Below are positions 1-39,557 of a stretch of DNA of 39,557 nucleotides, piece after piece (positions within the stretch are counted from its first letter, which is position 1; the number at the start of each line of letters is the position of its first letter). This DNA comes from Bacteroidales bacterium. GTDB taxonomy: Bacteria; Bacteroidota; Bacteroidia; Bacteroidales; GWA2-32-17. The stretch covers positions 1 through 39,557 of the forward strand of contig JABUFC010000033.1 of NCBI GenBank assembly GCA_013314715.1, written 5' to 3'. Position numbers and translations under genes: made by a program. Below the pieces are notes generated by a model. The model was not told where the DNA came from, did not search any database, and saw only the letters and a list, made by a program, of their open reading frames with translations.

Positions 1-24
1 CACTATATATTTTCTTAATATTTA

Positions 25-56
25 TTTGCATGTTTAACTTTTTTTAAATAGATTTA
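25..56 (+). promoter_or_regulatory. Probable Bacteroidota-type promoter for the giant surface protein
   Basis: TTTG at 25-28, a 20-base spacer, then TAGATTTA at 49-56. This fits the Bacteroidota primary-sigma pattern (TTTG, about 20 bases, TAnnTTTG) except for the last base. It ends 22 bases before the start codon at 79. The motif match is visible; promoter function is inferred. Confidence 0.5.
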
Positions 57-78
57 CCTCATTAAAAATGAATATAAT

Positions 79-3000
79 ATGAAAACAATTGCAGCCGTTA
101 TTCTTTTATTTGGAACATGCTTTTTTTTGCAAGGGCAAACTACTTTTCAAAAAAGGTATGCCATTGGAAACACTTTCGATTTTTTGACTTCTGTCATACA
201 AAATGCTGATAGAAGCTACACCATGGCAGGCTACGATGTAAATATTGGTGCCTATGGTATCGATTTAGTAAAAGTTGATTCAACGGGAGTTGTGCAATGG
301 GCAAAAACCTATCACAGCGGAAGTTTGTTTTTTCCTTACTCAGATTATTACCAACTTGGTAAACTAATAAAAACCTCCGATGGTGGATATGTGGCTTGCG
401 GAACCAGAAAGACAGATTTTTTAATAATGAAATTAGATGCAAACGGAAATCTTACTTGGGCTAAAAATTACAACAACGGTGGCACCAGTCATTATTTAAA
501 CTCTATAAAAGAAACCTCCGACGGCGGATTTGTGGCTTGTGGCTACATTCGTCAAACAGCCAACGACTCACTCAATGCTTTTATCATTAAAGTTACCAAT
601 AATGGAACACTTTCGTGGGGAGGCACATGGAACAACAACGCATTCAATGCCGACGATGTTTTTAACGATGTAGTCGAAGACCCCGGAAACGGTTTTATTG
701 CAGTTGGCTACACCAATCAGGTTTTTAATAGTGGAAACGACACTACGCAAGATGTTTTAGTTGTTAAAATTGCAACCAATGGATCTTTTACATGGGGTTA
801 TACTATGGGCGATGACAATCAAGACGAAGTTGCCCAGTACATCATTAAAAACGGTAGTAATTTTTATCTCACCGGTTATACAACCTATAATGCTATTGGA
901 CAAGATCTATTTTTTATGGAGATGACCGGTAGCGGAACACAAAATTTCTGCAAAAAATATAACTATGGTCTCACCGACTGGGGAATGAAAATTTTGCCAT
1001 TAACTTCGGGTTACTCTATTTTAGGTGGCGATATCTTTCTTGGTGGAAACATTATTAAAATTGATGTCGATGCAACAGGCAATTTTCTTTCAGGATACTC
1101 ATATTCCGGAAACTTTTCTTTTCCTATTAATATAGATGGACAAAAAACATTAGATAATGGTTGGGTATTCGGTACTATGGCTTCTGATTATACATATTAT
1201 CTTTTAAAAGCCAATTCATCTGGAAGTACGGGCTGCTACGAAAGCACTTTTAACTCTTCAACCACCACCATAACACTAACTTCAACTAACTATTCGGGCT
1301 CTTACCTTACAGGAGCTTCATCGGGAAATCCTTCCATTACCGTTACAGCTTTTAACATAGACACCATGGTTACCGATTGCCAATTTATTCCATGCGATAC
1401 ACCTTTAGTAAGCATTACCCCACCCGCTGCTACCATTTGTCAGGGACAAAACACCACATTAACAGCTTCAGGCTCTAATGGTTCCGGAAGTTGTACAAGT
1501 TATTCATGGAATTCTGGTCAAACAACCGCTTCTATCAATGTAAGTCCTACCAATACAACAACTTATACTGTTGTAGGTTACGTAGGGACTTGCCCAAGCC
1601 ACCCCACTTCGGTAACCGTAACCGTCAATCCCATTCCAATCGTTAGCATTTCAGGCGATAACAACATCTGCGTTGGAGAATCGACTACACTAACGGCTAG
1701 TGGCGGTAATTCATATATATGGAGCAATGGTGGTAACACAAACAGTATTGTAGTTTCACCTGTAAATACAACTATTTATAACGTAACCGCTACCAATACC
1801 TATTCCTGCACTAGCACCGCCAATTATCAAGTTACCGTAAATCCCTTACCGACAGCTAGTATATCGGGCAATAACACTTCATGCGCAGGTATTAGCGTAA
1901 CCCTTACTGCAAGCGGAGGCGACCAATATATATGGAACAATGGCAATTCCAATGCTTCTATCACTGTTAACCCAAGTACAACAACAAGTTATCAGGTAAC
2001 GGTAACAAATACAACTACCGGTTGTACGGCAACTGCATCGCATACCATCAACGTTAACCCTAATCCAACCGTTTATATAGCTGGTGACACCATAATTTGT
2101 GAAGGCACCTCCACAACACTTACCGCCAGCGGAGCCGATACTTATTCATGGTCAACAGGAAGCAATACCAACAGCATAACCATATCTCCTCCGTTGGGAA
2201 CAACTCAGTATTATGTTACAGCTACCAATACAACTACCGGATGTTCTACCGTTCGAGCCATTACTGTCCAAGTAGTATCGGCACCTGTTGTGCAATTTGC
2301 AGGCAACACCAATATTTGCATTGGTCAAACAACTACCATAACTGCCAGCGGTGGTAATGCTTACACATGGAATAATGGTAGCCACAATGCATCCATAAAT
2401 GTTTCGCCAAGCACCACCACTATGTATTACGTTACCGTATCGGCCGGCAGTTGCCAAACAGTCGATAGCATTCAAGTTGTAGTAAACCCACTCCCAACTG
2501 TTTCAATTACAGGACCAAACAGCGTTTGCGAAGGTAATAGCATCTCCCTTACAGCAACCGGAGGTACTACTTACCTTTGGAATACTTCCGAAACCAATAA
2601 TACCATCAATGTATCACCATCTACAACAACCACATACTCTGTAACAGTTACCGATAATACAACCCAATGCTCCGCTACTGCCAACCATACCGTAACTGTA
2701 AATTCCAATCCAACCATTACTTTCTCCGGAAATACAAGTATATGCGAAAATGAAACAACTACTATTACTGCCAGTGGAGGCAATCAGTATTTATGGAATA
2801 CTGGCGAAACAACAAATAGCATAACAGTAAGTCCTCATGTTGGTCAAACTATCTATAGTGTTACAGTAACAAATATTAGCACACAATGTTCCGCCACATC
2901 GTCTGTAACGGTTACAGTTAATGCATCGCCCACTGCCATTGCCGGAAACGACACCACTATTTGCTCAGGAACATCGGCACAACTGCATGCTTCAGGAGGC

Positions 3001-4356
3001 GTTAGTTATGTATGGTTCCCCACTACAACACTCAATAGCTCCACTACAGCTACACCCCTAGCAACACCAAGCGATACCACCACTTATTCCGTCGTAGTAA
3101 CCAATGCGCAGGGTTGTAAAGATACAGCTACCGTAACAGTCAATGTTGCCAAAATAAACAGCATAAATATTGTTTCTACTTCAGTCAATTGTCCCGAAGG
3201 ACACGATGGAGCATTATCCGTATCATCTATTTCTGGCGTTTTACCGTTTACCTATAATTGGAGCAATGGTCAAACCACTAGTTCCATCAACAATTTAGCT
3301 GCAGGAACTTATCAATTAACCATTACAGATGGCATGGGTTGCACTTACAGCTATTCAGCAACAGTAACTCAACCAGCTTCGTTTAACGGAACCACAAACA
3401 TTCAAGATGTCTCTTGTTTCAACGGAAATAACGGTGCAATTTCACTAACAATTATTGGAGGTACATCACCTTATACCTATATTTGGAACAATGGCAACCA
3501 AACAAATAATCCCACTAACTTAAGTGCAGGAAACTATAATGTAACCGTTACCGATTCGCATAATTGTACTTATATCATAAACGACATTTTAGTAAATCAG
3601 CCAGCAAGTGCGTTGAACTATACCCTCGATTCTATAAAACATGCATCATGCTACAATGGCAATGATGGATTAATTATAATTCACGGAACAGGAGGAACAG
3701 CACCCTATCAATATCATTGGTCGAACGGTACAAATGTTAATTCCATCGCATTTTTAACGGCTGGTAATTACTACGTAACAATTACCGACAATTATCAATG
3801 TAGTTTTACCGAAACCTTTACCATTCAACAACCCGAAGCCATTGTTGTACATTCAAACATCGTTGATGCTTCCTGTATTGATGGCAAAGATGGGAAAATA
3901 GAAATTATTATAACCGGAGGTGAAGCTCCATACAACTATCTTTGGTCTAATGGAACAACATTAGTCAATGCCGAAAATATAGGCTCAGGTAATTATGAAC
4001 TCACTATAACTGATAACAAAAATTGCCAGCAGACAGCTCAATTTACGGTTCATGCTGAACAAACTGAATGCTTGTTAATACCCGAACTCATTACTCCCAA
4101 TGGTGATAATGTAAACGATTACTTTGCAATTAAAGGTATTGAATATTTCCAGGAAGTAGATATTGAAATTTACAACCGCTGGGGGAATAAAATATTTACC
4201 TATTCTGGCAGTGGTTCAGCTTATGCCAATCCTACCAATCAATGGAATGGTAAATATAAAGACAAAGACGAATGTAGCCCTTGCTCTTTTATTTATATCG
4301 TAAATGTTCACAACGGACGCAAACCCTATCAAGGTATTGTTACCGTTAAAAAGTAA
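79..4356 (+). CDS. Giant modular T9SS type B (CHU_C) surface protein with Ig-like and SprB repeats
   Basis: This 1425-residue protein has an N-terminal signal peptide (hydrophobic stretch ending near residue 20, FFLQGQ). Residues about 25-430 carry repeated SDGG(Y/F)VACG ... NGxLTWxxxY units, which look like blades of a beta-propeller. Eight tandem Ig/PKD-like repeats follow (about 439-1023, each with a pattern like SITASGG...YxW...VSPxTTTxYxVTVT). Four SprB-type repeats (about 1024-1326, xxSCxxGxDGxI...GGxxPYxYxWSNG) come next. The C-terminus, from LIPELITPNGDNVND to the basic end VTVKK, is a gliding-motility-associated CHU_C domain, the type B sorting signal of the type IX secretion system. 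By family, such proteins cross the outer membrane and stay surface-attached or are released. Adhesion or gliding is an inference; the ligand is unknown. It is a single-gene unit with its own candidate promoter. Confidence 0.88.
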   Translation: MKTIAAVILLFGTCFFLQGQTTFQKRYAIGNTFDFLTSVIQNADRSYTMAGYDVNIGAYGIDLVKVDSTGVVQWAKTYHSGSLFFPYSDYYQLGKLIKTSDGGYVACGTRKTDFLIMKLDANGNLTWAKNYNNGGTSHYLNSIKETSDGGFVACGYIRQTANDSLNAFIIKVTNNGTLSWGGTWNNNAFNADDVFNDVVEDPGNGFIAVGYTNQVFNSGNDTTQDVLVVKIATNGSFTWGYTMGDDNQDEVAQYIIKNGSNFYLTGYTTYNAIGQDLFFMEMTGSGTQNFCKKYNYGLTDWGMKILPLTSGYSILGGDIFLGGNIIKIDVDATGNFLSGYSYSGNFSFPINIDGQKTLDNGWVFGTMASDYTYYLLKANSSGSTGCYESTFNSSTTTITLTSTNYSGSYLTGASSGNPSITVTAFNIDTMVTDCQFIPCDTPLVSITPPAATICQGQNTTLTASGSNGSGSCTSYSWNSGQTTASINVSPTNTTTYTVVGYVGTCPSHPTSVTVTVNPIPIVSISGDNNICVGESTTLTASGGNSYIWSNGGNTNSIVVSPVNTTIYNVTATNTYSCTSTANYQVTVNPLPTASISGNNTSCAGISVTLTASGGDQYIWNNGNSNASITVNPSTTTSYQVTVTNTTTGCTATASHTINVNPNPTVYIAGDTIICEGTSTTLTASGADTYSWSTGSNTNSITISPPLGTTQYYVTATNTTTGCSTVRAITVQVVSAPVVQFAGNTNICIGQTTTITASGGNAYTWNNGSHNASINVSPSTTTMYYVTVSAGSCQTVDSIQVVVNPLPTVSITGPNSVCEGNSISLTATGGTTYLWNTSETNNTINVSPSTTTTYSVTVTDNTTQCSATANHTVTVNSNPTITFSGNTSICENETTTITASGGNQYLWNTGETTNSITVSPHVGQTIYSVTVTNISTQCSATSSVTVTVNASPTAIAGNDTTICSGTSAQLHASGGVSYVWFPTTTLNSSTTATPLATPSDTTTYSVVVTNAQGCKDTATVTVNVAKINSINIVSTSVNCPEGHDGALSVSSISGVLPFTYNWSNGQTTSSINNLAAGTYQLTITDGMGCTYSYSATVTQPASFNGTTNIQDVSCFNGNNGAISLTIIGGTSPYTYIWNNGNQTNNPTNLSAGNYNVTVTDSHNCTYIINDILVNQPASALNYTLDSIKHASCYNGNDGLIIIHGTGGTAPYQYHWSNGTNVNSIAFLTAGNYYVTITDNYQCSFTETFTIQQPEAIVVHSNIVDASCIDGKDGKIEIIITGGEAPYNYLWSNGTTLVNAENIGSGNYELTITDNKNCQQTAQFTVHAEQTECLLIPELITPNGDNVNDYFAIKGIEYFQEVDIEIYNRWGNKIFTYSGSGSAYANPTNQWNGKYKDKDECSPCSFIYIVNVHNGRKPYQGIVTVKK
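1393..3147 (+). repeat. Eight tandem Ig/PKD-like protein repeats
   Basis: Eight diverged copies of roughly 70-78 codons run through residues about 439-1023 of the surface protein. Most copies contain a cysteine shortly before a LTASGG-type strand, a Y-x-W core and a Val-Ser-Pro-x-Thr-Thr strand, and end in TVTVN-P. The copies are recognisable in DNA but not identical, which fits old duplication and divergence rather than recent expansion. Confidence 0.8.
3148..4056 (+). repeat. Four tandem SprB-type repeats
   Basis: Four copies of about 75 codons each begin with a Val/Ala-x-Cys-x-x-Gly-x-(D/N)-Gly turn, followed by GG-x-x-P-(Y/F)-x-Y-x-W-(S/N)-N-G and a (A/S)GxYxxTITD strand. This is the SprB repeat pattern of gliding and surface adhesins in Bacteroidota. 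Confidence 0.75.
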
Positions 4357-4390
4357 GATTCGTTTTTAATTTGAAAATAATGGTCATTTT

Positions 4391-4422
4391 TTTGTTCATA
4401 AGCTGAGAATTCTCTAATTTTG
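4391..4422 (+). promoter_or_regulatory. Strong Bacteroidota-type promoter for the aldolase operon
   Basis: TTTG at 4391-4394, exactly 20 bases, then TAATTTTG at 4415-4422. Both boxes match the Bacteroidota consensus fully. The -7 box ends 22 bases before the aldolase start codon at 4445. Confidence 0.65.
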
Positions 4423-4444
4423 TTGAAAATAAAATATCATAACT

Positions 4445-5524
4445 ATGGCACAAAAAGTATTAGACGTAATTAAACCCGGTGTTGTTTGGGGCAAAGACTT
4501 AATGGAATTATTTCGCATTGCCAAAGAAAATGGCTTTGCAATGCCTGCTGTAAATGTAGTTGGAACCAATTCTATCAACGCAGTTTTAGAAGCTGCAAAA
4601 ACAGTAAATTCACCCGTGATGATCCAATTTTCTAATGGTGGTGGTCAATTTTACGCTGGCAAAGGCTTACCCAACGATCATCAAGAAGCTTCCATAGCCG
4701 GTTCCATTTCAGGAGCTATGCATATTCATCAGGTTGCTGAAATGTATGGAATACCTGTTATTATTCATACCGACCATGCTGCCAAAAAATTATTACCCTG
4801 GGTAGATGGTCTATTAGAAGCAGGAGAAAAACATTTTAAACAATACGGAAAACCCTTATTCAGTTCTCATATGCTCGATTTGAGCGAAGAACCTTTGAAA
4901 GAAAACATTGAAATTTGCAAAAAATACCTCGAACGCATGTCAAAAATAGGCATGGTGCTCGAAATTGAATTAGGGGTAACAGGAGGCGAAGAAGATGGCG
5001 TGGACAATACAGGAGTTGATAACTCTCGTTTATACACCCAACCCGAAGATGTAGCATATGCATATGAAGAACTCAGCAAAATAAGCAATCAATTTACAAT
5101 AGCAGCATCATTTGGTAACGTTCATGGTGTGTATAAACCCGGAAATGTAAAATTACAACCCATTATACTTAAAAACTCACAAGATTACATTCAAAAGAAA
5201 TTTAATACCGGCACCAAACCTGTAAGCTTTGTATTTCATGGTGGTTCGGGTAGCAGCCGCGACGAAATCCGCGAAGCAGTATCGTATGGTGTGGTAAAAA
5301 TGAATATCGATACCGATACTCAATGGGCATTCTGGGATGGAGTTCATCAATATTATTTAAAGAAAAAAGATTACTTACAGGGTCAGATAGGCAATCCTGA
5401 AGGAGACGATAAACCCAATAAAAAATACTACGACCCCCGTGCATGGTTACGCGAAGGCGAAAAAGCTATCATCGAACGCCTTAAAATAGCTTTCGAAGAT
5501 CTAAACTGCACAAATAGAAACTAA
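4445..5524 (+). CDS. fbaA: Class II fructose-bisphosphate aldolase
   Basis: This is the zinc-dependent aldolase that splits or forms fructose-1,6-bisphosphate in glycolysis and gluconeogenesis in the cytoplasm. The 359 residues match the long FbaA-type class II enzyme. Visible family motifs are VIIHTDHAAK (catalytic Asp110 and zinc ligand His111), the GVTGGEEDGVDN loop (residues 178-188), zinc ligands in NVHGVY (His227) and FVFHGGSGS (His265), and the phosphate-binding region VKMNIDTDTQ. The start is supported by a full-consensus promoter just upstream. The NSS transporter gene begins 10 bases after the stop codon, so the two are probably cotranscribed, although no metabolic link between them is obvious. 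Confidence 0.96.
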   Translation: MAQKVLDVIKPGVVWGKDLMELFRIAKENGFAMPAVNVVGTNSINAVLEAAKTVNSPVMIQFSNGGGQFYAGKGLPNDHQEASIAGSISGAMHIHQVAEMYGIPVIIHTDHAAKKLLPWVDGLLEAGEKHFKQYGKPLFSSHMLDLSEEPLKENIEICKKYLERMSKIGMVLEIELGVTGGEEDGVDNTGVDNSRLYTQPEDVAYAYEELSKISNQFTIAASFGNVHGVYKPGNVKLQPIILKNSQDYIQKKFNTGTKPVSFVFHGGSGSSRDEIREAVSYGVVKMNIDTDTQWAFWDGVHQYYLKKKDYLQGQIGNPEGDDKPNKKYYDPRAWLREGEKAIIERLKIAFEDLNCTNRN

Positions 5525-5534
5525 ATAGAATATC

Positions 5535-7331
5535 ATGTCATCTAAAGAGAAGTGGGGAACGCGGGTAGGACTTGTATTAGCCATGGCAGGTAATGCTGTG
5601 GGATTAGGCAACTTCCTGCGTTTTCCCGTTCAAGCGGTTCAAAATGGTGGTGGTGCCTTTATGATACCTTACTTTGTATCATTCTTACTTTTAGGTATTC
5701 CACTATTATGGGTAGAATGGTCTATTGGTAAGTATGGAGGCATGTTTGGCAAACACAGCACTCCTTTTATGTTTCATAACATGAATAAAAAATGGTTATG
5801 GAAGTATGTTGGTGTTTTTGGAATTTTTACTAACCTTGCCATAGCTTCGTACTATTCTTATATTGAAAGCTGGACTATTTCGTATGTATATCATAGCATA
5901 GCTGGAACATTTTCGTCCATGAATCAACACGAAGTGGCAAGCTTTTTTAGCAATTACCTCAATGTATCATCCGCAACAACCGGCATTCCATATGAGTCGC
6001 TTTTCTTCTTTTTAATTTGCCTCAGCATCAATGTATGGATACTTAGCAAAGGGTTAAGCGAAGGAATCGAAAAAGCATCGAAAATCGGTATTCCACTGCT
6101 TATCTTATTTGGTATTTTCTTGGCAATCAAAGCATTAACATTAAAAGCAGGTCATGAAGGTGCGATAAACGATGGAATAGTGGGCTTAAACTTTTTATGG
6201 ACACCTCATTTCGACTCTTTAGCCAATCCTAAGGTTTGGCTTGCTGCTGCAGGACAAATATTCTTTACCCTTTCGGTAGGAATGGGTTCTATTCAGTGTT
6301 ATGCTTCATATTTGCGAGAAAAAGACGACGTAGCACTAAACGGTATGGCAGCAGGGTGGACCAACGAATTTATTGAAGTTATTATTGGTAGTTCTATCAT
6401 AATTCCCATTGCTATAGGTTATTTTGGAATAGATAAAGTTGTGGATTTAGTTCAATTAGGCGGATTAGGATTGGGCTTTAAAACGATGCCATACCTTTTT
6501 GCACAATGGGGACCTGTATTAGCAGCATTAGCCGGCACTGCTTTCTTTGGTTTGCTATTCTTTGCTGGCATTACTTCAGCCCTTGCCATGGGACAGCCGG
6601 TAATGGCATTTTTGCAAGACGAATTTGCATGGACACGAAAAAAGTCGGCTTTGGCCTTTGGCTTAGCAACATTAACGCTCGCTTTGCCCACCATTTTCTT
6701 TTTTGAATATGGAGTTTTTGATGAATACGACTATTGGGCTGGTACTGTAACACTCGTAGTATTTGCTATGCTCGAAGTTATTTTGTTTAGTTGGGTATTT
6801 GGACTAAATAAAGGCTGGAAAATTTTAACCACAGGTGCCGAAATTAAAGTTCCTTCCATTTATCGTTTTATATTAAAATTTGTAACTCCTGTTATTCTTA
6901 TTCTTGTGTTTTTAGGGGCACTCATCAGACCTACAAACGATGATTGGAGTACATTATTCACTTCAAAATATGAATTACACGAAGAATCGATATTAGGCAA
7001 AATTCTCAACAAAAGCATTCGATACAATAAAGAATATTTTGCTAATGCTTATTATGCAGAGTGGGATGGCACTATTACCAAGATAAACTCCAACGAAATA
7101 ACCGTTACCGACACGCAAGGGAATAACCACTCTGTAGAGCTTTCTGGAAAAGACAAACCGATAGTACAAATCAATCAGCCTATTAAAGCTGGCGATCCTT
7201 TGTATCAAGGATTTGTGGTAAATCATATCCTCTGGATAACCCTTTCGCGATTATTATTGGTTACAATCTTTTTACTTATTGCATGGTTGGTGCATAAAGC
7301 TTATAAAAAACAAAAACAAACCCTATTATGA
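5535..7331 (+). CDS. NSS/SNF-family sodium-dependent transporter
   Basis: This 598-residue membrane protein of the neurotransmitter:sodium symporter (LeuT-fold) family couples Na+ entry to uptake of an amino acid or similar substrate. The N-terminal motif GNAVGLGNFLRFP (helix 1, sodium and substrate site) is clear, and about 12 hydrophobic segments follow. Between the penultimate and last helices (residues about 465-563) there is an extra hydrophilic stretch of about 99 residues, predicted to face the periplasm. Part of it (GTITKINSNEITVTDTQGNN ...) alternates like a small beta domain. The gene lies 10 bases after the aldolase. Its TGA stop overlaps the ATG of a small MetS-like subunit in an ATGA, so the two are translationally coupled. 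The substrate cannot be read from sequence; methionine or alanine are possible by analogy with MetPS. Confidence 0.92.
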   Translation: MSSKEKWGTRVGLVLAMAGNAVGLGNFLRFPVQAVQNGGGAFMIPYFVSFLLLGIPLLWVEWSIGKYGGMFGKHSTPFMFHNMNKKWLWKYVGVFGIFTNLAIASYYSYIESWTISYVYHSIAGTFSSMNQHEVASFFSNYLNVSSATTGIPYESLFFFLICLSINVWILSKGLSEGIEKASKIGIPLLILFGIFLAIKALTLKAGHEGAINDGIVGLNFLWTPHFDSLANPKVWLAAAGQIFFTLSVGMGSIQCYASYLREKDDVALNGMAAGWTNEFIEVIIGSSIIIPIAIGYFGIDKVVDLVQLGGLGLGFKTMPYLFAQWGPVLAALAGTAFFGLLFFAGITSALAMGQPVMAFLQDEFAWTRKKSALAFGLATLTLALPTIFFFEYGVFDEYDYWAGTVTLVVFAMLEVILFSWVFGLNKGWKILTTGAEIKVPSIYRFILKFVTPVILILVFLGALIRPTNDDWSTLFTSKYELHEESILGKILNKSIRYNKEYFANAYYAEWDGTITKINSNEITVTDTQGNNHSVELSGKDKPIVQINQPIKAGDPLYQGFVVNHILWITLSRLLLVTIFLLIAWLVHKAYKKQKQTLL

Positions 7332-7459
7332 CAACGGAAGCACTAATTTTTATGCTGGTTTCTGAAGGCATTATTGCAGTTGTAACTATTTACTTTTTTA
7401 TAAAAGTATTACGCTCAAAAAAAGAATTTAATCAAGACGACTCTTCTAACGATGCTTAG
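7328..7459 (+). CDS. MetS-like small subunit of the NSS transporter (43 aa)
   Basis: This very short gene overlaps the transporter stop codon by four bases (ATGA) and the next gene's start by eight. The 43-residue product has one transmembrane helix (about residues 5-28, LIFMLVSEGIIAVVTIYFF) and a charged cytoplasmic tail rich in Lys, Asp and Asn (SKKEFNQDD). This is the pattern of the MetS family, the small subunit required alongside the NSS methionine transporter MetP in Corynebacterium. The tight overlap with an NSS gene is the main support. The codons are clean and the frame ends at TAG. What it does here (assembly, stability or transport activity of the large subunit) is inferred. It is easily missed by gene callers. 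Confidence 0.78.
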   Translation: MTTEALIFMLVSEGIIAVVTIYFFIKVLRSKKEFNQDDSSNDA

Positions 7460-8357
7460 GTCCTACTTTCAGTTTACACGAAAAGAACGAAACGGAATTC
7501 TTTTTTTATTTATCATAATTGCATTGGTGTGGTTTGCTTACGCTTCGTTAGATTATTTCTTCAAGCCTAATATACACGACTATAGCCAATTTGAGAAACA
7601 AATAGATACGTTTTATGCATCTATTGAAGATAATCCGGCTAAGATAAAAAATACCCCACAAGACACCTTAGCATATAACCGCGATACCTGTTTTGTAGAT
7701 ATTAACCACCCACAAATAGAACATTTACGATGTCTTGGCATAAAAGAACATCTGGCAAAAACTTGGATAAATTACACTCAGAAAGGTGGCAAATTTAAAA
7801 CAATCGATGGATTAAAGAAATTATGGGGCATGAACGACAGTATTTTCAACGCCATTGCTCCATATTTAATGCTTAACACCAATGATACCCCAACAAACCT
7901 AAAAAACTATTCAAAATCAAACGATACTCCTCCATATTTAAAAAAAGCAGAAAAAAAGATTGAAATGGTTGAATTAAATACGGCTGACACAAATCAGTTA
8001 ATAGCATTACCGGGGATTGGAAACTCTTTTGCATCGCGTATTATAAAGTATCGCAACCGATTAGGCGGATTTTACAACAAAGAACAATTGAAAGAAATTT
8101 ATGGCTTTAATCAAGAGCTTTACGAAAAAATAAGTCCTTATATATACGTAGATGTATTTGAAATTAAAAAAGTAAACATCAATACAGGCGATTATTCTAC
8201 CTTGATTCAAAATCCCTATTTTACAAAAGAAGCTGTCAAAGCCATTCTACAATACCGAAAAAAAACGGGCAAAATAAACAATGCAGATGATTTATTGATT
8301 CATCAGATTGTATCTGAAGACGAATGGAATAAATTAAAATGGTACGTAGCGTTTTAG
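7452..8357 (+). CDS. Membrane-anchored helix-hairpin-helix (ComEA-like) protein
   Basis: The 301 residues begin with a short basic cytoplasmic end and one transmembrane helix (about 14-37), followed by three helix-hairpin-helix modules at about 82-140, 173-233 and 241-301. The middle one has the canonical VELNTADTNQLIALPGIG ... Arg-Ile-x-x-(Y/F)-R motif. The outer two are degenerate: in the third, the hairpin Gly-Ile-Gly is replaced by NPYF. Tandem HhH domains bind the DNA backbone without sequence specificity; ComEA uses one to capture DNA during natural transformation. Its start overlaps the MetS-like gene by eight bases, so it is the last gene of the aldolase-transporter unit. A DNA-uptake role is an inference. 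Structural use of HhH folds without DNA is also possible. Confidence 0.8.
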   Translation: MLRSYFQFTRKERNGILFLFIIIALVWFAYASLDYFFKPNIHDYSQFEKQIDTFYASIEDNPAKIKNTPQDTLAYNRDTCFVDINHPQIEHLRCLGIKEHLAKTWINYTQKGGKFKTIDGLKKLWGMNDSIFNAIAPYLMLNTNDTPTNLKNYSKSNDTPPYLKKAEKKIEMVELNTADTNQLIALPGIGNSFASRIIKYRNRLGGFYNKEQLKEIYGFNQELYEKISPYIYVDVFEIKKVNINTGDYSTLIQNPYFTKEAVKAILQYRKKTGKINNADDLLIHQIVSEDEWNKLKWYVAF

Positions 8358-8384
8358 AACTAATTTCCTTCAGATAGTTTTATC

Positions 8385-8403
8385 GGCTTACATTCTATAA
8401 GCC
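8385..8403. terminator. Weak hairpin between convergent genes
   Basis: GGCTTA (8385-8390) pairs with TAAGCC (8398-8403) across a 7-base loop. It sits in the 50-base gap between the convergent HhH protein gene and the secreted protein gene. There is no clear T-run on either side, so terminator function is uncertain. Confidence 0.3.
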
Positions 8404-8407
8404 ACTA

Positions 8408-9982
8408 TTATTCAAAAGTAAACGAACCAAACTTTATGCTTTTACCATCTTGTGCATACGTTACATAACGTTTACCAGTATTGTAAATCATCTTAGGAAT
8501 AATCACATATTTTTCATCCTGATCTTTAAACATAGAATATTTTTCGTAGCTTCCATCTGGGAATATCGAAACAATGGTAGCTAAGCCTTTAGGAAGAAGA
8601 ACGGGATTATTTTTTAATGGTTTTGTTTTAGCAGCTACTTTATTATTTAAATTAGCTTTATTGTCGTTGTAAACAATTTTTAGTTTATTCGATTCAGAAA
8701 AGGCAACATAGGAATGATAAAATCCTTTATCGTCTGGACTATATTGATTTTTAGCCACACGAATATTCCATGCCAAAACACCTTCTTTAGTTACACCAAA
8801 AACTATTAAATCGTTAAAATAATAATTATCAACATGGGTTACTTTCTTACTTGCAGGGTCAACAATATCATCTCCAACCGTGTATTCTTGTTCGGCAATT
8901 ACTGCAAAGCCACCGTTATCGAAGAAAAGGAAATCTTTTAAAATGTAATTATAATATTGTTCGGGTGTAGTGCCATTACGTTCTTGCGAGCATTCAGCCA
9001 TAAAATCTTTAGAGAACACGCGAGTAGATTTTTTGGGGTCAATAACCTCTATTTTTTGAGTTCTGGGGTTTATTTTCATATAGTAAGCACCCATAAATTC
9101 GTTGGCAAATTTTACTGTTTTATTGGCAAAAAAGCCTGCTATGAATATATTTTCTTCATTATCTAACCCAAAAATTGCATTGGCAGGCACATATTTATCA
9201 GCTTTTACATTAAATTGAGCAAACTCTTTACGCTTAGGATTATATGCCAACATTATATATTCATATTTTTCATCAGCAGTTTTTCCGGCTGCGGGTTTCT
9301 TTTTGCCAACTTGAAGACATTTAGTTAAAAAATATAAATAACCGCTTTTGCCTGCATCAAATTGAACAATATCAAATGAACGTCCTACTAATGGAAAATT
9401 CAAAGCTACATTTACATCTTCACTTAAATCGGAATTTATCAATTTAAATGATATAGCTTCATTATTGTACGATGCAAAGGTATTGTGGTATAAAATGCCT
9501 ATTTTCCCATTAATTAATTTTACCTTAAAAATATCTTTAGGAGCATTGGTTAATGGAATACTTGCTATGTCTTTAGGTTTGTTTTTTAATGTTCCATCTT
9601 GATTTATATATTGTATGTATAGAATTTTCTGACTGCTGACATTAGCATAGGTAAGTAATATGAGTTTCTGATTCAAATAAAACATATCGAAGAAATGGGT
9701 TTGTAAGCCATTTACACTAGGCATAATGATTTGATTTGTCGATTCTATGGTATTCGTGGTAGAAGAAATGTATTCTAAATAGGTATTATCATCGGTAATT
9801 TCTATTGGTGATTTTGATTTTATGACATAATAACCATCCTTATCGTGCCCAATAACTTTATGGTACCACGTGTTTTTTTCAAGAACCACATTACTACCCC
9901 AATCCATTTCTACCGATTGAGCATAGGTTAAAGCACTAAAAATTACAATAAAAGCAAAAACTAAAATATTTTTCATAACCAT
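8408..9982 (-). CDS. Secreted protein of unknown function, possibly beta-propeller
   Basis: I do not recognise this 524-residue protein. It has a clear signal peptide (MVMKNILVFAFIVIFSALTYAQ) and no further membrane helix, so it should be exported. The body is rich in short beta-like stretches with hydrophobic/aromatic alternation and Asp-Gly or Asn-Gly turns, such as VIGHDKDGYYVIKS, GLDNEENIFIAGFF and VFGVTKEGVLAWNIRV. This suggests a propeller-like fold, but no standard blade signature repeats cleanly. No sorting-type C-terminus is visible; it ends KSIKFGSFTFE, so it is probably periplasmic or an outer-membrane-associated partner. Met3 (9976) is an equally possible start. A TATCTTTG box lies 18 bases upstream. 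It stands alone between rlmN and a convergent operon. Confidence 0.75.
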   Translation of the reverse strand: MVMKNILVFAFIVIFSALTYAQSVEMDWGSNVVLEKNTWYHKVIGHDKDGYYVIKSKSPIEITDDNTYLEYISSTTNTIESTNQIIMPSVNGLQTHFFDMFYLNQKLILLTYANVSSQKILYIQYINQDGTLKNKPKDIASIPLTNAPKDIFKVKLINGKIGILYHNTFASYNNEAISFKLINSDLSEDVNVALNFPLVGRSFDIVQFDAGKSGYLYFLTKCLQVGKKKPAAGKTADEKYEYIMLAYNPKRKEFAQFNVKADKYVPANAIFGLDNEENIFIAGFFANKTVKFANEFMGAYYMKINPRTQKIEVIDPKKSTRVFSKDFMAECSQERNGTTPEQYYNYILKDFLFFDNGGFAVIAEQEYTVGDDIVDPASKKVTHVDNYYFNDLIVFGVTKEGVLAWNIRVAKNQYSPDDKGFYHSYVAFSESNKLKIVYNDNKANLNNKVAAKTKPLKNNPVLLPKGLATIVSIFPDGSYEKYSMFKDQDEKYVIIPKMIYNTGKRYVTYAQDGKSIKFGSFTFE

Positions 9983-10000
9983 AAAATTTTCTTTTTGCTA

Positions 10001-10008
10001 CAAAGATA
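10001..10008 (-). promoter_or_regulatory. Candidate -7 promoter element for the secreted protein at 8408-9982
   Basis: The minus strand reads TATCTTTG, a full match to the Bacteroidota -7 consensus TAnnTTTG, 18 bases before the start codon. No TTTG box sits at the expected distance upstream, so the site is supported by one element only. Confidence 0.4.
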
Positions 10009-10028
10009 TATTTTTCGATACAAAATTC

Positions 10029-11072
10029 CTACTTTTTTAAAATTTTATTTGCTAGCTGACCACATGCAGCATCAATATCTATACCGCGACTTTTACGATG
10101 CTTTACAATAAAATTCTTTGATTTTATCAACGTTTTAAAATGTTCAATTTGTTCGATTGAAGACGATTTAAAGTTCTTATCATCTACACTATTATACGAG
10201 ATTAAATTAATTTTTGCATTTACATGGCTAGAATAACGAATAAGTGCCCTTGCATCTTTGTCGCCATCATTCACACCATCTAGCATTAAATATTCAAAAG
10301 TGATTTTTTGTTGCGTCTTTTGTGTATAATATTTCAACGCATCTAAAAGCTTTTCGAGAGAGTATTTTTTTGCAAATGGTATAAGCGTTTCGCGTTTTTC
10401 TTGAATAGCCGAATGAAGCGATATAGCTAATTCAACACCCAATTTTTCGTCAGCAAGCTTTTTAATACCTTCTGGAATACCAACAGTAGATAATGTAATT
10501 CGTTGTGCCGACCATCCTAAGCCATCTTTATTGCAAATAGTATGTATGGCTTTGATAGTATTGTCGTAGTTCAGCAATGGCTCGCCCATGCCCATCACAA
10601 CAATATTGGTCAAGGAGTGCCCAAATTGCTTCAATGATAGGCTATTCAGGTCAATAACTTGGTCAAATATTTCACCATGGCTAAGATTACGCATAAAACC
10701 GAGTTGTCCCGTTGCGCAAAAAGCACATTTGACAGGGCATCCCACTTGTGTCGATATACATGCAGTAAAGCGTTCATCAGATGGAATTACAACACCTTCT
10801 ACAATCTGTTTGTCATAAAGTTCGAAAGCTGCTTTGAGTGTGGCATCGCTAGCTTTTTGAAAGGTCAATAAACGTATTCTGTCCCAGCTAAACGATTCCT
10901 TTATTTTTGTTCGTAAAGATTCTGGCAAATTGGTCATTTCGTCTATTTCGTGGATGCCTTTTTTCCAGAGCCATTCTTCAATTTGTTTAACACGAAATGT
11001 TTTTTCGCCTATGGATAGCAACCATTGCGACCACTCATCTTTGCTAATGTTTCTAAGAAAAGGTTTTATCAT
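10029..11072 (-). CDS. rlmN: 23S rRNA (adenine2503-C2)/tRNA methyltransferase RlmN
   Basis: This cytoplasmic radical SAM enzyme methylates C2 of A2503 in 23S rRNA, and of A37 in some tRNAs in relatives. The 347 residues match the family length. Visible features are the [4Fe-4S] motif CPVKCAFC (Cys112, Cys116, Cys119), the preceding conserved Cys105 in TACISTQVGC, the GMGEPLLN segment, and the C-terminal DIDAACGQL with Cys337. Cys337 corresponds to the cysteine that is transiently methylated in the E. coli enzyme. Its ATG directly follows the TAA stop of the upstream 1312-residue protein (TAAATG, no spacer). No promoter is evident in between, so translation is probably coupled to that very large secreted-protein gene, an odd partner for an RNA-modifying enzyme. 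Confidence 0.95.
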   Translation of the reverse strand: MIKPFLRNISKDEWSQWLLSIGEKTFRVKQIEEWLWKKGIHEIDEMTNLPESLRTKIKESFSWDRIRLLTFQKASDATLKAAFELYDKQIVEGVVIPSDERFTACISTQVGCPVKCAFCATGQLGFMRNLSHGEIFDQVIDLNSLSLKQFGHSLTNIVVMGMGEPLLNYDNTIKAIHTICNKDGLGWSAQRITLSTVGIPEGIKKLADEKLGVELAISLHSAIQEKRETLIPFAKKYSLEKLLDALKYYTQKTQQKITFEYLMLDGVNDGDKDARALIRYSSHVNAKINLISYNSVDDKNFKSSSIEQIEHFKTLIKSKNFIVKHRKSRGIDIDAACGQLANKILKK

Positions 11073-14000
11073 TTATCGTAAATAACCTCCAACAACACAA
11101 GTTTTTTTATACGAATGTGTGGTGCCATTTAAATTAAACACTTCTACATAAACTATATATATACCTATTTCGGCTTTGGTTTTAGCATCGGTCAAGCCAT
11201 CCCACGTAAAGTAGCCTTCGATGCCACACATTTCGTTACGAATTAAACGACGAATTTCTCTTCCTTTGGCGTCGAAAATAGTAATATTAGCCACATAACC
11301 CGGTTCAGAAAATTTATAACGAATATTAAGAATATCATCACGACCATCCATATCAGGGCTGAAAACCTCGGGTTCAACTGTTATTTCGGCACTATTATCT
11401 TCAAAATGTGCGTATTGTGAATTTTTATAAGTAGGAGTTCCAAAACCACAACTTTGTGAAGCAGAATGCCAATTCTTATCATCTTGGGTAGGTAATTCGG
11501 GATGAATACGTTCTAAAGCAACTCCTTTAAACGAATTGAGTAATTGAAAATGCATTTCTTCGGTATAACTAAAATCATCAATAAATTCGAAGCTTTTGTT
11601 AACAAACGTTATACGCCCAGAAGTTGACGTTAAAGACGGAAACGAAGGCATTTCCAAGATTTTCTTTGGAAAAGGTGTTGAATAGAAAGATGTAACTCCT
11701 TTAGCTGATTTAGTTATCACAACATAATCGTAAGGGAACAAATAAAAACCTTCGGTCGTAATTTCATATAAATCGGTTATTTGCCCAGTATTATCGACTT
11801 CTGCCCACTTTACATCTTTTAAATTATACGTATGTTGAGTTGGATTGTAAAGTTCTACATAATCGCTCCCTCCTGTATTTTCATAAAACAATACTTCGTT
11901 AATAATAAAGCTACCCGGAACAATACTATCGCCAATTGCAAATGAGGTTGTAAGCGTAGAACTTGTAATATTACCAGCGCAATCTTTTATTCCGGCATCA
12001 ACCGAAATAGTATAAACGGTATCTTTTATAAATCCGGCTTGCTGAAATACTAATAAAACTTTTTTCTGGTCATTATTGATAAAGCTTGCCGTAATAGGAT
12101 TTCCAATACCATGATCTACAGTAAAATTTGCAGGTATTAACCATTGATTATCAAGTATGGTTTCATTAAAAGTTAAAATAAGTGTATCGGGTTCTATTAA
12201 AGCGGCTCTTAGCAAATCAGGCATTTGAACATCAGGATTGCTTCGATAAACAGAATTTTGAGTTCCTGGAGTGCCTCCTTTTACATTGCTCGAAGCTATC
12301 CAATTAGCTGATTCGCCACATGGATTCATCGGGTCTATTTGTTCTAAACTCCAACCACCATCATCTTTAAAACTACTCTGATACCAATTATCCGAATAAT
12401 ACACATAATGAATGGTTCTTCCATCATTGCTTTTAAGATTTAACGAAGTACCGCTATTAGTTAAAGCTGTTGTACTCGAAATCACAGGCAAAACATCGCC
12501 ATATACACTTAAAGCACTTACCGCAGAGCTATGGCATAAAATTACATAACCATTGGCAGGTAATTGGTATGCTGGTAAAAGATTTGCGGTTGTTCCAATG
12601 GTAAGTGTCCAATCTTTTAACTGAATAGGATACGAACTACGATTGTAAAGTTCAAGGTATTCGTACTCGGGCAATTGTACCGAAGGGCTTGGGTCTGCCA
12701 TTATTTCGTTAATCTGAACATCAAAGGGTTGAACATAGTACCACATAAAATTTTCAGCTAAGGGTTGCGGAATTTGATTTCCTGCTAAATCGTGTAAATT
12801 GAAAAAAGCAATGGTATATGGCTGTCCCGAAATAAAAGGATTGGCAAATGTTAAATGAATTAATGCCGCATTCATATTATCGCGAACCGCTGTTGCAGGG
12901 ACTCCAATATTATTGTTTACTACATAATTATTTACGTTTTGAGCATCACTCAACGAAATTCCCTCGGTAAAGAGCAAATCGATATGCAATGAATCTAAAA
13001 CATTTAATTCCTGTAGGGTTGGCTGAATAGTATCAATACGAACCGTACCAGTGTAAAAATCATCAAAATAAAATTTTCCTGTACCATAGGTTGACGAATA
13101 TTTGCAAACTATACCCGTAAACACAATGCTGTCGTTAAAATTCAAATCGTTAGCAGTAGCTTGTAAAACAAAGGCAGAACCACCTACATAATCAGCATAC
13201 ATACGCCATAACCCTGCTGCATCGCGAATAACTTTTATCCTCACTGTGGGTGAGCTTGATATAGCAGCCAAGGTACCGGTTGCCAATAATGTTTGAGTGC
13301 TGCTGTCTTGATAATACAACTTAAGAGCATCCGAAGAACCGTCTTCGCCTAATTGAATATAATAGCCTTTTAACGCAGAACTGGTTAAATCGCTTTTATC
13401 AGCCATCAGGTAATATTTAGCATTATTGTTGCTTGAAGGACTAAAATTCAAATTTATCCACGCTTGCCATTCTATACTATCTGTTGGTAATTTGACCGGA
13501 GTAGATAAATATGAATAATTGGATGAACCCGAGGGCGTTGTGTTTAAAGCTAACTGGTACGATGTATTCACAATGAAATCGCCGGTGCTTCCAATCCATG
13601 TCGGGTTTTGACTAAAATCTCCATCTATAAACGATTCATCTAAAACAGTAGGAGCATTTATAGCATAAATAAAATTCGTATATACTGGAGTTAATTGCGC
13701 ATTTACATCACTAAGCATAATCTGGAATATATCGGCGGCATTGTAAGTTAAATCATTCCATGATGCTACTCCATTTTGAGCTGCAATAACAAGTGTTTGC
13801 GATGACTGTAATTGTCCGCTACCCAATGTTACCTGAGCTTGAATATTGGCAGAAAAATCAATATCGCGGTTGCCATTTATATCGGTAACTTCGCACGATA
13901 AAGCAAAAGGCACCATCGGAAATACTAACGATGGTTGGACAATAAGGTTTATTTTCTTCCCTACTACATCGATAGTAAATATATTCGATTGTACAGCACT

Positions 14001-15011
14001 AAAAGATGTTGAAAAACCTGAACCTGATAAATACGAATCAAAACAGGTGGCATCAATTATAAATTGCAATGCTGTGCCATCAACAATTGCAGAATCTTTT
14101 AGAAAGACATATAAATCTATATCAACACTTCCACCATTGGTAACAACCAAATCGCCACTATTAAAGCTAAAATTGATGCTACCTTGCCCAATGGTGGTAT
14201 CGGTAGCACTCACATTATTACCATTAGCTTTAATAAATGCTCCTTTTAAAATCTGAAGCCAATTGGCACTATTGGCGTTTTTAATGGATATAGTCGAAAC
14301 ATAAGTTGGCAAACCATCTGAAGTACCTACATCATTTATTTTAAATGAAAAAACTTTTTTTGCTAAATTGGCTAATGTTCGAACAGACGAAATAGTATCG
14401 GCAGCAACCTGAGTAACTGGCTCAGAGGCATAACTATCGTTATCGTTTAAATTGACAGGAGTTACAGTACCGATTAAAGCCAAAGTATTATCGTTGATAC
14501 GCCAAGTGCCCGTGCTTCCTTCTGCTTGATAACCATACCAACGTATGTAAAGGGTCTCGCCATTATTTACAATAATATTTAACCCTGTAAGCGTGCCATC
14601 ACGTTCCAAATCATCGTCGGGAACAGTAACGGTTGCTAAAGTAGTATAAGTAGCAAAATTGGCAACATTGGATATTCTTACCTGATATTCATGAATGCCA
14701 GTTAAAGAACGGCGTTCACCAAAACTTATAGTAGTAATTTTAACTTTATAACCTGTGTTAGGAGCAATCGAGATTTGATAATAATCGGCAGTATCGGGCA
14801 ATGTATTGGAAGTCCAACCCGAGCAAGAAGCACCTGAGGTTCCAAAACTCAACGTATTAAGCCCCGTCCCTTTTTTAAAAACACCAGCTGTTACATTTAC
14901 ATCTACATTAGCAGGGTTTCCGTCTGAAGTTAATGGCCAATTAGCTAATTGAGCCCAAGCAGAAAAAACATAAAACACACCTAAAAGCGATGTTAAATAA
15001 AACTTTCGCAT
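11073..15011 (-). CDS. Large secreted lamin-tail-domain protein with FlgD-like/T9SS-type C-terminus
   Basis: The 1312 residues start with a signal peptide ending near Ala20-Gln21 (VFSAWAQ). The N-terminal third contains beta-sandwich-like segments. Two lamin-tail-like domains follow, about residues 764-905 (VQINEIMADPSPS ... EYLELYNRSSYPIQLKDW) and 1032-1195 (FIINEVLFYENTGGSDYVELYNPTQ). In each, a conserved IxEI/INEV, a YxELYN core and a late P-G-(T/x)-x-(N/S) turn are visible. The last hundred residues (EVFSPDMDGRDDILNIRYKF ... TWDGLTDAKTKAEIGIYIVYVE) resemble a FlgD Ig-like domain, which commonly serves as a T9SS sorting C-terminus in this phylum. Substrate or ligand is unknown. It is the first gene of a unit with rlmN, which starts on the base after its stop codon. 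Confidence 0.85.
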   Translation of the reverse strand: MRKFYLTSLLGVFYVFSAWAQLANWPLTSDGNPANVDVNVTAGVFKKGTGLNTLSFGTSGASCSGWTSNTLPDTADYYQISIAPNTGYKVKITTISFGERRSLTGIHEYQVRISNVANFATYTTLATVTVPDDDLERDGTLTGLNIIVNNGETLYIRWYGYQAEGSTGTWRINDNTLALIGTVTPVNLNDNDSYASEPVTQVAADTISSVRTLANLAKKVFSFKINDVGTSDGLPTYVSTISIKNANSANWLQILKGAFIKANGNNVSATDTTIGQGSINFSFNSGDLVVTNGGSVDIDLYVFLKDSAIVDGTALQFIIDATCFDSYLSGSGFSTSFSAVQSNIFTIDVVGKKINLIVQPSLVFPMVPFALSCEVTDINGNRDIDFSANIQAQVTLGSGQLQSSQTLVIAAQNGVASWNDLTYNAADIFQIMLSDVNAQLTPVYTNFIYAINAPTVLDESFIDGDFSQNPTWIGSTGDFIVNTSYQLALNTTPSGSSNYSYLSTPVKLPTDSIEWQAWINLNFSPSSNNNAKYYLMADKSDLTSSALKGYYIQLGEDGSSDALKLYYQDSSTQTLLATGTLAAISSSPTVRIKVIRDAAGLWRMYADYVGGSAFVLQATANDLNFNDSIVFTGIVCKYSSTYGTGKFYFDDFYTGTVRIDTIQPTLQELNVLDSLHIDLLFTEGISLSDAQNVNNYVVNNNIGVPATAVRDNMNAALIHLTFANPFISGQPYTIAFFNLHDLAGNQIPQPLAENFMWYYVQPFDVQINEIMADPSPSVQLPEYEYLELYNRSSYPIQLKDWTLTIGTTANLLPAYQLPANGYVILCHSSAVSALSVYGDVLPVISSTTALTNSGTSLNLKSNDGRTIHYVYYSDNWYQSSFKDDGGWSLEQIDPMNPCGESANWIASSNVKGGTPGTQNSVYRSNPDVQMPDLLRAALIEPDTLILTFNETILDNQWLIPANFTVDHGIGNPITASFINNDQKKVLLVFQQAGFIKDTVYTISVDAGIKDCAGNITSSTLTTSFAIGDSIVPGSFIINEVLFYENTGGSDYVELYNPTQHTYNLKDVKWAEVDNTGQITDLYEITTEGFYLFPYDYVVITKSAKGVTSFYSTPFPKKILEMPSFPSLTSTSGRITFVNKSFEFIDDFSYTEEMHFQLLNSFKGVALERIHPELPTQDDKNWHSASQSCGFGTPTYKNSQYAHFEDNSAEITVEPEVFSPDMDGRDDILNIRYKFSEPGYVANITIFDAKGREIRRLIRNEMCGIEGYFTWDGLTDAKTKAEIGIYIVYVEVFNLNGTTHSYKKTCVVGGYLR

Positions 15012-15030
15012 AAAAATATTTTTAGAGGTG

Positions 15031-15038
15031 TAAAGATA
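15031..15038 (-). promoter_or_regulatory. Candidate -7 element for the lamin-tail protein gene
   Basis: The minus strand reads TATCTTTA, one base off the TAnnTTTG consensus, 19 bases before the start codon at 15011. No TTTG box is seen at the expected distance. Weak. Confidence 0.3.
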
Positions 15039-15058
15039 AAGTAAATTGACAAAAAAAA

Positions 15059-15484
15059 CTAATCTTTAAGCCTAAACTGAAAACGCTTTTTGATTTTTGA
15101 ATTGAAAAAATATAGCATTAAATAATAAAGGACTAAAGATACTAAACCTAGTAATCCGGCAATAGCTTCGTTATGACTTAGTCCATAAGCCACAAAAACA
15201 GATATTATCATTACTAATAATGGCACGACATAGCTCAACATTACAGCCAAATTGCCATTGCTTTGATTCATTTGAACTATAACATTTTTACCTATAGTAT
15301 AATTAGAAGTATCGTTCACCAAAACCTCCACCTCTTTTTCTTTTGCCTCACTGCCTAACGACATTGTGCAAGCCTCTTTACTACTACAATGATTACAAGC
15401 AGAAGTGGAAACAATACTGACAATCAAGGTTTGTTTATCTTTTATTTCCTTAATAATTCCAGGATGATCAATTATTTCTGTCAT
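15059..15484 (-). CDS. RseC/MucC-like membrane protein (SoxR-reducing-system RseC family)
   Basis: This 141-residue protein has a cytoplasmic N-terminal part with the family's cysteine cluster (SACNHCSSKEAC; Cys30, Cys33, Cys39) and two adjacent transmembrane helices in the second half (about 84-104 and 107-127), ending in a basic tail. In other bacteria RseC accompanies the Rnf electron-transport complex or takes part in SoxR reduction and sigma-E control. Here no rnf gene adjoins it, so the redox partner is not visible in the window. A minus-strand TAACTTTG box lies 8 bases upstream of the start, which implies its own promoter and a very short leader. Confidence 0.82.
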   Translation of the reverse strand: MTEIIDHPGIIKEIKDKQTLIVSIVSTSACNHCSSKEACTMSLGSEAKEKEVEVLVNDTSNYTIGKNVIVQMNQSNGNLAVMLSYVVPLLVMIISVFVAYGLSHNEAIAGLLGLVSLVLYYLMLYFFNSKIKKRFQFRLKD

Positions 15485-15492
15485 AATGGATA

Positions 15493-15500
15493 CAAAGTTA
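15493..15500 (-). promoter_or_regulatory. Candidate -7 element for the rseC-like gene
   Basis: The minus strand reads TAACTTTG, a full -7 consensus match, ending 8 bases before the start codon. Transcription would begin only a few bases before the ATG. No clear -33 box is present. Confidence 0.35.
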
Positions 15501-15520
15501 GTTCACTTTTTTCGAAAAAC

Positions 15521-16447
15521 CTATAAAGGACTCGAATCATGAAAACGCTTCATGATTTGCTCTAACTCTTGTTTAAAGGTGAGTTTAGATGTTTGTGCCA
15601 AAGAAAGAATATTTTCGTCGGGTTTAACAACTAATTCACGCATTTTCATATGCTGGTTGATATAAAGCATTTCCATATCAGGGTATAGCTCCTGAATAGC
15701 CGAAGCAACCTCTAAAATAGGCATTACTCTATCAACAGCATTATAGATGCCTGGTTTTAAATCACTATAAATTAGCCGATTAAGAATTTCGGTTATCTTA
15801 TCAATATAAATAAACGAACGTCGTTGCATTCCATCGCCATAAATATTTATTCGTCCGTTAAAACTAGCATCGAACATAAATCGGTTGATAACGGCATCGA
15901 AACGCATACTTATACCATAACCATAAACATTGCCACAACGCAAAATATAAGTTGGTATTTTGTTCATTAGACGCAAAACATGTTGTTCGCCTCTATATTT
16001 AGATATACCATAAAACGATTGTGGGTTAGGCGTTGAGTCGATAGTCATTTCTTCGGACGATGCACCGTAAACCGAAGCACTGCTTAAATAAACAAACTTT
16101 TTTACCTTACTTTCTTCAACGGCATAAACCAATTCGGCAGTGCCCCAGTGATTCACCTGTTCAAACAAATGTGAACTCTCGTTCGACAAAGGAGTAGAAA
16201 CACGAGCTGCCAAGTGGTAAACTATATCTACATCTTTTACAACATTTTTTAAGGTTCGCGAATCGAGCAGTTCGCCTTTGACAAATTTTACTTTTCCACG
16301 CTTAATTCCCGAATGCAAAAAAATATTGTAATTGCCACGGCTTAGGTTGTCGTATAAAATAACTTGTTCCACTTCGGGCATTAACACCAATTGGCGTATA
16401 AGTTCTGTTCCGATATATCCGGCACCTCCGGTAACTAATATGTTCAT
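15521..16447 (-). CDS. NAD-dependent sugar-nucleotide epimerase/dehydratase (extended SDR)
   Basis: The 308 residues have the full extended short-chain dehydrogenase pattern. The NAD-binding GGAGYIG lies at residues 7-13, an acidic residue (Asp33, LYDN) at the end of beta-2 favours NAD(H) over NADP(H), and HLAARVS sits at about 78-84. The catalytic Ser cluster SSASVYG is at about 122-128 and the Tyr146-x-x-x-Lys150 pair in YGISK. The C-terminal half binds the nucleotide sugar (RRSFIYIDKI). It most resembles GalE-like or dTDP-glucose-type enzymes, but the exact substrate cannot be assigned. It starts 16 bases after the APS/PAPS reductase gene with no promoter between them, so the two are probably cotranscribed. 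That raises a possible link to sulfated or modified sugars, which is speculative. Confidence 0.88.
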   Translation of the reverse strand: MNILVTGGAGYIGTELIRQLVLMPEVEQVILYDNLSRGNYNIFLHSGIKRGKVKFVKGELLDSRTLKNVVKDVDIVYHLAARVSTPLSNESSHLFEQVNHWGTAELVYAVEESKVKKFVYLSSASVYGASSEEMTIDSTPNPQSFYGISKYRGEQHVLRLMNKIPTYILRCGNVYGYGISMRFDAVINRFMFDASFNGRINIYGDGMQRRSFIYIDKITEILNRLIYSDLKPGIYNAVDRVMPILEVASAIQELYPDMEMLYINQHMKMRELVVKPDENILSLAQTSKLTFKQELEQIMKRFHDSSPL

Positions 16448-16463
16448 CTGTAATTATTTTAAT

Positions 16464-17123
16464 CTACTTTTTAATCACCAAATCGGTATTTAAACCACAT
16501 TCGTTCTTTTTTAAACCTTTCCAACGCCCTGCACGCTCATCGTCTTCGAGTGAAATCTTTGCAGTACAAGGCTCACAGCCAATGCTTACATAACCTTTAT
16601 CGTCAAGCGGATGACGTGGAAGATTATGCTCACGAATATACTGATAAACCATTTGTTTAGTCCAATCGAGCATAGGATGAAAACGTATAACATTGTGGGG
16701 TGCAAAATCTTCTTCGTATAACTCTGCTCTTACTTTACTCTGATCGGCTCGCACTCCATTTATCCACACATCGTAATCGGCTAAAATGGGATCTAACGGT
16801 TGAATTTTATTCAAATAACAACAATAGTCAGGATCGCTGGTAAAAAGCAAATTGCCTTTAGCATCACGCTGCAATATTTTAGGAACCTGTGGTTTTAAAT
16901 CGATCACCCTCAAATTAAATAAACGCACCAATTCATCTTTATACGTTATCGTTTCAGGAAATAAATAACCGGTGTTTATAAAATAAATGGGAATCGTATG
17001 GTCGATACGGCTAATAATATGAAGCAAAACCACACTCTGAGTCTGAAAAGAAGAAGTAGCAAAGAGTTTCTTTTCCTGATGTTTGTATAATTTTATCCTG
17101 CGTTCTATTTCTTCAAAAGTCAT
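16464..17123 (-). CDS. cysH: Assimilatory adenylylsulfate/PAPS reductase (CysH family, 4Fe-4S type)
   Basis: This enzyme reduces activated sulfate (APS or PAPS) to sulfite using thioredoxin or glutaredoxin in assimilatory sulfate reduction. I chose the start at 17123 (MTFEEIERR), giving 219 residues. An in-frame ATG six codons upstream adds MQKYYC, which has no family resemblance. Visible are the PP-loop region, INTGYLFPETITY, the Cys-Cys pair in DPDYCCYLNKI (101-102), the pair in SIGCEPCTAK (183, 186), and the nucleophile in ECGLN (209). The CC...CxxC set is the [4Fe-4S] signature that usually marks APS-type reductases, against fungal and enterobacterial PAPS enzymes. The C-terminal motif is ECGLN where ECGIH is common. 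No ATP sulfurylase or sulfite reductase gene is in the window. Confidence 0.88.
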   Translation of the reverse strand: MTFEEIERRIKLYKHQEKKLFATSSFQTQSVVLLHIISRIDHTIPIYFINTGYLFPETITYKDELVRLFNLRVIDLKPQVPKILQRDAKGNLLFTSDPDYCCYLNKIQPLDPILADYDVWINGVRADQSKVRAELYEEDFAPHNVIRFHPMLDWTKQMVYQYIREHNLPRHPLDDKGYVSIGCEPCTAKISLEDDERAGRWKGLKKNECGLNTDLVIKK

Positions 17124-17268
17124 ACAATAATATTTTTGCAAAAATAACTATTTTTTCCTACAAAATTGATAGACTATTATAAACAGTTTTTTTAATAATA
17201 GCCATTATTGTTTTGATATTAACACAAATATTTTTATTAAACTTTTACAATTGGTGTATTTTTTGATA

Positions 17269-17276
17269 TATCTTTG
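17269..17276 (+). promoter_or_regulatory. Candidate -7 element for the DUF4783-nadC-yihY operon
   Basis: TATCTTTG, a full -7 consensus match, lies 43 bases before the ATG at 17320. A poor TTTA box occurs about 21 bases upstream. It sits inside the longer open frame that begins at 17251, which argues that translation really starts at 17320. The rest of the divergent gap 17142-17250 is AT-rich with only short weak dyads. Confidence 0.45.
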
Positions 17277-17319
17277 TGCTTATATAAGTTTATATTTTGT
17301 AACCTTAATTTTATTGTAT

Positions 17320-17706
17320 ATGAAAACGCTCTTATCATTTTTTATGATCCTGTTTACCACAGTCTTAGTGGCTCAAACAGAACTTCCTGCTTCTATAAGC
17401 AATGCTATTAAAAATGGCAATGCAACCGAACTCACAAAAAGCTTTAATATAAATGTCGATTTGACCATTCTTGACAAACAAGATATTTACAGCAAAACAC
17501 AAGCAGAAAGTTTATTAAAAGATTTTTTTGCAAAAAATATTCCTTCCAATTTTACCATTATTCACAGAGGAGGCAAAGAAGATGCTCAATATTATGTTGG
17601 TAAACTTACAACCTCTACCGGCAATTATCGTATTTCCATTTTAATTAAAGGACAATCCAAAACAGCATTTATTCATCAGTTCAGAATAGAAAAAGAAAAT
17701 GATTAA
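17320..17706 (+). CDS. DUF4783 family secreted protein
   Basis: From the ATG at 17320 this is a 128-residue protein with a signal peptide (MKTLLSFFMILFTTVLVAQ). The frame is open further upstream to 17251, but that extension covers a promoter-like TATCTTTG and adds a second hydrophobic run, so I reject it. The mature part (ASISNAIKNGNATELTKSFN ... QAESLLKDFFAKN ... IHRGGKEDAQYYVGKL ... YRISILIKG) matches the DUF4783 pattern, a small NTF2-like fold of unknown function that is common in Bacteroidota. It overlaps nadC by 8 bases. The DUF4783-nadC pairing is, to my knowledge, recurrent in the phylum. A functional tie to NAD synthesis is unproven. Confidence 0.82.
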   Translation: MKTLLSFFMILFTTVLVAQTELPASISNAIKNGNATELTKSFNINVDLTILDKQDIYSKTQAESLLKDFFAKNIPSNFTIIHRGGKEDAQYYVGKLTTSTGNYRISILIKGQSKTAFIHQFRIEKEND

Positions 17707-18550
17707 CGAGCAGATTAAAGCATTTATCGACAATGCTTTAAACGAAGACGTTGGAAGTGGTGATTATACTTCATTAGCCATTATTCCCGAAAATCTTATA
17801 GGTAAAGCGTTATTATACGTTAAAGAAGAAGGTATCTTAGCCGGTGTCGAAATAGCCCAAGACATTTTTAATTACCTCGATCCATCATGTCGATTTAATA
17901 TTTTTCTAAACGATGGTTCTTACTGTAAGGGTCATAAAGAAATAGCTTTTGAAGTCGAAGCCCATGTTCAAAACTTGCTAAAAGCCGAAAGACTCATTCT
18001 TAATATCATGCAACGCATGAGTGGCATAGCAACCGTAACCCATCAATATGTAAAAGCCATTGAAGGCACTAAAGCCAAAATTCTCGATACCCGTAAGACC
18101 ACACCCGGCTTTCGCTTTTTCGAAAAAGAAGCTGTTCGCATTGGCGGTGGTCAAAACCATCGCTTCGGACTTTACGATATGGTTATGATTAAAGACAATC
18201 ATATTGATTTTGTGGGTGGAATTACACCAGCCATTCAAAAAGTTAAAGCGTTTCTCGAAAAGCATCATTTACAAATACCTATTGAAGTAGAAGCTCGAAC
18301 TATTACCGATGTTGAAGAAATATTAAACGCAGGAGGCATACAACGAATTCTACTCGATAATTTTAATTTCGAAAACACACGCAAGGCAGTTTCTATCATA
18401 AATGGACGTTTAGAAGTAGAATCGAGCGGAGGTATCACGCTCGAAAATGTTCGCGAATATGCTCTTTGTGGTGTTGATTTTATTAGCATAGGAGCACTTA
18501 CACATCACATTAAAAGCCTCGACCTTAGTCTAAAAGCATCATTTAAATGA
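17699..18550 (+). CDS. nadC: Nicotinate-nucleotide pyrophosphorylase (carboxylating)
   Basis: Quinolinate phosphoribosyltransferase converts quinolinate and PRPP to nicotinate mononucleotide, CO2 and pyrophosphate, the last step of de novo synthesis before the common NAD pathway. The 283 residues match the family. Visible are the entry motif NEDVGSGDYTS, the core AERLILNIMQRMSGIAT, the PRPP/quinolinate-binding stretch ILDTRKTTPGFRFFEKEAV with GGGQNHRFGLYD, MIKDNHI, the EVEARTITDVEEIL strand, and the C-terminal VESSGGITLENV. The gene overlaps DUF4783 by 8 bases and the yihY-like gene by 4 (ATGA), indicating a tightly coupled operon. No nadA or nadB is in the window. Confidence 0.96.
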   Translation: MINEQIKAFIDNALNEDVGSGDYTSLAIIPENLIGKALLYVKEEGILAGVEIAQDIFNYLDPSCRFNIFLNDGSYCKGHKEIAFEVEAHVQNLLKAERLILNIMQRMSGIATVTHQYVKAIEGTKAKILDTRKTTPGFRFFEKEAVRIGGGQNHRFGLYDMVMIKDNHIDFVGGITPAIQKVKAFLEKHHLQIPIEVEARTITDVEEILNAGGIQRILLDNFNFENTRKAVSIINGRLEVESSGGITLENVREYALCGVDFISIGALTHHIKSLDLSLKASFK

Positions 18551-19461
18551 AGGATAAAATACATAAAATCCTTTTTGTTTTAAAAAATATATCTTTACCA
18601 GGTTTCGATGGTCAACCTATTTTTGATGTTTTTTCGTTTCTAATAAAGAGCTTGGGCAAATCGGCTCTAACTGTCAGAGCATCTTCTATTGCTTATAATA
18701 TGTTCCTGGCTCTAATTCCAGCACTTATTTTTTTCTTTTCAGCACTTGCTTATATACCAATTCCAGATTTTACGCACGAATTGCTAAAATTATTAAAAGA
18801 GGTTATGCCTGTTAATGCCTATCTTACTATTAGAAGCACCATTATAGATATTATACAACACAAACGAGCAGGATTGCTTTCGTTTGGTTTTATTTCTACT
18901 TTGTATTTTGCTACCAACGGGATGAATGCACTCATAACGGCTTTTAATGCTACCGAACTCACATACGATAATCGCAACTGGCTTCAACGGAGAGGGGTTG
19001 CCTTTATATTGTTGATTATTTTTTCTACGTTAATTATTGTATCAGTTGCTTTACTTATATTTAGTCAATCGTTTTTTAACTTTTTGATGGAACAAGACAT
19101 TATAAAAACAAAAATATTGCTTTACTTGCTAATACTTGCAAAATGGTTGATTGTTCTTTCGTCATTTTTCTTTTCTATTTCATTTTTGTATTATTTCGCC
19201 CCTGCCCGAAAATCGAAATTCCGTATCATTTCGGCTGGATCTACTACTGCTACCATTCTAGTTTTACTTATTTCGTTAGGATTTTCGTATTATGTTAATA
19301 ACTTTGGACAATACAATAAAGTTTACGGATCGTTAGGTACACTCATTGTTCTGATGTTGTGGATATATTTCAATTCACTTGCCTTACTTATTGGCTATGA
19401 GTTGAACTGGAGTATTCGACACACTAAAAACAAAAAACAAACAGAGGCACTACCTAAATAA
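18547..19461 (+). CDS. YihY/BrkB family inner-membrane protein
   Basis: The 304 residues contain an N-terminal amphipathic region and about six transmembrane helices (beginning near residues 45, 100, 150, 190, 235 and 255). Family landmarks are LTVRASSIAYNMFLALIPALIFF, the GLLSFGFISTLYFATNGMNALITAFNATE loop, and the GSLGTLIVLMLWIYFNSLALLIGYELNW ending. The family was once called ribonuclease BN; that assignment was withdrawn, and YihY proteins are now treated as membrane proteins of uncertain, possibly transport, function. Start and nadC stop overlap as ATGA. A basic cytoplasmic tail (RHTKNKKQ) closes the protein. Confidence 0.9.
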   Translation: MKDKIHKILFVLKNISLPGFDGQPIFDVFSFLIKSLGKSALTVRASSIAYNMFLALIPALIFFFSALAYIPIPDFTHELLKLLKEVMPVNAYLTIRSTIIDIIQHKRAGLLSFGFISTLYFATNGMNALITAFNATELTYDNRNWLQRRGVAFILLIIFSTLIIVSVALLIFSQSFFNFLMEQDIIKTKILLYLLILAKWLIVLSSFFFSISFLYYFAPARKSKFRIISAGSTTATILVLLISLGFSYYVNNFGQYNKVYGSLGTLIVLMLWIYFNSLALLIGYELNWSIRHTKNKKQTEALPK

Positions 19462-19527
19462 ATATTTTTTGTAACTTTTTTTTTAACGACAACGTCATAA
19501 GACAAAACAACTAAAATCGAATGTCTT

Positions 19528-19863
19528 ATGAAAACAAAACATTTTTTAATTATTACTGTTTTTTTCTGTTTTACAATAAATTTATTTTCGGCTACCATCA
19601 CAGTTCCGCCCAAAAAAAATATCATAAAACAGATTTCTGCAACCATGGATTTCCCACAAAATACTAAAATCGAAAATTCTGAAATTGTAGCAGTAAATTT
19701 TGAAATTACCGAAAATGGTAAAATTAAAGTTAAAGAAATCAATGGTAATCCTACTTTTACCGAACATGTTAAACAAAAACTTGAAAATTTTGTCGTTAAG
19801 AAATTTAAAGACTTTGTCGGAGAAAATTTCTATGTAAAATTTAGCTTTAAAAGTGAAAAGTAA
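19528..19863 (+). CDS. Small secreted protein, possibly TonB-C-like fold
   Basis: This 111-residue protein has a signal peptide (MKTKHFLIITVFFCFTINLFSA). The mature part contains VAVNFEITENGKIKVKEINGN followed by an amphipathic helix (EHVKQKLENFVVKKFK) and a final strand (NFYVKFSFKSEK). This strand-strand-helix-strand order, with V-x-F-x-I-x-x-x-G-x-I-x-V, is reminiscent of a TonB C-terminal-like domain, but it lacks the usual proline-rich anchor. It is Lys/Asn-rich. It has a good rho-independent terminator downstream, and a TAACTTTT sequence at 19472-19479 may be its promoter. Function unknown. Confidence 0.65.
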   Translation: MKTKHFLIITVFFCFTINLFSATITVPPKKNIIKQISATMDFPQNTKIENSEIVAVNFEITENGKIKVKEINGNPTFTEHVKQKLENFVVKKFKDFVGENFYVKFSFKSEK

Positions 19864-19882
19864 ACAATTCATATATCTTGGT

Positions 19883-19917
19883 ATAAAAAGGCTGTCTCAA
19901 AAAGACGGCCTTTTTAT
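19883..19917 (+). terminator. Rho-independent terminator after the small secreted protein
   Basis: A long stem pairs AAAAAGGCTGTCT (19885-19897) with AGACGGCCTTTTT (19903-19915), allowing one T-G pair, with a 5-base loop and two further flanking pairs. The T-run gives plus-strand directionality, and the A-run would serve the other strand. It closes the unit ending at 19863. Confidence 0.85.
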
Positions 19918-19996
19918 ATTAAATCACATATCAAAACATTAAAACTTCAAAAAATTGAAATGAAAAATTGAAGTATTTAAAATGAATAAAAAAGTC

Positions 19997-20028
19997 TTTG
20001 TTCTTTTATAAATATTTATGTAGGTTTG
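19997..20028 (+). promoter_or_regulatory. Strong Bacteroidota-type promoter for lpdA
   Basis: TTTG (19997-20000), 20 bases, TAGGTTTG (20021-20028): both boxes match the consensus. The -7 box ends 20 bases before the ATG at 20049. An upstream in-frame ATG at 19998 lies inside the promoter, so the start at 20049 is the right one. Confidence 0.7.
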
Positions 20029-20048
20029 CTCAAACAAAAATAAGCATT

Positions 20049-21437
20049 ATGCAATACGATTTAATAATTATTGGCAGCGGTCCCGGAGGATATGTAGCTG
20101 CCATTAGAGCATCGCAATTAGGCATGAAAACTGCCGTTATAGAAAAATCAGAAGTGGGTGGTATTTGTCTCAATTGGGGATGCATACCCACTAAAGCATT
20201 GTTAAAAAGTGCCCAAGTTTATCACTATGCCAAACATGCCGAAGAATTTGGAATTATGGTAAACGATGCCCGTCCGGATTTTCAAAAGGTTGTTGCCCGC
20301 AGTCGTGGCGTTGCCGATGCTATGAGCAAAGGTATTCAATTTTTATTCAAAAAAAATAAAATTGATATTATTCAAGGTTTTGGCAAATTGGCTAACAACA
20401 ATACTGTAGTAGTAATAAAAGCAGACGGAACATCCGAAGAATATACAGCCCATCATATTATTTTAGCTACCGGAGCTCGTTCGAAAGAATTACCACACAT
20501 GAAGCAAGACGGAAAAAAAATAATTGGATATCGCGAAGCATTAACTATGCCTTATTTACCCAAATCAATGGTAGTAGTAGGCTCAGGTGCAATAGGCTCC
20601 GAGTTTGCTTATTTCTACAACGCCATGGGCACAAAAGTTACCATTGTTGAATTTTTGCCCAACATTATTCCATTAGAAGACGAAGAAGTAAGTAAAACGC
20701 TGGCACGTTCGTTTAAAAAAGAAGGCATAGAAATAATAACCGAAGGGAATGTTACGGCAGTTGACACCAGTGGAAGTGATTGCAAAGTTACAGTTGAAAC
20801 TAAACAAGGAACAAAAATTATTGAAGCTGAAGTAGTTTTATCGGCTGTTGGCGTTACACCCAACCTCGAAAACATTGGCATCGAAGAGCTCGGTATCGAA
20901 TTAGAAAAAGGTAAAATCAAGGTTAATCCATTTTACGAAACAAACGTAAAAGGTGTTTATGCCATTGGCGACATTGTTCATGGACCAGCGCTGGCTCACG
21001 TTGCCTCAGCCGAAGGTATATGCTGTGTAGAACACATAGCCGGTAAAAATCCTGTACCGGTAAATTACAAAAATATTCCTAGCTGCATTTACACCACACC
21101 CGAAGTGGCCTCAGTCGGCTTAACCGAAAAACAAGCTATTGAACAAGGTTACGAAATAAAAATTGGAAAATTTCCCTATTCAGCTTCAGGCAAAGCCAAA
21201 GCTGCCGGCAATAGCGATGGATTTGTAAAACTCATATTCGATGCAAAATATGGTGAATTGTTAGGTGCACACCTCATAGGTTTGAATGTTACCGAAATGA
21301 TAGCCGAACTTGTTGTATCAAAAACACTTGAAACTACTGGACATGAGCTAATAAAATCTATTCACCCGCATCCCACAATGAGCGAAGCTATTATGGAAGC
21401 TGCCGCTGCCGCTTATGGAGAAGTCATACATCTTTAG
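20049..21437 (+). CDS. lpdA: Dihydrolipoyl dehydrogenase (E3)
   Basis: This flavoprotein reoxidises dihydrolipoamide with NAD+ for 2-oxoacid dehydrogenase complexes and the glycine cleavage system. From the ATG at 20049 it has 462 residues, the usual length. The FAD-binding GSGPGGY is at 9-15. The redox disulfide is GGICLNWGCIPTKAL (Cys40, Cys45), where Asn-Trp replaces the more common Asn-Val. The NAD-binding GSGAIGSEFA motif, the second FAD motif VYAIGDIV, and the C-terminal HPHPTMSEA (catalytic His-Glu pair) are all present. It stands alone with its own promoter and terminator, not in a dehydrogenase operon. The only lipoyl-carrying partner in the window is gcvH at 35879. Confidence 0.95.
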   Translation: MQYDLIIIGSGPGGYVAAIRASQLGMKTAVIEKSEVGGICLNWGCIPTKALLKSAQVYHYAKHAEEFGIMVNDARPDFQKVVARSRGVADAMSKGIQFLFKKNKIDIIQGFGKLANNNTVVVIKADGTSEEYTAHHIILATGARSKELPHMKQDGKKIIGYREALTMPYLPKSMVVVGSGAIGSEFAYFYNAMGTKVTIVEFLPNIIPLEDEEVSKTLARSFKKEGIEIITEGNVTAVDTSGSDCKVTVETKQGTKIIEAEVVLSAVGVTPNLENIGIEELGIELEKGKIKVNPFYETNVKGVYAIGDIVHGPALAHVASAEGICCVEHIAGKNPVPVNYKNIPSCIYTTPEVASVGLTEKQAIEQGYEIKIGKFPYSASGKAKAAGNSDGFVKLIFDAKYGELLGAHLIGLNVTEMIAELVVSKTLETTGHELIKSIHPHPTMSEAIMEAAAAAYGEVIHL

Positions 21438-21477
21438 AAGCGTATTTATATTCAAGGATTTTTAAAAAATTGAATAA

Positions 21478-21512
21478 AAAAAGAGGCTGTCAACAATTAA
21501 CAGCCTCTTTTT
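21478..21512. terminator. Bidirectional rho-independent terminator between lpdA and the S46 peptidase gene
   Basis: AAAAAGAGGCTGT (21478-21490) pairs perfectly with ACAGCCTCTTTTT (21500-21512) around a 9-base loop. With an A-run on one side and a T-run on the other, the hairpin can stop transcription of lpdA (plus) and of the convergent peptidase gene (minus). Confidence 0.88.
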
Positions 21513-21530
21513 ATTTATTTAATAGAATTT

Positions 21531-23735
21531 TTAACCTTTAATAGTTAATTCATCAATAATGTTAGTTGCTCCGGCAAATTTTTCAATAACCCATAAAACA
21601 TAACGCACATCAACATTAATCGTACGTTGCAGTTCTTTGCTATAAATAAAATTACTGCATAACCAATCCCAATTTCCATCAAATGCAATTCCAATAAGTT
21701 CACCATTGGCATTCATAATAGGGCTTCCCGAATTACCACCAGTAATATCGTTATCGGACAAAAAAGCAACTGGCAATTTTCCGGTTTCATCAGCATAACG
21801 TCCAAAATCTTTTTTATTGTATAATTCTACTAATCGAGCATCTACCATAAATTCAGGATTGGTATTATCCATTTTTTCAATTACACCATCAAGATAAGTA
21901 ATGTAGTTGTAGTAAACAGCATCCTTGGGTTTATAAGGCTGAACAGTGCCATAAGTTAAGCGAAATGTACTGTTGGCATCGGGATAAAATGCTTTATTGG
22001 GTTCAAATTGACGTATTGCTTTAAAGTATTTTCTATCTAATACTCTAAATTTCGAATTTGCAGATTGATATGCTGGTATAAGTTTAAATTGATATTCACC
22101 TAAAACCGATTTTTGAAATATTAACAATGGATCTTTTGAAAGTGCTGACTCACTTGGATTTGACAAAAACTTATCCATTCTGGTTTTATCGGTAAAGATA
22201 CTTTTGGTATAAATTACATTTAAAAAGTTATTAACGCGTTCTTCGTCCGTTTTACCTTTAAAGTTTTTAACAAAATCTGTTGTAAAATAACTAAGTTGTT
22301 TATCTTTGGGGATATCCTTTAAATATGCTAACAATAATGCTTTAAAAGCTTCTTTATCTATTTCGGGATAATATCCTTTAAACATTTCAGCAGCATGTTC
22401 TTTAAGCTGTGATATAGTTTCGTTTATTTGTTTTTCGTTAGCTTTTTTATCCTTTAGAAGTGGTTCTAATGAAAGAAAAGGTTGAATTGCCATTATTTGC
22501 GAACTTCCTTGTAATATTCCAAACGAAAAATAAATTAAATGGGTAATAGGTTCAGAAATAGCTTTGTAGCTTTCTTTATAATCATTTATAATGTTACCAT
22601 ACATTGCCATTCTTTCGGCATCTGCATTAATCCATTCTTGTAATTTTTGGTCATACATAGAACGTTGAGCAACGGCATCGGTTTTTTGAAGGGTAACCAT
22701 TTCACCTTGCCAAAGTTTGTAACCATTAGCTAAACTAGCATAATCGCTTGCTAAAGCAATTTTAACTTCTTTCGATGCATCCATGTATTTTTTCCATACT
22801 TCGAGTTTTTTACCAACTAACTTCACTAAAGTAGGATTATAAACATCGCGTTTGTATTCCATTCCCGATGCGGTTAAATAACGTTCCGTTTGCCCGGGAT
22901 ACCCCATAATCATAGTAAAATCGTTGGGCTTAATTCCCTTAATAGAAATATTTAAATGATATAATGGAGCATAAGGGACATTATCTTTATTGTAAGTTGC
23001 TGGTTTTCCATCGGCACTCATATAAACACGGAAAATAGAGAAATCGCCAGTATGACGAGGCCACATCCAATTGTCGGTATCACCCCCAAATTTACCAATA
23101 CTGGACGGAGGAGCCCCTACAAGTCTTACATCTCTAAAAACTTCATATACAAATAGATAATATTCATTTCCGGCAAAAAATTGTTTTACTTTTGCACTAT
23201 ATCCATTTCCTTCTTTTGCTTCTTTTTCAATAGCAGCGATAGCTTTACGAATAGCAGCGGTACGCTCTTCTTCTTTCATATCGTCTTTTACACCTTCAAG
23301 AACGCGAGCTGTAACATCTTCGATGCGTATAAGGTGCGATGCACATAACCCTTCTGCCGAAAGTTCTTCGCTCATATTTTTAGCCCAAAATCCATTAGCT
23401 AAATAATCGTGCTCAACAGTCGATAATTTAGCAATAGCATCATATCCGCAATGATGATTGGTAAAAAGTAAACCTTTTCCACTTACCATTTCGGCAGTAC
23501 AAAAGCCTGAAAATTCACCATTTTGTTCATGACCAAGTTGAAAAATAGCATCTTTAATTGACGAATGATTAATACTGTAAATTTCTTCTGGGGTTAGTTT
23601 ACAACCCAATTTTTGCATATCAGCATAATTAAGCTTTCCAATAAGACTAGGAATCCACATTCCTTCATCTGCCTTTGAAAACAATGTAAATAAGCCTATA
23701 AAAAGGCTAACAAAAAATAATTTAAGAAATTTCAT
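21531..23735 (-). CDS. S46 family dipeptidyl-peptidase, DPP7-like
   Basis: This exported serine exopeptidase removes dipeptides from peptide N-termini, feeding amino-acid uptake in asaccharolytic or protein-using Bacteroidota. The 734 residues start with a signal peptide cleaved near Ala22. The chymotrypsin-like triad is visible as TNHHCGYDA (His94/His95), RHTGDFSIFR (Asp231) and GGNSGSP (Ser669), with a long helical insert between. Eighteen residues after the serine, the specificity position is Gly687 (AFDGNW). As I recall for Porphyromonas, Gly at this site marks DPP7 (bulky hydrophobic P1) and Arg marks DPP11 (acidic P1), so DPP7-like specificity is inferred. The periplasm is the expected location. 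A palindrome overlaps its candidate -7 box, suggesting regulation. Confidence 0.93.
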   Translation of the reverse strand: MKFLKLFFVSLFIGLFTLFSKADEGMWIPSLIGKLNYADMQKLGCKLTPEEIYSINHSSIKDAIFQLGHEQNGEFSGFCTAEMVSGKGLLFTNHHCGYDAIAKLSTVEHDYLANGFWAKNMSEELSAEGLCASHLIRIEDVTARVLEGVKDDMKEEERTAAIRKAIAAIEKEAKEGNGYSAKVKQFFAGNEYYLFVYEVFRDVRLVGAPPSSIGKFGGDTDNWMWPRHTGDFSIFRVYMSADGKPATYNKDNVPYAPLYHLNISIKGIKPNDFTMIMGYPGQTERYLTASGMEYKRDVYNPTLVKLVGKKLEVWKKYMDASKEVKIALASDYASLANGYKLWQGEMVTLQKTDAVAQRSMYDQKLQEWINADAERMAMYGNIINDYKESYKAISEPITHLIYFSFGILQGSSQIMAIQPFLSLEPLLKDKKANEKQINETISQLKEHAAEMFKGYYPEIDKEAFKALLLAYLKDIPKDKQLSYFTTDFVKNFKGKTDEERVNNFLNVIYTKSIFTDKTRMDKFLSNPSESALSKDPLLIFQKSVLGEYQFKLIPAYQSANSKFRVLDRKYFKAIRQFEPNKAFYPDANSTFRLTYGTVQPYKPKDAVYYNYITYLDGVIEKMDNTNPEFMVDARLVELYNKKDFGRYADETGKLPVAFLSDNDITGGNSGSPIMNANGELIGIAFDGNWDWLCSNFIYSKELQRTINVDVRYVLWVIEKFAGATNIIDELTIKG

Positions 23736-23755
23736 GTTACATTTTTTTTAGTTAA

Positions 23756-23772
23756 ACATTTGCCCAAATGTA
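23756..23772 (-). promoter_or_regulatory. Palindrome overlapping a -7 box upstream of the S46 peptidase gene
   Basis: ACATTTG (23756-23762), CC, CAAATGT (23765-23771) form a perfect 7-base inverted repeat. The right arm plus the next base reads TACATTTG on the minus strand, a full -7 match about 30 bases from the start codon. A repressor bound here would cover the promoter. No good -33 box is seen, which would fit a regulated promoter. Confidence 0.4.
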
Positions 23773-23843
23773 ATAAGTTTTATAATATGTGCTTATGACG
23801 AAAATCGTTAAAAATAGTTACAAAATAAAAAACTAATTTTAGC

Positions 23844-23851
23844 TATCTTTG
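23844..23851 (+). promoter_or_regulatory. Candidate -7 element for the relA/spoT gene
   Basis: TATCTTTG, a full match to TAnnTTTG, ends 25 bases before the start codon at 23877. No TTTG box is present 19-21 bases upstream. The intergenic gap is shared with the divergent S46 peptidase gene. Confidence 0.45.
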
Positions 23852-23876
23852 CATATAGTGAGAAATAAAAGTAATT

Positions 23877-26153
23877 ATGATAACTGCTGAAGAAAAAATT
23901 GCTCTGGATCAAACATTTGAAGAAATATTAACTAATTGCCATCGCTGCCGTTCAGATGAAGATAAAGCTCAAATACGCAAAGCTTACGATTTAGCTTTTA
24001 AAGCTCACGAAAACATGCGTCGAAAAAGCGGCGAACCCTACTTATACCATCCCTTGGCAGTCGCAAAAATTGCAACTGAAGAAATTGGATTAGGTGCTAC
24101 TTCTTTCATATGTGCCTTGCTTCATGATGTGGTTGAAGATACCGATTATACACTCGAAGATATCCGACAACTTTTTGGCGACAAAGTAGCTAAAATTATA
24201 GATGGTCTTACCAAAATATCGAATGTTTTTGACCAAGGTACTAACTCCATTCAAGCAGAGAATTTTAAAAAAATGCTATTAACACTATCAGACGATGTAC
24301 GTGTAATACTAATAAAATTAGCCGATCGTTTACACAACATGCGAACGCTCGACTCAATGCCCGAATACAAAAAAATGAAAATAGCAGCTGAAACACTTTA
24401 CTTATATGCTCCTCTTGCACACCGTTTAGGGCTTTATGCAATTAAAACTGAACTAGAAGACTTATCGTTAAAACATCAACATCCAGGCGTATATAACGAA
24501 ATTTTAAGAAAAATACAAGCCAGCGAAGAAGAACGTCAAGCTTATATTAACGAATTTTGTGAACCCATTATTGAACGACTCAATACTACAGGAATTAATT
24601 ATACCATTTCGGGCCGCCCAAAATCGGTTTATTCCATTCATACCAAAATGGAAAAAAAAGGTGTTCCTTTTGAAGAGGTGTACGACATTTTTGCCGTTCG
24701 CATAGTTTTTGAACCTCAGGAAACCATGAACGAAAAAACTCAATGTTGGGCCATATATTCAATGGTAACAGATATTTACAAACCTAAACCCGATCGTTTA
24801 CGCGACTGGATAAGCACTCCTAAAGCGAATGGTTACGAGGCCCTACACACCACTGTAATGGGACCAAAGGGACGTTGGGTCGAAGTGCAAATACGTTCCA
24901 AACGCATGGACGAAATTGCAGAAAAAGGTTATGCAGCACATTGGAAATACAAAGACGGAGGCGAAGAATCTGAACTCGATAAATGGATAAAAAAAATTAG
25001 AGAATTACTTGAAAATAACAGCGAAAATGCACTCGAGTTTATTGACGAATTTAAAATGAACTTATTCTCGTCAGAAATATTTGTATTTACCCCCAAAGGA
25101 CTCTTAAAACGTATGCCCAAAGGCAGTACTGCCCTCGATTTTGCATACGAAATTCACTCAGAAATAGGTGATCATGCTATTGGCGCTAAGGTTAACTTTA
25201 AACTTGTTCCTCTTAATCATGTTCTTTCTAGTGGCGACCAAGTTGAAATTCTAACTTCAGATATACAAACCCCTAAAAAAGAATGGCTCGACTTTGTAGT
25301 TACTGCTAAAGCTAAATCTCGTATAAAATCAAAATTTAAAAACGAACGCCGATTAAAGATAAATAAAGGTAAAGAATTACTTGAAGAAAAAGCAAAAGAA
25401 TTAAACATAACTTTAAATAGTAAAATTTTTAAACAATTATATATTCATTACGGAGAATATAATAAAGAAGATTTATACTATAAAATTGGAAGTGGCGAAG
25501 CTGATTTAAGTAATATCAAAAAAATAATTCAACAACGTACGCGGAATAAATGGATTCGTTATTGGAAATTACAAATAACCAAAACAACATCGAAACTTCC
25601 CTTCCTAAAAGCCCCAGATGGAAACAAACAAGACGATGCTTTAACCCCTATTGACCGAAAAAAAACATTTATTGTTAACGAAGAAATCAATAATCAAAAT
25701 TTTAGCATAGCACAATGCTGCAAACCCATACCTGGCGACGAAGTTATTGGACATTTAATATCATCTAATAAAGTAGTAATACATAAAAAAGATTGCGACA
25801 AAGCCCTTAAAATTATGGCCAACCACGGCGACCAAATTGTTACCGTTGAATGGGTTTCAAAAAAAGTACTCTCATTTATTGTACGCATTAAACTTATTGG
25901 CATTGATAATATTGGTATTGTAAATTCTATTACTCATTTACTATCTAATGAATTAGAGATAAACATGAAATCTGTTATTTTCGATGCAAGCAATGGCATA
26001 TTTCAAGGACTTATCGATTTATATATACACGATGCATACGACTTGAACGAGCTTATGAAAAAAATGAAAAAAATTAATGGAGTTAAATCTGTAAAACGCA
26101 TTGATATACCCGAAAACGATACTGAAATACAAACAATATTACAAAAACTTTGA
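23877..26153 (+). CDS. spoT: Bifunctional RelA/SpoT (p)ppGpp synthetase/hydrolase
   Basis: This enzyme makes and degrades the stringent-response alarmone (p)ppGpp. The 758 residues carry all long-RSH domains. The HD hydrolase has its metal ligands intact (His58 in YLYHPLA; His83-Asp84, Glu87-Asp88 in LLHDVVEDT), so hydrolysis is expected. The synthetase has GRPKSVYSIHTKM (247-258) and KANGYEALHTT. A TGS domain (IFVFTPKG ... LSSGDQVEILTS), a zinc-finger-like region with Cys-Cys (IAQCCKPIPGDEVIG), and a C-terminal ACT domain (about 685-758) follow. The loop that reads R-x-K-D in bifunctional enzymes is RLRD here (307-310), still the basic, Mn2+-type class. Its last 15 bases overlap the convergent rlmD-like gene. 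Confidence 0.95.
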   Translation: MITAEEKIALDQTFEEILTNCHRCRSDEDKAQIRKAYDLAFKAHENMRRKSGEPYLYHPLAVAKIATEEIGLGATSFICALLHDVVEDTDYTLEDIRQLFGDKVAKIIDGLTKISNVFDQGTNSIQAENFKKMLLTLSDDVRVILIKLADRLHNMRTLDSMPEYKKMKIAAETLYLYAPLAHRLGLYAIKTELEDLSLKHQHPGVYNEILRKIQASEEERQAYINEFCEPIIERLNTTGINYTISGRPKSVYSIHTKMEKKGVPFEEVYDIFAVRIVFEPQETMNEKTQCWAIYSMVTDIYKPKPDRLRDWISTPKANGYEALHTTVMGPKGRWVEVQIRSKRMDEIAEKGYAAHWKYKDGGEESELDKWIKKIRELLENNSENALEFIDEFKMNLFSSEIFVFTPKGLLKRMPKGSTALDFAYEIHSEIGDHAIGAKVNFKLVPLNHVLSSGDQVEILTSDIQTPKKEWLDFVVTAKAKSRIKSKFKNERRLKINKGKELLEEKAKELNITLNSKIFKQLYIHYGEYNKEDLYYKIGSGEADLSNIKKIIQQRTRNKWIRYWKLQITKTTSKLPFLKAPDGNKQDDALTPIDRKKTFIVNEEINNQNFSIAQCCKPIPGDEVIGHLISSNKVVIHKKDCDKALKIMANHGDQIVTVEWVSKKVLSFIVRIKLIGIDNIGIVNSITHLLSNELEINMKSVIFDASNGIFQGLIDLYIHDAYDLNELMKKMKKINGVKSVKRIDIPENDTEIQTILQKL

Positions 26154-27479
26154 TTTTTTTAATACCACCAAAGTTTCCATTTGATGAGTTTGTGGAAACA
26201 TATCAAATATTTTTAGAAAAATAATATTGTAATCGGAAATTAATTGCGATAAATTCCACGCTAACGATACATGATTACAACTTACATAAACAATATAAGT
26301 AGTTCCTGATGCTATTATATTCTTTTGTATCTCAATTAACGTTCCACTCCGAGGAGGATCTAACAATATTAACGAAGGTTTATCATACTTTTTTATTAAT
26401 TTATCATTAAATGTAGCTAACACATCTCCTACAATGTACAAATGTAAAGGATTATGCTGAGAATTTACTTTTGCATCTTCAATTGCCATAGGATTTCCTT
26501 CAATCCCAATTAATTTTATTGAACGATCATAAACTAATGGTAATGATAATGTGCCATTACCACTGTATAAATCATACATCAATAATACCGAATCAAAAGG
26601 AATAAGTCTTTTTATTTCGTTTACAATAAGTTCAGTTATTGCTTTGTTATTTTGAAAAAAAGTAAATGGACTTATTCGTAATTTTACTTGATTTATTTCC
26701 TCGTAAAGATAAGGCTCAGTATCATCCATTAAATAATATTCAGGCCATGAATATTTATTATTGCTTTTAATATAATAGTAAATAGAATCACCTTTACTTA
26801 TAATTTTTTTTATAGCTTTTAATACATCTATTTCAAATTCATTAGGTTTTTTTAAAAGTTCTAATAAAATCATTATTTGATCATAATCATTAGCTCTAAT
26901 AGTTAAACTTAAAAAATTTTCAAGTGGTTTATGATTATTAAACTCATTTAAAATATATTTTAATTTATTAAAATACTTATTTATAACAGGTTTAAGCAAG
27001 TAACATGAATCTATTTCAACAATCTCATTTTTATTCCATTCAGGATGAAATCCTATTAAAAGTTTTCCCTGACGAATACGGATTTGATATGATGCTTTAT
27101 TTCTATAATGCAAAGGAGCGGGTGATGCCATTATTTCAGACACTAAATAATTTACTTTGTATTTATTAAGAGCATTTTGTAATAATAGTTTTTTTAAATT
27201 AAGTTGTTGTTCATATTCTATATGCATAAAATTACATCCACCACATTCAAAATAATAGGGACAAGATGGTTTAACTCTAAATTCGCTAGCTTTTTCAATT
27301 TTAATTATTCGAGCTGTTCTAAAGCCAAGTCTTCTGTTTTCGGTTTGTAATAAATATTGTTCATTTGGGATTGCAAAGGGAATGTAATAAGCTTTATCAT
27401 TCCAATAAGCAATACCCTTACCCGAAGAATGAAGCTCATTTACTTCAATAGGTCCAATAATAGGTCTATTTGTTAACAT
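26139..27479 (-). CDS. rlmD: RNA (uracil-C5)-methyltransferase, RlmD/TrmA family
   Basis: This SAM-dependent enzyme methylates a uridine C5 in RNA, most likely U1939 (or a nearby U) of 23S rRNA. The 446 residues contain an N-terminal TRAM domain (about 1-62), an iron-sulfur cysteine cluster PSCPYYFECGGC (Cys73, Cys79, Cys82), the SAM-binding segment YDLYSGNGTLSLPL, the LLDPPRSGT motif, and the nucleophile in VYVSCNHVSL (Cys401), followed by the HQMETLVVL end. TrmA-type tRNA enzymes lack the Fe-S cluster, so RlmD/RlmC type is favoured; the exact uridine is inferred. Its 3' end overlaps that of spoT by 15 bases. No promoter is visible between it and the terminator of the upstream gene, so expression may rely on read-through. 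Confidence 0.92.
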   Translation of the reverse strand: MLTNRPIIGPIEVNELHSSGKGIAYWNDKAYYIPFAIPNEQYLLQTENRRLGFRTARIIKIEKASEFRVKPSCPYYFECGGCNFMHIEYEQQLNLKKLLLQNALNKYKVNYLVSEIMASPAPLHYRNKASYQIRIRQGKLLIGFHPEWNKNEIVEIDSCYLLKPVINKYFNKLKYILNEFNNHKPLENFLSLTIRANDYDQIMILLELLKKPNEFEIDVLKAIKKIISKGDSIYYYIKSNNKYSWPEYYLMDDTEPYLYEEINQVKLRISPFTFFQNNKAITELIVNEIKRLIPFDSVLLMYDLYSGNGTLSLPLVYDRSIKLIGIEGNPMAIEDAKVNSQHNPLHLYIVGDVLATFNDKLIKKYDKPSLILLDPPRSGTLIEIQKNIIASGTTYIVYVSCNHVSLAWNLSQLISDYNIIFLKIFDMFPQTHQMETLVVLKKSKFL

Positions 27480-27484
27480 AGAAT

Positions 27485-27516
27485 AAAAAAAGGCTGCTCG
27501 TTTCCGAACAGCCTTT
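27485..27516 (-). terminator. Rho-independent terminator of the T9SS type A protein gene
   Basis: On the minus strand AAAGGCTG...TCG closes on CGA...CAGCCTTT with one internal mismatch and a 4-base loop, followed by a T-run of seven (27491 down to 27485). It lies 20 bases past the stop at 27536 and just ahead of the rlmD-like start codon. Confidence 0.82.
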
Positions 27517-27535
27517 ATTATTTTTGATTAAAAAA

Positions 27536-29218
27536 TTAGCGAACAATATTAATTTTTTGAGTAGTTACATTGTTATTTGTAACAACTTTAACCATATAAG
27601 TACCTTGAGCTAAGTTAGCTACATTGGCAGTATTGGTGTTGTTGAATTCAGCAACTTTTTGTCCATTGAGGTTGAAAATTTCAATGCTTAAAGCATTGTC
27701 GTTTGCAACGGTTAAAGTATTCACTACAGGGTTGGGATATACAAAAACATTGCTCAAATTATTTGTATTTACATTGCTATTTTCATAAACTTCAACTTTG
27801 TCAAGTAGCATGTAGAACATATCGGTGCAATTGTAATGACGGAAAGCAATGTAAATATTTTGACCGTTGTAAGCAGCTAAAGGAAGCATAACTTCTTTGT
27901 AAACAGTATCAGCAGCTGTTAAAGTATAAGTATAAATGCTTGTAAAATTAGCAGGAGCATTTCCAGTTGTAGAAACTTCTACACCAAAATATTCAGCTGG
28001 CCAATCAGGATCTTGTGGTGCAATGTGGCATTTTAAAACCATATTAGCATTAGCAATAGTTAATTGTGGAGTAATTAAATAGTTATTAGGAGTAAGAGCT
28101 CCGCTAGCCGAAGTCCATGAAGCCGAAACAGCAGCAACATCACCATCATATATTCTCCAACCTTGTGTTGAAGCATTTCTGGTTTCCCATTTGTTATTAT
28201 CACCATCAACATCTAAATTACTCCAGCATTCAGGAGCAAAGGTTGTTCCTTCAAAGCTTTCTGTCCATGGAAAAGTGTTAATAGCTGTACAGTTAACGGC
28301 AGTACCGGTTAAGTTTACAGTTATATCACCACCATTGGTAACGATAGTAGCGGTTGCTGTGTGTGTTCCAGCTGTTGTTGGGTTGTATGAAAATGTAAAC
28401 GAAGTAGATTCACCAGCATTTAAATTTACATTAGCTGGAACTAACGAACATGTAAAAGGAGTTCCCGATAAACCATTAACAGCTGATGCAGTTAAAGTAC
28501 CACCACCAACATTGGATAATGTGAAAGCAGGTGATGTAGTTGTTGTATTATTTGCAATAGTACCAGCATCCCATGTTGTAGGAGTACAACTAGCAATAGG
28601 AGTTGTTAAAGCAGTACCCTCAACCATAGCACGAATATTCCAATTATAGGTTAAAGTAGAACTTAAATCAGTTAAATGATACCATGAACCACCCCATAAC
28701 ATCCAATTAGCATTGCTATTAACTGGACCTGCATCGCAACCTAGTGGATATCCACCATTTGCAATAACTTCATAACCAATGTATAAATCAGTTGCTGGAA
28801 TAGCAAATGGAGTTGTTAAAGTTACAACATTCCATCCTTCTACTGCAGTAAAAGCTTGACTTAAAACTTCAGTTGTTTGATTTGAATAAAATTTAATTTT
28901 TGCAGAAACAACATTGGTAACACCATTAATATATACTTTAACTTGTGTAATAGTATTACCTAAACTATTGTGAGCGGATAAAACCGAAGCAGGAAAGAAA
29001 GCAAATACTGCAAAAGTATCAGCAGAGTTTGTGCCAATAGCAGTAAAAGGATCGCCATCATAATGTAAAGAGTCAACAATAGCTTTAGGGCTAGCAGGTT
29101 GATTCAAAACATGTACAATTTCTTTTGATGAAATTGGGTTGTTGCTTACGCGTTTGGTTTGAGCAAAAATAACGCCGCTCATTACGATTAAAGCAAATAA
29201 AACGTAGATTTTTTTCAT
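27536..29218 (-). CDS. T9SS type A secreted protein with ASH-like and cleaved-adhesin domains
   Basis: The 560 residues have a signal peptide (MKKIYVLFALIVMSGVIFAQ) and a beta-rich N-terminal domain (about 60-200). An ASPM/SPD-2/Hydin-like or choice-of-anchor D domain follows (about 205-310, FTLSNVGGGTLTASAV ... GTHTATATIVTNGGDITVNLTGTA). A choice-of-anchor J/cleaved-adhesin domain comes next (about 315-475, FPWTESFEGTTFAPECW ... NKWETRNAS). The C-terminus, NVFVYPNPVVNTLTV ... LAQGTYMVKVVTNN ... KINIVR, is a classical type A T9SS sorting signal. The protein is therefore probably exported and anchored to, or released from, the surface. No catalytic motif is seen; binding to polymers or cells is inferred. 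It is a single-gene unit between its own promoter and terminator. Confidence 0.88.
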   Translation of the reverse strand: MKKIYVLFALIVMSGVIFAQTKRVSNNPISSKEIVHVLNQPASPKAIVDSLHYDGDPFTAIGTNSADTFAVFAFFPASVLSAHNSLGNTITQVKVYINGVTNVVSAKIKFYSNQTTEVLSQAFTAVEGWNVVTLTTPFAIPATDLYIGYEVIANGGYPLGCDAGPVNSNANWMLWGGSWYHLTDLSSTLTYNWNIRAMVEGTALTTPIASCTPTTWDAGTIANNTTTTSPAFTLSNVGGGTLTASAVNGLSGTPFTCSLVPANVNLNAGESTSFTFSYNPTTAGTHTATATIVTNGGDITVNLTGTAVNCTAINTFPWTESFEGTTFAPECWSNLDVDGDNNKWETRNASTQGWRIYDGDVAAVSASWTSASGALTPNNYLITPQLTIANANMVLKCHIAPQDPDWPAEYFGVEVSTTGNAPANFTSIYTYTLTAADTVYKEVMLPLAAYNGQNIYIAFRHYNCTDMFYMLLDKVEVYENSNVNTNNLSNVFVYPNPVVNTLTVANDNALSIEIFNLNGQKVAEFNNTNTANVANLAQGTYMVKVVTNNNVTTQKINIVR

Positions 29219-29253
29219 AGAATAAAAGTTTTAGTTAAACATAAATTTAATTG

Positions 29254-29285
29254 CAAAGTAAATAATTTTATTTAAGACTACCAAA
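29254..29285 (-). promoter_or_regulatory. Probable promoter for the T9SS type A protein gene
   Basis: On the minus strand TTTG (29285-29282), 20 bases, then TTACTTTG (29261-29254). The -33 box and spacing are ideal, and the -7 box differs from TAnnTTTG at one position. It ends 35 bases before the start codon. Confidence 0.5.
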
Positions 29286-29307
29286 TATATTTATTGGTTG
29301 CATTGGT

Positions 29308-30909
29308 TTAATAATTTAACACTTGTAATGCCTTTTTATAAGCATCATCGCTTTCTAAAATTATACTATAAAAACCTTCGTCATCAAATATGTTTCGTAT
29401 AATATAAGCTCGCAATTGGTTTATAACAATCTGTTTAACCTTATCCCAATCTTTCATCGTAGGATTAAATCCATATTTATTAATATATTTAATAAATTCT
29501 GTCGATAAATTTGAGTTTTGTAAGTGTAAGTCTAATTGCTTCCATGAGTTAAACTTTTTAAATTCAGAACGATGCTGATCGCTATAATAAAAAGCAAATT
29601 GATAAATAAGCGATTGATCGGCTATTTTATAAAAAAAGTCAGGCAACTCTTTATTATTAAAACTTACCTTAAAATCGGGCGTTATACCACCGTTACCATA
29701 AACAATTCTGCCTTTCTTAGTTCTATATTTGGGAGCTGTTTTAAGGTCAACACTATCGAGGCTATCAGATCTAAAAAGGATGTCGGTATAATATTTTTCC
29801 ATTGCAGTTTTATAACTTCGTTGTATGCATCTACCGCTAGGAGTATGGTAGCGTGCAATAGTTAATCGTATTGAGCTACCATCGTTAAAAGTAATAGGTT
29901 CTTGTACTAAGCCTTTTCCGAATGATTTTCTTCCTATAATAAATCCTCTATCATTATCTTGAATGGCGCCTGCTAATATTTCACTAGCCGAAGCCGACCA
30001 TTCATCTATTAAAACAACTAATTTAATATTTTCGGCGATACCAAAATCGGTTGCTTTATATTCGTGTTTTGGTTGTGCCTTTCCTTCGGTATAAACAATT
30101 AATTCACCTTTTTTTAGAAACTCATCGGCAATGCTTATAGCAGCATCCATATAACCACCTCCATTACCTCTTACATCAATTATTAATTTTTGCATTCCGG
30201 AATTCAATAATTTTGTGAGAGCTTCATGAAATTCGTCGGGTGTTGTTTTAGCAAATCGAGCTATTTTAATATATCCCACTTTAGGTGCCGTAATCATTGC
30301 TGCATCTATACTATACATGGGAATTTTATCGCGAATAATAGTAAAATGTAATAATTTTGGCAACTTTCCACGTTTTACACTAACTTTTACTTTTGTTCCT
30401 TTCGGTCCTTTCAACAATTTCATTACTTTATTATTCGTAATGCCAATCCCAGCCACTGTACTATCATTTACCTTTATGATTCTATCGCCTGCCATAATTC
30501 CCAACTTTTCCGATGGTCCCCCAATAATTGTATTCATGATAACGATGGTATCGTTTTGAATACTAAACTCCACACCTATTCCATCAAATTCGCCTTCTAA
30601 TGGGTCGTTCATTTCTTCATATTCAGCAGGAGTGATGTAAATGGAATGTGGATCAAGTTGTTGTAATAATGCAATAATCGCCTTATTTATTAAGGAATCT
30701 GTATTGATTGTATCGACATATTCATTCTGTATATAATATAAAATTGATTGCAATTTATTTATTGGGTCTATTTTTATATTTTTTGAACTAATATTGTCAA
30801 GTAATAAATTATCGAAAGAGTTTTTGAAATAAATTTTACCTATCCACATTCCAATGCAGAGACTAAAAGCAATAATAATAGGTAAATAAATTAATGTTTT
30901 TTTATTCAT
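29308..30909 (-). CDS. S41 family C-terminal processing protease (CtpA-like)
   Basis: This periplasmic, membrane-tethered serine protease trims or degrades envelope proteins from their C-termini. The 533 residues have an N-terminal membrane helix (about 5-25), a helical region, and a PDZ domain (about 105-190; GEFDGIGVEFSI, GPSEKLGIMAGDRIIKVND). The protease core follows, with IIDVRGNGGGYMDAAI and the Ser307-Lys332 dyad in SASASEILAG and SFGKGLVQ, 25 residues apart as in E. coli Tsp. A helical C-terminal extension completes it. The start overlaps the end of the deaminase gene by 8 bases, so the two are cotranscribed. A link between pyrimidine deamination and envelope proteolysis is not evident; the arrangement may be only operon packing. 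Confidence 0.93.
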   Translation of the reverse strand: MNKKTLIYLPIIIAFSLCIGMWIGKIYFKNSFDNLLLDNISSKNIKIDPINKLQSILYYIQNEYVDTINTDSLINKAIIALLQQLDPHSIYITPAEYEEMNDPLEGEFDGIGVEFSIQNDTIVIMNTIIGGPSEKLGIMAGDRIIKVNDSTVAGIGITNNKVMKLLKGPKGTKVKVSVKRGKLPKLLHFTIIRDKIPMYSIDAAMITAPKVGYIKIARFAKTTPDEFHEALTKLLNSGMQKLIIDVRGNGGGYMDAAISIADEFLKKGELIVYTEGKAQPKHEYKATDFGIAENIKLVVLIDEWSASASEILAGAIQDNDRGFIIGRKSFGKGLVQEPITFNDGSSIRLTIARYHTPSGRCIQRSYKTAMEKYYTDILFRSDSLDSVDLKTAPKYRTKKGRIVYGNGGITPDFKVSFNNKELPDFFYKIADQSLIYQFAFYYSDQHRSEFKKFNSWKQLDLHLQNSNLSTEFIKYINKYGFNPTMKDWDKVKQIVINQLRAYIIRNIFDDEGFYSIILESDDAYKKALQVLNY

Positions 30910-31336
30910 TGATTTTGTCTAAAGGTATATAATTAACTTCTACACCTGCTTTTTGGAGAAGCTCCAAACCATCTTGATTATGATATAAATCGCAAAAAAC
31001 AACTCTTTTAATTCCCGATTGTATTATTAATTTAGAACACTCTAAACATGGAGAGGTTGTTACATATAAAGTAGCTCCTTCGCTGCTATTGTTAGACTTT
31101 GCAACTTTGGTAATAGCATTAGCTTCGGCATGGAGCACATAAGGAAAGGTAACGTTATTTTCGTCTTCGCATTTATTTTCGAATCCCGATGGCGTACCAT
31201 TATACCCATCAGAAATAATCATTTTGTTTTTAACAATTATAGCACCCACTTTACGTCTATTACAATATGAGTTTTCTGCCCATATCTTTGCCATGGACAA
31301 ATAACGTTTGTCGAGATTTAGTTGTTTTTCATTCAT
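30902..31336 (-). CDS. dCMP deaminase family protein (ComEB-like)
   Basis: This zinc-dependent deaminase is predicted to convert dCMP to dUMP for thymidylate synthesis. From the ATG at 31336 it has 144 residues. Zinc ligands are His69 with catalytic Glu71 (LHAEANAI) and Cys97/Cys100 (TTSPCLECSK). The substrate-side motif SYCNRRKVGAIIVKN and DGYNGTPSGFENKCED also fit. The frame is open upstream into the tRNA-Leu gene, giving a spurious 191-residue version, so the start at 31336 is the credible one. The ATG comes right after the T-run of the tRNA terminator. No separate promoter is apparent in that short space, so expression may depend on terminator read-through. It overlaps the CtpA-like gene by 8 bases. 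Confidence 0.88.
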   Translation of the reverse strand: MNEKQLNLDKRYLSMAKIWAENSYCNRRKVGAIIVKNKMIISDGYNGTPSGFENKCEDENNVTFPYVLHAEANAITKVAKSNNSSEGATLYVTTSPCLECSKLIIQSGIKRVVFCDLYHNQDGLELLQKAGVEVNYIPLDKINE

Positions 31337-31358
31337 AAAAAAACCCTCCATTAGAGGG
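31337..31358 (-). terminator. tRNA-Leu terminator abutting the deaminase start codon
   Basis: On the minus strand CCCTC (31358-31354), loop TAATG, GAGGG (31348-31344), then seven T (31343-31337), with the ATG of the deaminase at 31336. The downstream arm contains the purine-rich GGAGGG that would otherwise resemble a ribosome-binding site. It starts 11 bases past the tRNA 3' end. Confidence 0.75.
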
Positions 31359-31369
31359 CTATTTTTTTG

Positions 31370-31453
31370 TACCCGGAGCCGGGGTCGAACCGGCATGGGT
31401 TTGATCCCACTGGTGTTTGAGACCAGCGCGTCTACCAATTCCGCCATCCGGGC
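31370..31453 (-). tRNA. tRNA-Leu (anticodon CAA)
   Basis: The minus strand folds into a class II (long variable arm) tRNA of 84 bases. The acceptor stem is GCCCGGA with TCCGGGT (first pair G-T), followed by discriminator A. The D-loop is GGAATTGGTAGACGC. The anticodon stem CTGGT/ACCAG encloses loop CTCAAAC, giving anticodon CAA, which reads UUG. The variable arm is TGGGATCAAACCCA. The T arm is GCCGG-TTCGACC-CCGGC. The terminal CCA is not encoded (the sequence continues A-C-A-A-A), so it must be added after transcription. Confidence 0.96.
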
Positions 31454-31474
31454 TATTCTATACAAAGAACGCCG

Positions 31475-31505
31475 CAAAATTAATCAATATTTTTAATTTT
31501 TCAAA
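31475..31505 (-). promoter_or_regulatory. Strong promoter for tRNA-Leu
   Basis: On the minus strand TTTG (31505-31502), 19 bases, TAATTTTG (31482-31475): a full consensus match. Transcription should begin about 7 bases on, giving a leader of roughly 14 bases before the mature tRNA 5' end. Confidence 0.65.
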
Positions 31506-31557
31506 TCTATACACTATATATTTTCAACATTTGTAAATAACATCCATTAATTTTTAA

Positions 31558-31572
31558 AGCCTTTTAAAGGCT
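31558..31572. other. Short perfect hairpin in the tRNA-cyanophycinase gap
   Basis: AGCCTT (31558-31563) and AAGGCT (31567-31572) pair around a 3-base loop, with A/T-rich partly complementary flanks. There is no T-run directly after it on either strand, so it is not a normal terminator. It lies between the divergent tRNA and cyanophycinase promoters. The remainder of 31506-31697 is AT-rich and holds no gene. Confidence 0.35.
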
Positions 31573-31629
31573 AATTAAAAATGTTAATAAATTAATGATT
31601 ATTTCTACAATTCATCGATTAGCAAGGTT

Positions 31630-31654
31630 TTGACAAACAACGTACACTTGTCAA
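31630..31654 (+). promoter_or_regulatory. Operator-like dyad upstream of the cyanophycinase-like gene
   Basis: TTGACAA (31630-31636), 11 bases, TTGTCAA (31648-31654) is a perfect 7-base inverted repeat. It lies 43 bases upstream of the -7 box at 31698. The size and spacing suit a dimeric regulator; which one is unknown. Confidence 0.35.
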
Positions 31655-31697
31655 TAAAATTAATCTATTGTTATATGGCACTTAAATTTATTTCATT

Positions 31698-31705
31698 TAT
31701 CTTTG
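31698..31705 (+). promoter_or_regulatory. Candidate -7 element for the cyanophycinase-like gene
   Basis: TATCTTTG, a full -7 match, ends 16 bases before the ATG at 31722. A -33 box at normal spacing is lacking, which would suit an activator-dependent promoter using the dyad upstream. Confidence 0.45.
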
Positions 31706-31721
31706 TGGTATCAGTTCAGTT

Positions 31722-32582
31722 ATGGAAAATACTAAGCTAATTTTAATAGGTGGTGCAGAAGATAAGACCGATAAACTTGAAATATTATCAAAGGTTGCCC
31801 AAGCAGCTCATAGCAAAAATATTGTTTTAATACCTACGGCTTCTAATTATCCTCACGAAGTTGAATTAAATTACAGAGATGCCTTTCATAAGCTTCATGT
31901 TGAGAATTTTAAATCGCTCGATATCCGTTATCCTGATGAGTGCGACCGTCCTGAACATATTGAAGCTATTAAACAAGCTCATTTAGTATTTTTTTCTGGT
32001 GGTGACCAAGTAAAATTAGTAGAGACCCTTAAAGGTTCTGCTCTTTTAGAAACAATTATATCGTTATATCATTCAAATAAAATAATCGTTGCAGGCACTA
32101 GTGCCGGTGCTGCCGCTGCTTCTGAAAACATGTTGTATAACGGTGATTATCATGGTTTTATTAAAGGAGAAGTAAAACATTCACTCGGTTTTGGATTTAT
32201 AAACGATATGGTTGTTGATACCCACTTTTTAAACCGCGAACGTATTCCTCGCCTACTTCAAATGTTAGCTTTAGGCGTCGAAAAAAAAGCTATTGGTCTT
32301 GACGAAGACACTGCCATATTTATTGATATAAATCATAACTTTGAAGTTGTGGGAAGTGGAATGGTAACTTTACTTAACTCGGACGAAATGACCTATAATG
32401 ATTTTCATGAAATTAAAGAAAATCAAGCATATAACATAAATAATGTAAAAATTGGTTTCTTATCGAAAGGAGCTAAATTTAATCTTCATTCGTGGATGGT
32501 TATTAAACCACAAACTTCGGTAATTAACGATGATGCTTATACTTACGACCAACGATTTGTAATACCAGGTGCTTATATTTAA
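31722..32582 (+). CDS. Cyanophycinase-like S51 family serine peptidase
   Basis: The family member CphB cleaves cyanophycin (multi-L-arginyl-poly-L-aspartate) to beta-Asp-Arg dipeptides, and relatives cut other Asp/isoaspartyl peptides. The 286 residues contain the nucleophile elbow AGTSAGA (Ser127), SGGDQ (Gln96), and the segment VVDTHFLNRERIPRL with Asp166, His168, Arg172, Arg174 and Arg177 in the cyanophycinase spacing. As I recall, the position between the Asp and His is Gln in CphB; it is Thr167 here. No signal peptide is seen, so it is cytoplasmic. No cyanophycin synthetase gene is in the window, so the natural substrate could be imported cyanophycin or another peptide. The gene has its own candidate promoter and dyad, and its 3' end overlaps the convergent gene by 4 bases. 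Confidence 0.88.
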   Translation: MENTKLILIGGAEDKTDKLEILSKVAQAAHSKNIVLIPTASNYPHEVELNYRDAFHKLHVENFKSLDIRYPDECDRPEHIEAIKQAHLVFFSGGDQVKLVETLKGSALLETIISLYHSNKIIVAGTSAGAAAASENMLYNGDYHGFIKGEVKHSLGFGFINDMVVDTHFLNRERIPRLLQMLALGVEKKAIGLDEDTAIFIDINHNFEVVGSGMVTLLNSDEMTYNDFHEIKENQAYNINNVKIGFLSKGAKFNLHSWMVIKPQTSVINDDAYTYDQRFVIPGAYI

Positions 32583-33409
32583 TTATTGTAAATAATATTT
32601 ACAACATTACCATTTTTATAGATAGTTGTTTTAATTAGTTTGCCTGTTTCGTCATAAAAATATTTTTTACCATCAATTAAGCGGCCATTTTTCCATTCTC
32701 CTTCGCGATCGAGCTTTCCATCTTTAGTATATGTTTTATGAAAACCATTACCATCAAAAATACCTACTTCTGTATTTTGATGTTGTACTTCTTGTACTAC
32801 TTTAACTTCTTGTTTTTGCTCCGGCTCTTGTTTTTGCTCTATCGTTGGAGTATATATTTTAACCGAAGCAACATCTAATTGTCCATCGTTAAATGTTTTC
32901 TCTGCTATCAATTTTCCATTTTTATCGAATTCTCGAATGGTACCATTTTCTTTTCCTTCTTTCCATTCACCTTCTATCATTATTTTTCCATTTTCATGAT
33001 AATACTTTTGTATTCCGGTTCGCTTTCCAGCTTCGCTATATTTCCATTCGTATGCCGGATTACCATTAGGATGATAATATTTGTAATCGCCTACCCATTT
33101 ATTTTCTTTCCATATGCCTTCTTCGCTTACATTACCATTTTCATAAAAAAATTTTGCATAACCATTAGGCTTTCCTGATTGGTATGTAATCATCGACTTT
33201 ATTTTTCCAGATGAGAAGTAAGCTTTCCATACTCCTACTTTAATACCGTGCTCAAAGCGACCTTCTTCGCTTTTTGTGCCATTTTCGGTAATAATCCAAT
33301 AACCATGTTGCTTACCATCACTATCTGTTTGGTTTAATGTGTCCTTTTGAGCAAATACGATAGCAGAATTTAATATAAGTATTATGATTATTATTTTTTT
33401 ATACATCAA
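32579..33409 (-). CDS. Secreted YwqK/MORN-like repeat protein
   Basis: The 276 residues have a signal peptide (MMYKKIIIIILILNSAIVFAQ) and about seven short repeats of the form (Y/F)-(Y/H)-x-N-G-x-(I/V/P)-x-x-E-(G)-x-(W/Y)-K-x-G, the MORN-like pattern of the YwqK family. Examples are YYHENGKIMIEGEWKEGKENG and FYENGNVSEEGIWKENK. A Gln/Glu/Lys-rich linker (EQKQEPEQKQEV) splits the repeats into a block of about five and a block of about two. Such proteins are widespread in Bacteroidota envelopes. Databases often label them antitoxins by homology to YwqK, but no toxin gene adjoins this one, and with an export signal the antitoxin label is doubtful. Function unknown. Confidence 0.8.
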   Translation of the reverse strand: MMYKKIIIIILILNSAIVFAQKDTLNQTDSDGKQHGYWIITENGTKSEEGRFEHGIKVGVWKAYFSSGKIKSMITYQSGKPNGYAKFFYENGNVSEEGIWKENKWVGDYKYYHPNGNPAYEWKYSEAGKRTGIQKYYHENGKIMIEGEWKEGKENGTIREFDKNGKLIAEKTFNDGQLDVASVKIYTPTIEQKQEPEQKQEVKVVQEVQHQNTEVGIFDGNGFHKTYTKDGKLDREGEWKNGRLIDGKKYFYDETGKLIKTTIYKNGNVVNIIYNN

Positions 33410-33490
33410 TAAAAACTATTTAACGCTCTTTTAAACGTAAGTTATTCATTTTGGTTTCAAAAATAGTTCCAAAATTTTAAAGTTATAAAA

Positions 33491-34240
33491 TTAATTTGTG
33501 TAAATTGCGTACGTACTAGGAATAGTAAAGATGCTTGTATCTTTTATATTTTTATCTATTTGTGTAATAATCATAGTATTTTTTATATCTCTAAGTAAGC
33601 TTCTTTCTACTGCTTCAAAAGGTAAAAATCCAAATGAATTAGGAATAATTTGATAATATTTATGGGTTTTGATATTGGGGTTCCAAATCTTGGTAAGATA
33701 ATAATAAAAACCATATTCGTTATTGGTTGCCATCCAATATGTAACTTCAGTATTTTCTTTTACATTTTTTACTCTCCATTGTTTGCATCTTATACCTAAT
33801 ATAGTTTTTTCATTTTCTGTTTTAATTATTTTATAATTACTATCTATTTCTGTTTTTTCTTCTGAAAAAATCTGAGTTGTATATAATCGAGCTTGATGAT
33901 TTAGTATAATTACTTCTTTTAATTCTAAATTTATTATGGTCGATTCTTTATTTATGTTTGATTGAATTTTATCAATTCTTACTTTATTATTAAATACGTA
34001 TATGTTATATACAACTGTGTCGAATAAGCTTTTTTCAACAAGTTGAAAATTTCCATTAAAATTATTGGTAAATACTGGAGGAACATCTTTTCTTATAGTC
34101 AAAGCAGCTAACTTGGGTTTTGGAGCACTATCTATTTTTGTTATTTTATTGTCGCCTGTAACAGGATTACAATGCGTTATAATGAGGATAGTAATAATGA
34201 TTATTATAGCAGGAACTATGTATGTAAATATTCTTTTCAT
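33491..34240 (-). CDS. Membrane-anchored or exported DUF4412-like protein
   Basis: This 249-residue protein has a very hydrophobic Ile-rich N-terminal helix (about 5-25). A Cys follows in ITHCNPV, but this is not a canonical lipobox because His precedes the Cys. The body (VYNIYVFNNKVRIDKIQS ... LELKEVIILNHQARLYTTQ ... EKTILGIRCKQWRVKNVKENTEVTYWMATNN) follows the DUF4412 pattern, a LolA-like beta fold that usually carries a G-x-x-C/x-x-W or Y-x-W-M/W-x-A motif. These are envelope proteins of unknown function, perhaps binding lipid. It is Asn/Lys/Ile-rich like its AT-rich context. A TAATTTTG box lies only 5 bases upstream on the minus strand, which would give a leaderless or nearly leaderless message. 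Confidence 0.68.
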   Translation of the reverse strand: MKRIFTYIVPAIIIIITILIITHCNPVTGDNKITKIDSAPKPKLAALTIRKDVPPVFTNNFNGNFQLVEKSLFDTVVYNIYVFNNKVRIDKIQSNINKESTIINLELKEVIILNHQARLYTTQIFSEEKTEIDSNYKIIKTENEKTILGIRCKQWRVKNVKENTEVTYWMATNNEYGFYYYLTKIWNPNIKTHKYYQIIPNSFGFLPFEAVERSLLRDIKNTMIITQIDKNIKDTSIFTIPSTYAIYTN

Positions 34241-34345
34241 GCTACAAAATTATAGTAAAAAAACATGTACTATTTAAGATTTTTGACAAATTCTAATTTT
34301 TATACAACGAAAACAATAAAAAAGTTATTAAATATTGACGAAAAC

Positions 34346-34379
34346 CTTATATTTTTTGATGAAACTTAAAAAATATAAG
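34346..34379 (-). terminator. A/T-only perfect hairpin downstream of fumC
   Basis: CTTATATTTTTT (34346-34357) is perfectly complementary to AAAAAATATAAG (34368-34379) around a 10-base loop. It lies 9 bases past the fumC stop. The stem has a single G-C pair, so as RNA it is weak. It may act as a terminator, RNA-processing signal or cruciform-prone site. Confidence 0.45.
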
Positions 34380-34388
34380 TCTAATATA

Positions 34389-35768
34389 TTATTGAACCAT
34401 ATTTTTTGGGTCTACCCATTGATTAAATTGCTCATCTGTAACAAAACCTAATTCAATAGCAGCTTGTCTTAATGTTTTGTTTTCAGAATGAGCTTTTTTA
34501 GCTATTTTGGCAGCATTTTCGTATCCAATATAAGGATTTAAAGCTGTTACTAACATAAGCGAATTTTCTAAATGATGTTTTAATGCAGGTAAATTTGGTT
34601 CAATTCCAATAGCACAATTGTCGTTAAAAGAAATACAAGCATCGGCTAATAAATGCAAGGAGCGTAAAATATTATAAATAATAAGTGGTTTATATACATT
34701 TAGTTCAAAAAAGCCATTTAAATCTCCTAAAACGATAGCGGTGTCGTTTGCAATTACTTGCATGCAGACCATGGTTAATGCTTCAATTTGGGTGGGATTA
34801 ACTTTACCTGGCATAATGGAGCTACCTGGTTCATTTTCAGGAATAATAAGTTCACCAATTCCACTGCGAGGTCCGGATGCCATAATACGTATATCATTCG
34901 CAATTTTGTTTAAAACAGAGGCTGTTTGCTTTAATGCACCGCTCAACTCTACCATTGGATTATGCGAAGCTAAAGATTCAAACTTATTGGCTGCCGTTAC
35001 AAAAGGCAAATTTGTAATTTCGGCAATAACTTGAGCCACACGTTCAGCAAAACCTTTGGGAGCATTTAATCCAGTACCTACCGCAGTTCCACCTAAACCT
35101 AATTCTGCTAAATGTGGAAGTGTATTCTCAATAGCTTCAATTGAGTGATTAAGCATTGCCACATATCCAGAGAATTCTTGTCCTAAGGTAAGTGGTGTAG
35201 CATCCATCCAATGTGTTCTACCTATTTTTATTATATCTTTAAAATCGTTCGATTTTTTTTGCAATGTATCGCGTAAATATTTTAAGGCAGGCAAAGTTTT
35301 ATTTACTAATACTTGATAAGCTGCTATGTGCATAGCCGTTGGAAAAGTATCGTTCGAACTTTGCGATTTATTTACATCGTCATTAGGATGTAAGTATGTT
35401 TTGCCTTCGCCTAATTTATTTCCCATTAACACATGGGCACGATTAGCAATAACTTCGTTCAAATTCATATTGGTTTGCGTTCCACTACCGGTTTGCCAAA
35501 CTACTAATGGAAAATGCTCATTGAGTTTTCCGGCTAATATTTCATCGCAAACCTGAACAATTAAGTTTTTTTTATCTTCGGGCAATTTGCCTAACTCATA
35601 ATTGGTTATAGCTGCAGCTTTTTTAACAATAGCCATAGCATAAATAATTTCTATTGGCATTAAATCGCCACCAATTTTAAAATTATTAACCGAACGTTGG
35701 GTTTGAGCTCCCCAATATTTGTCATCTGGAACTTCAACGGTTCCCATGGTATCTTTTTCGATTCTCAT
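34389..35768 (-). CDS. fumC: Class II fumarate hydratase
   Basis: Fumarase C hydrates fumarate to malate in the TCA cycle (or the reverse, towards fumarate in anaerobes), without an Fe-S cluster. From the ATG at 35768 there are 459 residues. The upstream in-frame ATG at 35819 lies within a promoter and adds a non-family hydrophobic stretch. Visible are [39 protein letters not shown], the [15 protein letters not shown] region, [31 protein letters not shown], and the family signature [15 protein letters not shown] with its mobile catalytic-serine loop. The TH-x-MDA-x-P reading separates fumarase from argininosuccinate lyase and adenylosuccinate lyase. Aspartase is the closest alternative, but the length and motifs favour FumC. 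Confidence 0.95.
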
Positions 35769-35780
35769 ATTTTTTTTTTT

Positions 35781-35813
35781 CAAAAATAATACAAATTTCA
35801 ATACAATGACAAA
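35781..35813 (-). promoter_or_regulatory. Strong promoter for fumC
   Basis: On the minus strand TTTG (35813-35810), 21 bases, TATTTTTG (35788-35781): both boxes match the consensus. It ends 12 bases before the ATG at 35768 and shows that the longer frame beginning at 35819 is not the real start. Confidence 0.6.
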
Positions 35814-35842
35814 AAACATGAATACTGTATTATAAAAATATA

Positions 35843-35850
35843 TACCTTTG
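35843..35850 (+). promoter_or_regulatory. Candidate -7 element for gcvH
   Basis: TACCTTTG, a full -7 match, ends 28 bases before the gcvH ATG at 35879. No TTTG box is at normal spacing. Confidence 0.42.
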
Positions 35851-35878
35851 GAACGTTAAAAATTAAAACTGAATAAAA

Positions 35879-36256
35879 ATGAATATTCCAGCAAATTTAA
35901 AGTACACCAAAGATCATGAATGGATCAGAAAAGAAGGTAACATTGGTTATGTAGGCGTTACCGATTTTGCTCAAAGTGAATTGGGCGATGTTGTTTTCGT
36001 TGAAATCGAAACCGTTGGTGAAACCTTATCAAAAGGTGATGCTTTTGGTACCATTGAAGCTGTTAAAACAGTTTCTGATTCGTATATGCCAGTTTCGGGA
36101 AAAGTAATTGAAAAAAATGAAAAACTCGATTCTAACCCCGATTTAATAAACAAAGATCCTTATGGTGAAGGTTGGATGATAAAAATTGAAATTACAAACG
36201 AATCAGAATACGATGAGTTGTTAACCCCTGAGCAATACAAAGCTCAATTAGGTTAA
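35879..36256 (+). CDS. gcvH: Glycine cleavage system H protein
   Basis: The H protein shuttles the aminomethyl group on a lipoyl arm between the P, T and L proteins of the glycine cleavage system; L is the lipoamide dehydrogenase, for which lpdA at 20049 is a candidate. The 125 residues match the family. The start MNIPANLKYTKDHEWIRKEG, the TDFAQSELGDVVFVE strand and the lipoylation site FGTIEAVKTVSDSY (Lys63) are clear, followed by NPDLINKDPYGEGWMIKIE. It is monocistronic here, with a -7 box upstream and a hairpin terminator downstream; gcvP and gcvT are not in the window. Confidence 0.95.
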   Translation: MNIPANLKYTKDHEWIRKEGNIGYVGVTDFAQSELGDVVFVEIETVGETLSKGDAFGTIEAVKTVSDSYMPVSGKVIEKNEKLDSNPDLINKDPYGEGWMIKIEITNESEYDELLTPEQYKAQLG

Positions 36257-36278
36257 TTTTTTTGTAATTTTAAAATAT

Positions 36279-36303
36279 TTAAAGCCGCTTAAAGCGGCTT
36301 TAA
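36279..36303 (+). terminator. Hairpin terminator after gcvH
   Basis: AAAGCCGC (36281-36288) pairs with GCGGCTTT (36294-36301), extended by two A-T pairs on the outside and one inside. It lies 23 bases after the gcvH stop. The trailing T-run is short. Confidence 0.7.
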
Positions 36304-36380
36304 TTGTTTATTAATTCTGTATTCTTTCTTTTTTAGTCTAAAAATTTTTAACTTGCACACTCAAAATAATTCAATTTAGC

Positions 36381-37598
36381 ATGATAAACATTGAATCGAT
36401 TAGGGCAGATTTTCCGATATTACATCAAAAATCCTATCATAGAACTATTGTGTATCTCGATAATGCAGCCACAACTCAAAAACCGCAACAAGTAATTGAT
36501 ACCACAAGCGAATTTTACGCAAAATATAACAGCAACATACATCGCGGTGTTCATTTTTTAAGCGAAAAAATGACAGAAGCATACGAAAGTGCTCGCAAGA
36601 CAGTAAAACAATTTATCAACGCTCAGCACAGCCATGAAGTTATTTTCACATCTGGAACAACCGAGTCTATTAATTTATTAGCATTTTCGTTTGGCGAAGC
36701 ATTTATACACGAAGGTGATGAAATAGTTGTTTCAGCCATGGAACATCATAGCAACATTGTTCCTTGGCAAATGCTTTGCGAACGAAAAAATGCTAAACTA
36801 AAAGTTTTGCCATTAAAATTTAGTGGAGAGTTAAATTTGATTGCACTAAATTCTGTCATCAACGATAAAACAAAACTAATTGCCATCAGTCATATTTCTA
36901 ACTCACTAGGTACCATTAACCCGATTAAAGAAATTATCGACTATGCCCATACCCGCAATATACCCGTTATGATTGATGGTGCACAGGGAATACAACATCA
37001 GATGGTTGATGTTCAGCAGTTAGATTGCGATTTTTATGTTTTTTCTGGACACAAAATATACGGTCCAACTGGCATTGGTGTTTTATATGGCAAAGAAAAA
37101 TGGCTTGAAAAACTTCCTCCCTACAAAGGTGGTGGCGATATGATAAAAACCGTAACCTTCGAGAAAACGACTTACAACGACTTACCCTTTAAATTTGAAG
37201 CCGGAACTACCAACTTTATTGGCGCTGTGGGACTTGCTTCAGCATTAAAATATCTCGAAGATAAAAACAGAAACCACTTGCTTGCATACGAAGATGAACT
37301 TTATCAATATGCATTAAGTAAAATACAAGCCATCGAAGACATAAGAATTATTGGAACAGCCGAAAAACGTTCTAGTATTATTTCATTTTTATTAGGTAAT
37401 ATTCATCCCTTCGATTGTGGTATGATGCTCGATAAAATGGACATTGCTGTAAGAACCGGTAACCATTGCACTCAACCCTTAATGAAGTTTTTTGGCATTG
37501 ACGGAACTGTAAGAGCCTCTTTTAGTTTTTATAATACAAAAGAAGAGGTTGATTATTTGGTAGAATCTTTAGAAAAAGTAAAAAAATTATTTGCCTAA
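36381..37598 (+). CDS. sufS: Cysteine desulfurase (SufS type)
   Basis: This PLP enzyme takes sulfur from cysteine, leaving alanine, and loads it as a persulfide for Fe-S cluster assembly. The 405 residues have the N-terminal YLDNAATTQKPQQVI, AMEHHSNIVPWQ, DGAQGIQH, the PLP lysine in SGHKIYGPTG (Lys225), and the catalytic cysteine in RTGNHCTQPLM (Cys363). The short loop around this cysteine marks the group II SufS type, against IscS. The gene ends in a TAATG overlap with sufE. The start has a leader of about 80 bases from the preceding terminator; no confident promoter is seen. SufB, SufC and SufD are not in the window, so this cluster supplies only the sulfur-mobilising part. Confidence 0.95.
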   Translation: MINIESIRADFPILHQKSYHRTIVYLDNAATTQKPQQVIDTTSEFYAKYNSNIHRGVHFLSEKMTEAYESARKTVKQFINAQHSHEVIFTSGTTESINLLAFSFGEAFIHEGDEIVVSAMEHHSNIVPWQMLCERKNAKLKVLPLKFSGELNLIALNSVINDKTKLIAISHISNSLGTINPIKEIIDYAHTRNIPVMIDGAQGIQHQMVDVQQLDCDFYVFSGHKIYGPTGIGVLYGKEKWLEKLPPYKGGGDMIKTVTFEKTTYNDLPFKFEAGTTNFIGAVGLASALKYLEDKNRNHLLAYEDELYQYALSKIQAIEDIRIIGTAEKRSSIISFLLGNIHPFDCGMMLDKMDIAVRTGNHCTQPLMKFFGIDGTVRASFSFYNTKEEVDYLVESLEKVKKLFA

Positions 37599-38026
37599 TG
37601 AAAACAATAGAAGAATTACAGCAAGAAATTGTAGAAGAGTTTGAAGCATTTAGCGACTGGATGGAAAAATATAACTACATCATAGAATTAGCCAAAACGT
37701 TACCTCCATTCAAAGAAGAATACAGAGCCAAAGAAAATCTTATTCAGGGTTGCCAATCGCAAGTTTGGTTAGGAGCTGAATACATAGACGGCAAATTATA
37801 TTTTTATGCCGATAGCGATGCCATTATAACCAAAGGCATTATTGCATTGTTATTAAGAGTGTTATCAGGTCAAAGCCCCAACGATATTCTTAATACAGAG
37901 CTTTGGTTTGTAGAAAAAATTGGGCTTGCATCGCATTTATCGCCAACCCGTTCCAATGGCTTAACTTCTATGATTAAGCAAATAAAGATGTATGCACTGG
38001 CCTATAAAACAAAATATAATCTTTAA
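37598..38026 (+). CDS. sufE: SufE sulfur-transfer protein
   Basis: SufE accepts the persulfide from SufS and passes it to the SufBCD scaffold, speeding up the desulfurase. The 142 residues match. The active-site cysteine sits in NLIQGCQSQVWLG (Cys52), in the exposed loop typical of the family, and the start (EELQQEIVEEFEAFSDWMEKYNYIIELAK) and GLASHLSPTRSNGL are characteristic. The start codon overlaps the sufS stop (TAATG), and the sufT-like gene follows after three bases. Confidence 0.95.
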   Translation: MKTIEELQQEIVEEFEAFSDWMEKYNYIIELAKTLPPFKEEYRAKENLIQGCQSQVWLGAEYIDGKLYFYADSDAIITKGIIALLLRVLSGQSPNDILNTELWFVEKIGLASHLSPTRSNGLTSMIKQIKMYALAYKTKYNL

Positions 38027-38029
38027 GCT

Positions 38030-38344
38030 ATGGTTAATAAAGATGAGCTTTCTGCAAAAATTGTAGAAACCTTAAAAACTGTTTTTGACCCTGAAATACC
38101 CGTAAACATTTACGATCTGGGACTTATTTACGAAATTTTAATAGATGACGAAGCTAAGGTCGAAATTAAAATGACCCTTACTTCGCCTAATTGTCCGATG
38201 GTAGATGGCATGTTGCAGGAAATTTACGATAAAACTAAAGCCATTGAAGGGGTATCGTCGGTAATGCTCAATATAGTTTTTGATCCACCTTGGGATAAAA
38301 GCATGATGAGTGACGAAGCCCGCCTTGATCTGGGACTTATTTAA
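38030..38344 (+). CDS. SufT / MIP18 family Fe-S assembly protein
   Basis: This 104-residue DUF59/MIP18 domain protein, called SufT where it sits in suf clusters, helps mature or repair Fe-S proteins. The conserved motifs are DPEIPVNIYDLGLIYEI near the N-terminus and TLTSPNCPMVDGM with the conserved Cys55. The ending VFDPPWDKSMMSDEARLDLG matches the family. It lies three bases after sufE and two bases before the Na+/phosphate transporter gene, so it belongs to the suf operon. PaaD-type ring-oxygenase proteins share the domain, but the suf context argues for SufT. Confidence 0.93.
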   Translation: MVNKDELSAKIVETLKTVFDPEIPVNIYDLGLIYEILIDDEAKVEIKMTLTSPNCPMVDGMLQEIYDKTKAIEGVSSVMLNIVFDPPWDKSMMSDEARLDLGLI

Positions 38345-38346
38345 AA

Positions 38347-39557
38347 ATGCACAAATTTTTATTTATACTTATTTTTTTACTGAACATTGCTTCTCAATCT
38401 GAAGCGAGTAAGGTTGTTTACGCAGTTCGATTTGATAAAAGTACCGACAGTATTTATGTAACGAATACCATCGATAGCCTAATTGTCGATTATTCGACTT
38501 ATTTACCAGATAGTATAGGTGTGTTTTCCACCAATAAAATGATTCAATTTCAACCCATAGCAAAGGGGCGATATTTAATCAAAAACCTACAGCAAAAAGG
38601 GAGCTATGTTTTTTTTGCTACCCATACAAAATCAACCATAACAGAAATTACAGGTATTACCATTATTGTACGTTCTTCGTTATGGTGGCTTTGGACTCTT
38701 TTTAGCATTCTTGGGGGATTAGGAATGTTTCTTTTTGGTATCAATTTTATGAGCGATGGGTTTATTCGCCTTATGGGGCATCGACTTCATAAATTAATTC
38801 AGCGATTTTCGCGAAATGCCGTTACGTCTATCAATACAGGGGTTGTTTTGACTACTATTATGCAAAGTAGTTCAGCTGTAAGTATTTTTCTTGCCAAATT
38901 AGTTGACAATCAACTCATGTCATTTCGACAATCACTTGGAATTATTGTAGGTGCAGCATTAGGAACTACAGTAACTTTACAACTCATAGCGTTACAAATT
39001 AATTCCTATTCGTTATTCCTTATTGCTATTGGTTTTGTATTTTCATTTCTTACTAAGAAATCATTTTTGAAACGTTTAGGACAAATTTTTACAGGTTTAG
39101 GTTTATTATATTTGGGTTTGCAAATAATGTCGCAAGCAGCATTTTCAATAAAAACTGTTCCTGAAATATTACATTTTTTAGAACAGATGTCTAATCCGTT
39201 TTGGGCTGTTTTGGTTGGAATTTTATTTACTTCTATTACTCAAAGTGCAAGTGCTTTTATTGGAATACTTATCATGCTCGGTTCTCTTAATTTATTAACA
39301 TTAGAAGCTTCGATAGCTTTATTTATTGGTTCCAATATTGGCACTTCAGTACCGGTTTTTTTGAATATTGCTAATATTTCAAACGAAGCAAAAGCAACAG
39401 CATATTTTCATTTAATTTATCGAATAATTGGGGCTTTGCTTTTTATGTTCTGGATTCCGACTTACACTCAATGGGTTGTTTCAATATCTACTTTTTTCTC
39501 TGAAAATGTTAGTTTACCCCACCTTATTGCCAATGCTCATACCATAATGTATATTAT
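38347..39557 (+). CDS. Na+/phosphate cotransporter family protein (3' end cut by window)
   Basis: The frame is open from the ATG at 38347 to the window end (about 403 codons visible), so the gene is partial. Residues 1-20 are a signal-like hydrophobic stretch. Residues about 21-110 form a hydrophilic, beta-rich segment that is not part of the core transporter. From residue about 112 come the Na+/Pi-cotransporter helices. The two inverted QSSSA (173-177) and QSASA (299-303) motifs, and GxxxGTxxT and GSNIGTS, are the NptA/PF02690-type ion and phosphate sites. Bacterial members usually continue into a cytoplasmic PhoU-like region, which would lie beyond the edge. It starts two bases after sufT, so it is probably cotranscribed with the suf genes, with no obvious functional reason. 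Confidence 0.85.
   Translation, partial: MHKFLFILIFLLNIASQSEASKVVYAVRFDKSTDSIYVTNTIDSLIVDYSTYLPDSIGVFSTNKMIQFQPIAKGRYLIKNLQQKGSYVFFATHTKSTITEITGITIIVRSSLWWLWTLFSILGGLGMFLFGINFMSDGFIRLMGHRLHKLIQRFSRNAVTSINTGVVLTTIMQSSSAVSIFLAKLVDNQLMSFRQSLGIIVGAALGTTVTLQLIALQINSYSLFLIAIGFVFSFLTKKSFLKRLGQIFTGLGLLYLGLQIMSQAAFSIKTVPEILHFLEQMSNPFWAVLVGILFTSITQSASAFIGILIMLGSLNLLTLEASIALFIGSNIGTSVPVFLNIANISNEAKATAYFHLIYRIIGALLFMFWIPTYTQWVVSISTFFSENVSLPHLIANAHTIMYI

Follow-up and report, generated by a model that had tools for sequence, protein, structure and literature searches.

Our comparative analysis suggests that a 43-codon reading frame overlapping the 3' end of an NSS transporter gene encodes a dedicated small putative subunit of a LeuT-type Na+/amino-acid symporter, an assignment that we consider likely. 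The small protein accompanies LeuT-type NSS transporters and none of the other sampled NSS classes, and it is kept where the two genes lie apart. In our best reading it is a MetS-like putative subunit specific to the LeuT branch; we infer that it docks on the transporter and assists its assembly or gating. The window, by which we mean the whole 39,557-nucleotide contig of a Bacteroidales bacterium that was analysed, contains the following features:

5535-7331, plus strand: LeuT-type NSS transporter of 598 aa (PF00209 at 183.6 bits; LeuT at 402 bits with 44% identity)
6921-7238, plus strand: transporter insert that separates TM11 from TM12 (residues 463-568), a predicted beta domain
7239-7331, plus strand: TM12 and basic C-terminal tail of the transporter, placed by the LeuT alignment to the model of a homologue (L049)
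7328-7331, plus strand: ATGA overlap of the small ORF start with the transporter stop (36 of 115 adjacent pairs share the -4 offset)
7328-7459, plus strand: small one-helix protein, putative subunit of the LeuT-type transporter (selection, synteny, co-occurrence)
7340-7411, plus strand: predicted TM helix of the small protein, approximately residues 5-28 (hydropathy; conserved A5, M9, F23 and F24)
7412-7456, plus strand: charged C-terminal tail, predicted to be cytoplasmic (K/R bias; EPDS[YF] absent here)
7452-8357, plus strand: ComEA-type helix-hairpin-helix protein of 301 aa (PF12836), a neighbour and not a part of the transporter

The small ORF (7328-7459, plus strand) runs from an ATG to a TAG and encodes 43 amino acids; it overlaps the transporter stop, and its last 8 bases (7452-7459) are common to the following ORF (7452-8357), exactly as the earlier note on this DNA had described. 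The small frame is a real gene under purifying selection: against its two nearest relatives, compared over 32 codons, pN is 0.089 and 0.074 and pS is 0.766 and 0.880. Across all 3,081 pairs of the 79 rows in the family alignment the mean pN is 0.36 and the mean pS 0.76, with pN below pS in each of the 296 pairs for which pS is under 0.6. In our first set of loci the frame is kept beside 90 of 90 rows of long-form NSS, a figure that comprises 88 rows found by pattern and two (L008 and L037) assigned by eye, with several genomes counted twice. In 80 loci picked solely for the similarity of their transporter, each of the 79 scored LeuT-type genes is followed by a hydrophobic ORF of 28-75 aa; the base-rate control from the same loci, other ORFs of at least 200 aa, gives 17 of 221. 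The length of just 43 codons would suit a chance open frame between two genes; the conservation beside LeuT-type genes, the selection, the base-rate control and the co-occurrence across genomes described below all count against this, and we rule it out, its probability being negligible.

The earlier note had likened the small protein to MetS of MetPS; by sequence comparison, the large partner in the window is a LeuT-type NSS and not a MetP-type one. Its score for the NSS/SNF domain PF00209 lies far above the cut-off of 27, and the match to LeuT from Aquifex aeolicus (PDB 2a65) covers residues 4-459, with the 44% identity extending over TM1-11; the match to MhsT is 161 bits. In an AlphaFold2 model of a read-through fusion from a relative (L049; pTM 0.75) the fold is shared with LeuT up to and including TM12, as LeuT chains align with Z-scores of 30.9-32.4 over 452-476 residues, and model residues 600-610 correspond to LeuT residues 506-516 at the end of the alignment. 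The small part of this fusion is modelled as a helix (residues 622-648; block pLDDT 74-86).

The insert between TM11 and TM12 is around 106 residues long and no Pfam family matched it. Modelled alone it forms a beta domain with a mean pLDDT of 84.6, and its best structural matches, among the 50 listed, align 57-66 residues at Z 8.5-10.1 with a segment of the RNA polymerase beta subunit that we take to be a barrel-sandwich fold; the insert is thus a predicted beta domain resembling that fold. From the LeuT topology, the loop that carries it presumably lies outside the membrane. Transporters of the Pontibacter type lack most of the insert yet have the small protein, so the two are independent.

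We built three profiles of the small protein, A1 from 79 rows, A3 from 12 more distant rows and a merged one, A6; the A3 rows match the A1 rows with a profile probability of 98.0%. A match at E < 1e-3 follows 115 of 120 distinct LeuT-type NSS genes, a count that is partly circular since many of these loci, although selected by their transporter only, had supplied profile rows; six loci without a readable NSS (L002-L004 and L181-L183) were left out. The conservation of the short frame in relatives, which the earlier note had set as a test, is seen in the window's relatives, for instance beside these 115 loci. The five loci without a downstream gene (L138, L139, L146, L206 and L211) each belong to a genome with a copy elsewhere: in one (G132) it lies directly upstream of the transporter, and in the other four it is on another contig, away from the transporter. 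One record in the collection (JACSSC010000020.1, L071) is titled Candidatus Competibacteraceae; the phylum sample drawn for its genome repeats that of the window, as expected for a member of the same phylum. Where the single copy of a genome is not adjacent to the transporter, its neighbour in three of the four genomes (L244, L289 and L290) is a phosphofructokinase-like ORF; the Pfam PFK test covered that of L289.

By comparison, the small protein was found after none of 20 short NSS genes (443-475 aa); these proteins end where TM11 of LeuT ends, which implies that they have 11 helices. A pattern match beside one short NSS (L034) was discarded as false on the profile result of 0/20 for this class.

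Within the 115 adjacent pairs, the start of the match ranges from 17 nt ahead of the transporter stop to 284 nt beyond it; the genes overlap in 46 pairs, 36 of them at the -4 offset of the ATGA type, and the rest are 1 to 284 nt apart. The overlap had been read in the earlier note as a sign of a fixed ratio of large to small subunit, and this is not supported, given that fewer than half of the pairs overlap (46/115), that the others are separated by 1-284 nt, and that the small gene is upstream in one genome and non-adjacent in 4/39. The same observations bear on whether the frame might serve as a leader or translational coupling element for the downstream gene, with a protein product of little importance. 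The overlaps at both ends in the window, and a ComEA-like match that starts no more than 700 nt from where the small ORF ends, at 53 of 79 related loci, are what such an element might look like; its amino-acid sequence is conserved with low pN/pS, however, its spacing varies from -17 to +284, and copies lie upstream of the NSS in one genome and apart from it in 4/39 genomes. We rejected a leader or coupling peptide on account of the non-adjacent copies, which favour a partner protein, and regard it as very improbable.

To quantify co-occurrence we surveyed 296 genomes drawn evenly from the window's phylum, calling LeuT-type NSS at E <= 1e-60. LeuT-type NSS were found in 39 of these genomes, and A6 matches all 39 (E 1.5e-17 to 2.7e-8), a presence that is partly circular because some A6 rows, including the four non-adjacent ones, come from surveyed genomes; the absence in the other 257 genomes is not circular. 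None of those 257, which lack a LeuT-type NSS, has an A6 match below E 3.9e-5; seven give weak matches (E 3.9e-5 to 0.009), which cover only part of the profile and four of which lie inside frames of more than 200 codons. In 35 of the 39 genomes no more than 900 nt separate the small gene from the transporter match, the small gene being upstream in one of them; in the other four it is on another contig. A survey of 198 genomes with A1 alone agrees: of the 29 genomes that have a LeuT-type NSS 20 gave a match, and of the 169 that lack one a single genome did (E 0.0046).

Seven extra copies of the small protein, spread over six genomes, are not directly flanked by an NSS, so other partners are possible. 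One of these genomes (G513) has a LeuT-type NSS about 3.4 kb away, and the frame of another (G277) was not recovered by our ORF scan. At L281 (5204-5335, minus strand) the extra copy has an NhaA-type antiporter (PF06965) on one side and an SDF symporter (PF00375) on the other, and at L287 (2240-2353, plus strand) it is downstream of a CPA2-like antiporter (PF00999 and TrkA_N). These seven copies away from LeuT-type NSS, and the two neighbourhoods with the NhaA-type, SDF and CPA2-like genes, could be taken to mean that the protein serves several Na+-coupled transporters as a helper or regulator, LeuT-type NSS being only the commonest of its partners. Just two such neighbourhoods were seen, however, the 257 genomes without a LeuT-type NSS yield no copy below E 3.9e-5, and copies are absent without LeuT-type NSS although 54 of the 198 genomes in the phylum sample have MetP-like NSS; we find a general helper improbable, and prefer a partner dedicated to LeuT-type NSS.

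The claim that the frame encodes one transmembrane helix and a charged tail is borne out: the protein has a single hydrophobic stretch, with its best 19-residue Kyte-Doolittle mean (2.33) starting from residue 7, and a charged tail follows. In all 79 aligned rows (the window protein and 78 relatives) K/R are more numerous in residues 26-37 than in residues 2-5, and this surplus after the helix predicts an N-out/C-in topology. A5, M9, F23 and F24 are kept in at least 90% of rows, and a mid-helix position carries Q or E in 42 of 79 rows; the conservation of these residues suggests that they form a packing face of the helix. In the predicted cytoplasmic tail, 59 of the 79 A1 rows carry an EPDS[YF] motif, which acidic residues often follow; the motif is absent from the window protein and its two nearest relatives and has been lost in the window's own clade. 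A search of solved structures with the profile of the small protein gave no matching chain at E <= 10.

MetS, from the methionine/alanine importer MetPS of Corynebacterium glutamicum, has one helix in an N-out/C-in arrangement, and the 2008 study of MetPS reportedly found that MetP requires MetS. MetPS is described as a two-subunit NSS (PMC3219685). The earlier note had called the small protein MetS-like, and its central proposal, that a small one-helix protein belongs with an NSS transporter, is supported. The likeness to MetS holds for size, gene position, predicted topology and profile similarity; it does not extend to the curated models, as the window protein scores 15.9 bits against NF033493 (MetS), under the curated cut-off of 25, and has no match to PF16951 (the Pfam MetS family) at E <= 10. 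Likewise, none of 21 near genomes exceeds the NF033493 cut-off, which is passed in the positive controls C. glutamicum, M. jannaschii and M. acetivorans. Among the 79 relatives, 16 match NF033493 at E <= 10 (best E 0.0011; we take all 16 to be below the cut-off), and 7 of 33 relatives match it at E 0.0078 or worse; PF16951 matches 1 of the 79 (E 0.037).

When the new family was aligned in hhalign with A2, a set of MetS-type rows found with NF033493 and taken to come from the window's phylum, the match had a probability of 94.9% over 34 gapless columns, although an alignment that spans a single helix is limited evidence. None of 100 column shuffles did as well, their maximum score being 22.0 against the 35.1 observed. 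With the new profile, 2 of 11 MetS-type loci pass E < 1e-3. The distant A3 rows match MetS at 39.9% only, and the WGG core of the MetS rows is absent from the new-family consensus. The high hhalign probability with A2, set against scores under the curated cut-offs, indicates that the small family is probably homologous to MetS, as far as profiles can tell, and not a member of it by the curated models.

Shared features are thus a short one-helix protein, a gene beside an NSS, a similar N-terminal pattern and a gapless profile match; the differences are a LeuT-type rather than a MetP-type partner, an EPDS[YF] tail in 59/79 rows and the missing WGG core. One could go further and consider the small protein a divergent MetS of the same family and function that happens to have a LeuT-type partner, so that only the range of the system would be new. 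This would account for the gapless 34-column match far above its shuffles and for the two MetS-type loci under E 1e-3. We think it doubtful, given that the window protein falls under the NF033493 and PF16951 cut-offs, that the NF033493 matches of the relatives are weak (16/79 at E >= 0.0011, 7/33 at E >= 0.0078), that the new consensus has no WGG core, that distant rows reach only 39.9%, and that LeuT-type and MetP-like NSS are separate clades with their own small protein each.

MetS-type proteins themselves were found in 14 of the 198 genomes, five of them over the NF033493 cut-off, and NSS genes for proteins of 487-496 aa lie beside 11 of the 14 loci. Plasmid records yielded no annotated MetS. 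In five genomes (G277, G320, G332, G382 and G410) a separate pair of MetS-type and MetP-like genes exists alongside the LeuT-type pair. A transporter search for MetP-like NSS returned 58 matches in 54/198 genomes, of which 30 loci were read. MetS is present at all 12 MetP-like loci whose identity to the query is 58% or more, a count that is largely circular, as 11 of these loci had already been found via MetS. A sister group to this MetS-bearing clade, clade 2 (L226-L243; 494-525 aa, thus longer than the short NSS; 48-50% identity to the query), has a small hydrophobic ORF at none of its 18 loci. We therefore rejected a rule by which NSS with 12 helices have a small subunit and those with 11 do not, the helix number of clade 2 being itself deduced; the two sister clades form a natural pair in which to study gain or loss of the need for a subunit.

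We propose that the helix of the small protein, with its N-terminus outside and its charged tail inside, would pack against the 12-helix transporter and may aid its folding, assembly or conformational passage, much as MetP reportedly needs MetS. Purified LeuT transports alanine in liposomes without a small protein (PMC10945697), and this makes a stabilizing or regulatory subunit likelier than one that is part of the transport path; a role in assembly, stability or rate is accordingly the one we favor. Mutual information over the 115 pairs (mean of the top ten 0.287, against 0.236 under local re-pairing with a standard deviation of 0.008 in 12 trials) still includes shared ancestry, and its top pairs are scattered over the transporter with no clear docking face. 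Electrostatic pairing of the two tails was considered and rejected, their charges being uncorrelated (r = 0.08, n = 79). Ancillary proteins of SLC6 members offer a further comparison, by analogy only: ACE2/collectrin differs from the small protein in being an animal protein with a large extracellular part. B0AT1 (SLC6A19) and SIT1 (SLC6A20) depend on ACE2 or collectrin for membrane trafficking (PMC10491607).

The position of LeuT itself was assessed in a midpoint-rooted tree of 90 NSS sequences, 40 in the LeuT-type clade, 20 short and 30 MetP-like, built from 15 random near relatives and all distant LeuT-type sequences with only the columns present in LeuT. LeuT and the window transporter both fall in the LeuT-type clade (support 0.967), apart from the short and MetP-like sequences. 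Inside it LeuT groups with 22 other sequences (support 0.986 for these 23, and 0.944 for the next inner group, of 21), a placement that may change with wider sampling as the tree, LeuT aside, represents one phylum. All 22 group mates have the small gene in some form, 17 with an adjacent gene and five with a copy elsewhere or upstream in the genome. No small partner of LeuT turned up in the literature listings that we searched, and a word search of two LeuT papers (PMC10945697, PMC7260283) finds no 'subunit'.

Taken together, these observations raise the prospect that LeuT itself may be part of a two-part system. We advance as plausible, and tentatively, that the LeuT branch was ancestrally two-subunit, and that LeuT of Aquifex aeolicus keeps an unannotated one-helix partner or had an ancestor with one. 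LeuT is the reference structure for the serotonin, dopamine and GABA transporters, and if this proposal is true, two decades of LeuT structures and kinetics would have been measured on the large subunit alone. Across the sampled phylum the small protein goes together with LeuT-type transporters, and the family libraries miss it; these systems have therefore perhaps been studied incomplete. A second NSS branch would join MetPS in having a small subunit, and the finding suggests a division of the NSS family into branches with and without a one-helix partner.
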